Shown: positions 1 through 53,278 of the stretch, one piece after another
Layout: every line of letters begins with the position of its first letter
How positions within the stretch are numbered: position 1 is the first letter of the stretch
Assembly (NCBI GenBank): GCA_903869725.1
Contig: CAIQAD010000046.1
Span: forward strand, 1 to 53,278
Direction: 5' to 3'
Length of the DNA stretch: 53,278 bases
From: an uncultured Alphaproteobacteria bacterium
GTDB taxonomy: Bacteria; Pseudomonadota; Alphaproteobacteria; Pelagibacterales; Pelagibacteraceae
The notes under the pieces: model-generated
Told to the model about the DNA's origin: nothing
Database searches by the model: none
Seen by the model: only the letters and a program-made list of their open reading frames with translations
Translations under genes and position numbers: made by a program

Positions 1-85
1 AAATTATAAATTTTATTTTATTTTTTACTAATTTATAAATTAGATATTTTGGTAAGTTGCTTTCTCCAACAATTATTCCAAGCAT
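1..85 (-). CDS. lpxI: LpxI-type UDP-2,3-diacylglucosamine pyrophosphatase, N-terminal part only
   Basis: An open frame starts with ATG at 85 and runs off the left edge after 28 codons, beginning MLGIIVGESNLPKYLIYKL. The opening resembles the LpxI (DUF1009) family, which starts with a short hydrophobic strand followed by a glycine turn. It begins 3 nt after the lpxA stop, and in many alphaproteobacteria lpxI follows lpxA. LpxI makes lipid X from UDP-2,3-diacylglucosamine in the cytoplasm. Only the N-terminus is visible, so the call rests on a weak motif plus gene order. Confidence 0.6.
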   Translation of the reverse strand, partial: MLGIIVGESNLPKYLIYKLVKNKIKFII

Positions 86-88
86 CTA

Positions 89-862
89 TTATAAAGGTCT
101 GCAAATTGGTCTTTTATTATTATTCTGAAGAAAATTAATCACTTCCGAAACAGTTTTATATTTTAAATATTTTTTTGCTTCATTAATTCCACCAATTAGA
201 GTTTTGCTACCAAATATTATCTCGACTGATTTACTTAAAATTCTTATCTCTTCATTTTCATATCCGGCTCTTTTAAGACCAATAATGTTAATACCGTCTA
301 AATGACATCTGTTTCCAGTAACAAGACCATACGGAATAACATCTTTTTCAACTCCAGTCATTCCTCCAATCATTGCAAACTTTCCTATTCTAGTAAATTG
401 TTGAACTGCAGAGTTGCCACCGATTATTACATTGTCTTCAATTTCTACATGTCCTCCTAATGAGACATTATTTGCTAAAATGACATTGTTTCCAATTTTG
501 CAATCATGGGCAATGTGAGAGGAAATCATAAATAAACAGTTGTCTCCTACTATAGTAACTCCTCCTCCTTGTTCGGTTCCTGGGTTAATTGTCACGTATT
601 CTCTAATTTTATTATTTTTTCCAATTTTTAAAAAAGTTTTTTCATTTTTATATTTAAGATCTTGAGGTTTGCTTCCTATAGATGCAAATGAGAAAATTTC
701 GCAACTTTCATCAACAGTTGTATTGCCAGAAATTACTACATGGGATGAAATTTTGTTATTCTTTAGAATTTTTACATTTTTACTAATAACACTAAAAGGG
801 CCTATAGCAGATGTTTTGTCAATAATAGCTCCCTTTTCAACTACGGCTAACTTGTTAATCAT
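89..862 (-). CDS. lpxA: UDP-N-acetylglucosamine acyltransferase
   Basis: First enzyme of lipid A synthesis, a cytoplasmic homotrimer that transfers an R-3-hydroxyacyl group from ACP to the 3-OH of UDP-GlcNAc. At 257 aa it is of family length. Residues 1-180 are left-handed beta-helix hexapeptide repeats ([LIV]-G-x-x-x pattern), followed by an alpha-helical tail. The catalytic His lies in the HIAHD motif (second His, about residue 119). The ATG at 862 overlaps the fabZ stop by 8 nt, so the genes are probably translationally coupled. Last complete gene of the rpsB-to-lpx string. Confidence 0.95.
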   Translation of the reverse strand: MINKLAVVEKGAIIDKTSAIGPFSVISKNVKILKNNKISSHVVISGNTTVDESCEIFSFASIGSKPQDLKYKNEKTFLKIGKNNKIREYVTINPGTEQGGGVTIVGDNCLFMISSHIAHDCKIGNNVILANNVSLGGHVEIEDNVIIGGNSAVQQFTRIGKFAMIGGMTGVEKDVIPYGLVTGNRCHLDGINIIGLKRAGYENEEIRILSKSVEIIFGSKTLIGGINEAKKYLKYKTVSEVINFLQNNNKRPICRPL

Positions 863-1313
863 TCTTGTCTACAATTGTTGCCATCCATTCGGCATTTGCC
901 ATCAATTCCTTGTTAACAAAAGCTGAACCCTCATAGGCCCAAATTTTGCTTCTAATTTTTGTAGCTCTAACTTTAAGTTCTAAAATGCAATCTGGCATTA
1001 TAGGTTTTCTAAATTGCGCTTTATTTATTGTCATCAGATATACTAATTTATTTTTAGTAACCTCTGATGATAAGCTAATACTAGTTAACGTTGCAGCAGT
1101 TTGACCAAAAGCTTCTACAATTAAAACGCCTGGCATCACTGGCTGTCCTGGAAAATGACCGTTAAAAAAAAAATTATCCTTAGTAATATTCATAATCCCT
1201 GTAGCAGATTCCATTGGAATAATATCAGTTAATTTTTCAATTAATAACATTGGTTTCCTGTGTGGAATTAAATTTTCAATATTTTTAATATTTAAATCTC
1301 TAATTTTTTTCAT
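855..1313 (-). CDS. fabZ: 3-hydroxyacyl-[acyl-carrier-protein] dehydratase
   Basis: Hot-dog-fold dehydratase that removes water from beta-hydroxyacyl-ACP in type II fatty acid synthesis. Its 152 aa carry the family signature NGHFPGQPVMPGVLIVEA at about 51-68, with catalytic His53 and Glu67. The start codon overlaps the end of lpxD by 14 nt. Its position between lpxD and lpxA is conserved in proteobacteria, where FabZ and LpxA compete for the same hydroxyacyl-ACP pool. Nothing unusual in the sequence. Confidence 0.95.
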   Translation of the reverse strand: MKKIRDLNIKNIENLIPHRKPMLLIEKLTDIIPMESATGIMNITKDNFFFNGHFPGQPVMPGVLIVEAFGQTAATLTSISLSSEVTKNKLVYLMTINKAQFRKPIMPDCILELKVRATKIRSKIWAYEGSAFVNKELMANAEWMATIVDKND

Positions 1314-2286
1314 TTTTATTTTTTATAAATTCTTTAATATTTTTGGCAGGATAACCCATTACAGTTTCATTGTCTTTTATGTTTTTAATAACTCCACTCT
1401 TGCCACCGATTTTAACATTATTGCCAATTCGCAAATGACCTGAAATTCCAGATTGTCCACCAATACTTACATTGTTTCCAATTATTGTACTACCTGCAAT
1501 TCCACATTGAGCAGCAATCATACAAAAATTACCAATTTTAACATTATGAGCAATTTGCACTTGATTATCTACAGACGTAAATTCTCCAATAACGGTGTCG
1601 GACAAAGAACCTCTATCAATTGTACAAAGTGAACCTATTTGAACATTGCTTTCAATAATAACTCTACCTATGTGAGGAAAAACTATTTTTTTTTTATTAA
1701 CATAAGTAAAACCAAATCCAATAAGACCAATCAAGGATCCAGATTTTATTATAACGTTGTCACCTATGAATGCATTATGAATAACAACATTTGATCCAAT
1801 GTTACAATTTCTACCAATTTTAACATTCGAATTAATGATCACATTATTTCCGATCTTAGTATGCTGTCCTATTTTGACTGATTTATCAATTAAGCCGTTA
1901 TTACCAATAATAATTTTATTTTTTTTATAATTATTATTTTTATAAGAATTTTTTACTATTTCGTCATCTTTGTCTGAATCTGGATAAAATAATAATGCAA
2001 TACGATAAAAATCGATTAATGGTTTATCAGAAATTATTTTTACAATATTTTTATTTAGATGGCTGCTTAAATTGTCTGTAACAATACAAACTGATGCCTT
2101 GGTTAACTTAGCATCACTAATATATTGAGATTTATTCAAAAAAGTAATTTCATCTTTTTTTGCTTCTTTAAGGTTACTTATATTTTTTATTTTAATATCT
2201 TTTACTATTTTAGAACTTTTTAAATTTAAAAAATTTAAAATAAACTTTAAACTGATTTCTTTCTTTTTAAAAAAAAAGGAACTCAT
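1300..2286 (-). CDS. lpxD: UDP-3-O-(3-hydroxyacyl)glucosamine N-acyltransferase
   Basis: Third step of lipid A synthesis: N-acylation of UDP-3-O-acyl-glucosamine. The 328 aa show an N-terminal uridine-binding domain (about 1-110, Lys/Asn-rich and divergent) and a hexapeptide-repeat beta-helix (about 125-300). The catalytic His sits in QIAHNVKIG at about residue 247. In many proteobacteria skp lies between bamA and lpxD; here only 18 nt separate the bamA start-side neighbour and no skp-like frame is present. Confidence 0.94.
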   Translation of the reverse strand: MSSFFFKKKEISLKFILNFLNLKSSKIVKDIKIKNISNLKEAKKDEITFLNKSQYISDAKLTKASVCIVTDNLSSHLNKNIVKIISDKPLIDFYRIALLFYPDSDKDDEIVKNSYKNNNYKKNKIIIGNNGLIDKSVKIGQHTKIGNNVIINSNVKIGRNCNIGSNVVIHNAFIGDNVIIKSGSLIGLIGFGFTYVNKKKIVFPHIGRVIIESNVQIGSLCTIDRGSLSDTVIGEFTSVDNQVQIAHNVKIGNFCMIAAQCGIAGSTIIGNNVSIGGQSGISGHLRIGNNVKIGGKSGVIKNIKDNETVMGYPAKNIKEFIKNKNEKN

Positions 2287-2304
2287 AGAATAAATGAAAT
2301 ATTT

Positions 2305-4539
2305 TTAAAATACTCCGCCAATTGTAAAGAAAAAAGGCCGAGTACTATCATAAGGACCTTTGCTAATCGGAATACCGTAAGTCAATCCTATAGGGCCAAG
2401 TGGAGTTGTAAAATTTAAACCTATTCCAGCTGACATTCTCAGTTTTTGATTTTGTTGCAGGTTAGTGTCATGAAAATCTGTTCCCCACGTTTCTCCAATA
2501 TCATAGAAAAGAAAACTTAACGCTCTCCAGTTTTCAGGTATTGGATTAGGAAAAGATGTTTCAAAATTTAGGTTTGCAAGATAATTACCTCCAACGAATA
2601 TACCATCTTCATAAGGTCCGGTTCTACGATTTGAAAACCCTCTTAATTCATTTTCAGACAGATATAATCTTTCTGACATTTTTACTGGACTACTACTCAA
2701 AGAACTAGCATCTGCTACTTTAAACTTAACTGAACCAATAAAATCTTTATTTATTAATTCATGATAAACTGTTCCACCAACAGTAGTAACTATTCCTGGT
2801 CTGTCGCTAATTCCAGGTACATCAAAAGATTGTGAAAGAAAAAGACTGTATCCTGAAGTTGGTGAAAACTTTGAGTCTCTATTATCAAAAGTTAAACGAT
2901 AACCAGGTGTTATTGCGTTATATGTTCCATTTTGACTTTGAAGATAACTTGTTGATGCAGATGATGTGTTTAGTTGTTCTACTTGCGCAGTAATTGATGG
3001 TGATAAATAAAATTTTTCATACACTTCGTAAACAGTATAAACAGTATCTCCCAATTTTTTATCATCCAAACCACCAATACTTTTCCACTTATCATTTTCT
3101 ATGTATACAGTATTGCCTGCTATTCTGCCCGAGTCGTTAAAATTTGGAGACTCAACGTTAATCGAACCCATAACTTTTTGTGTTCCGAGTGTTGCATTAA
3201 CACCTACATTTGTACCATTCCCTAATAAATTTTTTTCCTTAAAATCTAATGTAATTAAAGGACCTTGCGTTCCATATCCTATTCCGGCTCCTATACTGCC
3301 TGAAGGTTGTTCCTTAACTGCAAAATCAATATCTTTATAATCATTTCTGTTAGTGTCTTTAATATTATAAGTAACATCCTTAATGTAACCTTTTGATTTA
3401 ATTTGATCTATTGAGCGTTTAATTCTAAAATTATTTAAGTAATCTCCCTCAGAAATAGACATCTGGTCTCTAATTGTTTTTTCTTTTGTAATGTCATTAC
3501 CAGTTACGTTAATTCTATTAATGTACTTGACAGGAGATTTATTAATTGTGACTGCAACATCGATGTTATTCATAGATATATCTTTTTTCTCAATAATATT
3601 TACATTTAAATTAGAATAATTTTTACTTTCTAAATAATTAACAATTTTCTCATTTAGATTTTTAATACTAGTAGACGAATAAATTTTATTTATAAGTAAC
3701 TTGTTTGTTATATTTTTGACTTCATTAAGATCTTTATCAATTGCAAAATTATCAAACTGAAAATCTACTTTTCCAAAATTAAATATTTTTCCAGAATTAA
3801 CTGAAAAAGTAATATTAATATTATTATTTTCTAAAGCAGCATATGACGACTCTATTTGCACATCATAAAAACCTTTGGACTGGTAATAATCGCGTAACAT
3901 TTTTTTATCATTTTCAAGAATATCTTCATTAAAATATGGCGAAGAAAAAAAATTCCACCATTTATATTCTGCTGTATTTATTTGGCTAATTAACTGCGAA
4001 GAACTAAAATACTTATCGCCAATAAAATAAACATTTTTTACATAAACTTTATCGCCTTTATTAATATTAAAAATGACATTTACTTGATTTCCTTCTATTT
4101 TAATTACCTCAGGCTTAATAGAAGCTTTAAAATATCCATCTTTTTTATAAAATTCGATTACTTTAGTTAAATCTTGATTTAGTCTATTAGTTGAGAAAAT
4201 AGAATTTTCTTTTAAATAAAGTATTTTATAAAGATCTTCTTTCTCTGCATCTTTAACACCATCTAAATAAAAAAAATTAACAACAGGATTTTCAGAAACT
4301 TTAATATTTAATATATTATTTTTATAATCGATTGTTACGTCCGAAAAAAACTCAGTACTGTAAATTTTTTTAGTTAAATCGTTTATAAAAAAACTATCAA
4401 CATTTTTAGTTTTTCTATCAATCAAATCCAGAATTGATTTATCAGAGATTCTTTTATTACCTAATATTTTAATGTCAGAAATATCAGCGAAGGAGCTTGT
4501 AGAAAAAAAAAGTAAAAAAAATAAAAAAAAAAATCTCAT
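2305..4539 (-). CDS. bamA: Outer membrane protein assembly factor BamA
   Basis: Core subunit of the beta-barrel assembly machine. A signal peptide (hydrophobic residues 4-12, cleavage probably after SSFA, about 18) is followed by five POTRA domains (about 19-400) and a 16-strand Omp85 barrel (about 410-744). The protein ends in an aromatic residue (GGVF), as expected of a barrel C-terminus. The 744 aa length is typical. Its ATG overlaps the dxr stop in an ATGA arrangement, so it is directly coupled to dxr; rseP, which usually lies between them, is missing. Confidence 0.95.
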   Translation of the reverse strand: MRFFFLFFLLFFSTSSFADISDIKILGNKRISDKSILDLIDRKTKNVDSFFINDLTKKIYSTEFFSDVTIDYKNNILNIKVSENPVVNFFYLDGVKDAEKEDLYKILYLKENSIFSTNRLNQDLTKVIEFYKKDGYFKASIKPEVIKIEGNQVNVIFNINKGDKVYVKNVYFIGDKYFSSSQLISQINTAEYKWWNFFSSPYFNEDILENDKKMLRDYYQSKGFYDVQIESSYAALENNNINITFSVNSGKIFNFGKVDFQFDNFAIDKDLNEVKNITNKLLINKIYSSTSIKNLNEKIVNYLESKNYSNLNVNIIEKKDISMNNIDVAVTINKSPVKYINRINVTGNDITKEKTIRDQMSISEGDYLNNFRIKRSIDQIKSKGYIKDVTYNIKDTNRNDYKDIDFAVKEQPSGSIGAGIGYGTQGPLITLDFKEKNLLGNGTNVGVNATLGTQKVMGSINVESPNFNDSGRIAGNTVYIENDKWKSIGGLDDKKLGDTVYTVYEVYEKFYLSPSITAQVEQLNTSSASTSYLQSQNGTYNAITPGYRLTFDNRDSKFSPTSGYSLFLSQSFDVPGISDRPGIVTTVGGTVYHELINKDFIGSVKFKVADASSLSSSPVKMSERLYLSENELRGFSNRRTGPYEDGIFVGGNYLANLNFETSFPNPIPENWRALSFLFYDIGETWGTDFHDTNLQQNQKLRMSAGIGLNFTTPLGPIGLTYGIPISKGPYDSTRPFFFTIGGVF

Positions 4540-5678
4540 ACTAGTTTACTGTGTGTAAATTTGATAATATCGTTAATGTCATAAATAGATGTAATTTTAG
4601 TATTTTTGACATATCTTTGTATATCTTTTCTATCAAAAAATACACATAAGTTCTTTAAAATATGCTCAAATAAAATCTCATTATTAAGAAATTTTGATAC
4701 CAAAAATTCATTCGCACAATTAAGAACTATATATCCAACAAAATTTAGTTTATTTAAGAAGTTAAAGATTCTGTAAACTGACATTCGTACATCAAATTTA
4801 TAAAAATTTAATTGCATTTTATTTGTACTTAAAAAATTATCGTTCGATGTAATTATTTTTTTATTATTCATAAATAAAAAATTCATGATCGGAATTTTCA
4901 TATCTGTATCATGATAAATCATTGATGAGAAATTATTGCGAAAATTAACAATTGCATGAACCTTAGACTCCGGATGTATTACAAAAGAAAATTTATTTAT
5001 AGGCAAATCAAATATCAGTGATGCCTCAATAATTTCTAATATTTTATTAAAAAGATTAGCAGAATCTACTGATATTTTTTTTCCCATTTTCCATTTCGGG
5101 TGTTTTACTGCTTGTTTAGGAGTGACTTTAGATAAATTAATTTTTTTATTAAAAAAAGGACCACCAGATGCAGTAAGAAAAACTTTAGAAATAGTACTAA
5201 TATTCTTTTTTTCTAAAAGTTTGTAAATTGAAAAATGTTCAGAATCTAATGGGAAAAAAGAGCATCCAAACTTTTTCATCTCTTTTTTTAAAAATGGCCA
5301 ACCACATATAATACTTTCTTTATTTGCAATTCCTAAATTTTTTGTAAATTTAATTATTTTATAAGTTGGTATTAAACCTTCAACTCCAGAAATTGCAGAA
5401 ATACTTATATCGAATTTATTTTTTTTTATTTCATCAATGTCATTGATTAATTTTATTTTGTTTTTAGAGGTAAATTTTATTAATTTATTAGATAAGAGTT
5501 TATTATTTGTATAAATATACTTTGGTTTAAAAATTTTTGACTGATTAACTAATAAATTATAATTTGTACTTCCGCTTAATAATTCAACCTTAAAATAACT
5601 TTTGTATTTTTTTATAATTTCTAGAGTTGATTTGCCTATGCTTCCTGTCGAACCAAGAATTGCAACTTTTTTTTTCAT
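4536..5678 (-). CDS. dxr: 1-deoxy-D-xylulose 5-phosphate reductoisomerase
   Basis: Commits DXP to the MEP isoprenoid pathway, making 2-C-methylerythritol 4-phosphate with NADPH and a divalent metal. The Rossmann motif GSTGSIG is at residues 9-15. The metal motif DSEH, the substrate loop ASGGPF and the SVDSAN segment are present. Several otherwise strongly conserved stretches are altered: HPES where HPQS is usual, and DSANLFNKILEIIEA where the family usually has ATMMNKGLE. At 380 aa it is near normal length. It feeds the downstream step of uppS nearby in the operon. Confidence 0.9.
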   Translation of the reverse strand: MKKKVAILGSTGSIGKSTLEIIKKYKSYFKVELLSGSTNYNLLVNQSKIFKPKYIYTNNKLLSNKLIKFTSKNKIKLINDIDEIKKNKFDISISAISGVEGLIPTYKIIKFTKNLGIANKESIICGWPFLKKEMKKFGCSFFPLDSEHFSIYKLLEKKNISTISKVFLTASGGPFFNKKINLSKVTPKQAVKHPKWKMGKKISVDSANLFNKILEIIEASLIFDLPINKFSFVIHPESKVHAIVNFRNNFSSMIYHDTDMKIPIMNFLFMNNKKIITSNDNFLSTNKMQLNFYKFDVRMSVYRIFNFLNKLNFVGYIVLNCANEFLVSKFLNNEILFEHILKNLCVFFDRKDIQRYVKNTKITSIYDINDIIKFTHSKLV

Positions 5679-6289
5679 ATTTTAAAAATATAAGCAAATA
5701 TTATGATCCAAAAAAAACCATCTAATCTATCTAAAAACCCTCCGTGCCCAGGTATGAGATTTGAAGAATCTTTAACTTTATTTTTTCTTTTAATAAACGA
5801 CATTAGCAAGTCACCTAGTTGACCTATTAAACACAAAAATGACTGAAAAAAAATTATATTTAAAATAGAAAAACTATTTGTAGAAATTAACAAAACAAGA
5901 AAAGAAAGTTGACTCAGAACAAAAGAACCTATGACTCCAGACCAGGTTTTTTTCGGGCTAATTTTAGTAAGTTTTTTCCATTTAAATAACTTTCCAAAAA
6001 TAAATCCACCCATATCAGTTAGCCAACTTATAATAATTAACCATAAAAAATGAAAATTATAATGACTAGCATTATATAAACTTAAACAAGCATAAGAAAA
6101 AAATACCAAGAAAATAATTCCAAGAATAAAAATATAATTTTTTTTTGTATTCAGCTTAAACCATTCGTAAATACAGCAAATAATACTAATCAAAATTACA
6201 AAATTAAAAATTATTGGCTTAAAAATAATAAAATAAATCAAAGGTAACGCGAGCAGACTTACTAATATTCTAATTGTAGTATTATTCAT
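5675..6289 (-). CDS. cdsA: Phosphatidate cytidylyltransferase (CDP-diglyceride synthase)
   Basis: Integral membrane enzyme making CDP-diacylglycerol from phosphatidate and CTP. The C-terminal family signature (K-R ... KDSSNLIPGHGGFLDRLDG) is intact, so the active site should be complete. I place the start at the ATG at 6289 because GGAAG lies 6 nt upstream; the in-frame TTG at 6301 adds four residues without a clear ribosome site. About 204 aa is short for the family (usually 260-290), mainly through loss of N-terminal membrane segments. It overlaps uppS by 8 nt and dxr by 4 nt. Confidence 0.9.
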   Translation of the reverse strand: MNNTTIRILVSLLALPLIYFIIFKPIIFNFVILISIICCIYEWFKLNTKKNYIFILGIIFLVFFSYACLSLYNASHYNFHFLWLIIISWLTDMGGFIFGKLFKWKKLTKISPKKTWSGVIGSFVLSQLSFLVLLISTNSFSILNIIFFQSFLCLIGQLGDLLMSFIKRKNKVKDSSNLIPGHGGFLDRLDGFFWIIIFAYIFKI

Positions 6290-6971
6290 TAACGCTTCCA
6301 AAATTTCTTTTAATTTTTGTAAATTTTATAATAATTTTTTTAAGGTCATTAAAATTAAAATCAGGCCAATTTTTTTTTAAAAAAAATATCTCAGCATAAG
6401 AAAGTTGCCAAAGTAAAAAATTACTCAATCTCTGGTCACCTCCAGTTCGAATTAAAATTTCAGGATCAGGTATATTATTAGTATATAAATTATTACTAAT
6501 TAATCTTTCGTTAACTTTCTTTATTTTTTTATTCATTATAATTTTATTAAATGCTCTTATTAATTCTAATTTTGAACCATAATTAAACGCAAAATTCACA
6601 ATAATTTGATTGTTTTTATTAGTTTGTTTTTTTACTTTTAAAATTATATTTCTTATATTTTTTGGAAATTGCGAAATATTACCTAAAAAATTAATTTTGA
6701 TGTTATTTTTTTTTAATTTACTAAATTTTTTTAAATAAAAAATTTTAAGTAAATAAAATAGATAATCAATTTCTTCCTTTGGACGCTTCCAGTTTTCAGT
6801 TGAAAAAGTATATAGTGTTAGATATTTTATTTTTAATTTAATTGAATTTTTTATAACCTCTTCTATCGCAGACAAGCCATAATAATGGCCTTTATTCCTA
6901 TTATTATAATGCTTTAAACCCCATCTACCATTTCCATCCATAATAATCGCAATATGCGATGGGTACGTCAT
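6282..6971 (-). CDS. uppS: Undecaprenyl (isoprenyl) diphosphate synthase
   Basis: Cis-prenyltransferase that extends farnesyl diphosphate to the C55 carrier lipid for cell-wall and O-antigen building blocks. The diagnostic IAIIMDGNGRWG motif is at residues 7-18, with catalytic Asp at 12. The ENWKRP and PDPEILIRTGGDQRLSNFLLWQ regions are also present. It is 229 aa, slightly shorter than usual. The ATG overlaps the frr stop as ATGA, indicating coupling. The body is very rich in Lys, Asn and Ile. Confidence 0.95.
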   Translation of the reverse strand: MTYPSHIAIIMDGNGRWGLKHYNNRNKGHYYGLSAIEEVIKNSIKLKIKYLTLYTFSTENWKRPKEEIDYLFYLLKIFYLKKFSKLKKNNIKINFLGNISQFPKNIRNIILKVKKQTNKNNQIIVNFAFNYGSKLELIRAFNKIIMNKKIKKVNERLISNNLYTNNIPDPEILIRTGGDQRLSNFLLWQLSYAEIFFLKKNWPDFNFNDLKKIIIKFTKIKRNFGSVNE

Positions 6972-7516
6972 ACTTTAATTATTTCGGCTTCTTTTTCAGT
7001 AAGTTTTTTATCTATTTCAGCTATCTTTGTATCAGTTAGCTTTTGAATATCATTTGATTTTTTCTTTGCATCATCTTCGCTTAATGAATTACTTTTTTGC
7101 TCATTCTTTAAATCTTCTAATGAATCTCGTCTGATATTTCTAATGCTGACTTTGGCTTTTTCTGCAATACTTTTTAAAATTTTAATTAATTCTTTTCTTC
7201 TTTCTTCTGTTAATTTTGGAATTGCAATTCTTAATAACTGTCCATCTACCAACGGATTTAAATTTAATTCAGAAGTTCTAATAGCGTTATCAACTGATCC
7301 TACATTGCTTTTATCCCAAACTTGTACGGTAATCATCTGCGGCTCAGGAACAGAAATTGTAGCAACTTGACTAATTGGCATTTTTTGTCCGTAAACATCT
7401 ACTTTTATACTATCCAGCATTTTAGGATTAGCACGTCCAGTACGTATAGTTTGAAGTTCTCTTTGATAAGACGAAATAGACAAATTCATCTTTTCTTCAG
7501 TCTTTTTTAAAATCAC
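6968..7516 (-). CDS. frr: Ribosome recycling factor
   Basis: Splits post-termination ribosomes together with EF-G. At 182 aa it matches the family, with the RTGRANPKMLD segment of the three-helix bundle (about 26-36) and the SVDNAIR and LTEERRKEL motifs. The start is GTG at 7516: an AGGGG ribosome site lies about 7 nt upstream inside the 3' end of tsf, and translation begins 1 nt after the tsf stop. In most bacteria pyrH lies between tsf and frr; it is absent here. Confidence 0.95.
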   Translation of the reverse strand: MILKKTEEKMNLSISSYQRELQTIRTGRANPKMLDSIKVDVYGQKMPISQVATISVPEPQMITVQVWDKSNVGSVDNAIRTSELNLNPLVDGQLLRIAIPKLTEERRKELIKILKSIAEKAKVSIRNIRRDSLEDLKNEQKSNSLSEDDAKKKSNDIQKLTDTKIAEIDKKLTEKEAEIIKV

Positions 7517-7517
7517 T

Positions 7518-8438
7518 TTATGCCCCTACTAACGATTGTACTTCTTGGTTAAAATCAGTTTTTTTAACTTCGATACCCTCACCTACTTTATATCTTATAA
7601 ATTTAGAAATTGTTAAAGTAATATTTTTAGATTTTTCAAATTCTTTTATTGCTTGATCGACAGTCAAATCTTGGTTATGAATCCACTTTTGTCCTAGCAA
7701 AGTATTATCGGATATAACTTTTTTTATTTTTCCAACTAAAATTTTATCAATCATTGCGTTATCTTTGCCTTGATTTTTCAACTCTTCTTTTAAGATTTCT
7801 TTTTCTTTATTAATAAAATTTACATCTAAATCTTTCTCATTAATGCTCATTGGAGACATTGCTGCGATATGCATGCATATTTTTTTTGAAAAATTTTTTA
7901 TATCTTCTGATGTATTGTTAGTATCAATACTAATTAAAACTCCGATTTTCCCCATATTATCATTCTGATTATTATGTATATATTTTTCTATAATTCCTTT
8001 TGTGCTATTTAAAAAATCAGTTCTTCTAATTTTAATATTCTCTCCAATTTTAGAAATTAAATCAATAATTTGATCTTTAATTGACTGATTGTTTATTTTT
8101 TCATTTAAAAGATCTTCTAATGAAATAGCTTTATTTAACGCCACATTAGAAATATCAGAACAAAATTTTATAAATTCATTATTTTTGGCAACAAAGTCTG
8201 TTTCAGAATTTACTTCTGTAATTGAAGCCTTGTTACCACTTGCCGATATAACAATTAAACCTTCTGCAGCATCACGTGAAGATTTTTTTGCAGCTTTAGA
8301 AATTCCTTTTTTTCTTAAATATTCAATTGATTTTTCAATATCATAATTATTTTCTGAAAGAGCAATCTTGCAATCCTGAATGCCAGCTCCTGTGAGTTCT
8401 CTGAGTTCTTTAACTTTATTTAAATTATCTGATGACAT
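7518..8438 (-). CDS. tsf: Translation elongation factor Ts
   Basis: Nucleotide exchange factor for EF-Tu. The N-terminal UBA-like domain has the ELRELTGAGIQDCKIAL signature (about 11-28), followed by the TDFVAKN signature around residue 80 and the duplicated core. The 306 aa length is usual for alphaproteobacteria. It lies 18 nt after rpsB, the universal arrangement, and should share the S2-regulated transcript. Confidence 0.96.
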   Translation of the reverse strand: MSSDNLNKVKELRELTGAGIQDCKIALSENNYDIEKSIEYLRKKGISKAAKKSSRDAAEGLIVISASGNKASITEVNSETDFVAKNNEFIKFCSDISNVALNKAISLEDLLNEKINNQSIKDQIIDLISKIGENIKIRRTDFLNSTKGIIEKYIHNNQNDNMGKIGVLISIDTNNTSEDIKNFSKKICMHIAAMSPMSINEKDLDVNFINKEKEILKEELKNQGKDNAMIDKILVGKIKKVISDNTLLGQKWIHNQDLTVDQAIKEFEKSKNITLTISKFIRYKVGEGIEVKKTDFNQEVQSLVGA

Positions 8439-8456
8439 TAAAATAAGATATAAAAC

Positions 8457-9269
8457 TTACTGAATTGTATCCGTTTTTTTAGAAGAAGATTTTTCTTTTA
8501 TCTCTAATTTAACTGTTTTTTTAATTTTCTTTTCTTCAAGATTTTTAACTTTCTTTTCTTCAATAATAGGCTCTTCAATTTTAATATTTTGTTTTGCTTC
8601 AAGAATTGTTCTTTTAGCAATATCGCAATATAAGTTTATAGAACGTCTTGCATCATCATTTCCTGGGATTGGAAAATCAATATCATCAGGATTAGAGTTG
8701 CTATCTACGACTCCGATAATTGGAATTTTTAATTTCTTGGCTTCTTGAATAGCAAGAGATTCAATATTTGTGTCAATTACAAATAATAAATTAGGTAGGC
8801 CTTTCATGTCCGCTATACCGCCAAGAGATCTATTTAACTTATCTCTTTCCAAACTCATTTTTATAAGTTCTTTTTTAGTGAAACCCTTATTTTCTTTATT
8901 AAGTTCTTCTGTAATTTTTTTCAGTCTTTTGATTGAATTGCTAATAGTTTTCCAATTGGTAAGCATTCCGCCTGGCCATCTATGATTAACAAAAAATTGT
9001 CCTGTTTCTTTTGCCGTTTCGCCAATAAGTTCACTTGCTTGTTTTTTAGTTGATACAAATAAAACTTTTCCACCTGTGGATACGCACTTAAATAATTCTA
9101 GCATTGCAGAATTAAGAAGTTTTACTGTTTGTAATAAATCAATAATGTGAATTGAATTTTTTTCACCAAAAATAAATTTTTTCATTTTTGGATTCCATCT
9201 GAAGGTCTTATGCCCTAAATGAACTCCAGCTTCTAAAAGCTCTTTAACTGATACACTTGGTACATTCAT
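8457..9269 (-). CDS. rpsB: 30S ribosomal protein S2
   Basis: Small-subunit protein S2. I choose the ATG at 9269 (MNVPSVSVKELLEAGVHLGH) rather than the in-frame ATG at 9305. The internal start has GGAG six nt upstream and gives the usual N-terminus, and the extra 12 codons overlap a folded leader. The signatures VHLGHKTFRWNPKM, HRWPGGMLTN and DSNSNPDDIDFPIPGNDDA are intact. The last 40 residues are a charged Lys/Glu tail. First gene of the unit that runs through to lpxI. Confidence 0.96.
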   Translation of the reverse strand: MNVPSVSVKELLEAGVHLGHKTFRWNPKMKKFIFGEKNSIHIIDLLQTVKLLNSAMLELFKCVSTGGKVLFVSTKKQASELIGETAKETGQFFVNHRWPGGMLTNWKTISNSIKRLKKITEELNKENKGFTKKELIKMSLERDKLNRSLGGIADMKGLPNLLFVIDTNIESLAIQEAKKLKIPIIGVVDSNSNPDDIDFPIPGNDDARRSINLYCDIAKRTILEAKQNIKIEEPIIEEKKVKNLEEKKIKKTVKLEIKEKSSSKKTDTIQ

Positions 9270-9345
9270 ATATTCTCCGGTTATTTCCACCGCAGTTTCT
9301 GCCATTAAGGACCGGGGGTATTTCTACCATTAACTGCGTGCGAAT
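9270..9345 (-). promoter_or_regulatory. Structured rpsB leader (S2 autoregulatory-type pseudoknot)
   Basis: Read on the minus strand, CGCAGTT (9338-9332) pairs perfectly with AACTGCG (9297-9291) as a 7-bp stem. The loop contains CCGGT (9315-9311), which can pair with ACCGG (9281-9277), a segment that overlaps the GGAG ribosome site of rpsB (9278-9275). This is an H-type pseudoknot able to hide the start of rpsB. A cis-regulatory RNA before the S2 gene has been described in Ca. Pelagibacter ubique; I infer this is a member. The GC-rich patch stands out from its surroundings. Confidence 0.75.
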
Positions 9346-9354
9346 TTTGAACGT

Positions 9355-9382
9355 TTTATAAGCAAAAAATTGGAAAAAACAA
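9355..9382 (-). promoter_or_regulatory. Candidate promoter for the rpsB operon
   Basis: On the minus strand TTGTTT (9382-9377) and TATAAA (9360-9355) are separated by 16 nt. They lie just after the dnaE stop and about 10 nt before the folded rpsB leader, so transcription would start near 9349. Spacing and position are good, but in DNA this AT-rich chance matches are common. Confidence 0.45.
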
Positions 9383-9389
9383 CTAAATA

Positions 9390-12300
9390 CTATCCAGTTT
9401 TACACTCAAATCCTGCTGAATTTAGAACGTTTATTACAGAACTATTAACTAATTTATTCTCTTTAAGATCAATTATGTAATTTTTTCCTTGAAGGGAATA
9501 TTTAATTTCGACTTTTGTTTCACCTTTATCTTTTAATAAAGATTTTAATTCATCAATTTTTTTAAGATCTTTAATAAGTATCTGCGTTTTGAAAACTTTG
9601 GCCTCTTTAATAGAATTAATCTCGGTTAATTTCCTTACTGTTAGTCGAGAAGTTCCATTTGTCATAGTCTCTTTTACAACATTAATTAAAAAGGAATTTC
9701 CTGCGATAAGATAGCTTCGATTGGCAATTAAAATTTCAGAAAATATAAATAGCTCATACATTCTGCTCAAGTCGCTTAATTTAATAATACCAAATGGCTG
9801 ACCTTTTGAAGTTTTCTTTTCCTGCAATGCCATTAAGGTTCCTGATAAAACAAACTCTTTACCATTTAAATTATTTTCTGAAATTTCTACATAATTAATA
9901 ACGTTATAAGTTTTTAAAACTTTTGAATAGTTAAGTAATGGATGTTCGCTCATAAAAAATCCTATAGATTCAAATTCATTATTCATTTTTTCATTTTGAT
10001 TCCAGTTCAATTGAGCGTCTTTTTTAAAAGGAATTACAACTTCGTCTGTATTGTTAGAAAATAAATTATTTTGAAGTAAATTAGATTCTTTATAATTTTT
10101 AGATATTTTTATAATTTCAGGAACGTTATCAAATAAAAGTTTTCTATTTTTATTTAAACAATCAAAAGCTCCTGATTTGATTAATCCTTCTAATTGAAGT
10201 TTATTGATTAGTTTTGAATCAATTCTTGAAATAAAATTTTCTAACGATTTAAATTGTCCATTTTTTTCTCTTTCTTTCACAATTTCTTTTACAGAAACAT
10301 AACCTACAGCTTTAATTCCTGAAAGAGCATAATAAATTTTATTATCATTAACTATAAAGTCTGCATAAGATGAATTTATTGAGGGTAAAACAACTTCGAT
10401 ATTTAATCGTTTTAATTCTTGATAAAACTCATTTAATTTATCTGTATTAGCCAAATCTAAATTCATAGATTCTGCTAGAAAATAAGCAGGAAAATATGTT
10501 TTCAAATATGCTGTTTGATAAGCAATCAAAGCATAAGCAGCAGCATGGCTTTTATTGAAACCGTATTGAGCAAACTTTTCTACTAACTGAAATATATAAA
10601 CAGCTTGGTCTTTTGGAATTCCATTTTTAACAGCTCCTTCTATAAAATCTTTTTTCTGTCTTTCCATTTCAGCAGATTTCTTTTTACCCATGGCTTTTCT
10701 CAAAATGTCAGCTTTACCAGCAGAAAAACCAGAGAGTGCTTGGGCTATTTGCATGACCTGCTCTTGATAAATAATAACTCCATAAGTCTCTTTTAATATG
10801 TGTTCAATTTTTGGATGAAGGTAGTCAGGTTTTTCAATGCCGTGTTTACAATTATTATATTTAGAAATATTTTGCATTGGGCCAGGTCTAAACAATGCAA
10901 CGAGTGCTATGATATCTTCAAATTTATTAGGTTTCATTTGTTTTAGTACTTCGCGCATTCCAGCACTTTCCAACTGAAATACCCCCATACTTTCACCTGA
11001 TGTAAGAAGATCAAAAACCTTAGTATCATCCATTGGAATTTTTTCTAAATCCAAAGAGATATTATTTTTTTTTAAAGAATTAATTGTTTTTTTAATAACT
11101 GTTAAAGTTTTAAGTCCTAAGAAATCAAATTTTACTAAGCCTGCGTTTTCAGACCACTTCATATCAAACTGGGTTACCGGAATATTATTTTCTCCATTTA
11201 AATCTTTGTACAAAGGAGCTAATTCTTCAATATTTCTATCTGCAATAACAATTCCAGCAGCATGGGTTGCTGTATTTCTGTAAAGACCTTCTAATTTAAT
11301 AGCTAGTTTTACAAGTTTATCAATTTTTGGATCTTGTTTTTGAGCTTCTTGAATCCTTGGTTCGATCGCAACTAATTCCTGCAACGACATAGGATGCGAA
11401 GGATCAAACGGGATCATTTTAGAAAGACCGTCTACAACTATATAAGGAAGACCTATTACTCTTCCTATATCCCTTAAAGCCATTCTGGCTTGAAGTTTTC
11501 CAAATGTTATAATTTGAGCAACGCCACCTTTGTATTTATTTTTTACATATTCAATAACTTTATCTCTGTCTTCTTGACAGAAATCGATATCAAAGTCTGG
11601 GATAGAAATACGATCAGGATTTAAAAATCTTTCAAAAATTAATCCAAATTTAATGGGATCAAGTTCGGTTATAAATAAACACCAAGCAACTAATGATCCA
11701 GCTCCAGATCCTCTCCCTGGTCCAACTGGGATATTGTTTTTTTTAGCCCACAAAATATAATCAGAAACAATTAAAAAATATCCAGAGAATTTCATCTGAT
11801 TAATCATTTTGATTTCATAACTAAGTCTTTCAAAATATATTTTTTTTAATTCATCAATTTTTGATTTATCTGAAATATTTTTTAGAACAAATTCATCTAA
11901 TCTTATATTCAAGCCAGCAATTGCAAGCTTTTCTAAAGTTTGCTCAATTGTCTCTGAAGACTTGCCGTCAGCAGCAATAAAGTTTGGCAAAAGAGGTTTG
12001 TTAGGTAAAGGTCTGTAAGTGCACAAATATCTTAAATTATTGTTATTTTCTAACGCAGATGGAATATCTTTAAAAAGCTCAATCATTTCAGCGTTAGATT
12101 TTAGGTAATGTTGATCTGTGTAACTTATTCGATTTTTGTCATCCACGTATGATTTTTGTCCTATGCAAATGTAAGCATCATGCGCTTCAAACATATCTTG
12201 ATTAATATAAAAAACTTCATGAGTTGCAATTAGAGGAATATTTAAATTCTTACTTGAGTTTAACAAATAGTTTTCAATTTTACTTTCATTAACATCGCCA

Positions 12301-12815
12301 TGACGTTGAATTTCATAAAAAAAATTATCTTTGAAAACGGATTTAATATTTTTTACAAATTCATCAAAAATACTATCTTGGTTAGCTAAAATAAGTTTAG
12401 AACATAATGAATAATTTCCACCGAATAAAATAATCAAACCCTCTGAAAAGTTTATTAAATCTTCTAATAAAACATGCGGATCTTCAGTTGTTGTGTTTTC
12501 TAAATATGATTTCGAAGAAAGCTTAAGTAATTTTTTATAACCAATTTCATTTTTAGCTATTAAAGTAATTTTGCCAATAATATTTTTAACTTTGATGTTC
12601 AGTTGAGTTCCAATAATTGGGTGTACACCAACTTTTGATAATTCTTCCGAAAACTCTAAAGCTCCACCTAAATTTAGAGTATCGCACACACCAAGCGCAT
12701 AAAATTTTTGAAGTTTAGAATACTTAGCAAGCTCTTCAATTTTAACTGCTCCTTCGCAAATAGAATATTGCGTGTGAATTTTAATATGATTAAATTGTAT
12801 ATTATCTAGACTCAT
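9390..12815 (-). CDS. dnaE: DNA polymerase III subunit alpha
   Basis: Replicative polymerase catalytic subunit. The order is: N-terminal PHP domain (about 8-270), palm with catalytic acidic residues in PDFDIDF (Asp407 and Asp409) preceded by the VGPGRGSGAGSLVAW motif, thumb/fingers, helix-hairpin-helix region (about 810-860) and OB fold (about 980-1060). The 1141 aa length is normal. The PHP metal-binding opening reads HTQYS where metal-binding PHP domains have HSxYS/HxD, so proofreading by PHP is unlikely. It follows lolD after 2 nt and is the last gene of the upstream transcript. Confidence 0.96.
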   Translation of the reverse strand: MSLDNIQFNHIKIHTQYSICEGAVKIEELAKYSKLQKFYALGVCDTLNLGGALEFSEELSKVGVHPIIGTQLNIKVKNIIGKITLIAKNEIGYKKLLKLSSKSYLENTTTEDPHVLLEDLINFSEGLIILFGGNYSLCSKLILANQDSIFDEFVKNIKSVFKDNFFYEIQRHGDVNESKIENYLLNSSKNLNIPLIATHEVFYINQDMFEAHDAYICIGQKSYVDDKNRISYTDQHYLKSNAEMIELFKDIPSALENNNNLRYLCTYRPLPNKPLLPNFIAADGKSSETIEQTLEKLAIAGLNIRLDEFVLKNISDKSKIDELKKIYFERLSYEIKMINQMKFSGYFLIVSDYILWAKKNNIPVGPGRGSGAGSLVAWCLFITELDPIKFGLIFERFLNPDRISIPDFDIDFCQEDRDKVIEYVKNKYKGGVAQIITFGKLQARMALRDIGRVIGLPYIVVDGLSKMIPFDPSHPMSLQELVAIEPRIQEAQKQDPKIDKLVKLAIKLEGLYRNTATHAAGIVIADRNIEELAPLYKDLNGENNIPVTQFDMKWSENAGLVKFDFLGLKTLTVIKKTINSLKKNNISLDLEKIPMDDTKVFDLLTSGESMGVFQLESAGMREVLKQMKPNKFEDIIALVALFRPGPMQNISKYNNCKHGIEKPDYLHPKIEHILKETYGVIIYQEQVMQIAQALSGFSAGKADILRKAMGKKKSAEMERQKKDFIEGAVKNGIPKDQAVYIFQLVEKFAQYGFNKSHAAAYALIAYQTAYLKTYFPAYFLAESMNLDLANTDKLNEFYQELKRLNIEVVLPSINSSYADFIVNDNKIYYALSGIKAVGYVSVKEIVKEREKNGQFKSLENFISRIDSKLINKLQLEGLIKSGAFDCLNKNRKLLFDNVPEIIKISKNYKESNLLQNNLFSNNTDEVVIPFKKDAQLNWNQNEKMNNEFESIGFFMSEHPLLNYSKVLKTYNVINYVEISENNLNGKEFVLSGTLMALQEKKTSKGQPFGIIKLSDLSRMYELFIFSEILIANRSYLIAGNSFLINVVKETMTNGTSRLTVRKLTEINSIKEAKVFKTQILIKDLKKIDELKSLLKDKGETKVEIKYSLQGKNYIIDLKENKLVNSSVINVLNSAGFECKTG

Positions 12816-12817
12816 TT

Positions 12818-13498
12818 TTAATTCAAAATTTTAACATTAGAATTTTGAATAGCTAATTGGATATCAGATTTTTTTGCTAATTCTCTATTGTGAGTTGCAA
12901 AAATGATCAATCTATCCTTAGATTTTATATTAAGCAAAATATTAAAAACTTCATCAGCTGTTTTGTGATCTAAATTACCAGTTGGTTCATCTGCTAATAT
13001 TAAGTTTGGCTCATTAATTAGTGCTCTTGCTATCGCAACTCTTTGTTGTTCTCCACCTGATAATTCTGTTGGATAATGATTCAGTCTGTTAGCTAAACTT
13101 AAATCAGAAAGTAATTTTTTAGCTTTTATATAAGCACTATTTTTATCGATATTATTAATTAAAGCTGGAAGTGTAACGTTATCAATCGCAGTTAAATCTG
13201 AAATTAAATTATTAAATTGATATACAATTGAAATCTTATTTCTACGGTATAGCGTTTTTGAGTTCTCATTAATTTTAAATAGATCTTCATTATTTAAAAA
13301 TAATTGACCCTGATCAGCTTTTTCAAGCAATGCTAAAATGTGAAGTAATGTAGATTTACCAGAACCAGAAGGGCCTACGATAGATACTAAATTATTTTTA
13401 TCTAAAGCAATATTAATTCCATCGAATATTAAAATATCTTTGTTTGCATCATGATAGCTCTTCTTCAAGTTTGAAATTTTTAAAAAACTATTAGTCAT
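12818..13498 (-). CDS. lolD: Lipoprotein-releasing ABC transporter ATP-binding protein
   Basis: ATPase that drives LolC/E to extract mature lipoproteins from the inner membrane. Visible motifs: Walker A GPSGSGKST (42-50), Q-loop (about 94), signature LSGGEQQRVAIARAL (146-160), Walker B LILADEP (166-172) and the H-loop ATHN (about 199-202). The length of 226 aa is typical. It overlaps lolC by 8 nt, as expected for subunits of one complex. Confidence 0.93.
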   Translation of the reverse strand: MTNSFLKISNLKKSYHDANKDILIFDGINIALDKNNLVSIVGPSGSGKSTLLHILALLEKADQGQLFLNNEDLFKINENSKTLYRRNKISIVYQFNNLISDLTAIDNVTLPALINNIDKNSAYIKAKKLLSDLSLANRLNHYPTELSGGEQQRVAIARALINEPNLILADEPTGNLDHKTADEVFNILLNIKSKDRLIIFATHNRELAKKSDIQLAIQNSNVKILN

Positions 13499-14723
13499 GT
13501 TTTAATCCTCGTATTGGATTTAATTTAGATGCAGTAATTGCAGGATATAGACTTGCTAAAAAAGTAATTAAAATTGAAAAAGAAGAAATTATTAAAATAA
13601 GCTTATAATCAATTAAAGATGGTAACTTAGTTAAAAAATAAATTTCTGGTGGAAAAATCTGTACGTGAAATAGCTTACTAAAAAATAGTCTGATATTTTC
13701 AATATAATGAGCAAATACAATTCCAAGAATTACTCCAAAAATAGTTCCAATCACTCCTATAAAAGAACCAATTATGAAAAATATTTTAGCAATAGAAAAT
13801 TTAGAAAATCCAAGAGTATTAAAAATTGCAACATCTTTAGTTTTATTTTTAACCAAAATTGTCATGCCAGAGATAATATTAAAAGCAGCAACAATAATAA
13901 TTAATGTTAAAATAATAAACATTACATTGCGTTCAACAAGTAACGCGTCAAAAAAAGTCTGATTATTATCAATCCAAGTAGTAAAAAAGTAATTTTGAAA
14001 ATTATTTTCAAGCTCTTTTTTGTAAATATCAGCTTTGCTAAAGTCTTTAAGTTTAATATCAACAGCTAGAAAATCTTTTTTTTTATTTACAAAATTAAAC
14101 GCATCATCAAATGTAATAAATGCGTAGTTATAATCTAACTCAGAAACTCCGCTATTAAATGTGCCTGCTATCTTAAAATTAGATTGTTGAGGAATGTTTC
14201 CAAATGGAGTGGAAACGTTGTTAGATGATAAAATATTAAGCACTTCATTAGGCTGTAAACCGTATTTATTTGATAAAGATTGACCTACAATAATAGATCC
14301 ATTTTTAAAATTATTAAGTCCTAATATGTTCTTTGCAAAATCCTCTTTAGATAAATCCTCTTTACTAATTCCAACCACTAAAATTCCCGTATTTCTACCA
14401 TGAGTAACTAGCAATCCCTGTGATGAGATAGTTTTTTTAATACTCTTTAACTCTAATTTATGATCAACAAAATATTGATTAATTTTTGAAACATTTACAT
14501 CATCTTTAGTGTAGGATTTTACAGTAATATGAGAATTAAATTTAAGTAATTTATCAAATAACTCAGCTCTAAAGCCATTCATTACTGACATCACAATAAT
14601 TAGTGTTGCAACTCCAATCGCTATTCCAAGAAATGAAAATAAAGAAATAATTTTAAGAAAACTGTCTTTTTTCTTAGACGAAATATAATTCTTAATAATT
14701 AAGAGTTCAGCTGATGATATCAA
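13491..14723 (-). CDS. lolC: LolC/LolE-type lipoprotein-releasing permease
   Basis: Inner-membrane permease of the Lol system. One N-terminal membrane helix (about 25-47, containing GIAIGVATLIIVMSVMNGFR) is followed by a large periplasmic domain (about 48-260) and three C-terminal helices (about 270-400), the MacB/FtsX topology. It starts with TTG at 14723, 1 nt after the proS stop; no nearby ATG fits better. Many alphaproteobacteria have one LolC/E protein acting as a homodimer (LolF type); only one is present here. Confidence 0.9.
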   Translation of the reverse strand: MISSAELLIIKNYISSKKKDSFLKIISLFSFLGIAIGVATLIIVMSVMNGFRAELFDKLLKFNSHITVKSYTKDDVNVSKINQYFVDHKLELKSIKKTISSQGLLVTHGRNTGILVVGISKEDLSKEDFAKNILGLNNFKNGSIIVGQSLSNKYGLQPNEVLNILSSNNVSTPFGNIPQQSNFKIAGTFNSGVSELDYNYAFITFDDAFNFVNKKKDFLAVDIKLKDFSKADIYKKELENNFQNYFFTTWIDNNQTFFDALLVERNVMFIILTLIIIVAAFNIISGMTILVKNKTKDVAIFNTLGFSKFSIAKIFFIIGSFIGVIGTIFGVILGIVFAHYIENIRLFFSKLFHVQIFPPEIYFLTKLPSLIDYKLILIISSFSILITFLASLYPAITASKLNPIRGLKHD

Positions 14724-14724
14724 T

Positions 14725-16047
14725 TTAACCTTTTAATTTTTTAATTTTAATTATTATTTCAGAGACTGATAAATTTTCAGTAATTCCATTCAGTTCTTTA
14801 AATTCAAATTGATCATCTACACTTTTCGATCCGATAATAATTTGAAATGGCACTCCAATAAGTTCAAAATTTTTAAACTTGCTTGCTGGACTTTCTTCAG
14901 TGTCATCTAAAATAACATCAATTCCATTTGCTTTTAATTCATTATAAATTTTTTTTCCTTTATCTAATGACTTAGGGTCTGATTTATTATTTAAAGGAAT
15001 AATCGCAACTTCAAATGGCGCAATGGCAAGTGGCCATTTCATAATATTATTATTGTATTTTGCCTCAATTACAGCAGCAACTAGCCTTGAAACTCCAATG
15101 CCATAAGACCCCATTTGCGAATTAATATTTTTACCATCTTTTCCAAGAATGTTAGCTTTTAAAGGTTTTGAATATTTGTCTCCAAAGTAAAAAATATGGC
15201 CTACTTCAATTCCTTTAGTAACAACTTGATCAGATTTTTTAACTTTAGACTCAAATTCATCTTTTGAATATTTTTCATCTGTTGCACTGTAAAATTTTGA
15301 GTAATCTGCAACCATAGCATTAATAGAGGTTTCGCTATCATCATATTTTTCAATGTTAATATCTAATAAAGCCTTATCCAGATAAACCTGACTTTCTCCA
15401 CTATCGGTTAAAATAATAAATTCATGAGAAGAATCTCCTCCTATTGGACCAGAACTTGCTTTTAATGGAAGAGCTTTTAATTCAAGGCGATGAAACGTTC
15501 TAAGATATGCTAGAAACATTTTGTTATAAGACTTAATTGCATCTTCTTTTGTTAAATCAAAAGAGTAGGCATCTTTCATTAAAAACTCCCTACATCGCAT
15601 AACTCCAAATCTTGGTCTAATTTCATCTCTAAATTTCCATTGAACATGGTACAAAATTAATGGCAAAGATTTATAGGACTTAACGTTATCTCTGAATATT
15701 TCAGTAATTAATTCTTCATTAGTTGGCCCATACAAAAGCTCCCTGCCTTGTCTGTCTTTAATTCTAAGCATTTCTTCGCCATAATCATTATAACGACCAC
15801 TTTCTTTCCAAATATCAGCAGACTGAATAGTTGGCATTAGCATCTCTTGTGCACCAATTTTATCTTGCTCTTCGCAAACAATTTTTGTTATTTTTTTTAA
15901 AATTTTTAAACCTAATGGCAGCCAAGAATAAATACCTGCGGTACTTTGACGGATCATGCCTGATTTTAGCATTAATTGATGTGATTTTAATTTAGCGTCG
16001 GCAGAAACATCTCTTAATACTGGAAAAAATAATTTTGAAATAAACAT
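14725..16047 (-). CDS. proS: Prolyl-tRNA synthetase, short alphaproteobacterial type
   Basis: Class II aminoacyl-tRNA synthetase charging tRNA-Pro. Motif 1 (RQSTAGIYSWLPLGLKI), motif 2 (FRDEIRPRFGVMRCREFLMKD) and motif 3 (SYGIGVSRLVAAVIE) are all present, followed by an anticodon-binding domain (about 340-440). The length of 440 aa shows that the INS editing domain inserted between motifs 2 and 3 in E. coli ProRS is missing, which is normal for alphaproteobacteria. Confidence 0.94.
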   Translation of the reverse strand: MFISKLFFPVLRDVSADAKLKSHQLMLKSGMIRQSTAGIYSWLPLGLKILKKITKIVCEEQDKIGAQEMLMPTIQSADIWKESGRYNDYGEEMLRIKDRQGRELLYGPTNEELITEIFRDNVKSYKSLPLILYHVQWKFRDEIRPRFGVMRCREFLMKDAYSFDLTKEDAIKSYNKMFLAYLRTFHRLELKALPLKASSGPIGGDSSHEFIILTDSGESQVYLDKALLDINIEKYDDSETSINAMVADYSKFYSATDEKYSKDEFESKVKKSDQVVTKGIEVGHIFYFGDKYSKPLKANILGKDGKNINSQMGSYGIGVSRLVAAVIEAKYNNNIMKWPLAIAPFEVAIIPLNNKSDPKSLDKGKKIYNELKANGIDVILDDTEESPASKFKNFELIGVPFQIIIGSKSVDDQFEFKELNGITENLSVSEIIIKIKKLKG

Positions 16048-16295
16048 TAAATAATCTTTCTTAAGCTAATTATATCAAATTTAGTCAATAAAAATAATAT
16101 AGTAAAAACAATTGTAGTAATTAGTGTTGTTATTAAAACTTTTTTCCTCATTTTAGATTTAATGGGAGCTCCTGGGTCAGTACCTTTTTGAAATTTATTA
16201 TCTTCTAACTGATTTCTTACACCCCATGGCAAGACCATAAATAATATAATCATCCATAAATTTACAAATACAACAATAGAACCAATAAGCGACAT
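16047..16295 (-). CDS. DUF1467 family small membrane protein
   Basis: An 82-aa protein with two predicted membrane helices (about 4-24 and 53-73) separated by a cytoplasmic loop holding the family motif LPWGVRNQLED ... KGTDPGAP. DUF1467 proteins are found in alphaproteobacteria, typically beside proS and rnj as here. The function is not known. Its stop overlaps the proS start by 1 nt, so it is expressed with its neighbours. Confidence 0.85.
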   Translation of the reverse strand: MSLIGSIVVFVNLWMIILFMVLPWGVRNQLEDNKFQKGTDPGAPIKSKMRKKVLITTLITTIVFTILFLLTKFDIISLRKII

Positions 16296-16296
16296 A

Positions 16297-17967
16297 TCAC
16301 AGTCTTATTAAATTAACGTTTACCAAAGGTTTCTTACCTGATTTGTCAGTGATAACTTTTCTTGAATTTATTCTTAATGTCTCTATTAAATTTTTTTCTT
16401 GTTTTGCATTATTTAAAGAAAAAGCTTTACATGTTTTAAGAACGGTATCTTCAATGTCGTATTCAATTTCATCCATATCAGCATCTTCAAGCGGTATTCC
16501 CTGTAAAGTTATAATTGGAGAATTATGAATTTTTCCATTTTTATTAATCAGGACTGAAATTTCCATATAACCATTTGAGGCCATATTTCTTCTCTCCTTC
16601 AATACGTAAGAATCTTGATGAATTAAAACTTTTCCATCTAAATAAACTCTACCCCATGTTACCTTATCAATAACTTTAGGCTCGTTTGGATATAATCTTA
16701 ACACATCTCCATTCTCAACTTGCGTTGGAAATTCTACACCCATTTCTTTTGCAAAATTAATATGCTCTGCAAGATGACGATTTTCACCATGGACTGGCAC
16801 AGCAATTTTTGGTCTTACCCATTGGTACATCTTTTTAAGGTCGTCACGTGAAGGATGGCCTGAAACATGAATTAATGCGTTCTCTTCTGAAAGCACATTA
16901 ATTTTACTCTTAGAAAATTTATTAAAAAGACTAAACAATTTTTTTTCATTGCCAGGAATAATACGAGCAGAAAATAAAACATTATCATTTTCTTCCAAAT
17001 GAACATCAGGATGTGTTCCGCTTGCAATTCTACTTAATGCAGCTCTTTGTTCACCTTGACTACCGGTGCATAAATATACAATTTTGTTTTTCGGAATTTT
17101 TTTAGCATCTCGAACATCAATCGGAGGTTTGATATTTTGTAAATAACCACATTGACGGGCCAGATCATAAATTCTACCCATTGATCTTCCAACTAAAGAA
17201 ACGACACGGCCAGCTTTTTCTGCAGCTTTAAAAATAGATTCCATACGAGCTACGTTTGATGCAAATGCAGTAATAACAACTCTATTTTTCATTTTCTCAA
17301 AAACAGTTATCAAATTATCTCTAACTTCACTTTCTGATCCGGTACTACCAAGATTAAATATATTGGTTGAATCGCAAATCATCGCCAATACACCTTTTTT
17401 TCCAATTTCGATTAATTTTTTTTGATCTATTGGATTTCCAATCAAAGGATTTTCATCAATTTTCCAATCGGCGGTATGCATAACAGTTCCAACGGGTGTA
17501 TGGATAGCAAGTCCGTTTGGTTCTAAAATGGAATGAGTTAAAGTAATATATTCAACTTTAAAATCTTCAAGTGTAACAGTGCTGTTAAGTTCAATTACTT
17601 TTAAATAACTTCCAATATTAATTTTTTTTTCTTTGAATTTTTCTCTAACAATACTTGCTGTAAAAGGTGTTGCGTAAATTGGGCATTTAAGCATTGGCCA
17701 TAAATGTGCAATGGCACCTACATGATCTTCATGGGCGTGTGTTAATAAAATTCCAAGTAAATTCTCACTTTGCTCAACAATAAAATCAGGATTTGGAAGA
17801 ATAACTTCAATTCCTGGCGCATTCTCTTCTGAAAAAGTAACACCAATATCAACGATGATCCACTTATAATCGCGGTGTTTACCATAGCCATATAAATTGA
17901 GATTCATTCCAATCTCGCCTGCTCCACCTAAAGAGCAGAATACAAGTTCTTGATTGCCTTTAATCAT
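16297..17967 (-). CDS. rnj: Ribonuclease J
   Basis: Metallo-beta-lactamase/beta-CASP nuclease with endonuclease and 5'-3' exonuclease activity in RNA maturation and decay. The zinc motif HAHEDH is at 77-82 (THAHEDHVG), the beta-CASP domain spans about 215-360, and the late histidine motifs SGHPSRDD and PVHGENRHL are present. The length is 556 aa. Alphaproteobacteria commonly have RNase J in this position next to coaX. The start overlaps the coaX stop by 4 nt. Confidence 0.94.
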   Translation of the reverse strand: MIKGNQELVFCSLGGAGEIGMNLNLYGYGKHRDYKWIIVDIGVTFSEENAPGIEVILPNPDFIVEQSENLLGILLTHAHEDHVGAIAHLWPMLKCPIYATPFTASIVREKFKEKKINIGSYLKVIELNSTVTLEDFKVEYITLTHSILEPNGLAIHTPVGTVMHTADWKIDENPLIGNPIDQKKLIEIGKKGVLAMICDSTNIFNLGSTGSESEVRDNLITVFEKMKNRVVITAFASNVARMESIFKAAEKAGRVVSLVGRSMGRIYDLARQCGYLQNIKPPIDVRDAKKIPKNKIVYLCTGSQGEQRAALSRIASGTHPDVHLEENDNVLFSARIIPGNEKKLFSLFNKFSKSKINVLSEENALIHVSGHPSRDDLKKMYQWVRPKIAVPVHGENRHLAEHINFAKEMGVEFPTQVENGDVLRLYPNEPKVIDKVTWGRVYLDGKVLIHQDSYVLKERRNMASNGYMEISVLINKNGKIHNSPIITLQGIPLEDADMDEIEYDIEDTVLKTCKAFSLNNAKQEKNLIETLRINSRKVITDKSGKKPLVNVNLIRL

Positions 17968-18725
17968 TTAATATTTTCATAATTTAACTTCAAAATTTCT
18001 ATAATTCCTTTTAACGTTATATCGTGATCAATAATCTTTTTAGGATGCGTAACGGATTTAAAAAAAATATGCGCTAATCCACCTGTAAAAATGATTGTAA
18101 ACTTATTACGAGTTTCTTTATTAATCACTCTAACTAATTCTTTAATTAATCCAATATAGCCCCAAAACATACCATTATTCATAGCGCTTACTGTGTTTTT
18201 TCCTATGTATTTGCTAGTTTTTTTTAATTTAATTAAAGGAAGTTTGGCAGTTGCATATTTTAAAACATTCAAAGATAAATTGATTCCAGGTGTAATCATT
18301 CCACCTAAATAATTATTTTTAACAATTACATCAAATGTGGTTGCTGTACCAAAATCAATTACGATTGAATTTGTTTTAAATAATTTAAAAGCAGCAACAG
18401 AATTTGCAATTCTATCAGAACCTACTTCGTTTGGATTCTTTAATTTAACATTTAATGGAATTTTTACATTTTTATTTTTTATTTCAGTTAAATTAATTTT
18501 TTTTCTATTTAAAATACTTTTTAATACTTCAAAACTTTTAGGAACAACGCTTGATGTTAGAGCTGTTATAGGTTTATATTTTTTAATATAATTATTAATT
18601 TTTGAGATATTTTTAGTTATCTTGTTTGTATCTATAAGTAGTTTTCCAAAATGTTTATTATTTTTTCTATTAAAAATAATAAAATCAGTATTAGTATTTC
18701 CGATATCGATTATTAAGTAATTCAA
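17964..18725 (-). CDS. coaX: Type III pantothenate kinase
   Basis: First step of coenzyme A synthesis; ASKHA-fold kinase. The DIGNTNTDF phosphate motif (7-15), the central IDFGTATTFDV motif (about 123-133), GGMITPG and FTGGLA are visible. It starts with TTG at 18725, which places the first beta-strand exactly as in the family. 253 aa is normal. It lies 9 nt after nuoN; birA, usually between nuoN and coaX in alphaproteobacteria, is absent. Confidence 0.9.
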   Translation of the reverse strand: MNYLIIDIGNTNTDFIIFNRKNNKHFGKLLIDTNKITKNISKINNYIKKYKPITALTSSVVPKSFEVLKSILNRKKINLTEIKNKNVKIPLNVKLKNPNEVGSDRIANSVAAFKLFKTNSIVIDFGTATTFDVIVKNNYLGGMITPGINLSLNVLKYATAKLPLIKLKKTSKYIGKNTVSAMNNGMFWGYIGLIKELVRVINKETRNKFTIIFTGGLAHIFFKSVTHPKKIIDHDITLKGIIEILKLNYENIK

Positions 18726-18734
18726 TTTAATTTT

Positions 18735-20144
18735 CTATTTAAAATTCAAAGCAACATTATCTGCTATGTTGCTTAGTAACGAAGGTTGAATAAAATAAAA
18801 TAATATAAATATTATTGCTACTGCTAGTGAAAATTTAATTCCTATATTTTCTACTGGATCGTAATTGTCTACAGGCTGATCAAAATAAATAACTTTAATA
18901 ACTCTCAAATAGTAAAATGCAGATATAACGGCGGATATTAATCCAATTACAGCAAGGTAATAAATTTTTTGCTCAATGATACTTGATATTATATAAAATT
19001 TTGCAAAGAACCCAGCTAATGGTGGAATACCTGCTAATGAAAACATTAGCATTGATAATGAAAACGCAACAACCGGGTGATTTTTTGAAAGTCCTGAAAG
19101 ATCTGAGATTTTTTCAAAATATGCACCTTTTCTATGAATGCACATAATGCAAGCAAACGTTCCAATATTCATTAAAACATAAATAAAAACATAAACTAAA
19201 ACTGCGCTTAAAGATTGTTTTGTGCCAACTGCAAGACCCGCAAGAATAAATCCAATGTGTCCAATTGAACTAAATGCCATAAGTCTTTTAATATTATTTT
19301 GACCAATCGCAGCGACAGCACTTAAAATCATTGAAGCAATAGAAATGACAATAATAATAGCTTTCCAATCGGCATAAAAGTTAGCGTATGGAATATGTAA
19401 AAATCTTATCAAAGCCGCTAATGCCGCTATTTTTGGAGCCATAGCAAAAAATGTAGTGACTGAAGTAGGTGATCCTTCATAAACATCTGGCGCCCACATA
19501 TGAAATGGTACCGCTGAAATTTTAAAAGCAATCCCGCACAAAATAAAAACTAAGCCAAATTTTAAAGCGTCACCACTTGTAAGAAAGCTATTTGCAATGA
19601 CATAATAATCTGTTGATCCAGTAAAACCGTAAACTAAAGAACAGCCATACAATAATAAGCCAGAAGATAAAGAGCCTAACACAAAGTATTTAAGTCCAGC
19701 TTCAGATGATTTAACTGATGTAGTGTTGATTGACGCTAAAATATAAAGACATAAAGATTGTAGCTCTAAGCCTAAATAAAAAATAATTAAATTATTTGCG
19801 CTAATCATCGTAAACATTCCGACGACTGAGAATAAAATTAATATTGAATACTCAAAACGAGTAAGTGATTGATTTCTTAAATATTGTGAAGAGATTAAAT
19901 TTGTAAAAATTACAGCTATTAGGACTGTAATTTTCATAAAGTTTGATAACAAATCAACAGAATAAGTATTATTAAAAAAATTTTGATTATCTTTATAATT
20001 AACGCCAATAATTCCAATTAAAATCACCAGTAATACTAAAATAAAATTATTAATTAATTTTTGAGAATTTTTTTTAAACACTCCAAGCATTAACAATCCA
20101 AGAGAACTGATAATTAATGCAAATTCTGGTATAAGTAAGTTCAT
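18735..20144 (-). CDS. nuoN: NADH-quinone oxidoreductase subunit N
   Basis: Antiporter-like membrane subunit of complex I that pumps protons. 469 aa with about 14 membrane helices and a Proton_antipo_M core (about 120-410), including the lysine-bearing helix region around SAVPFHMWAPDVYEGSP. It overlaps nuoM by 4 nt. Last complex I gene of the operon. Confidence 0.95.
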   Translation of the reverse strand: MNLLIPEFALIISSLGLLMLGVFKKNSQKLINNFILVLLVILIGIIGVNYKDNQNFFNNTYSVDLLSNFMKITVLIAVIFTNLISSQYLRNQSLTRFEYSILILFSVVGMFTMISANNLIIFYLGLELQSLCLYILASINTTSVKSSEAGLKYFVLGSLSSGLLLYGCSLVYGFTGSTDYYVIANSFLTSGDALKFGLVFILCGIAFKISAVPFHMWAPDVYEGSPTSVTTFFAMAPKIAALAALIRFLHIPYANFYADWKAIIIVISIASMILSAVAAIGQNNIKRLMAFSSIGHIGFILAGLAVGTKQSLSAVLVYVFIYVLMNIGTFACIMCIHRKGAYFEKISDLSGLSKNHPVVAFSLSMLMFSLAGIPPLAGFFAKFYIISSIIEQKIYYLAVIGLISAVISAFYYLRVIKVIYFDQPVDNYDPVENIGIKFSLAVAIIFILFYFIQPSLLSNIADNVALNFK

Positions 20145-21643
20145 TTAGTTATTAAAGTTGATGGTATATTTTTAGCAAATCCTAAAATAGATTGATCAAC
20201 TGATGTTGATATAGTTGAAAGTATACTGTTTGGGTAAATCCCAACATATAAAATAAGCACCATTAAACTAAATAATATTAATGTTTCAGTTTTATCTAAA
20301 TCTAAAATTTTAACATTACTATCCTGTTTAATACTAAAATTTCCAAATATTACTCTTTTGCATAACCATAATGAATATGCTGCGGATAAAATGACTCCTG
20401 ATGTTGCAAACATCGTCACAATGTAATTTACTTTAAAACTTCCTATTAAAGTTAAGAACTCACCAATAAAACCACTTGTTCCGGGCAATCCAACGTTAGC
20501 AAGCGAAGAAAGCAAAAACACTAAGGAAAATTTTGGCATAAAATGAACAACGCCAGAATAATCATTAATCAGTCTTGAATGGATTCTGTCGTATAAAACT
20601 CCGACACATAAAAACAATGCTGAAGATACAAAGCCATGACTGATCATTTGAAACATAGCGCCATCAACACCCTGCTTAGTAAAAGAGAAAATTCCAATTG
20701 TTACGTACCCCATGTGAGCAACGGAAGAATAAGCGATTAATTTCTTCATATCTTTTTGCATAAGAGCAACAAGCGATGCATAAATAATTGCACAAACACT
20801 TAAAACAAAAACAAAATTTGCAAAATATTCTGATGCTATTGGAAAAAGACCCAATGAAAATCTTATAAATCCATAACCAGAAATCTTTAACAAAATTGCA
20901 GCAAGAATTACAGATCCTGTCGTTGGTGCTTCAACGTGCGCATCTGGAAGCCAAGTATGAAATGGAAACATAGGAAGTTTTACTGCAAGTGAAATAAAAA
21001 AACCAAACCACATATAATATTGCAGGTGCTCTGGAATTTTAGAACTTAATAAAGTTGGAATATCTAAAGTATTCATATTCCAATAAATCGAAATGATAGC
21101 AATCAACATAAAAATTGATCCTAAAAAAGTATACAAGAAAAATTTTAATGAAGCATAAACTCTTCGTTCGCCACCCCAAATACCAATAATTAAAAACATT
21201 GGAATTAACCCACCTTCAAAGAATAAAAAGAATAAAAAAAGGTTAAGCGCTAAAAAAACACCAATCATAAAAGTTTGCATAAATAAAATTGCAATCAAAT
21301 ATTCTTTGATTTTTTTATCGATAGTATTTATCGCTCCAAAAATGCAAATGGGTCCAATGAATGTTGTAAGCAGAACTAAAAAAAGAGATATTCCATCCAC
21401 TCCAACTTTATATGACACAAAATTTGTAATCCAATTTGCATTTTCAACAAACTGAAACCCTTTATTTAATGAGTCAAATTTAATCCAGACAATTAGAGAT
21501 AATATAAAATCAATTATTGAAATTAAAATCGCGACATTTTTACTAAATTTATTTTTTTGATCATCAGTTCCGCCTGCTAACAAAATTGCTATAACGCCAA
21601 CAATTGGAAGAAATGTAATAAGAGATAAAATTGGAAAATTCAT
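20141..21643 (-). CDS. nuoM: NADH-quinone oxidoreductase subunit M
   Basis: Second antiporter-like proton-pumping subunit of complex I. 500 aa, about 14 membrane helices, with the conserved membrane Glu in FFEGGLIPMFLIIG and the segment VKLPMFPFHTWLPDAHVEAP. It sits 1 nt downstream of nuoL and is coupled to nuoN. Confidence 0.95.
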   Translation of the reverse strand: MNFPILSLITFLPIVGVIAILLAGGTDDQKNKFSKNVAILISIIDFILSLIVWIKFDSLNKGFQFVENANWITNFVSYKVGVDGISLFLVLLTTFIGPICIFGAINTIDKKIKEYLIAILFMQTFMIGVFLALNLFLFFLFFEGGLIPMFLIIGIWGGERRVYASLKFFLYTFLGSIFMLIAIISIYWNMNTLDIPTLLSSKIPEHLQYYMWFGFFISLAVKLPMFPFHTWLPDAHVEAPTTGSVILAAILLKISGYGFIRFSLGLFPIASEYFANFVFVLSVCAIIYASLVALMQKDMKKLIAYSSVAHMGYVTIGIFSFTKQGVDGAMFQMISHGFVSSALFLCVGVLYDRIHSRLINDYSGVVHFMPKFSLVFLLSSLANVGLPGTSGFIGEFLTLIGSFKVNYIVTMFATSGVILSAAYSLWLCKRVIFGNFSIKQDSNVKILDLDKTETLILFSLMVLILYVGIYPNSILSTISTSVDQSILGFAKNIPSTLITK

Positions 21644-21644
21644 A

Positions 21645-23555
21645 TTATAAAATCATTAGAACAGTTACGATTAAAGCAACGCCAATTAAAATTACAAAAG
21701 CGTAATGATAGAGATATCCTGATTGAAATTTACTAGCTTGGCCTGCTATTTTTTTAACTGAATTTGATATGCCATCAGGTCCATAAGCGTCGATCGTTCC
21801 AACATCACCTTTTTGCCAGAAAAACACTCCAATTCGCTTGGCGTTATTGACGAATAGATATTCATATAGTTCATCAAAGTACCATTTCTTAACTAAAAAA
21901 TTATGAACTGGCTTATTCATATCAACGATAGTTTTAACAACGTTATTATTTCCTAAGAATAAATAATAAGAAATTGGAATTGATGAAATCACTAGCGTTG
22001 GAGTTAATATAGTTAACCACTCAGGTACTTCTTGTTCTTTCATTTTTTCTAAGAAAAATATTGATGTACCCCAGAATTTTGTACTCTCTTCACCTAAATA
22101 AATATTATGAAATAAATATCCAGAAAACACAGCTCCAAGCGAAAGTAATATTAATGGAATTAACATTACAAGACCTGATTCATGAACTTTAGAAATATCC
22201 ATATGTGTATTATTGTATTTACCGTGAAATGTTTTATAAATTAATCTCCAAGAATAAATTGCGGTAATAAAAGCAGTTAAAATACCAATTACAAAAGCAT
22301 AGCCAGAGAAAAATGATTTTGAAAAAAATGCAGATTCAATAATTGCATCTTTTGAATAAAAACCTGCAAACAATGGAAATCCAGTTAGCGCTAACGTACC
22401 AATAATCATTAATACATAAGTGAACGGTAATTTTTTCCAAACTCCGCCCATATGATTAATATCTTGTTCATCATGAAATCCGTGAATAACTGAGCCTGCG
22501 CCTAAAAATAATAACGCTTTAAAAAATGCGTGCGTGAATAAATGAAATATTGCAACATTATATGCACCCATGCCTGCTGCAAAAAACATATAACCTAACT
22601 GCGAACAAGTAGAGTAGGCAATAATTCTTTTAATATCCGTCTGAACAATTGCAATGGTTGCTGCAAATATTGCAGTTGTTGCTCCAACGAATGCAACAAC
22701 ATTTAAAGCATCTTTTGAATATTCAAATAATGGCGAACAACGTACTACTAAAAAAACTCCAGCAGTAACCATGGTTGCAGCATGAATTAAAGCTGAAACA
22801 GGCGTTGGTCCTTCCATTGCATCTGGTAGCCAAGTGTGTAGAATAATCTGGGCAGATTTTCCCATTGCTCCCATAAATAAAAATAAGCAAATAACGGTGA
22901 TTAGATTAAATTCTTCACCAAAAATATGAATTGTTTTTTTAGAAAATTCAGCTGCATGAATAAACACGTCATGAAAATTTAAAGTTCCAAAAGTGCTAAA
23001 GATTAAAAACATTGCAATTAGTAAGCCAAAATCACCTACTCTATTAACAATAAAAGCCTTGATCGAGGCATTATTTGCGCTCTCTTTATGAAACCAAAAA
23101 CCAATTAATAAGTACGATGCAACACCAACACCTTCCCATCCGAAGAACATCTGCAAAAAATTATCAGCTGTAATAAGCGACAACATCGCAAACGTAAACA
23201 AAGAAAGATAAGCAAAAAATCTTGGTTTATGAGGATCATGACTCATGTAACCGATTGAATAAATATGAACTAATGCTGAAACTGAATTAACAACTACCAA
23301 CATAACAGCAGTTAAAGAATCTACATAAATAGACCAATGTAGTTTTAAACTACCAGAATTAACAAAATCAAAAATGGGATATTGAAGAACTTCGGCATGT
23401 TCAATTGTTCTCAGTAAAATTAAAATAGATAAACATGCGCCTATAACAATAAATGTTGAGGTTAAAATTTGAGAAGTTTTGTCTCCTATCTGCTTATTAA
23501 ACAAGCCAGCAAGAATTGATCCAAGCAAAGGTAGAAAAAGAATTGCGTAAACCAT
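21645..23555 (-). CDS. nuoL: NADH-quinone oxidoreductase subunit L
   Basis: Most distal antiporter-like subunit of complex I. 636 aa: antiporter core (about 60-420) with the conserved GWEGVGVASYLLIGFW and HTWLPDAMEGPTPVSALIHA segments, then a C-terminal extension with the long lateral helix and final anchoring helix (about 520-636). It is directly adjacent to nuoK. Confidence 0.95.
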   Translation of the reverse strand: MVYAILFLPLLGSILAGLFNKQIGDKTSQILTSTFIVIGACLSILILLRTIEHAEVLQYPIFDFVNSGSLKLHWSIYVDSLTAVMLVVVNSVSALVHIYSIGYMSHDPHKPRFFAYLSLFTFAMLSLITADNFLQMFFGWEGVGVASYLLIGFWFHKESANNASIKAFIVNRVGDFGLLIAMFLIFSTFGTLNFHDVFIHAAEFSKKTIHIFGEEFNLITVICLFLFMGAMGKSAQIILHTWLPDAMEGPTPVSALIHAATMVTAGVFLVVRCSPLFEYSKDALNVVAFVGATTAIFAATIAIVQTDIKRIIAYSTCSQLGYMFFAAGMGAYNVAIFHLFTHAFFKALLFLGAGSVIHGFHDEQDINHMGGVWKKLPFTYVLMIIGTLALTGFPLFAGFYSKDAIIESAFFSKSFFSGYAFVIGILTAFITAIYSWRLIYKTFHGKYNNTHMDISKVHESGLVMLIPLILLSLGAVFSGYLFHNIYLGEESTKFWGTSIFFLEKMKEQEVPEWLTILTPTLVISSIPISYYLFLGNNNVVKTIVDMNKPVHNFLVKKWYFDELYEYLFVNNAKRIGVFFWQKGDVGTIDAYGPDGISNSVKKIAGQASKFQSGYLYHYAFVILIGVALIVTVLMIL

Positions 23556-23867
23556 TTAGCCTTTCATCGAATTAATATCTTGAACTTCAATTGATCCCTT
23601 GTTTCTAAAAAAGACCACAAGAATAGCAAGTCCAATTGCAGCCTCACCTGCTGCAACAGTTAAAATAAATAAAGTAAAAATTTGTCCTGTAAAATTTTGT
23701 AAATAAACAGAAAAAGCAACAAAGTTAATATTGACTGATAGAAGAATTAATTCAATGCACATTAAAATAGTAATAACATTTTTTCTATTCACAAATATTC
23801 CAAATACTCCAAGAGTAAAAATAATTGCAGATAAAAATAAATAATGAGTAAAAGTAATACTAATCAT
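23556..23867 (-). CDS. nuoK: NADH-quinone oxidoreductase subunit K
   Basis: Small proton-channel subunit of complex I, 103 aa with three membrane helices. The conserved membrane glutamates are seen in [11 protein letters not shown] (about 36-46) and [10 protein letters not shown] (about 72-81). It overlaps the nuoJ stop by 8 nt. Confidence 0.95.
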
Positions 23868-24477
23868 TTACCTTCACTCCTTTTCCGCTTTCTGGATCAG
23901 TTAAATAAATTGAATCATTACGTTCTCTGCTGGATTGAGTTGCGATATCTTGCCTTTTAAGATCAGAACGTTTGTTAAACGTTAATAAAATTGCTCCAAT
24001 CATAGCAACTAATAAAATTAATCCTGACAACTGAAACGCTAAAATATAGTCAGTGTAAATTAACTTTCCCAATGACTGAGTATTAGTAGTACTTACATTA
24101 TATGGAATGCTAGAAACTCTAATCAAATTAGGTTTGTATTTCCAAGCTCCAATAATAATAACGATTTCAAATAACACTACAGCTCCAATAAAGGCTCCAA
24201 ATGGAAGATATTGTAAAAAGCCATGTTTTACGTTTTTAAAATTACCTTCAAGCATCATCACAACGAATAAAAATAAAACTGCGACAGCTCCAACGTAAAC
24301 AATAAGTAAAATCATTCCGATAAATTCAGCGCCGATCATAATGAATAAGCTTGCAACGCTAATAAACGCTAAAATTAAAAAGAAAACTGAATGTACAGTA
24401 TTCTTGGAAGAAATAACCATGATTGCTGATAAAATTGCAATTGCAGAAAAAACATAAAATATAAGAGCGTGAACCAT
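23860..24477 (-). CDS. nuoJ: NADH-quinone oxidoreductase subunit J
   Basis: Membrane subunit of complex I, 205 aa with five helices. The third helix (about 53-73, [22 protein letters not shown]) carries the pi-bulge-type sequence of the family. The hydrophilic tail after residue 170 is longer than in E. coli. It follows nuoI after 1 nt. Confidence 0.94.
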
Positions 24478-24478
24478 A

Positions 24479-24964
24479 TTATCTAAATGATTTATCTACT
24501 TTAATATTGTGAGCTATTTCTTTTTCCCAACGATCACCATTTTCAAGAAGTTTTTCTTTATTGTAATACAGCTCTTCTCTTGTTTCTGTTGCAAATTCAA
24601 AATTTGGTCCTTGAACAATTGCATCGACTGGACAAGACTCTTGGCAAAGACCACAATAGATACATTTTAACATATCAATATCGTATCGGGTTGTTCTTCT
24701 AGAACCATCTTGTCTTGGTTCAGATTCAATTGTTATTGCTTGAGCTGGACAAACTGCTTCACACAATTTGCAAGCAATACATCTTTCTTCACCGTCAGGA
24801 TAACGACGCAATGCATGCTCTCCTCTAAATCTTGGACTAATAGTACCTTTCTCAAATGGATAATTTACAGTTGCTCTTTTTTTGAACATGTAAAAAAACG
24901 CAAGGTAAAGTCCCTTAACGAATTCTGATAAAAATATAATATTTAATAATCTTCTAATTTTCAT
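24479..24964 (-). CDS. nuoI: NADH-quinone oxidoreductase subunit I
   Basis: Peripheral-arm subunit carrying iron-sulfur clusters N6a and N6b. Both four-cysteine motifs are intact: [12 protein letters not shown] and [13 protein letters not shown] (residues about 62-120). 161 aa, as in mitochondrial TYKY. It overlaps nuoH by 4 nt. Confidence 0.96.
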
Positions 24965-25965
24965 AATGTATTCGGTAATAAGTTAAAAAAATATAAAAAC
25001 GCTGAAGTTAAAATCACCCAAAATAAGGAGAATGGTAAAAATACTTTCCAACCCAAACGCATCAATTGATCATATCGGTAACGTGGTACAATTGCTTTAA
25101 CCATCGCAAATAAAAAGAATAAGAATAATATTTTTAAAATTAACCAGATTGGTGCTGGTACTGCATTTAAAGGATAAACATCAAATGGTGGCAGCCAGCC
25201 GCCTAAAAATAAAACCGATCCTAACCCACATAAAAGAAGGATATTTGCATACTCTCCAAGCCAGAATAATGCGTACATCATGCCTGAGTATTCTGTTTGA
25301 TAACCGGCAACTAATTCAGCTTCAGCTTCTGGTAAATCAAATGGTGGTCTGTTTGTTTCTGCTAAGGCAGAAATAAAATATACAACAAACATTGGTAATA
25401 ATGGTATTGCATACCAAACATGTTTTTGAGCGTTTACAATTGTAACTAAGTTTAAAGAACCAGCACACAGTAATACGTTAATAATTACAAACCCAATTGA
25501 AACTTCATAGGATACCATTTGAGCTGCTGAACGAAGAGCTCCTAAAAATGGATATTTAGAATTAGATGACCAACCAGCCATTATAATTCCATAAACACCA
25601 AGGGATGAAACTGCAAAAATATAAAGAACTCCAACATTAATATCAGCAAGCACTAACTTTTCACTAAATGGAATTACTGCCCAAGCAACTAATGCTAAAG
25701 ACATGGTAACTACAGGTGCTAAAATAAAAATTACTTTATTAGCACGAACTGGAATAATAATTTCCTTAAAAATATATTTTAAAGCATCAGCAATCGTTTG
25801 TAATAATCCAAACGGTCCAACAACGTTAGGACCTTTTCTAAGTTGAACAGCTCCCCATACCCGACGATCTACCCAAACAATCATTGAAACTGCAATTAGC
25901 ACCGGAACCAGGATTGCAAGTATTTTTAGTAAATCATAAATTAAAAAACTTATATAATCCTTCAT
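24961..25965 (-). CDS. nuoH: NADH-quinone oxidoreductase subunit H
   Basis: Membrane subunit linking the quinone site to the proton channels, 334 aa with about eight helices. The acidic loop [19 protein letters not shown] (about 207-225) and the [14 protein letters not shown] quinone-site loop near residue 42 are conserved. It lies 1 nt after nuoG. Confidence 0.96.
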
Positions 25966-25966
25966 A

Positions 25967-28012
25967 CTAATTTTCTGTTGCTGTTTTTTTTAAAATCAGT
26001 TTAGCTTTTCTACATTCATCCATAGTCTTAGAATTTGCTGCGATAATATTGGTCGCGTAATAATCAAAACTATTTAATTTAATATCTCCATTAACATCGC
26101 TTACATTTTTAAATGTTAATTGTTCTGCAGAACTATTTGGTAAAACATCGAAATGTTTGAAAATTGGAAAATCTTTAAATAAATGCTCTCTTAAAATTGA
26201 ATGAGTATTAAAATCAATTGGATTTCCTAAAGCATCGGATAATGCTTTGATAATTTTCCAATCATCTTTAGCATTTCCTACAGTAAAGGTTGCTTTTTTA
26301 GCTTCCTGAACTCTACCTTCTAAGTTTACAAATAAGCCATCTTTTTCAGTATATGCAGCGCCTGGTAAAACAACATCTGCTATCTTACTGTTAGATCCGC
26401 CGTGTGTACCTTGGTAAATAATAAAATTATTTTTTGAATTGATTTTAACTTTATCAGCTCCAAGTAAATAAATAAGTTTTGGATTACTATCATTTATTTT
26501 ATCAAGCACATTAGTGTTATTGGATAATAAATTTAAATACAGCGCTCCAACAGAAGATGCATTTTGGTGAAGAATGTTTAGTGCATTCCAATTTTTACCT
26601 AAAAGATTATTTTGTTTTAATATTTTTTTAACAGTTTCTAAAACGTATTCTCCAATTTCAATTTGAAGCGCAGATTCACCAATAATAAACATTGGCTTTT
26701 TAGCTGATTTAATAAGTGCGCTTAATTTATGAGAATTATTTGCAATATCTTTTAAGATACTTAATTTAGATCCAAGATTTTCATAATTGTAAGTAAGATC
26801 ACCAACATCGCCTAGTGAAAATACTTTTGCTTTATTATTTATTTGAGCTTTTCTAATTCTAGCGTTAACAATTGTAGCTTCTAATCTTGGATTAGCGCCA
26901 ACTAAAATAATTAAATCGCTTTCATCAATTTTTGCAATTGGTACATTAAATAAATAATTCGTTTTATTAGATGCATCTAAGTAATATTTTGATTGTCTGA
27001 ATTCGATATTATTAGAAGACAAAATATCATTAAAAAACTTCTTAAAAATATACATAGTCTCCACATCAACCAAATCTCCAACTATTCCAAACGCGTTATC
27101 TCCACTAAATTTTTTTATATTTTTAGATATAAAATTAAATGCTTCAATCCAATCACATGATTGAAGTCGTCCATTCACTCTAATATAAGGAGCATCAATT
27201 CTATTTACTGACAAACCATCGCAAGCATAACGTGACTTATCGCTAATCCACTCTTCATTAATGTCGATATTAATTCTTGGTAAAATTCTTTTTACTTCCC
27301 AACCCTTGGTATCAACCCGAATATTTGAACCAACTGCATCCATAACGTCGATGCTTTCTGTTTTTGTCAACTCCCAAGGTCTAGCTTCAAACGCATAAGG
27401 CTTAGAAGTTAATGCGCCAACTGGACATAAATCGATAACGTTAGCTGACAATTCAGAGTCTAGTGTCTTTTCTAAATAGGTAGTAATTTCCATATTTTCA
27501 CCCCTATTTATCGCTCCAATCTCTGGTACGCCTGCAATCTCTTCTGCAAATCGAATGCAACGAGTGCAATGAATACAACGTGTCATAACCGTTTTAATTA
27601 ACGGTCCCATATATTTTTCTTTTACTGATCTTTTGTTAAGTACATAACGCGATTTATCAACTCCATATTTCATTGATTGATCTTGAAGATCACACTCTCC
27701 CCCTTGATCACAAATTGGACAATCTAGTGGATGATTAATAAGTAAAAATTCCATCACACCTTGGCGAGCTTTTTTAACCATCTCAGTGTTTGTATAAATA
27801 ACTTGTCCATCCATTACAGGCATTGCACATGACGCAACTGGTTTTGGAGATTTTTCCATTTCAACTAAACACATTCGACAATTACCAGCGATCGATAATC
27901 TTTCATGATAACAAAATCTTGGAATCTCTTTACCAGCAGCTTCACACGCTTGTAGGACAGTTGAGCCTTGTGGTACTTCAATATCTATTCCATCAACTTT
28001 AACTTTTGGCAT
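25967..28012 (-). CDS. nuoG: NADH-quinone oxidoreductase subunit G
   Basis: Largest peripheral-arm subunit. The N-terminus is a 2Fe-2S ferredoxin domain (CYHE ... CRMC ... C, about 34-65), followed by the His-Cys cluster segment ([18 protein letters not shown]) and 4Fe-4S motif CIHCTRC. A molybdopterin-like domain (about 220-640) is retained without cofactor ligands. The 681-aa length is the mitochondrial/alphaproteobacterial form. The start overlaps the nuoF stop by 1 nt. Confidence 0.95.
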
Positions 28013-29295
28013 TATGCTATTTTTTTATTTTTAAAATTTAATCTCTCTTCAATTTCTGTTCTAAAATGACGTAATAATCCTTGTACCGGCCAAGATGATC
28101 CTTCGCCAAATGCACAAATAGTGTGACCCTCAATTTGTTTTGTAACATCCATTAACATATCAAGTTCAGCAATTTCAGCTTCACCTTTTTGAATTCTCAC
28201 TAACATTCTCCACATCCACCCTGAACCTTCTCTGCATGGAGTACATTGACCACAGCTTTCATGTTTATAAAATCGTGCGATACGCGCAATAACTTTTACA
28301 ATATCTTGTGATTTATCAATCACAACAATTCCTGCAGTTCCAAGTCCACTCTTTGCCTCAACTAGCGCATCAAAATCCATCTTGATAGTGTCGCAGATTG
28401 CTTTACTTAGAATTGGCATCGATGAACCTCCAGGAATAACTGCTTGTAAATTATCCCAGCCACCAATTACTCCACCTGCATGTTTTTCAATTAAATCTTT
28501 TAAAGGCACTCCCATTTCTTCTTCCACATTACATGGGTTGTTAACGTTACCTGAAATACAGAAAATTTTTGTACCAGTGTTTCGTGGTCTACCAAATCCT
28601 GCAAACCATTTACCACTTCTTCTTAAAATTGTTGGCACCACAGCAATCGTCTCAACGTTGTTAACAATTGTTGGACATCCATAAAGACCTACCAAGGCTG
28701 GAAATGGTGGTTTTAATCTTGGTTGTCCTTTATTGCCCTCAATACTTTCTAAAAGCGCTGTCTCTTCACCACAAATGTAAGCACCTGCTCCCATATGAAT
28801 AAACATATCGAAATCAAAGCCTGTTCCAGATGCATTTTTACCTATAAGGCTATTTGCATAAGCTTCATCAATTGCTTTTTGTAAAATCTTACTCTCAGCA
28901 ATATATTCGCCTCGTATATAAACGTAACAAACGTTTGCACTCACAGCAAAAGCTGCAATCAAACATCCTTCTATTAACTTTTGAGGTTCAAATCTTAAAA
29001 TATCTCTATCTTTACAAGTGCCTGGTTCAGACTCGTCAGCGTTAATAACTAAATAATGAGGTCTTGATGAGTTAGCATCTTTTTTTGGAGCAAAAGACCA
29101 TTTCATACCAGTTGGAAAACCAGCCCCCCCTCGTCCTCTAAGTTCTGAAACTTTAACTTCGTTAATGATCCAATCTTTACCTTTTTCAATTAAACTTTTT
29201 GTATCTTTCCAATCGCCTCTTTGTTTTGCAGAGGATAAATCAAAACCGTAGTCTCCATATAAATTTGTAAAAATTCTATCTTTATCCTGCAGCAT
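28012..29295 (-). CDS. nuoF: NADH-quinone oxidoreductase subunit F
   Basis: NADH-oxidising subunit holding FMN and cluster N3. Glycine-rich NADH/FMN loops ([24 protein letters not shown]) and the 4Fe-4S motif [11 protein letters not shown] with the distal Cys in HTICAFGEG are present. 427 aa. It follows nuoE after 1 nt. Confidence 0.96.
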
Positions 29296-29296
29296 A

Positions 29297-29893
29297 TTAA
29301 TTTTTAACTAAAGTTAATCGTTTGTTTGGCTCAAACCCTTTTCTACCTTTTTGAGAACCTGGTTTTGGAAGTGTATCATTTTTAATACCTTCAAATATTT
29401 TAACTGCGCTTTGCTCATCCAAATCTTCATAAAAATCATCATTGATCTGCATCATTGGTGCACTAACACAAGCACCTAAACATTCAACTTCAAGCCATGA
29501 ACTTTTTCCATCTTTGCTAAGATGACTTTCTTTTTCAGAAATATATTTTTTACAAAGGTTTACAATTTTATCAGAACCACGAATAGCGCATGGTGATGTC
29601 GTGCAGACTTGTACAAAATATTTTCCGGTTGGCGCTAAATTGTACATTGTGTAAAATGTCGCAACTTCGTAAACTTTAATGTAAGGAACTTCTAAAATTT
29701 CTCCAATTTTTTTTATCGCAGCTAATGGTATCCAATTATCGTGTTGACGCTGCGCAAGATCAAGTAATGGCATTACTGCACTTTTTTTTCTCTCGGTTGG
29801 ATATTTTTTTAAAATTGTTTCAATCTTTTTTAAACTCTCATTATTAAATTCAAATTTATCTGGTTGATTGGCTTCAACGTGTTTACCGCTCAT
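29297..29893 (-). CDS. nuoE: NADH-quinone oxidoreductase subunit E
   Basis: Thioredoxin-fold subunit carrying 2Fe-2S cluster N1a. The four ligands appear in [10 protein letters not shown] and [10 protein letters not shown] (about 97-145). The 198-aa length includes a basic C-terminal tail. Overlaps nuoD by 4 nt. Confidence 0.95.
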
Positions 29894-31065
29894 CGATCGA
29901 TCTCCCCAAACACAATGTCCATAGAGCCTAACACTGCGGGAACGTCTGCTAACATGTGACCTTTTACGACATAATCCATAGCTTGTAGGTGAGCAAAACC
30001 AGGAGCTTTAATCTTACATCTATAAGGCTTATTTGATCCATCGGCGATTAAATAAACGCCAAACTCTCCTTTTGGAGCTTCAACTGCTCTATAAACTTCA
30101 CCTTTAGGAACGTGATAACCTTCGGTAAATAATTTAAAATGATGAATTAAAGCTTCCATAGATTTTTTCATCATAGCGCGAGAGGGAGGCGTTACCTTTC
30201 CATCTTGGGCCATCACTGGTCCTTCAGGCATTGTCTGTAATGCATCAATAATTATTTTTGTACTTTCGCGCATTTCTTCAATTCTGCATAAGTATCTATC
30301 GTAACAATCTCCATTTTTTCCAACTGGAACTTTAAATTTAAATCGATCATACACTTCATAAGGTTGGGCTCTTCTTAAATCCCAAGGAATATTAGATCCT
30401 CTTAACATCACACCAGAAAATCCATGTGCCACTGCATCTTGTGGAGTTACAACTCCAATATCAACATTACGTTGTTTAAAAATTCTATTATCAGTTAATA
30501 AGTTTTCTAAATCATCAATTACTTTTGGAAAATGTTTACAAAAATCTAAAATATCTTCTTTAAGTCCGACAGGGAAATCTTGATGTACACCCCCTGGTCT
30601 AAAGTAATTGGCATGTAGTCTTGAGCCAGAAACTCTTTCATAAAAACACATTAACTTTTCTCTCTCTTCAAATCCCCAAAGAGATGGGGTTAATGCACCA
30701 ACATCTAACGCTTGTGTGGTAATATTTAAAATATGACTTAATATTCTTCCAATCTCACAAAACACAACTCGTATATAACTTGCTCTTTCAGGAACTTTTA
30801 TTTTAAGTAACGTCTCGACAGCAAGCGCAAAGGCATGCTCTTGATTCATTGGCGCTACATAATCTAATCGATCAAAGTAAGGAACTGACTGAGTATAAGT
30901 TTTATTCTCAATTAATTTTTCAGTTCCTCTATGTAATAATCCTATATGTGGATCTGCTCTTTCAATAACTTCTCCATCAAGTTCTAATATCAAACGTAAC
31001 ACTCCGTGAGCCGCTGGATGTTGTGGGCCAAAATTTAAATTCATCGTTTTTGTCGTCTTTGCCAT
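29890..31065 (-). CDS. nuoD: NADH-quinone oxidoreductase subunit D
   Basis: 49-kDa-type subunit forming the quinone pocket. The [13 protein letters not shown] loop near the N-terminus (about 13-25) carries the quinone-binding His; the C-terminus ends [12 protein letters not shown] as in the family. 391 aa, separate from nuoC rather than fused as in E. coli. Its start overlaps the nuoC stop by 1 nt. Confidence 0.96.
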
Positions 31066-31655
31066 TATGCTTTTTTATCCTGTTCGCGTTTAATATACTC
31101 AGTTCCCTCCCAAGGACTCTCAAAATCAAAATCTCTATAAGCTTGAGATAATTTAACTGGGTCATAAACAACTTTTTTTAACTCATCGTCATATCTAACT
31201 TCTGTATGCCCTGACAAAGGAAAATCTTTTCTCAATGGATAACCTTCAAATTCGTAATCAGTTAAAATTCTTCTAAGATCTGGATGATCAGTGAATTTAA
31301 TTCCGTACATATCAAACGCTTCTCTCTCAAACCAATTAGCAACTGGAAATATATCTATAACGCTTGGTAGTGGCTCGTTATCTTGGATTGCAACTTTAAC
31401 ACCAATTCTAATGTTAAATTCATGACTTAATAATAAGTAGATAACTTCAAAACGATTTTCTTTGCTCGGGTAATCAACGCCTAAGATATCGATCAATTGT
31501 CTAAAACGTAACGCACGACTATCTCTTAAAAATACTAAAAATTCATACAATTCACTTTTAGAAACTGTAACTAAAAGTTCACCAAAATTTTCTTTAAATT
31601 CAATTGATCTAAACTCCGAATTTTTTAGCGCTTCTTTTATTGAGCTAATATTCAT
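31065..31655 (-). CDS. nuoC: NADH-quinone oxidoreductase subunit C
   Basis: 30-kDa-type peripheral-arm subunit with no cofactor, 196 aa. The family signature [24 protein letters not shown] begins at about residue 115, and the [11 protein letters not shown] segment follows. Separate NuoC and NuoD is the alphaproteobacterial/mitochondrial arrangement. Confidence 0.95.
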
Positions 31656-31658
31656 AAA

Positions 31659-32177
31659 TTATCTTTCGATCGTCCCTTCACGTCTTATTTTTTTTTGTAA
31701 TTGTAGAATTCCATACAACAATGCTTCAGCTGAAGGCGGACAACCTGGAACATAAATATCAACTGGAACTATTCTATCGCAACCTCTGACAACTGCGTAA
31801 GAGTAATGATAATACCCTCCGCCATTTGCACAGCTTCCCATAGATATTACATAACGAGGTTCTGGCATTTGATCGTAAACTTTTCTTAAAGCTGGTGCCA
31901 TTTTGTTTGTAAGTGTTCCAGCTACAATCATAACATCGGATTGTCTTGGGGATGCTCTTGGGGCTGCTCCAAATCTTTCAAGGTCATATCGCGGCATAGA
32001 TGTTTGCATCATTTCAACAGCACAACATGCAAGCCCAAATGTCATCCAATGCAAAGATCCGGTTCTTGCCCAGTTAATTAAATTGTCAGTTGATGTTGTA
32101 ATAAAACCTTTTTCAGCAAAATCTTTTGCAAGTTCCTTAAACTCATCTGGAATTTTTGATAATTTATCTTCAATCAT
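31659..32177 (-). CDS. nuoB: NADH-quinone oxidoreductase subunit B
   Basis: Subunit holding the terminal cluster N2 next to the quinone site. The tandem cysteines in [11 protein letters not shown] and the distal cysteines in [14 protein letters not shown] and [14 protein letters not shown] are all present. 172 aa. Overlaps nuoA by 4 nt. Confidence 0.96.
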
Positions 32178-32542
32178 TCCCAGTCAAGTGCTCCACTTTT
32201 CCATTCATAAATAAATCCAACTGTTAGTACGCTTAAAAAAATCATCATTGACCAAAACCCTAAAGCCCCAATTTTAGAAAGAGTTACCGCCCAAGGAAAA
32301 AGAAAAGCAACTTCAAGATCAAAAATAATAAACAGAATTGCAACTAGATAAAATCTTACATCAAACTTCATTCTAGAATCTGAGAAAGGTTCAAATCCAC
32401 ACTCATAGGGTGATAATTTTTCAGAGTCCGGATGACTTGGGGCGCAAATAAAATTTACAATAATGAAAGCAAAACCAAGGCCAATTGCGATTACTAAAAA
32501 GATCAGAATAGATAGGTAGTTTTGCAAATATTCTAATAACAT
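32174..32542 (-). CDS. nuoA: NADH-quinone oxidoreductase subunit A
   Basis: First gene of the complex I operon, 122 aa with three membrane helices. The conserved loop [10 protein letters not shown] (about 44-53) and the acidic helix motif [13 protein letters not shown] (about 74-86) are present. No clear Shine-Dalgarno precedes the ATG. Confidence 0.95.
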
Positions 32543-32555
32543 TGCATAGTCTTAT

Positions 32556-32561
32556 ATTATA
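32556..32561 (-). promoter_or_regulatory. Candidate -10 element for the nuo operon
   Basis: A perfect TATAAT on the minus strand ends 13 nt before the nuoA ATG, which would give a near-leaderless transcript. No convincing -35 is found at 16-18 nt. It lies in the only sizeable gap (117 bp) upstream of the 14-gene operon. Confidence 0.35.
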
Positions 32562-32659
32562 ACGCTCAAAACTCTCAAACAGACTATTTTGCACAACTGT
32601 TAATAGATTTTTTTAAAAACTGCGCGATAATTAAAGGAAAATAGATCTTAAAATTTAAA

Positions 32660-33154
32660 TTACCAACTACTTGTTGGCACAAACGGAACGCTTGGATTAT
32701 ATTTATCAATATTAGCTTTTAACAATTTAAATTCATTGCAGTTACATGATTTTAGAACTTCTAAACGTTCTTTAGCCTTCTCAGGTCTTTTCGTCTCTAA
32801 ATACAATTCTCCAAGATATTCATTAGCTCCTGGATGATTTGGTTTAATTGTTAATGCCTTTAAGTAATAAGTTTCAGCAACATCAAAGTGTTTTAATTTT
32901 CTTTGAGAAAAAGCGTAATAATTTAAAATATCTGCATCTTTGGCATTGTCAGAATCTTTTAATAGTTCTTGTAAAATAACTGTCGCTTGTTGATAATTTT
33001 TTTTATCTATTAAATCTTTTGCCTGACTAAACTGCGCTTTATTTCTTTCGGCTATAGGATTAACCATGGTATCAGCAGCAAAACCATTAATAGATACAAA
33101 CAAAGTTAAATTAAGAAAACTTAATAGAATAAAAAATTTTTTAAGTAATTTCAT
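32660..33154 (-). CDS. Secreted TPR-repeat protein
   Basis: 164 aa. A signal peptide (basic MKLLKK, hydrophobic 7-22, cleavage after GFA at about 26) is followed by about three tetratricopeptide repeats (about 35-145), including the pattern ILNYYAFSQRKL ... AETYYLKALTIKPNHPGANE. This predicts a periplasmic protein-interaction scaffold. The partner is not known. It follows the lipoprotein gene after 2 nt and probably shares its transcript. Confidence 0.75.
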   Translation of the reverse strand: MKLLKKFFILLSFLNLTLFVSINGFAADTMVNPIAERNKAQFSQAKDLIDKKNYQQATVILQELLKDSDNAKDADILNYYAFSQRKLKHFDVAETYYLKALTIKPNHPGANEYLGELYLETKRPEKAKERLEVLKSCNCNEFKLLKANIDKYNPSVPFVPTSSW

Positions 33155-33156
33155 TT

Positions 33157-33492
33157 TTAGTAAGCAAATCTAGTTCGAAGATAATAAAATGGAACTTTTT
33201 TACCAGATAGTTTTTCGATCACATAATCTCTATATGAAGTTATTTCCATTGCTAGACTTGTAGGAACATCTTTATCTACAACTAAAGCATCTAAAATTTT
33301 TTTTGCTTCACCATAATTTTCATGAGCTCTGAAATCTTGAGCTTTAAGATATTTTTCATTAGCTCTAATATAATATGCATTTGTCATATTAAGAGTTCTT
33401 GGAGGCCCCCAAGAATAAGCGGTTGAACTATTACATGATATTGAAATCAAGGTGCTAAAAACAACAAATAAAGTTAATACAATTTTTTTCAT
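33157..33492 (-). CDS. Small lipoprotein of unknown function
   Basis: I start at the ATG at 33492 (MKKIVLTLFVVFSTLISISC) because this gives a classical lipoprotein signal with lipobox SISC; an in-frame ATG at 33513 adds seven residues before the signal. The mature part (about 91 aa) is helical and reads like one and a half TPR-type helices (NAYYIRANEKYLKAQDF ... YGEAKKILDAL). The neighbour downstream is a secreted TPR protein, so both may act together in the envelope. Family not recognised. Confidence 0.65.
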   Translation of the reverse strand: MKKIVLTLFVVFSTLISISCNSSTAYSWGPPRTLNMTNAYYIRANEKYLKAQDFRAHENYGEAKKILDALVVDKDVPTSLAMEITSYRDYVIEKLSGKKVPFYYLRTRFAY

Positions 33493-33592
33493 ACTTACAA
33501 TACTATACAACATTTAGACTTAAATATGACCTATATATAATTTAAAATGAATGTTAATATTATAAATCAACTTATTAAAAAGAACTAAATAT

Positions 33593-34567
33593 ATGGTCAA
33601 AGCGATTAGAATTTACGAAACTGGTAAGCCAAGTGTAATGAAATTTGAAGATGTTCAACTTAAACCGCTTGCTCCAAATGAAGTATTAATCAAAAACAAC
33701 TCAATTGGTTTAAATTACATCGACACTTACCACAGAACAGGTCTTTATCCTCTGCCTTTACCATCCGGTATTGGACTTGAAGCTGCAGGAATTATTGAAG
33801 AAATTGGATCTGCAGTTACTGAATTTAAAGTTGGAGATCGTGTAGCGCATTCTGCAGCGCCCGTTGGCTCTTATTCTGAAAAACAAGTTTATCCTCAAGA
33901 AAAAATTGTAAAAATTCCAGATTTTATCAGTGATGAAATTGCATCAGTTGCTATGTTAAAAGGAATAACGTGCGAATATTTATTGCACCGCGCTTACAAA
34001 GTTAAAAAAGATCAGTTTATTTTATTTCATGCGGCGGCGGGTGGAGTTGGACAAGTATTTGGTCAGTGGGCAAAAGCTTTAGGAGTTAGAGCTATTGGAA
34101 CGGTTAGTTCTGATGAAAAAGCAAAAATTGCAAAAGAAAATGGATTTGAATTTGTAATTAACTATTCAAAAGAAAAGTTTTCAGAAAAAGTAAAAGAGAT
34201 CACAAATGGTAAGATGTTAGATGTGGTATATGACGGAGTTGGTCAAAAAACATTTGAAGAATCTATAGACTGTCTTGCAATTAGAGGTACTTTAATTGCA
34301 TTTGGAAATGCGTCTGGCTCTATTTTATCAATTGATCCTAAAAAACATATGCAGCCAAAGGGAATATTTATAACACGTCCTTCAATTGCACATTACACCG
34401 TTACTAGAAAAGAATTAACTGATGCAGCAGCGACAGTATTTGATGCGATTAAAAATAATAAATTTAAAATTAAAGTGTTTAAAAAATTTGCTTTAAAAGA
34501 TGCAATCCTTGCTCACGAAGAGTTGGAAGGCAGAAAATTATTAGGACCTGCAGTATTAATTCCATAA
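33593..34567 (+). CDS. qor: NADPH:quinone oxidoreductase (zinc-free MDR family)
   Basis: Medium-chain dehydrogenase/reductase of the QOR/zeta-crystallin branch, 324 aa. The GroES-like catalytic domain (1-125) has NSIGLNYIDTYHRTGLYP. The Rossmann domain has the AAAGGVGQVFGQWAK nucleotide motif (about 147-161). No zinc-binding cysteine cluster is visible, matching quinone reductases. The stop overlaps the next start as TAATG. Confidence 0.88.
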   Translation: MVKAIRIYETGKPSVMKFEDVQLKPLAPNEVLIKNNSIGLNYIDTYHRTGLYPLPLPSGIGLEAAGIIEEIGSAVTEFKVGDRVAHSAAPVGSYSEKQVYPQEKIVKIPDFISDEIASVAMLKGITCEYLLHRAYKVKKDQFILFHAAAGGVGQVFGQWAKALGVRAIGTVSSDEKAKIAKENGFEFVINYSKEKFSEKVKEITNGKMLDVVYDGVGQKTFEESIDCLAIRGTLIAFGNASGSILSIDPKKHMQPKGIFITRPSIAHYTVTRKELTDAAATVFDAIKNNKFKIKVFKKFALKDAILAHEELEGRKLLGPAVLIP

Positions 34568-34917
34568 TGAATTGGATTATTTTCAAATACCTGGTTACCG
34601 CGGGTATGGTTGTTTTAATTTCAGAAATTGCAAAACGTAGTGATAGATTGGGAGGATTAATTGCAGCACTACCATTAGTTACGGTGCTGACGCTCACGTG
34701 GCTTTATATTGAAAACCAATCAGCAGATAAAATAGCAAATCATGCGTACTATACATTTTGGTATGTTATTCCAACATTACCTATGTTTGTAATATTTCCT
34801 TATTTGCTTAAAAAATATGGATTTTGGAGCACTTTGTCTTTGAGTATGGTGATCACCTTAATTGTATTTTATATTTTTGCAAAAGTTGTAAAATCTTTTG
34901 GAATAAATCTTCTCTAA
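34567..34917 (+). CDS. DUF3147 family membrane protein
   Basis: 116 aa, four predicted membrane helices (about 4-20, 30-47, 60-80, 88-110) and the family-like opening LISEIAKRSDRLGGLIAALPLV. The function of DUF3147 proteins is unknown. Translationally coupled to the quinone oxidoreductase through TAATG. Confidence 0.7.
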   Translation: MNWIIFKYLVTAGMVVLISEIAKRSDRLGGLIAALPLVTVLTLTWLYIENQSADKIANHAYYTFWYVIPTLPMFVIFPYLLKKYGFWSTLSLSMVITLIVFYIFAKVVKSFGINLL

Positions 34918-34922
34918 AATTT

Positions 34923-34997
34923 GGGCATGTAGTTCAGTGGTGGAATGCTACTTTGACATAGTAGAGGTCGGAAGTTCGATTCTTCCCATGCCCACCA
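34923..34997 (+). tRNA. tRNA-Val (anticodon GAC)
   Basis: Complete cloverleaf: acceptor stem GGGCATG pairs with CATGCCC, the anticodon stem CTACT/AGTAG encloses TTGACAT (anticodon GAC), and the T arm GGAAG-TTCGATT-CTTCC is perfect. The discriminator is A, and the 3' CCA is encoded. It reads GTC and GTT. It starts 5 nt after the DUF3147 gene. Confidence 0.96.
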
Positions 34998-35013
34998 ACT
35001 TATTTAATTAAAT

Positions 35014-35358
35014 TTATTTAGGTTGTGGTCCGAAATTATTTTTTCCTTTAGTACCTTCCGTTGCGTACCAAATAACTAAAAGAATAAAACCAGCTATAGG
35101 AATTAATAAAAGCAATTGAAACCAGCCTGATCTATTTGTGTCATGTAATCTTCTGCAAGCTACCGCTAAGTGCGGAATAATAATTCCAAAAAAGAAAACA
35201 GTGTAAAGACCAATAGAGATAAATGTTAGAACAATTGAAGTTACAAAAACGAATAATGTAAAAAACCAATATTCAGATCTGTTCGCTCTGCCATCAAACG
35301 TTGCGTATTTATTAAAACACGTTTTAATAGCGCCTGTTAATGTATCTAGATCTCCCAT
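35014..35358 (-). CDS. DUF805 family membrane protein
   Basis: 114 aa with three to four membrane helices. The N-terminal FDGRANRSEYWFF and the RRLHDTNRSGW motif are diagnostic of DUF805. Proteins of this family are small inner-membrane proteins of unknown role. Its 3' end faces the tRNA gene 17 nt away. A TATAAT lies 22 nt before the ATG but no -35 is clear. Confidence 0.85.
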   Translation of the reverse strand: MGDLDTLTGAIKTCFNKYATFDGRANRSEYWFFTLFVFVTSIVLTFISIGLYTVFFFGIIIPHLAVACRRLHDTNRSGWFQLLLLIPIAGFILLVIWYATEGTKGKNNFGPQPK

Positions 35359-35435
35359 ATAACGAATTCAAATAACATTATATTTTAAATTGATCTAGCG
35401 GTAATATTTTAAATGCAACTAAAGATTGTTGATAA

Positions 35436-36056
35436 CTAATTTTTTGTTTGTTTAAAAAAAGCGCTAATACGGTGACGTAATTGTTCAAACCAAACAACGC
35501 CTTTATCTCTCACCCAGTTTAATTGGATAACTCTTCGTTCGCCATCAAAACTTTCATGACCATGCCAAGAATTAGGTTGGTTTAAAAATGCAAGTAACGT
35601 TCCTTGCACAGGCGGAACTTCATTAAAAGAGTCATTAAGATCATTAGGAGAATTTAAAAGACGCAGTCGTCCTCCAGGCTGCTCCCATTTGCTATTCATA
35701 TAAATTAAAACTGTGATTAATTTACTTTTACTGTCTGTGTGAATTTTTCCATCGGTTGGTCTGCAACGACCGCGTACTGTAACGGTTGTTGGACGATCTT
35801 TGAGATCAACACCAAATTTTTCAGTCATAATAGCAGTCATTTCATCACTTCTAATATCTTCCATAAACCGTTTAAAATTTTGTCCGTAATTTAATGACGC
35901 TAGTGGTAAACTTCCTGGCACAGTAACTTTAGGATAATCAGCTTCAATATCTGCGATCGCTTCATCTTTAACAAAACCTGGTACGATTAAATAAGGAAAT
36001 GGACTTTTAGTTACTGGAGTTGCTCTTAATGTTTCTAGGTTAACAGTAGTGCTCAT
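35436..36056 (-). CDS. 2-oxoglutarate/Fe(II)-dependent oxygenase
   Basis: 206 aa. A double-stranded beta-helix domain (about 95-185) carries the iron triad as HTD (106-108) and a distal His in SWHGHE (165 or 167), with the 2-oxoglutarate Arg in ERRVIQL (174/175). The segment IYMNSKWEQPGGRLRLL is typical of the P4H/SM-20-like group. The substrate cannot be told; a small molecule or a protein hydroxylation is possible. Confidence 0.75.
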   Translation of the reverse strand: MSTTVNLETLRATPVTKSPFPYLIVPGFVKDEAIADIEADYPKVTVPGSLPLASLNYGQNFKRFMEDIRSDEMTAIMTEKFGVDLKDRPTTVTVRGRCRPTDGKIHTDSKSKLITVLIYMNSKWEQPGGRLRLLNSPNDLNDSFNEVPPVQGTLLAFLNQPNSWHGHESFDGERRVIQLNWVRDKGVVWFEQLRHRISAFFKQTKN

Positions 36057-36163
36057 TATATTTTATTAATAATTTATATCTCTAACGATAAATCTTGTTA
36101 TGAATTTGTCCGTATTTTTATAAAAATTCGACGCAAAAGAAAACTATTTATTTCTCTAAACAA

Positions 36164-36553
36164 CTAGGGTTTTGGCTCATAAGTCATCTTACCATTGCCA
36201 AAAGACCAGTTCTCCTTATTAACTTCGGTTAGACTAATAATGATATCTTCTGCTCTAATTTTAAGTTGTAAAACAAGTTGATCGTTTATTGCTTTATAAA
36301 ATTTCTTTTTCATTTCAGTGGTTCTACCTTCATTTAATGTTATTTGAATAAAAATAATATTATCTGTGTAGGTAACTCCTAAATAACTTTTAGGATGAAC
36401 CATTTCTTTAACATTATGTTTAGTAATCACTTGAAACTTATCATCTTCAGGTACATTAATTGTTTTTTTCATGACCTCAAAAATAATGTCGCCTACTTTT
36501 TGTGCAAAGCTTTCTGGATGTTGATCGCTTAAATCTATTCTAACAAATGGCAT
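36164..36553 (-). CDS. Tautomerase-superfamily protein
   Basis: 129 aa starting MPFVRID, with the catalytic Pro2 of 4-oxalocrotonate tautomerase/MIF-type enzymes exposed after Met removal. The beta-alpha-beta halves (PFVRIDLSD ... and NIIFIQITLNEGRTTEMKKKFYKAI) fit the Tautomerase_2 group. The substrate is unknown. It lies 6 nt downstream of the permease gene and is probably co-transcribed with it. Confidence 0.75.
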   Translation of the reverse strand: MPFVRIDLSDQHPESFAQKVGDIIFEVMKKTINVPEDDKFQVITKHNVKEMVHPKSYLGVTYTDNIIFIQITLNEGRTTEMKKKFYKAINDQLVLQLKIRAEDIIISLTEVNKENWSFGNGKMTYEPKP

Positions 36554-36559
36554 GTTTAA

Positions 36560-38011
36560 TTAACGATTATTTAATTTAGCTCTATATTTATTCGCAGCCT
36601 TAGTTTGAGCAATAACTTTAGCTTTAAAGTTTGCGATAAATCTTCTTTGATTTGGACTGTTATGTGTTTTAATCCAATACAAAATATAAAGTGTAATAAA
36701 CCACAGTGGTAAAAAATACATTGCTATACGAGTGCCTTGATTAAGCGTTAGGGCGTAAATAACTACAATAAAAAACAAAAGTATTACATAAGGCATAATG
36801 TTACTGAGTGGCATTTTAAATTGAGATTTAGCGTGCGCTGCTGGCATTCGTCGACGATATGCAAGGTAGGCAAATATAATCATCGACCAAATATAAATAA
36901 AAATTAATGCCGCAACCGTTCCAACTAACTCAAATGCATCCATCATAGATTTTGTATTGGTTAGAATAAAAGTAGCTGATAAAATTAAAGCTGTTGCTAA
37001 AAAGATTCCGCCAGTTGGAATTTTAAAATCAGATAGTTTGCCAAAGATTGCAGGTGCGTGGTGATTTTTAGATAATCCGTAAAGCATACGTGAGGTTGCG
37101 TAAATTCCGCTATTACTTGATGAAGTTGCAGAACTAATTACTACTAAGTTGACAATCGATGCTGCACTTGCCATGCCAACTAACGTAAACATACCAACAA
37201 ATGGACTTTGATCAGCAGGAATTTTATTCCAAGGCGTAACCGCCATTAACACAACTACAGTGCCAATGTAAAAAAACATAATTCGTATTGGAATTTTATC
37301 GATTGCTTTGCGCAGCATAACTTTTGGATTTTTTGCCTCCGCCGTCATTGTGCCAATAACTTCCATGCCAGCAAATGCAAAGATGGTTGTTTGTAAACCA
37401 GCTAATAAGCCAGTAAATCCATGCGGCATAAATCCGCCATTGGTCCATAAATTACTTGCCTGCGCTTTAATGCCTGTAGGAGAGACAAACCCTGTAAAGC
37501 ATAAATAAATTCCTAAAATAATAAGAAATATAATTGCAACCACTTTAATAATTGCCATCCAAAACTCTAGTTCACCAAAAGCTTTGACGCTTAAAATATT
37601 TAAAGTAAGTAGAAGAAAAATAATTGCAAATGCCGAAATCCAGTGCGGAAGATCTGGAAACCAAAACGAAAAGTATCCAGTGATTGCAATAATTTCAGCA
37701 ATCGCTGCAACGATCCACGCAAACCAATAACTCCAGCCGACCATGTAGCCAGCGTTTGGTCCTAGAATATCTTCAGAAAAATCTATAAACGATTTGTATT
37801 TTAAATCATACAGTAACAACTCGCCCATTGCTCGCATCACAAAATATAAAATGATGCCAGTGATTGCATAAATAAAAATAATGCCAGGTCCTGCAAGAGA
37901 GATCGTTTTGCCAGAGCCCATGAACAAACCAGTGCCAATACAGCCGCCAATGGCTATCATCTCCATCTGCCGTTGACCTAAACCGCGCTCAAGTTTTGAA
38001 CTGTTCTTCAT
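36560..38011 (-). CDS. Amino acid permease (APC superfamily, AAT family)
   Basis: 483 aa with 12 membrane helices. The N-terminal LERGLGQRQMEMIAIGGCIGTGLFMGSG motif spans helix 1 and is diagnostic of the AAT group (CycA, GabP, AnsP relatives). An exact substrate cannot be assigned from sequence. Proton-coupled uptake of a neutral amino acid is likely. It is divergently transcribed from the MFS gene across a 123-bp gap. Confidence 0.85.
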   Translation of the reverse strand: MKNSSKLERGLGQRQMEMIAIGGCIGTGLFMGSGKTISLAGPGIIFIYAITGIILYFVMRAMGELLLYDLKYKSFIDFSEDILGPNAGYMVGWSYWFAWIVAAIAEIIAITGYFSFWFPDLPHWISAFAIIFLLLTLNILSVKAFGELEFWMAIIKVVAIIFLIILGIYLCFTGFVSPTGIKAQASNLWTNGGFMPHGFTGLLAGLQTTIFAFAGMEVIGTMTAEAKNPKVMLRKAIDKIPIRIMFFYIGTVVVLMAVTPWNKIPADQSPFVGMFTLVGMASAASIVNLVVISSATSSSNSGIYATSRMLYGLSKNHHAPAIFGKLSDFKIPTGGIFLATALILSATFILTNTKSMMDAFELVGTVAALIFIYIWSMIIFAYLAYRRRMPAAHAKSQFKMPLSNIMPYVILLFFIVVIYALTLNQGTRIAMYFLPLWFITLYILYWIKTHNSPNQRRFIANFKAKVIAQTKAANKYRAKLNNR

Positions 38012-38134
38012 TTATTTTAATAAATTAATTATTTTTAAAACGTCTTCGACTCTTAATTGCTAAAAATATACTAACAATTTTAAAAAAGATAGTTTTGACT
38101 TTAATTATAAACAAAAATAGTAAGCAAACCTAAA

Positions 38135-39304
38135 ATGAATCAGCAATCATCCCATCAAACACTATCAGAAGGAATGATTTTATTATTCGCATTCTCTTGC
38201 GGGCTTATTGTTTCAAATTTATACTACGCGCAACCTCTTATCAGTTTAATCGCACCCGAAATAAAATTAACTGAAGCAATTGCTAGTTTTATCGTAACGT
38301 TAACCCAAATAGGATACTGCGCAGGTCTTGTTTTGTTAGTTCCGCTTGGAGATTTAATTGAAAATAAAAAATTAATTCTTTTTACAATTGTCTCTTCAAT
38401 CATTGCGATGATTTCAGCTATGCAATCACATACCGCTAATACTTTTCTTATTTCATCGCTTGCAATTGGAATAACAACAGTTGCCGTTCAAATGTTAATT
38501 CCACTTGCCGCTCATCTTTCGCCAGTTGAAAAACGTGGTCAAACTGTTGGCACGATTATGGGTGGATTATTAGCTGGCATCATGTTGTCACGTCCTTTTT
38601 CAAGTTTACTATCACACGCCTTTGGCTGGCGCGCAGTATTTGGTATAGCTGCGACATTGCTTATTATTTTAGCAATCGCATTATTTATTAAACTGCCAAA
38701 TCGTAAACCAAACGCCGAGCATAATTATTTTTCGTTAATTGCATCTTTATGGCCTTTACTTAGGGACACTCCTATCCTAAGACGACGTGCGATTTATCAA
38801 GGATCTTTGTTTGCATCATTCTCTCTATTTTGGACGATAGCTCCAATCTTATTGCTAAGCCCTCTTTATAATTTTACTCAAAAAGAAGTTGCATTATTTG
38901 CGCTTGCTGGAGCATTAGGAGTATTTGCAGCTCCGATTGGTGGACGATTAGCTGATAAAGGTTATACAACAATTGCAACAGGTGTTGCTTTATCTCTTGG
39001 AGCGCTAGCATTTTTGATTTCATATTTTGGAGGTAAAGGCTCTCTCACAGCGCTTGTATTGTCTGGAATTATTCTTGATATTGGAGTGCAGCTTAATGTA
39101 GTGCTCGGACAAAGAGCGATTTACACATTAGCTCCAGAATTTAGAAGTCGTTTTAATGCACTGTACATGTCGATCTTCTTCTTAGGTGGATCTTTAGGAT
39201 CTGCCATTGCAAGTTATGCTTATTTAACAGGATCTTGGAATTTAATTGCAATCATTGGCTTTGCTTTTCCAGCCTCTGCGTTTGTTTATTATCTTAAAGA
39301 ATAA
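38135..39304 (+). CDS. MFS transporter
   Basis: 389 aa with 12 membrane helices. The opening LFAFSCGLIVSNLYYAQPLISLIAPE resembles the YnfM/NepI-like drug:proton antiporter branch. The loop 2-3 motif is replaced by VPLGDLIENKK, a variant of GxLaDrxGrk. It is probably an exporter of small molecules; substrate unknown. Confidence 0.82.
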   Translation: MNQQSSHQTLSEGMILLFAFSCGLIVSNLYYAQPLISLIAPEIKLTEAIASFIVTLTQIGYCAGLVLLVPLGDLIENKKLILFTIVSSIIAMISAMQSHTANTFLISSLAIGITTVAVQMLIPLAAHLSPVEKRGQTVGTIMGGLLAGIMLSRPFSSLLSHAFGWRAVFGIAATLLIILAIALFIKLPNRKPNAEHNYFSLIASLWPLLRDTPILRRRAIYQGSLFASFSLFWTIAPILLLSPLYNFTQKEVALFALAGALGVFAAPIGGRLADKGYTTIATGVALSLGALAFLISYFGGKGSLTALVLSGIILDIGVQLNVVLGQRAIYTLAPEFRSRFNALYMSIFFLGGSLGSAIASYAYLTGSWNLIAIIGFAFPASAFVYYLKE

Positions 39305-39349
39305 AAATACTTTTGGTCATTAATATTTTATAATTAATATTTAATAGCA

Positions 39350-39955
39350 ATGGCTAAAAATAATAAAATATTAATTGCACCTTTATTAATTCGTATCACT
39401 CACATTGTTAATGCAATTGCCGTCATCATCATGATCATGAGTGGACTTAGAATTTATAATGCTTCGCCTATTTTTAATTTTTATATTGCAGATTTTTTAA
39501 CATTGGGTGGTTGGTTGGCGGGTGCACTATTGTGGCACTTTGCTTTTATGTGGTTACTGGTTGCAAACGGACTTATTTATTTAATTTATAATTTTGCAAC
39601 TAACAGATTTAAAATGAAATTTTTTCCAATCACAATAAACAATTTAATTAATGACGCTTATGCTGCTACAACCGGCAGATTAAATCATACCAATTTAGAA
39701 AAATATAATAGCATTCAAAAGTTAGCCTACCTTTCTATAATGCTAGATACTGTTCTGCTTGTTGTCTCAGGTTTAGCTATTTGGAAGTCTGTGCAATTTC
39801 CAATTTTAAGAACGCTGATGGGTGGCTATGACAGCGCACGCATTATTCATTTTTGTGCAATGCTATATGCAGTATTTTTCATCATCGTGCATTTAATTAT
39901 GGCATTTAAAGTGCCTCAAACTTTACTCATTATGACCATTGGTAAAAAGAAATGA
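39350..39955 (+). CDS. Cytochrome b561 (di-heme membrane cytochrome b)
   Basis: 201 aa with four to five membrane helices and histidines placed for heme ligation (RITHIVNA near 13-20, LLWHFAFMW near 62-70, HFCAMLYAVFFIIVHLIM near the C-terminus). It matches the cytochrome b/b6-domain proteins paired with molybdoenzymes. The stop overlaps the start of the next gene by 4 nt, so it is the probable quinone-side electron partner. Confidence 0.82.
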   Translation: MAKNNKILIAPLLIRITHIVNAIAVIIMIMSGLRIYNASPIFNFYIADFLTLGGWLAGALLWHFAFMWLLVANGLIYLIYNFATNRFKMKFFPITINNLINDAYAATTGRLNHTNLEKYNSIQKLAYLSIMLDTVLLVVSGLAIWKSVQFPILRTLMGGYDSARIIHFCAMLYAVFFIIVHLIMAFKVPQTLLIMTIGKKK

Positions 39956-40725
39956 TTAAAAAAGTTAAAATTATTCACCCGCACAAACGTGAAATTATAA
40001 AAGACACCTATAAAATTTTAGATAAACAAATAACACGCAGAATTTTCGCTAAACAAACTTTAAGTTTAGGTCTTATTACCATGTTAACTGGCTTTAAATT
40101 ATCTGATGATTTTTCAGTTGAACGGGCACTTAAAGCCATGTCACGTTTTAATGACAACGCACAAGCTCTGCTGTTCGATATTAATAAATTAGCGCCAACC
40201 TATCCAGCGAGTATGATTACTAAACCTTTTCCATTTAACGCTTATTATGGAGAAGATGAAATAAGACCAAGTCCTAAAAATTTTAAATTAAAAGTCTCAG
40301 GGCTAGTTCAAAATAAAAAAACTATAACGCTAGACGAATTACAATTGATGCCTCAAACCTCACAAATAACCCGTCACATTTGTGTCGAAGGTTGGTCTGC
40401 AATCGGTTCTTGGTCAGGAGTTAAGTTTAGTTATTTTTTAAATAAAATTGGCGCGGACACGACTGCAAAATATGTGGGCTTTACTTGTCATGATGGTTAC
40501 TCAACTAGCATAGATATGAAAACCGCTTTACATCCCCAAACCTTACTAACGTTAAAGTATGCAAACGAAACATTGCCTGCAAAGTATGGCTATCCGCTAA
40601 AACTTAGAATGCCAACCAAGCTTGGTTATAAAAATCCAAAATACATTAATGAAATTTTTGTAACCAACACCTACCCTGGCGGGTTCTGGGAGGATAAAGG
40701 TTATAATTGGTTTGGCGGCAGTTAG
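39952..40725 (+). CDS. Tat-exported molybdopterin-dependent oxidoreductase (YedY/MsrP-like)
   Basis: 257 aa. A Tat-type signal (TRRIFAKQTLSLG, twin Arg at 29-30) is preceded by a long 28-residue basic N-region. The sulfite-oxidase-fold domain (about 105-257) contains RHICVEGWSAIGSW with the Mo-coordinating Cys at about 144. It acts in the periplasm with the adjacent cytochrome b561. MsrP reduces methionine sulfoxide using a different membrane partner (MsrQ), so the substrate here is not settled. Confidence 0.8.
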   Translation: MIKKVKIIHPHKREIIKDTYKILDKQITRRIFAKQTLSLGLITMLTGFKLSDDFSVERALKAMSRFNDNAQALLFDINKLAPTYPASMITKPFPFNAYYGEDEIRPSPKNFKLKVSGLVQNKKTITLDELQLMPQTSQITRHICVEGWSAIGSWSGVKFSYFLNKIGADTTAKYVGFTCHDGYSTSIDMKTALHPQTLLTLKYANETLPAKYGYPLKLRMPTKLGYKNPKYINEIFVTNTYPGGFWEDKGYNWFGGS

Positions 40726-40822
40726 AAATTATTGTTAACTGTCATAAAAATTTAATACAACTTCACAATTAAGACACATCTTATTCATTATTAAGTAACA
40801 TTTGCGGTCTATATCAAGATCT

Positions 40823-40939
40823 ATGAATACAAAAATAGAAAGCATTAATTCAATTAAAGCACTTGGAACAGTAATTGCACTTTCATGCGTTGTATCAGTT
40901 ACCATGTTATTACCAGTTGCACTTAATTTAATTAAATAA
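40823..40939 (+). CDS. Small single-pass membrane protein, 38 aa
   Basis: An open frame from ATG at 40823 encodes a short polar start (MNTKIESINSIK) followed by one hydrophobic helix (about 13-37) ending in a lysine. It reads as a coding frame with many GCA/GTT codons, but has no evident Shine-Dalgarno. It lies 98 nt after the molybdoenzyme gene. No family recognised; could be a component of the molybdoenzyme/cytochrome pair or noise. Confidence 0.4.
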   Translation: MNTKIESINSIKALGTVIALSCVVSVTMLLPVALNLIK

Positions 40940-40947
40940 GTAAAATT

Positions 40948-41109
40948 ATGACACCGTATAACGATTGCGAACTAACTTTTGTTAGTGTTAAAACAACTAA
41001 CGTAATGACATCGCCTTTAGATGTTAAAGAGCAACCAACATTTGCTAAAGTTAATGAAGTTAAAGCGGTTGAGACTGAAATTAAAATAACAAACGCTATA
41101 AACGGCTAA
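40948..41109 (+). CDS. Small acidic/polar protein, 53 aa
   Basis: Open frame from ATG at 40948, 8 nt after the stop of the 38-aa frame. It starts MTPYNDCELTFVSVKTTN and is rich in Val, Thr, Lys and Glu with no membrane segment. Close spacing of two short frames on one strand suggests a micro-operon. No ribosome site is evident, and the family is not recognised. Confidence 0.35.
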   Translation: MTPYNDCELTFVSVKTTNVMTSPLDVKEQPTFAKVNEVKAVETEIKITNAING

Positions 41110-41167
41110 TTTCTTTTAAAAAAAGCTGCTTAGTATTTTAAATATTAATTTATTGTTAGTTATAAAA

Positions 41168-42436
41168 TTAAAGCACTATTAACAATATAAGCCCCACAAC
41201 ACTAAGTGCGCTTAAAAACATTAAACTTTGTTTACCACTTTCTTTTGATCCTAAAGTATAAGCATAAACACCCTTTACAATATTATTGCTTAAGGTTGCG
41301 ATTAGAATTGCATTGGCTGCAATTGAAAACATTGCGCTATTAGCAGGAGTGTGCGTTAAACTCATTATAAAAGGATCTACATCAGTCACACCCATAATAG
41401 CTGATAAGGTATATAAACCTTTGCTACCAAAATAATTTACAACAAAATGCGTAATCACTACCATCGCCACAAAAATACAACCAAACACTAAAGCTGTTTT
41501 AATTTCTAAAGGATTTTTATTTTGAACTTCCTTATTAGTGCGAGTTGAATTAAATGTTTGCGATTTCATCCAAACAACTCCAACAATAATTGCAGCCAAC
41601 CCTAAAATTAAAAAAATTGTAAGCAACTTAAACATCAAATCTTTATTAAATAACCCAAGCAAAACAATTAAGCGTAAGTACATCATGCCAGAGGCAACTA
41701 ATGTAGCGCCTGAAAACACTCTAGCTAAATTTTCAGTTTTAGAACGTCTTGCAAATGCAACTGTAGTTACGGTTGATGAATAAGCCCCACCTAAAAATGC
41801 TGCAATAAAAATTCCACCTTTTCCCTTGTGCAACAGATAACTTAAATAAGAAATGCCAGAGACCGTAACAACGATAAGCCATGTTTTAAATGGGTTAATC
41901 TCAAACGGACCAAAAGGTTGATTTGGTACTATTGGTAGAATAACAAGTGTGAGAAGTAAAAATTTAGTAAATGTAAAAATATCTACCGCACGTAATTTAT
42001 TAGCTAAATTTTCTAAAACATTCTTAAGCTCAAGTAATAACAAACACACAATGGTAATTGCTGTTGCAAACCACAGATGATCAAAAGCTACCAGACAGGC
42101 AACCAGATAAACTACCAGCCCGCTCATTTCACTCGTTAATCCAAAATGATCTGATTTTGAAACCTTTTCAAAATAAGCCACCAATAAAAAAGCACCAACC
42201 AATACAAACCCAATTAATACTGGAACAATTTGATTGTTAGTGAGATAAGAGATGGAAAAACCAATTAAGCCAATAATTGGGAAAGTACGCACCCCACCAA
42301 ATATAAAAGGATTAAGTTTTAATTTCTGCCGCTCGCGCTCAAGTCCTATTAAAAAAGATAAGAATAAGACAAACAAAAACCTGCTAGCCTGCAACGGCAG
42401 CCACCAGAATAGCGGAACATTATTCAAATCATGCAT
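41168..42436 (-). CDS. MgtC/DUF4010 family membrane protein
   Basis: 422 aa with about 12 helices in two halves. The N-terminal half (about 15-150) is MgtC/SapB-like (FLSFLIGLERERQK), and the C-terminal half is DUF4010 (about 185-400, with FLGGAYSSTVTTVAFARRSK and MGVTDVDPFIMSL). The role is unknown; MgtC-type domains are linked to Mg2+ or acid stress rather than to transport itself. Stands alone between the small ORFs and the unknown operon. Confidence 0.82.
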   Translation of the reverse strand: MHDLNNVPLFWWLPLQASRFLFVLFLSFLIGLERERQKLKLNPFIFGGVRTFPIIGLIGFSISYLTNNQIVPVLIGFVLVGAFLLVAYFEKVSKSDHFGLTSEMSGLVVYLVACLVAFDHLWFATAITIVCLLLLELKNVLENLANKLRAVDIFTFTKFLLLTLVILPIVPNQPFGPFEINPFKTWLIVVTVSGISYLSYLLHKGKGGIFIAAFLGGAYSSTVTTVAFARRSKTENLARVFSGATLVASGMMYLRLIVLLGLFNKDLMFKLLTIFLILGLAAIIVGVVWMKSQTFNSTRTNKEVQNKNPLEIKTALVFGCIFVAMVVITHFVVNYFGSKGLYTLSAIMGVTDVDPFIMSLTHTPANSAMFSIAANAILIATLSNNIVKGVYAYTLGSKESGKQSLMFLSALSVVGLILLIVL

Positions 42437-42557
42437 ATAGTAAGCTTATCTTTTATTTTTAAAAAATCATAACCTTTAAACTTCATATAAATAAATTTTT
42501 TAGTGTTGGTTTTCACCCTATGCTTGATTTTGTTTTTTATAAGCATTCGGTTGCTGA

Positions 42558-42591
42558 TGGCGGCAGTTAATAAATAATTAAACAACCGCCA
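42558..42591. repeat. GC-rich hairpin in an intergenic gap
   Basis: TGGCGG (42558-42563) pairs with CCGCCA (42586-42591), with a weaker inner TTAAT/ATTAA pairing. It lies downstream of the three-gene operon on the minus strand and could end its transcript, although no T-run follows. The remaining gap (42437-42602) shows nothing else. Confidence 0.3.
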
Positions 42592-42602
42592 AATCATCAC
42601 TG

Positions 42603-42746
42603 TTAAAAATTAAACCAATTATGTTTAAACACAAAGAAACTGTTGTTTCTATTTTTTCTCTGTTCTCTTTGTTTCATAAACTCTTCCTCATTGTTAAACC
42701 AAGGTTTACGTTTAACAATTTTTAATTTAGTAGTATTTTTTTTCAT
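42603..42746 (-). CDS. Small basic protein of unknown function, 47 aa
   Basis: I start at the ATG at 42746 (MKKNTTKLKIVKRKPWFNNE) because AAGGAGG lies 9 nt upstream; an in-frame ATG at 42827 has no such site and reads through the preceding gene. The protein is very rich in Lys, Arg and Asn. It overlaps the preceding gene by 20 nt and is the third member of the unknown operon. Family not recognised. Confidence 0.5.
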   Translation of the reverse strand: MKKNTTKLKIVKRKPWFNNEEEFMKQREQRKNRNNSFFVFKHNWFNF

Positions 42747-43230
42747 TCTTCTTATCCTCCTTCCAACCGTAAGCAGAGCCAAGTTTACCTTTATTGATCG
42801 GTTCATAAGCATTGACCCAACGTCCATACCTACTCCAATCAGTGCGCGGCTTATGTTCTACAAACGAACTTATGTTCTTTGCTGCAATTGCCTTTTCTAA
42901 CTCTAACTTACGTTCAGCTGCTTTAGTCGTTTGATAAACAGTAAGTTCATCCGCTGCACTAGTTGTTTGCTCTTCAACCTTTTCAGCTACAGGACAAGCA
43001 GTAGATGGTAGTTTAACTTTTTTGCCAGTCATTGCTTGATAGCGCATAGGATCATTGACCATCATGTAAGGTCCCCATGTTGCAACAAACTGATCACACA
43101 CATTTTTTATCTGCTGTTTAAAGTTTGGCTTTGTTTTGACACGGCTTAAACTTTGATAACGAGGATTATTTAATAAAACTCTTTTATTACGCCCGTAATA
43201 ACTGATTTTATAGTCTAGAATCTTACTCAT
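42727..43230 (-). CDS. Protein of unknown function, 167 aa
   Basis: Soluble, basic, with no membrane segment or recognised domain. The N-terminal part (1-85) has YKISYYGRNKRVLLNNPRYQ and a short segment YMMVNDPMRYQAMTGKK. The C-terminal part (100-167) is a charged helix followed by a Trp/Tyr-rich end (WSRYGRWVNAYEPINKG). The ATG overlaps the stop of the upstream gene by 1 nt, so the two are coupled. Possibly of mobile origin given the context. Confidence 0.55.
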   Translation of the reverse strand: MSKILDYKISYYGRNKRVLLNNPRYQSLSRVKTKPNFKQQIKNVCDQFVATWGPYMMVNDPMRYQAMTGKKVKLPSTACPVAEKVEEQTTSAADELTVYQTTKAAERKLELEKAIAAKNISSFVEHKPRTDWSRYGRWVNAYEPINKGKLGSAYGWKEDKKNEKKYY

Positions 43231-43781
43231 TATTTACCGCCTTTTCTTCTTTTATTTTGAGCTTTAAGAAGAAGATCTTCATACAACTGAACTCGACTTA
43301 TTAATCGGCCTTCAATTGTATTTAACTTTAGCAAAGAACTTCCAGCATTAGAGTCTCTAGTGAATGCAACCCCAATCAAAGACTGGTTCTTCAAAACTTT
43401 ATTTTGATCTCCTCTTTTAAAATCAGGATGAGAAATATTTGAAGACAATGTAGGTTTATATTTGTCTTTGTCATACTCAAGTATTTCATTGCCAAATATG
43501 CCAGTCTCAATTAACCCCACTCTTCTTAATCGCCATAAAAACTCAACCAGCTTTATAAAGATTTCTTCCTCGTACGCACCTCGAGGTCGATAGGTTTTAA
43601 ACATGCTGTCTTTTAAAGTATTAAACTCTTCAATACTTTCGCCAATGATCACATGCTTTTCTGCCGTTAATCCATGGCTTAAGGCATTGCCACTTACTAT
43701 TTGTTTTCCCGAAACTGATTTCGGGCCTGTTGATTTTAGAGCGTTTAATCTGTTTGCTCTAATTTTCTTTTTACTAGACAT
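43230..43781 (-). CDS. Conserved hypothetical protein with a GPKS-GK-NALxHGLTA motif, 183 aa
   Basis: The N-terminus (about 7-45) holds NRLNALKSTGPKSVSGK followed by NALSHGLTA, a pattern I recognise from a widespread family of unknown function in several bacterial phyla. Next comes a helical segment (YRPRGAYEEEIFIKLVEFLWRLRR) also typical of it. The AAGGAGA ribosome site is strong. First gene of the three-gene operon; a promoter candidate lies about 140 nt upstream. No function is assigned. Confidence 0.6.
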   Translation of the reverse strand: MSSKKKIRANRLNALKSTGPKSVSGKQIVSGNALSHGLTAEKHVIIGESIEEFNTLKDSMFKTYRPRGAYEEEIFIKLVEFLWRLRRVGLIETGIFGNEILEYDKDKYKPTLSSNISHPDFKRGDQNKVLKNQSLIGVAFTRDSNAGSSLLKLNTIEGRLISRVQLYEDLLLKAQNKRRKGGK

Positions 43782-43923
43782 GATCGTCTCCTTATTAATT
43801 AATTAATTTTCTTAACGCACAGCACAAAGACTATGCCTCAAGGCCAAAAAATGTTTTGAAATAGGGTTCCCACCGTTACCGGCAATAATTTAAGGGAGCG
43901 TAGTTTGCAGCAACTGCGAAGTA

Positions 43924-43953
43924 CTATTACAGAAATAATTTCTATAATGACAA
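43924..43953 (-). promoter_or_regulatory. Candidate promoter with internal operator for the unknown operon
   Basis: On the minus strand TTGTCA (43953-43948) and TAATAG (43929-43924) are 18 nt apart. Between them lies the perfect inverted repeat AGAAATAATTTCT (43931-43943), a plausible repressor site. Transcription would start near 43917 and leave a leader of about 136 nt that is more GC-rich than its surroundings and contains short hairpins (GCAGTTGCTGC). Confidence 0.4.
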
Positions 43954-44038
43954 TATATTACATTATAAAACACTATCAAGTCAATAATGCAAATAATCCT
44001 TTAAAATCAACAATTCTAGACGATAGTTATATAGGATT

Positions 44039-44356
44039 TTATGGGATATAATATATTTTTTCTCCTGATTTTAATGGGGTATTGCTGTCATCTTTTTTAA
44101 AAGCAGACTCATAACGTTCGCTGTTAATCCCAGCGGCATTATCTCTAATTTCAATCTCATTTCCTGATAAATTTATTTTAATTTTTAATTTATAATCAGG
44201 ATTAATTCTTTTAAGAATTTTTTTGTTAGTTAAATAGCTTTGAATTGAATTGTCTACAAATTCAGCAAGCGCGTACCACTCAGTGTATCTCATATTCTTT
44301 AGGAGTCCCAAAAGGCTTACTGTGGGTGCAATATTTAATTTTTGAATATCTTTCAT
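44039..44356 (-). pseudogene. GHKL (HSP90/MORC-like) ATPase, N-terminal remnant
   Basis: 105 aa. It keeps the start of a GHKL ATPase: ALAEFVDNSIQSY (about 30-42, with the Glu and Asn of the N-box) and EIRDNAAGI (about 71-79, the G1 box DxAxG). It then ends after about 100 residues, before the Gly-rich lid and everything beyond; the last ten residues do not match the fold. Such ATPases occur beside helicases in MORC-type restriction and defence loci. It is truncated and unlikely to work. Confidence 0.7.
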
Positions 44357-44394
44357 TTTAATTTTAAAATATTACTAATTTCAATATAAACAAT

Positions 44395-44748
44395 CTAATA
44401 ATCTATATAAATTTTATAATTCAATATCTTGCAAAAGTTATTAAGCAAAATTAATTGATTTATACTTCTTGGATAAACATCTAATAATTTAGGATTAAAA
44501 ATAATAATCGATATTAACTGTGATCTTGAGATAGAAACATTCAATCTATTTTTATCAAAAAGGAAGTCTAAATTTCTAGGCAAACATTCAGGATCTGAAC
44601 TTGTCATAGATACGATAGTAATTGATCCTTGTTGTCCTTGAAATTTATCGATCGTTCCCATTTTTGCTAATTTTTTAAATTTAGAAGTTAAGAAATTTGT
44701 TTGAATATTATAAGGACTAACAACAAGTATATCTTCTTTAGATATTAA
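44395..44748 (-). pseudogene. DNA2/NAM7-type SF1 helicase, C-terminal remnant
   Basis: The open frame enters after a stop at 44749 and has no proper start. The readable frame includes DILVVSPYNIQTNFL and then MGTIDKFQGQQ (helicase motif V region: T-x-D-x-F-Q-G-Q), NRLNVSISRSQ (motif VI region) and a short tail. This is the last 115 or so residues of a helicase of the AAA_12/TM0106-nuclease-fusion type. The break point coincides with the 72-bp repeat at 44751. Confidence 0.75.
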
Positions 44749-44750
44749 TT

Positions 44751-44822
44751 ATCTTTAAAAATTACTACTAAGCTAGGTAGAGGCTTATTTAAGCCCCTAC
44801 TCATCTAATAATTAATTTATTT
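44751..44822. repeat. 72-bp direct repeat, copy 1, with terminator-like hairpin
   Basis: Identical to 45734-45805 except for one base (T versus C inside TACtCAT/TACcCAT). It covers the stop codon of the hydrolase gene and abuts the broken end of the helicase remnant. Positions 44777-44800 form a 10-bp hairpin (GTAGAGGCTT with AAGCCCCTAC, one wobble, loop ATTT) suited to end transcription on the minus strand. Confidence 0.9.
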
Positions 44823-45614
44823 TAGTAATTCATTTAATGGTTCAGAAATAACTGAAACTGTATTCACTCCATTATGATCTAAACCAGCAAGAATTTTGTA
44901 TTGAGCATTAATATTAAGATCCGTTAATGATTTAATATAATCTAACGCAAGTACGTCAGCCGTATTGTTGTCATTGCTGCCTGTGATTGCAAATACTTTG
45001 GTTGTTTTTGGAATATTTTTAATAAAATCACTTGGTGACAACGAAAAATAACGAGACGACGCGCCCCTCATAAATCTCCAACTACTAATATTGCAAGGGC
45101 ATGCAAGTAATATTGCGCCTTCTGCAATGCCAGGAGTACGTCCAATCATTATACCGCTAGTCGCCGCTCCACCCGAATGTCCAATAAGAATAGTTTTAGT
45201 AGGTTTGTAATAATTTTTAAGAGATTGGACTGCAGCAGTCATCTCATCCAAATTTGTTGTTGTGTAACAATCACGTCTTCCACAATCACTTCCTGAAGAT
45301 TTATTATTTTGGTTATCAAAGTATCCAGGTCGCAAAATTGCAACTTTAACAGTTCCAGCGGGCACTTCTACTTTTTCAGCATTTCTAATCATGCCAACTA
45401 CAGGACCATTATCACTTTGATCGCCATGGATAAAAATTACTAAATTTTTTATTTTTGTTTCAGGATTTTTTTTAAAAGTATGAATAGCTAAACACTCATC
45501 TTTTCCAGTAACACGAGTTACTTTATCATTTAAACATTCAACTGATTGTGCCGAAGATATTAAAAATAGTTCTGAGCACAAAATAAAACTAAATAATATA
45601 AAAAGTTTTTTCAT
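44817..45614 (-). CDS. Secreted alpha/beta hydrolase
   Basis: 265 aa. A signal peptide (hydrophobic 4-20, cleavage probably after SAQS, about 24) precedes an alpha/beta hydrolase domain. The oxyanion strand is FIHGDQSDNGP (61-71), the nucleophile elbow GHSGG has Ser147, the acid may be Asp215 region (TGSNDNN), and the base is His247 (AGLDHNG). Substrate unknown; esterase or dienelactone-hydrolase-like. Both flanks carry the 72-bp repeat, and the 3' end lies inside copy 1, so it sits in a 983-bp repeat-delimited unit. Confidence 0.78.
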   Translation of the reverse strand: MKKLFILFSFILCSELFLISSAQSVECLNDKVTRVTGKDECLAIHTFKKNPETKIKNLVIFIHGDQSDNGPVVGMIRNAEKVEVPAGTVKVAILRPGYFDNQNNKSSGSDCGRRDCYTTTNLDEMTAAVQSLKNYYKPTKTILIGHSGGAATSGIMIGRTPGIAEGAILLACPCNISSWRFMRGASSRYFSLSPSDFIKNIPKTTKVFAITGSNDNNTADVLALDYIKSLTDLNINAQYKILAGLDHNGVNTVSVISEPLNELLK

Positions 45615-45733
45615 TTAAAGTATTTTTCATTATTTTTTACAGGCATAAATTTTTAACCCCCAATAATTTAGCAACAAAAGCTTATTTAGATAAAAATACT
45701 TAGTAAAAATACTTTATATACTTATATTTAAAA

Positions 45734-45805
45734 ATCTTTAAAAATTACTACTAAGCTAGGTAGAGGCTTATTTAAGCCCCTACCCATCTAATAATTAATT
45801 TATTT
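45734..45805. repeat. 72-bp direct repeat, copy 2, with terminator-like hairpin
   Basis: Second copy, offset by 983 bp from copy 1 and in the same orientation. It carries the last codons and stop of hsp20, in a different reading frame from the use made by the hydrolase gene. The hairpin is at 45760-45783, 12 nt after the hsp20 stop. The stretch between this copy and the hydrolase gene (45615-45733) holds a short doubled AAAAATACTT and nothing else I recognise. Confidence 0.9.
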
Positions 45806-46250
45806 CAATCGTTCTTGATTTTTTAGACTCAGGAATAATTCTCTCTAAAGAGATTTTTAACAAACCATCTTTCAACTGCGCCCCTTTGATTTCTGTATCA
45901 TCAGAGACTGTGAAAGTTTTGCTAAAGTATCTTTTAGAAATACCTTGATGAATAACCTCATTATTTTCATCTTTATTCTCAGTCTTATTTTCCTTAATAG
46001 ATTTTATCTTCAAAAGACCATCTGCATATTCAATGCTGATATCTTTCTTAGAAAAACCAGCCAAAGCCAATTCAATATCATAGGTATAGTCACCTGTTTT
46101 AACGATATTGTATGGTGGATAATTTACTAGAGATGATTCAAAGTCATTGTCTTCGAACATTCTCTCAAAATTATCAAATAAATTATCATAACCAATTGAA
46201 ATAGGCTTCAACTGATTAAAGATAGATAGGCTTCCATTTAGTTTGTTCAT
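45795..46250 (-). CDS. Small heat shock protein, Hsp20/IbpA family
   Basis: 151 aa holdase chaperone. An N-terminal arm (1-45) is followed by the alpha-crystallin domain (about 48-140), with DYTYDIELALAGFSKKDISIEY and GLLKISLERIIPE, and a C-terminal IEIN tail resembling the IxI anchor. AAGGAG lies 7 nt before the ATG. The leader has a sigma-32-like promoter and a ROSE-like hairpin covering the ribosome site, so it is probably induced by heat at both levels. Confidence 0.92.
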   Translation of the reverse strand: MNKLNGSLSIFNQLKPISIGYDNLFDNFERMFEDNDFESSLVNYPPYNIVKTGDYTYDIELALAGFSKKDISIEYADGLLKIKSIKENKTENKDENNEVIHQGISKRYFSKTFTVSDDTEIKGAQLKDGLLKISLERIIPESKKSRTIEIN

Positions 46251-46303
46251 TGTGTTTCTCCTTATTTAAGCGAGTTAGGTAAGTCCCACTAAGGCAACTT
46301 ACT
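46251..46303 (-). promoter_or_regulatory. ROSE-like RNA thermometer in the hsp20 leader
   Basis: On the minus strand CTCGCTT (46274-46268) can pair with AAGGAG (46264-46259) across the loop AAAT, leaving one G bulged opposite the Shine-Dalgarno. This is the hallmark of ROSE elements (U-U/C-GCU against AGGA). A second hairpin just upstream is GTAAGT/ACTTAC (loop 12 nt). ROSE elements are known before small heat shock genes of alphaproteobacteria. Structure is predicted by eye only. Confidence 0.6.
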
Positions 46304-46309
46304 CTGTAT

Positions 46310-46337
46310 GAAATGGGTAATTATTTTTAATTTCCAA
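46310..46337 (-). promoter_or_regulatory. Candidate sigma-32-type promoter of hsp20
   Basis: On the minus strand TTGGAAA (46337-46331) and CCCATTTC (46317-46310) are 13 nt apart, close to the heat-shock consensus CTTGAAA-N11-16-CCCCATnT. The start would fall about 50 nt before the hsp20 ATG, giving exactly the leader that carries the ROSE-like hairpin. Confidence 0.45.
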
Positions 46338-46413
46338 TATCAAAAAAAATTTATTTTTAAGCCCCTTGAAAATCTAAAATTTATTATTAAGACTTAATTT
46401 AATTTTTTAATTG

Positions 46414-46439
46414 AAAAAAGGAGGCCTTTGCCTCCTTTT
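46414..46439 (-). terminator. Rho-independent terminator of the upstream RNA
   Basis: GGAGGC-AAAG-GCCTCC (six GC-rich pairs, extended by A/T) followed by six T on the minus strand. It is the strongest terminator in the window. It lies 164 nt before hsp20 with no protein gene directly before it, so it must end the candidate RNA of 46440-46646. Confidence 0.8.
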
Positions 46440-46537
46440 AAGAGTTTTAATAAAAAACTTCAGGAAAAATTTAGAATGGACCTTATTGTTGAGAGCTAAG
46501 GATCCGTAGGCTCTTATTCGATAGTTACACTTTCAAT

Positions 46538-46573
46538 TCAAGTGTAAGGTAGTGGCAACGTATTTACTTTCAT
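46538..46573 (-). CDS. 11-codon leader ORF inside the candidate RNA
   Basis: ATG at 46573, four nt after the strong ribosome site GGAGGGG, encodes MKVNTLPLPYT and then TGA. The stop codon falls inside the 5' arm of the 8-bp hairpin, and GTAGG next to the ribosome site can pair with CCTAC downstream (46511-46507 area). The layout recalls an attenuator leader peptide, but no amino-acid run that would sense a particular tRNA is obvious. Confidence 0.35.
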   Translation of the reverse strand: MKVNTLPLPYT

Positions 46574-46659
46574 TTCCCCTCCTACATAAAAATATCTGCC
46601 GAGTTGCTTTTAAAGTCAAATTACCCTCAACAATAATGCTTTAACAAATAAGCATTATA

Positions 46660-46968
46660 GATGAGCAGTTTAGCTATACATTAAGGCAGAGCTTTAAGTT
46701 TTAAATTTAAAACACTATTGTTTTATAAGCCTTTTTAAACTCTTCAGTAGCTGTAAAAGAAATATAGAAATAAAAACAATTATTTAAAATTGTTTAACTT
46801 TTTAAATTTAAGAGTAATATTTTCGCATCTTTTTTTTCAAAATTAAAATCCCAGATTTATTCATTTTTTTCTAAAAATAGTTCATTAGAATAATTACAAT
46901 CAACAATCAGCTGATTGAGAATAAAAAAGCCTGTAGCGTTAAAATAAAAAAATAATCTCGCTTAATTA
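46660..46968. other. Gene-free stretch with two perfect palindromes
   Basis: Between the candidate RNA and the Old Yellow Enzyme gene I see no coding frame. GTTTTAAATTTAAAAC (46698-46713) is a 16-bp palindrome and CAATCAGCTGATTG (46904-46917) a 14-bp palindrome. Both lack a loop and look like protein-binding sites rather than hairpins. The rest is AT-rich with no other signal. Confidence 0.5.
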
Positions 46969-48063
46969 TTATTTTTTAAATAAATCCTTAAATTCTCTTG
47001 GTTCTGACCTTAAATATTGCGGTGGCACATCAACAGATGCTTTTAGTTCGGCAGCTGCATGCCAAGGCCATCGAGGATCGTATAAAGCTGCTCTTGCAAT
47101 TGCTATTAGATCAGCCTGATTGTTTTTTAATATTGTCTCTGCTTGTTGAGCTTCAGTGATTAGACCAACGGCTATTACAGGCATTGAAACTTTTTTCTTA
47201 ATCCTGTCTGCAAAATGCACTTGATAACCAGCTTCAACTGGAATTTTTTGTAGGGGTGATAATCCTCCGCTCGATACATGAATAAATGCACAGTTTATTG
47301 TTTGAAGTTCAATTGCAAACTGAATACTTTCATCAATATTCCATCCCCCTTCAACCCAATCAGATGCTGAAATTCTAATTCCAATTGGAATATCTTTTTT
47401 AATATGAGTTCTTACAAATTTAAATAATTCTAAAGGATAACGCATACGGTTCTCTAATGATCCACCGTACTCGTCTGTTCTGGTGTTTGATAACGGAGAT
47501 AAAAATTGATGCAGTAAATAGCCATGGGCTGCGTGCAGTTCAATTAAATCTAATCCTACAGTAATGGCCCGTTCAGCTGATTTTAAAAATGACTGTTTAA
47601 TTCTCTCTAACTCATTTTTGTTAAGTGCGTGCGGTAATCTTTCATCATTATTAAATGGGATTGCAGAAGGTGCATCCGTCATCCAGCCACCATTATTTTC
47701 TTCTAAAATTTTTCCACCTTTCCACGGCGCAGCGCATGATGCTTTTCTACCTGCGTGTGCGAGTTGCACTCCAATTGGAATTTTTGAATGTTGCCTAATT
47801 GCATAAATGACTTTTTCTAAGGCAATTTGATTGTCATTTGAATAAAGTCCCAAATCAAAAGGGGTAATTCTACCGTTTGCCTCTACTGCTGTTGCCTCAA
47901 GAATTAATAAGCCTGCACCAGAATGAGACAGTGAGCCAAGATGCATTAAATGCCAATCCGTTGCTTTGCCATCAACAGCTGAATATTGGCACATTGGTGC
48001 AATAACAATTCTATTTCTAAGATTTAATGAACCTATTTTAACGCCTTCAAACAATTTACTCAT
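46969..48063 (-). CDS. NADH:flavin oxidoreductase, Old Yellow Enzyme family (YqjM-like)
   Basis: 364-aa FMN-binding TIM barrel that reduces activated C=C bonds with NADPH. It has APMCQYSA with the YqjM-type active-site Cys (about 25), the HAAHGYLLHQFLSPLSN motif with the two substrate-binding His, and the C-terminal IAIARAALYDPRWPWHAAAEL. Length and motifs match the short thermophilic-like/YqjM group. It is transcribed alone, and the substrate in the cell is unknown. Confidence 0.9.
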   Translation of the reverse strand: MSKLFEGVKIGSLNLRNRIVIAPMCQYSAVDGKATDWHLMHLGSLSHSGAGLLILEATAVEANGRITPFDLGLYSNDNQIALEKVIYAIRQHSKIPIGVQLAHAGRKASCAAPWKGGKILEENNGGWMTDAPSAIPFNNDERLPHALNKNELERIKQSFLKSAERAITVGLDLIELHAAHGYLLHQFLSPLSNTRTDEYGGSLENRMRYPLELFKFVRTHIKKDIPIGIRISASDWVEGGWNIDESIQFAIELQTINCAFIHVSSGGLSPLQKIPVEAGYQVHFADRIKKKVSMPVIAVGLITEAQQAETILKNNQADLIAIARAALYDPRWPWHAAAELKASVDVPPQYLRSEPREFKDLFKK

Positions 48064-48172
48064 TTAGCTTTGTTATGAATTAATTTATTTAAATATATAA
48101 AACTTTATACTGCTTGCTACCTCTCTGTAAATGACATACGCACTGGCCTCGTTCAATTAAACAAAAGGAAAT

Positions 48173-48583
48173 ATGCATAACATTATTGATACAGCTGCTG
48201 AAGCTGGATCGTTCAAAACATTAGCAACTGCACTTACAGCAGCGGGTTTAGTAGATACATTAAACGGTAATGGACCATTTACAGTTTTTGCTCCAACCGA
48301 TGATGCATTTAAAAAATTACCTGCTGGCAAATTAGAGTCTTTGCTTGCGGATGTTCCACAATTAAAATCAATCCTTACCTATCACGTAGTTGCTGGTAAA
48401 GTGATGGCAGCAGATGTAATGGGCTTAAATGGTAAATCTGCTAAAACCGTTAATGGATCTGATGTTAAAATTAGTACAGATGGTGGTGTTAAATTAAACG
48501 GTACTTCTAATGTTGTTAAAACAGACATCGAATGCACGAATGGCGTTATTCATGTAATTGATTCTGTAATTATTCCAGCCTAA
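48173..48583 (+). CDS. Single-domain fasciclin (FAS1) protein
   Basis: 136 aa consisting of one FAS1 domain. H1 box [17 protein letters not shown] (about 41-57) and the YHVVAGK motif (about 76-82) are clear, and it ends [21 protein letters not shown] gives a ribosome site. Unlike most bacterial FAS1 proteins it starts directly at the domain with no signal peptide, so it would be cytoplasmic as drawn. FAS1 proteins usually act in adhesion; some are linked to light and oxidative stress responses. Confidence 0.88.
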
Positions 48584-48610
48584 GTATTTTTAAAATAACA
48601 GTTAAATATA

Positions 48611-48636
48611 AACATCCAGTTACAACGCTGGATGTT
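48611..48636 (+). terminator. Hairpin after the fasciclin gene
   Basis: AACATCCAG (48611-48619) pairs with CTGGATGTT (48628-48636) over an 8-nt loop, 28 nt after the stop. The T-run is interrupted (TATTATTAATT), so termination may be partial. The rest of the gap to sodB (48637-48783) holds no recognised gene. Confidence 0.6.
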
Positions 48637-48783
48637 ATTATTAATTCTAAATTATCCAAACTAACTAAAAAAGTTTTATGACATCTAACTGTCGCTTGTA
48701 ATTCCAATGTCGTTTTGTCTTTTGATACAATTTAACTGTTTACTATTTGTTTATAAAAACTAAGATACTTACCAAAGTATAGA

Positions 48784-49374
48784 ATGTTTGAATTACCAAA
48801 ATTAAATTATCCAAAAAACGCTTTAGCTCCTGTGATGTCTGAAGAAACGTTAGATTTTCATCATGCTAAACATCACCAAACTTACATTACAAATTTAAAT
48901 AATCTTATTAAAGATAGCCCGCTTGCAAAAAGTTCGCTTGAGGAAATAATTAAGGATAGTGCAAAAGATAGTTCAAAAATTGCAATTTTTAACAATGCTG
49001 GTCAACACTGGAATCATATTTTATTTTGGAATTGTATGAAACCAAAAGGCGGCGGAGCAATGCCAGCTACATTAGAAAAAAAAATTGTTGAGGATTTTGG
49101 CAGTGTCGATAAATTTAAAGAGGATTTTATTCAAGCAGGAGTTTCTCAATTTGGCTCAGGCTGGGCGTGGCTTGCTATTAAAAATGGAAAACTTGTAGTG
49201 ACTAAAACAGCTAATGCATCTAATCCGTTAGTAGATAATATGAAACCTATTTTTGGATGTGACGTATGGGAACATTCTTATTATATAGATTACAGAAATC
49301 GAAGAGCCGACTATCTTAAGGCTTTTATAAATGAATTAGCAAATTGGGAATTCGTAGCATCGCAATTAAATTAA
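48784..49374 (+). CDS. sodB: Superoxide dismutase, iron type
   Basis: 196 aa, normal length. The metal ligands are His26 (DFHHAKHHQTY), His78 (QHWNHILFW), Asp160 and His164 (DVWEHSYYIDY). The Gln of NAGQHWNH lies in the N-terminal domain, as in Fe-specific enzymes. No signal peptide, so it is cytoplasmic. Transcribed alone. Confidence 0.94.
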   Translation: MFELPKLNYPKNALAPVMSEETLDFHHAKHHQTYITNLNNLIKDSPLAKSSLEEIIKDSAKDSSKIAIFNNAGQHWNHILFWNCMKPKGGGAMPATLEKKIVEDFGSVDKFKEDFIQAGVSQFGSGWAWLAIKNGKLVVTKTANASNPLVDNMKPIFGCDVWEHSYYIDYRNRRADYLKAFINELANWEFVASQLN

Positions 49375-49421
49375 TTAAAGAAACTAATAATTCATATTGA
49401 TTAAGACTGCTGGTTTAAATT

Positions 49422-50921
49422 TTATATAGTATTATTTTCAACAAACACATCGGCAGCTTTAAATATTTTTGATTTGCGGTCATTATCCATTTTTTCTAAA
49501 ATTTTAACCATCATCGACAACCGATAATTGGTAGAGAAAAACTTTTTATTATTTTCAATAAATCTCCAATAAAGACCATCCATCGTCTCACACCACTCGC
49601 CTTTTTTAAAATCGCTCATTTTTAGTAAATAACTAGAAGCACAGATGTAGGGTTTAGTTGCAAATATTCCACCATCACTAAATAATCCCATACCAAATAC
49701 ATTGGGTGCCATCACCCAATCTGAAGAGTCAACGTACATTTCCATAAACCATCGATAAACAGATTTAGGTTCAATTTGGGATAAGTTCATAATATTAGCA
49801 ACCACCATCAAACGCTCGATATGATGACTCCAGCCATAGGTATTACAGTTTTTAATGGTGTGATCTAAAGGATCAATGCCGGTGGTGCCGTCATACCAAC
49901 TTTGTTTAAGTTTTCTTTTATGTTTAAAAAAGTTGTTAGTTGTCATTGTATTTTCAAAATTCTGATAAATGCCACGCATAAACTCACGCCAACCAATAAT
50001 CTGTCTTAAAAATCCTTCCAAATTATTAATTTTCACTTTATGCGTTTTAGTAAAAGCCATAGTCTCTTTGACTAACTCTTCAGGAGTAATCAGTCCTAAA
50101 TTCATCACCGGACTTAACAGGCTGTGAAATAAGGTATGAGATTTTTGTGAGATCGCGTCTTCAAAATCACCAAACGAATCTAGTTTATGTTTTAAAAAAT
50201 CAAAAAACAAATTGAGCGCATCTTTTCTAGTGGTTGGATAATTAAATGCTGCAATAGTACCAGGGTGATCGGTAAAATTATTTTCTAAAAATTTTTTAAT
50301 GTTCTTAGTGTGGGTTGTGTCAGTAAATACTAAAGTTTTTGGTATTTGAACTTTAGGATCAAGTTTGCGTCTATTATCTTCATCGAAACTCCATTTGCCG
50401 CCTAAAGGTTCCTGCTTATTCTTCATTAAAATATTAAATTTAATTCTCTGAATTTTATAAAAATTAGCCATGAAAGGTTTTTTAGTAGTACTTAGATACT
50501 CTTTAAAATCAGCGCGGTTACTTAAAAACATCGGAGATGGGATGAAATGATACTGAATGCTATGGTTGGTAAAAAAAGTTTTCAGTTGTTGTTCAAAAAA
50601 TTTATCTTCAATCTCAAATAAACTAACTTCTTTTGCATTAATCTTTTTTAAAAAAACTAAAATCTTGTCTTCAAATTTCTTCTTAAACAACTCATGGCTT
50701 GCATCATAATAATGCACGCTAAACTTAGCTTTTTTTAACTCATCGGCATAAGAGCGCATGGCTGACAGGAAAAGTAATATTTTTTGTCGGTGATGCTTTA
50801 CATAGGTGCAGAGCTGATAATCTTCAGCAAGCATGATGTGGTGATCTTTAAAATGTTTAAGATAACTTAAGGGAAACAGTTGATTACCAAGGATGATAAA
50901 GGCTTTTGATTTATTCGTCAT
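49422..50921 (-). CDS. Bacterial cryptochrome/photolyase-like protein (PhrB/FeS-BCP group)
   Basis: 499 aa. It has an N-terminal Rossmann-like antenna half (1-160) and a C-terminal FAD half (about 240-499) with GWREFMRG, SHHIERLMVVANIMNL and the ending SDFKKGEWCETMDGLYWRF. The family repairs (6-4) photoproducts or senses light and usually binds a 4Fe-4S cluster through four Cys. Here only Cys359, 427 and 444 occur in the C-terminal half and the CxxC pair is replaced by a FKKG loop. It overlaps the DUF2805 gene by 11 nt. Confidence 0.85.
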   Translation of the reverse strand: MTNKSKAFIILGNQLFPLSYLKHFKDHHIMLAEDYQLCTYVKHHRQKILLFLSAMRSYADELKKAKFSVHYYDASHELFKKKFEDKILVFLKKINAKEVSLFEIEDKFFEQQLKTFFTNHSIQYHFIPSPMFLSNRADFKEYLSTTKKPFMANFYKIQRIKFNILMKNKQEPLGGKWSFDEDNRRKLDPKVQIPKTLVFTDTTHTKNIKKFLENNFTDHPGTIAAFNYPTTRKDALNLFFDFLKHKLDSFGDFEDAISQKSHTLFHSLLSPVMNLGLITPEELVKETMAFTKTHKVKINNLEGFLRQIIGWREFMRGIYQNFENTMTTNNFFKHKRKLKQSWYDGTTGIDPLDHTIKNCNTYGWSHHIERLMVVANIMNLSQIEPKSVYRWFMEMYVDSSDWVMAPNVFGMGLFSDGGIFATKPYICASSYLLKMSDFKKGEWCETMDGLYWRFIENNKKFFSTNYRLSMMVKILEKMDNDRKSKIFKAADVFVENNTI

Positions 50922-51207
50922 CTAAAGAATAATTTTTATTATTTAATTGTCGTCTATCGTACTCAAATTTCTTTCTATGCTTTAAGCTTTTGTGTCTAAC
51001 CCTTTTTCTCCATAATCTAAACGAACTAGGTTTTAGTTCGCTGCGCATAATTTTAATAACTTCCGCTTCAGATTTACCCGTCTGTTCTCTAATATATTCA
51101 AAAGTAATCCGATCTGCCCAAGCTGCCCAAATAATCCAGGAGTTTGAAGATTTGTCTTGTGGTTCTGGGTTAGCAGTGTTTGTTAAAGGTCTAAGGCCTT
51201 TTTTCAT
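50911..51207 (-). CDS. DUF2805 (TIGR03643) family protein
   Basis: 98 aa. It matches the family pattern IIWAAWADRITFEYIREQTGKSEAEVIKIMR then ELKPSSFRLWRKRV, which looks like a helix-turn-helix followed by a basic patch. The role is unknown. The coding overlap with the cryptochrome gene downstream indicates coupled translation, and the two genes are often neighbours, so it may act with the light-dependent enzyme, possibly as a DNA-binding partner. Confidence 0.8.
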   Translation of the reverse strand: MKKGLRPLTNTANPEPQDKSSNSWIIWAAWADRITFEYIREQTGKSEAEVIKIMRSELKPSSFRLWRKRVRHKSLKHRKKFEYDRRQLNNKNYSLDDE

Positions 51208-51211
51208 TTAA

Positions 51212-51640
51212 TTATTTAATCGTACTGCCGATACTAAATATTGGAAGATATAACGCAACTAACAGTAACCCAATAATTGCTCCAATTGCAACAATCATTA
51301 TAGGCTCAATAATGGTTGTTAAGCCTTTAACCACCGTATCAAACTCTTCCTCATAATAATTTGAAATCGATTGAAACATATCTTCTAAGTTACCAGTATT
51401 TTCACCAACATAAGTTAACTGCGCAAGTTGTGCTGGAAAAACTTCTTTTTCATCAGTAAATAATTTTGATAACGAATCTCCGGTTACAATCTTTTTAGAT
51501 ATACGGTTAAGGGCGTACACAAATACCAAGTTATCCGTAACACTTTTTGCAATATTTAAAGTCTCAACAATACCAACGCCTGCGGCTTGTAAGTTTGCCA
51601 TGATTAGTAATAAATTAAAGACCAAAGATGACTTAACCAT
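51212..51640 (-). pseudogene. Type II secretion/type IV pilus inner membrane protein (GspF/PilC), C-terminal remnant
   Basis: 142 aa matching only the last GspF domain: ANLQAAGVGIVETLNIAKSV, then YVGENTGNLEDMFQSISNYYEEEFDTVV (pattern of the second repeat) and a final membrane helix (about 108-132). Full proteins are about 400 aa with two repeats and three helices. No pilus or secretion genes surround it. It ends 4 nt before the DUF2805 start and could be kept as a small gene or be a remnant. Confidence 0.65.
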
Positions 51641-51843
51641 GCTGATTATTAAAGGTTAGTTGAATATTAAATAAAATCTATTTTAATGAAAAGAGTAGAG
51701 TGTAGATTTTTGCATAACGCTAGACAACTACTACTGAAGTTTTAACAGCATAATATTTGGTGTTTAGAGCGCACCCATCATCATCGGCGTAACGTACTAA
51801 TTATATATTCAATAAATCTAAAATTAGGTTTATATTTAATATT

Positions 51844-52149
51844 ATGACTAATTTTGATGACCGAGAAAAAGGTTTTGAGCGAAAATTTGTACATGATTCA
51901 GAAATAGAATTTAATATTAAAGCTAAAAGAGACAAATTAATTGTTAACTGGGTCTCTAAAATTTTAGATTATAATGATGAACAAAAGAATAATTATTTAA
52001 AAAAAGTTATTCATAATGAAGTTGAACAACACTCGGATGAAGATCTTTTCAAAATAATTAAAAAAGATTTAGAAGATAAAAACATTCAAGATCAAGAAAT
52101 CAGACAAAAGATGGCCGAATTTTTAGCAATTGCTAAAACCGAAGTGTAA
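51844..52149 (+). CDS. F1-ATPase inhibitory zeta subunit (DUF1476)
   Basis: 101 aa. The opening FDDREKGFERKFVHDSEIEFNIKAKRDKL is characteristic of DUF1476; these proteins form a four-helix bundle whose N-terminus blocks reverse ATP hydrolysis by alphaproteobacterial F1. It is located away from the atp operon, as usual. The frame ends in MAEFLAIAKTEV. Identification is by family pattern. Confidence 0.82.
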   Translation: MTNFDDREKGFERKFVHDSEIEFNIKAKRDKLIVNWVSKILDYNDEQKNNYLKKVIHNEVEQHSDEDLFKIIKKDLEDKNIQDQEIRQKMAEFLAIAKTEV

Positions 52150-52172
52150 TTAAACGTATTAATGTATAAAGC

Positions 52173-52628
52173 TTAATTAACGATATATTTTTGAAGCTGC
52201 TCTATTAAATATTTTTGCTCATCAATCATCAAATTAACCACATCGCCAATTGATATCACGCCAACATTTTTTCCATTGTCTTGAACCGGCAAATGTCTAA
52301 CTTTTTTCTCCGTCATTAACTTCATACAATCTGCAATTTTAAATTCAGGAGAAACGGTCACTAATTCTCTCGACATCACTTCATGTAGTTGTGTGTCATG
52401 ACTATGTTTACCCATCAATATTACTTTGCGTGCGTAATCTCTTTCTGTGAAAACTCCAAGTAGTTTATCGCCATCATTGACCAGCACACAACCTATGTTT
52501 CGATCTGCCATTAATTGAATAGCTTGTTTAACTGTATTGTTAGAACTTAACGACCAAGTCTGTCTTTTATTTTGTTCTAAAAATTGACCTACGTTAATTA
52601 AGATATTTATTAAACTAGTGTGGATCAT
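52173..52628 (-). CDS. CBS-domain pair protein
   Basis: 151 aa. Two CBS domains occupy nearly the entire protein (about 25-80 and 88-145): IQLMADRNIGCVLVNDGDKLLGVFTERDYARKV and MKLMTEKKVRHLPVQDNGKNVGVISIGDVV. Such stand-alone pairs bind adenosine nucleotides and are proposed to sense energy state; the partner is unknown. No Shine-Dalgarno is obvious before the ATG at 52628. Confidence 0.85.
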   Translation of the reverse strand: MIHTSLINILINVGQFLEQNKRQTWSLSSNNTVKQAIQLMADRNIGCVLVNDGDKLLGVFTERDYARKVILMGKHSHDTQLHEVMSRELVTVSPEFKIADCMKLMTEKKVRHLPVQDNGKNVGVISIGDVVNLMIDEQKYLIEQLQKYIVN

Positions 52629-52752
52629 AATTTTTTATAATTGTTATGACGATTGCAATCAATCTAACCTAATATTACAGTCAATGTAAGCATATAAAGA
52701 ATTTAGAAATGTATTAATAATTTATTTACTAAATATTAATACATTGTTTGAT

Positions 52753-53115
52753 TTAGGTTTTTAATTTAGTCATCCACTCAAGATATTCTTTAATAAACTT
52801 ATCTGTAGGTTTTATAGTTTTTTTTCTTTTGTCTGATTTACTATTAGCTTTTAGTAAAATTCCTTCTTGTGTAGCATCATCAATGTAAGAAATTAAACTT
52901 AACCTAGAAACAATATTATTTGGGACTGTCTCTAGCAGTTCTTCAATGTGCAAATCTTTATCTAAAAAATAATGATGCATTATATTTAGCATTAAAAGAT
53001 AGCCTCCTGGCGTTCTTCTAAAAAAACCTACTGTTTTGTAAATATGATTATGGGTAACGAATTCATCAAAAAAAAACTTACTTGCTTGCGCTATATTTTT
53101 TTTATTTACACCCAA
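52753..53115 (-). CDS. Hypothetical protein, possible winged-helix, 120 aa
   Basis: Soluble, helical, with a probable TTG start at 53115 (the next ATG lies well inside). The middle (about 50-110) reads like a DNA-binding fold: HIEELLETVPNNIVSRLSLISYIDDATQEGILL followed by a Lys-rich linker and a helix, resembling MarR-type wings. I do not recognise a family. It faces the CBS gene across a 124-bp gap. Confidence 0.55.
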   Translation of the reverse strand: MGVNKKNIAQASKFFFDEFVTHNHIYKTVGFFRRTPGGYLLMLNIMHHYFLDKDLHIEELLETVPNNIVSRLSLISYIDDATQEGILLKANSKSDKRKKTIKPTDKFIKEYLEWMTKLKT

Positions 53116-53181
53116 ATAATTATACCTTCTTTATACAATTTGATCGTTGTAATTGATGACTTTAAAAAAACTTATAATTTT

Positions 53182-53278
53182 ATGATAAAATTTTTAAGAT
53201 TGTTAAATTTTGAATATTTTTTTATTACAAAATTAAAAAAAGGTATACCAGAAATTTTTGCTAAAAAGCTAACATATC
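53182..53278 (+). CDS. Partial hypothetical protein at the right edge
   Basis: ATG at 53182 opens a frame of 32 codons running off the end, starting MIKFLRLLNFEYFFITK. It lies 66 nt from the divergent gene. Too little is visible to name a family. Confidence 0.35.
   Translation, partial: MIKFLRLLNFEYFFITKLKKGIPEIFAKKLTY

Follow-up and report, generated by a model that had tools for sequence, protein, structure and literature searches.

It is poorly understood how the very abundant SAR11 bacteria, whose genomes are small and have tiny spacers and few mobile elements, gain genes, and one locus of an uncultured member of the Pelagibacteraceae bears on this question. In the window (the whole stretch of DNA analysed, 53,278 nucleotides, contig C46 among the 55 that make up a 96.8%-complete draft genome of 1.08 Mb), a gene for a secreted hydrolase lies just downstream of hsp20, between two nearly identical segments that hold the ends of both genes. 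We thus ask here how the hydrolase gene came to stand in this position, which of the two segments is the older and what the arrangement shares with known systems of gene addition. The features concerned are as follows.

34923..34997, + strand: tRNA-Val(GAC), which borders the hsp20-bearing variable region on the left; synteny with the sister genome G003 ends next to it
44039..44356, − strand: N-terminal fragment of a GHKL-type ATPase (PF13589, 27.4 bits), debris beyond the helicase remnant
44395..44750, − strand: remnant (C-terminal part) of a RecB-nuclease/helicase, truncated where repeat copy 1 ends; 74% to an intact 1125-aa protein in G001 and 72% to a second copy on contig C12 of the same genome
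44751..44822, − strand: repeat copy 1, the secondary one, with the hydrolase stop codon and a 3′ hairpin; abuts the helicase remnant
44817..45614, − strand: secreted alpha/beta hydrolase of 265 aa, Peptidase_S9-like (PF00326, 26.8 bits), with a C-terminus of full length against its homologues
44823..45733, − strand: unique DNA between the repeats, 911 bp, holding one gene; with one repeat copy it makes the 983-bp unit
45615..45733, − strand: 119-bp region upstream of the hydrolase, presumed promoter, with a weak sigma-70-like match (45656-45629) that is no better than chance
45734..45805, − strand: repeat copy 2, the native one, with the last 11 bp of hsp20 and a 3′ hairpin
45795..46250, − strand: hsp20, the host gene with the duplicated 3′ end (PF00011, 61.9 bits); orthologues in G003 and G004 are 83% identical

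The initial annotation had described 72-bp direct repeats around the hydrolase, one base apart and in the same orientation, and this is borne out: the copies are identical at 71 of 72 positions, their starts are 983 bp apart and, when flanking near-matches are counted, the pair reaches 78 bp at 96%. Exact repeats reach 50 bp in the variable part of the window but no more than 19 bp in 100 first-order shuffles, and the 31-bp core of the repeat has a chance expectation of 0.00 occurrences. Across the whole 1.08-Mb genome, the search for further copies that the annotation had proposed returned these two only, the next-best match being 19 bp long, so that the reading of the repeat as a common terminator is ruled out. 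A scan of 485 kb outside the window, with which about half of the genome was covered, gave no further direct repeats with a length of 35 bp or more and an identity of 85% or more. The hydrolase and hsp20 have their stop codons (44817-44819 and 45795-45797, respectively) inside the repeat copies, in different frames, and each copy gives a long hairpin when folded as the coding (minus) strand (−25.9 and −19.3 kcal/mol, with z of −4.9 and −2.9), in agreement with the stop codons and terminator-like hairpins that had been noted. The hairpin is without a directly adjoining U-run and "terminator-like" is thus the apt wording; its conservation and position suggest that transcription would end there. 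The repeat is the 3′ end of hsp20 and has no tRNA, tmRNA or Rfam match, and no GTTRRRY box is evident in it by eye. As regards a transposon or insertion sequence, no inverted pair links both ends of the insert, the duplication is 72 bp long and the unit holds the hydrolase as its sole gene, with no transposase.

Comparison with relatives shows the copy behind hsp20 to be the original. The hsp20 orthologues in G003 and G004, which belong to the same genus, and in L180 are followed by a single copy of homologous sequence with the hairpin (GAAATAAATTAA...AGATGGGTAGGGGC...GCC...), and a hairpin of the type TAGAGGC..GCCTCTA occupies the same position after hsp20 in many other genera of the Pelagibacteraceae (SAR11). 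Among 13 species, 7 of the 12 predicted base pairs have been altered on both sides with the pairing intact; the hairpin is thus conserved as part of the 3′ end of hsp20. At the sole mismatch between the two copies, copy 2 carries the base of three close relatives (GATGGG) and copy 1 a derived one (GATGAG), which marks the hydrolase copy as secondary. With a hairpin native to hsp20 and a derived base in the hydrolase copy, the feature is thus a one-gene insert between duplicated ends of a host gene. We put the probability that it arose by insertion with duplication of the hsp20 end at about 0.88.

The hydrolase itself has a narrow distribution. It is absent from all 12 same-genus genomes, and matches occur in 20 of the 397 family genomes drawn, its own included, the other 19 at 31-37% identity. 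Its best match in the class (44%) is in a 5.4-Mb alphaproteobacterium outside SAR11, and the gene was thus probably acquired horizontally; a patterned search of GTDB species genomes and virus contigs returned no close relatives. Its C-terminus ends at the same point as those of its homologues, and the junction therefore lies at the natural stop of the gene. Base composition gives no strong signal, with 31% G+C in the insert and 30.5% in the window.

The surroundings of the unit are themselves variable. Positions 1-34.6 kb of the window are collinear with the complete sister genome G003 and this order is broken from tRNA-Val (34923) onward, which places hsp20 in a variable region. In genus g4, the same tRNA-Val beside rpoD borders a site where different genes lie between tRNA-Met and tRNA-Val. 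The pair of neighbouring ORFs at 42727-43781, which belong to no known family, is also present close to hsp20 in L180 (1019-2117) and G003 (127279-128309). Between hsp20 and an FMN oxidoreductase gene, about 700 bp (46280-46968) are free of genes, which is long for a streamlined genome; the gap has no Rfam match and holds a GGAGGC..GCCTCC hairpin near 46420-46438. On the other side of the unit, the remnant becomes homologous to the intact 1125-aa helicase about 10 bp or less from where copy 1 ends, in agreement with the earlier observation that copy 1 coincides with the helicase break. This break forms another junction at that position and gives no date for the event. A second helicase C-terminus, 72% identical, lies on contig C12 (L135, 2605-3408) beside a C5 DNA methylase gene, where it is cut by the contig end. 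The helicase and ATPase pieces are truncated debris, and a reading of the region as a defence system is ruled out.

The initial annotation had also proposed comparison with genomes that carry hsp20 and lack the hydrolase, where one repeat copy next to an intact helicase would support insertion. The same-genus relatives do carry one hairpin copy behind hsp20 and no hydrolase, but their neighbours differ on the far flank and no intact helicase adjoins. The exact empty site, with hsp20, one repeat copy and an adjoining intact helicase, was not found in the species-level collections, in which each species is represented by a single genome; within the genus, hsp20 is followed by different genes.

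Homologues of the hydrolase elsewhere in SAR11 are themselves often flanked by repeats. At least 8 of the 19 family loci have the homologue between direct repeats of the tmRNA (ssrA) end (G029, G030, G398, G424, G186 and G198) or of tRNA-Leu(TAA) (G214 and G250), and tmRNA and tRNA genes are classical targets of recombinases. The unit in G030 is 986 bp long and contains the hydrolase only, its outer repeat being degraded (16 of 19 bases). A 19-base tmRNA-end pattern occurs in 341 of the 397 family genomes, in up to 8 copies that are often co-oriented and clustered, and a reversed control pattern gave zero in every row listed. The units between such repeats span 0.2-2.6 kb and mostly hold one to few ORFs. 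That the same cargo family recurs in repeat-flanked tmRNA and tRNA units suggests a shared route.

Several further observations concern these arrays and islands. Small gene units arrayed in tandem and in one orientation, with tmRNA ends between them, are found at G066:C7 11205-18168 and in L335, L337, L350, L358, L362, L050 and L140; the arrays, present in many Pelagibacteraceae, look integron-like, with no integrase adjoining in the stretches read. The literature searched gave no direct description of ssrA cassettes or hypervariable-region repeats in SAR11. Consecutive genes for unrelated small secreted proteins in L140 (7998-9354), L050 (1474-2684) and L051-L060 begin with a near-identical stretch of 40-60 bp (MKKLLAIVVLGLL...), which looks like one signal-peptide start that was reused, or exchanged by recombination, among them. 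The island at G075:C1 342989-354320 (L145), 11 kb long and next to tRNA-Val and rpoD, carries a helicase gene, two for C5 DNA methylases and several others. It was not counted among the comparable cases: the 54-bp repeat that bounds it is the 5′ half of tRNA-Met, which is classical and of a known kind.

A second one-gene insert was found in the sister species G003, where a 63-bp repeat with a spacing of 906 bp surrounds a single methyltransferase gene between the pal gene and a lipoprotein gene (C1 92633-93601, L065). It was the sole other pair in a first scan of this genome for pairs of at least 40 bp, 85% identical and within 20 kb; a looser scan returned more repeats, which come from tandem paralogues, and one further unexplained pair. 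In a third species (G008:C4, L167 1501-2501), the pal and lipoprotein genes flank a single copy with no methyltransferase, and the site is thus empty. The duplicated 63-bp segment is ordinary upstream DNA, neither the 3′ end of a gene nor a hairpin. One set of tandem paralogues in G003 (C1 157466-159114, with copies at 157466-158209 and 158333-159049) is about 65% alike in DNA with terminators 89% alike, which suggests conservation or conversion of the terminators.

Searches for an enzyme and for a carrier gave the following picture. The integrase search that had been proposed came back empty, with no match to PF00589 or PF00239 (tyrosine and serine recombinases) in the 96.8%-complete draft. 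PF00589 is matched in 13 of 20 SAR11 relatives, once or twice each, most commonly by a protein of about 317 aa that scores far below the Xer cut-offs, and the absence from the draft may be due to a gap in the assembly. The hsp20-end sequence, sought as a possible attP, occurs in no virus contig. The virus contigs that bear tmRNA ends hold complete phage tmRNAs, with no SAR11 integrase matches in the stretches read.

Turning to how the insertion took place, we somewhat favour recombination, in which a single-gene cassette would have been added just downstream of hsp20 by crossover of a circle of about 983 bp, and in our reading the locus holds an additive-island type of gene cassette, unusually joined to the terminator hairpin of a protein gene. 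We infer a circle, a recombinase and an order of events along these lines. A circle comprising the hydrolase and a copy of the hsp20 end would have integrated, as the most likely route, by crossover within the 72-bp segment, brought about by a tyrosine recombinase in trans (supplied by a phage or a helper island, or encoded in a part of the genome that the draft lacks) or by homologous recombination; the 10-bp inverted arms of the hairpin could form the core site and would suit a tyrosine recombinase. Copy 2 still ends hsp20, and copy 1 ends the acquired hydrolase gene. Both genes retain a stop codon and a 3′ hairpin, and the insertion therefore need not harm hsp20. The restriction of the repeat to two copies genome-wide, the native hairpin, the derived base in the hydrolase copy, the absence of the hydrolase from the genus and its best class match outside SAR11, the repeat-flanked relatives, the arrays at tmRNA in many family genomes and the insert in G003 with its empty site in G008 all speak for such a cassette. 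Against it stand the lack of a recombinase in the draft, of an exact empty site at hsp20 and of a virus contig with the site, as well as the low identity (31-37%) of the repeat-flanked SAR11 homologues; furthermore, the duplication of ordinary upstream DNA in G003 is not predicted by an att model. Of what was first suggested, the addition of a unit of about 983 bp at the hsp20 terminator is supported by the two-copy repeat, by the relatives with one terminator copy and no hydrolase and by the repeat-flanked relatives of the hydrolase, though not by an exact empty site. Integration of a circle at an att-like site is plausible, but the genome gave no tyrosine or serine recombinase and no virus contig has the site.

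The same lack of a tyrosine or serine recombinase leaves room for errors of repair copying, as does the duplication of ordinary DNA in G003, where the methyltransferase insert has the same geometry with 63 bp duplicated. In such an illegitimate insertion, DNA synthesis during repair or replication of the hsp20 end would have switched to a stray hydrolase fragment, returned 72 bp upstream of its point of departure and recopied the terminator, using neither an att site nor a recombinase, and the product would have survived because the 3′ module of hsp20 was preserved. We hold this to be rather unlikely and yet the most serious rival, given that hydrolase relatives recur between tmRNA or tRNA repeats, that the duplicated piece is a functional module of gene end and hairpin and that the junction falls at the natural stop of the hydrolase. 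The tandem paralogues of G003, with terminators so much more alike than their genes, bring to mind old copies kept alike by gene conversion, in which case the hydrolase and the terminator duplication would be separate events, such as a tandem duplication of hsp20 and its terminator with later replacement of the gene; hsp20 and the hydrolase, however, belong to unrelated families, several steps are needed and no second hsp20 remnant lies between the copies, which makes this improbable. An assembly artefact, with two loci joined at a shared 72-bp sequence, is even less probable: the draft is in 55 contigs and misjoins usually occur at repeats, but the copies differ by one base, so that two distinct loci would exist anyway, and 72 bp is shorter than usual read lengths.

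If a cassette was added as we propose, a one-gene insert that brings along a copy of the host terminator shows how gene addition can spare the neighbour. More tentatively, SAR11 might possess a system of cassette shuffling, in which small circles without a recombinase, many of them carrying one gene, would be inserted in trans at gene ends that can fold (tmRNA, tRNA and the terminator hairpins of protein genes such as hsp20). Were this doubtful extension true, a strong terminator could become an attachment site, and each cassette would bring a ready terminator with it.

Among known systems, additive flexible genomic islands with gene cassettes at tRNA genes have been described in Actinomarinales (PMC7771536) and at tRNA-Lys in Methylopumilus (PMC10872708). 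The hsp20 unit resembles these in its small cargo, its streamlined marine genome, its cargo that varies between relatives and its direct repeats of a host gene segment, one copy of which is native. It differs in that it targets a protein gene, at its 3′ end with the terminator hairpin, rather than a tRNA and in being a single insert, not an array; neither a tRNA or tmRNA target nor an associated integrase or transposase is present, and an enzyme may have acted in trans. Tycheposons are 4-200 kb long, bordered by tRNAs and associated with tyrosine recombinases (PMC10872708); they, too, occur in streamlined marine bacteria and have their cargo at a favoured site of the host, whereas the unit here is 983 bp long and has neither recombinase nor tRNA. 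Integron cassettes (an ORF with attC) are alike in having one ORF and a foldable 3′ repeat that contains the stop codon. The hsp20 case, on the other hand, has no integron integrase and no PF00589 match at all, which rules out an integron, and its repeat is the native hsp20 hairpin, varying with hsp20 between species. The SAR11 units at tmRNA ends and tRNA-Leu differ from it in target sequence, in the 31-37% identity of their hydrolases and in often holding several genes per unit, but they share the cargo family and, in the hydrolase-only unit of G030, nearly the same length.
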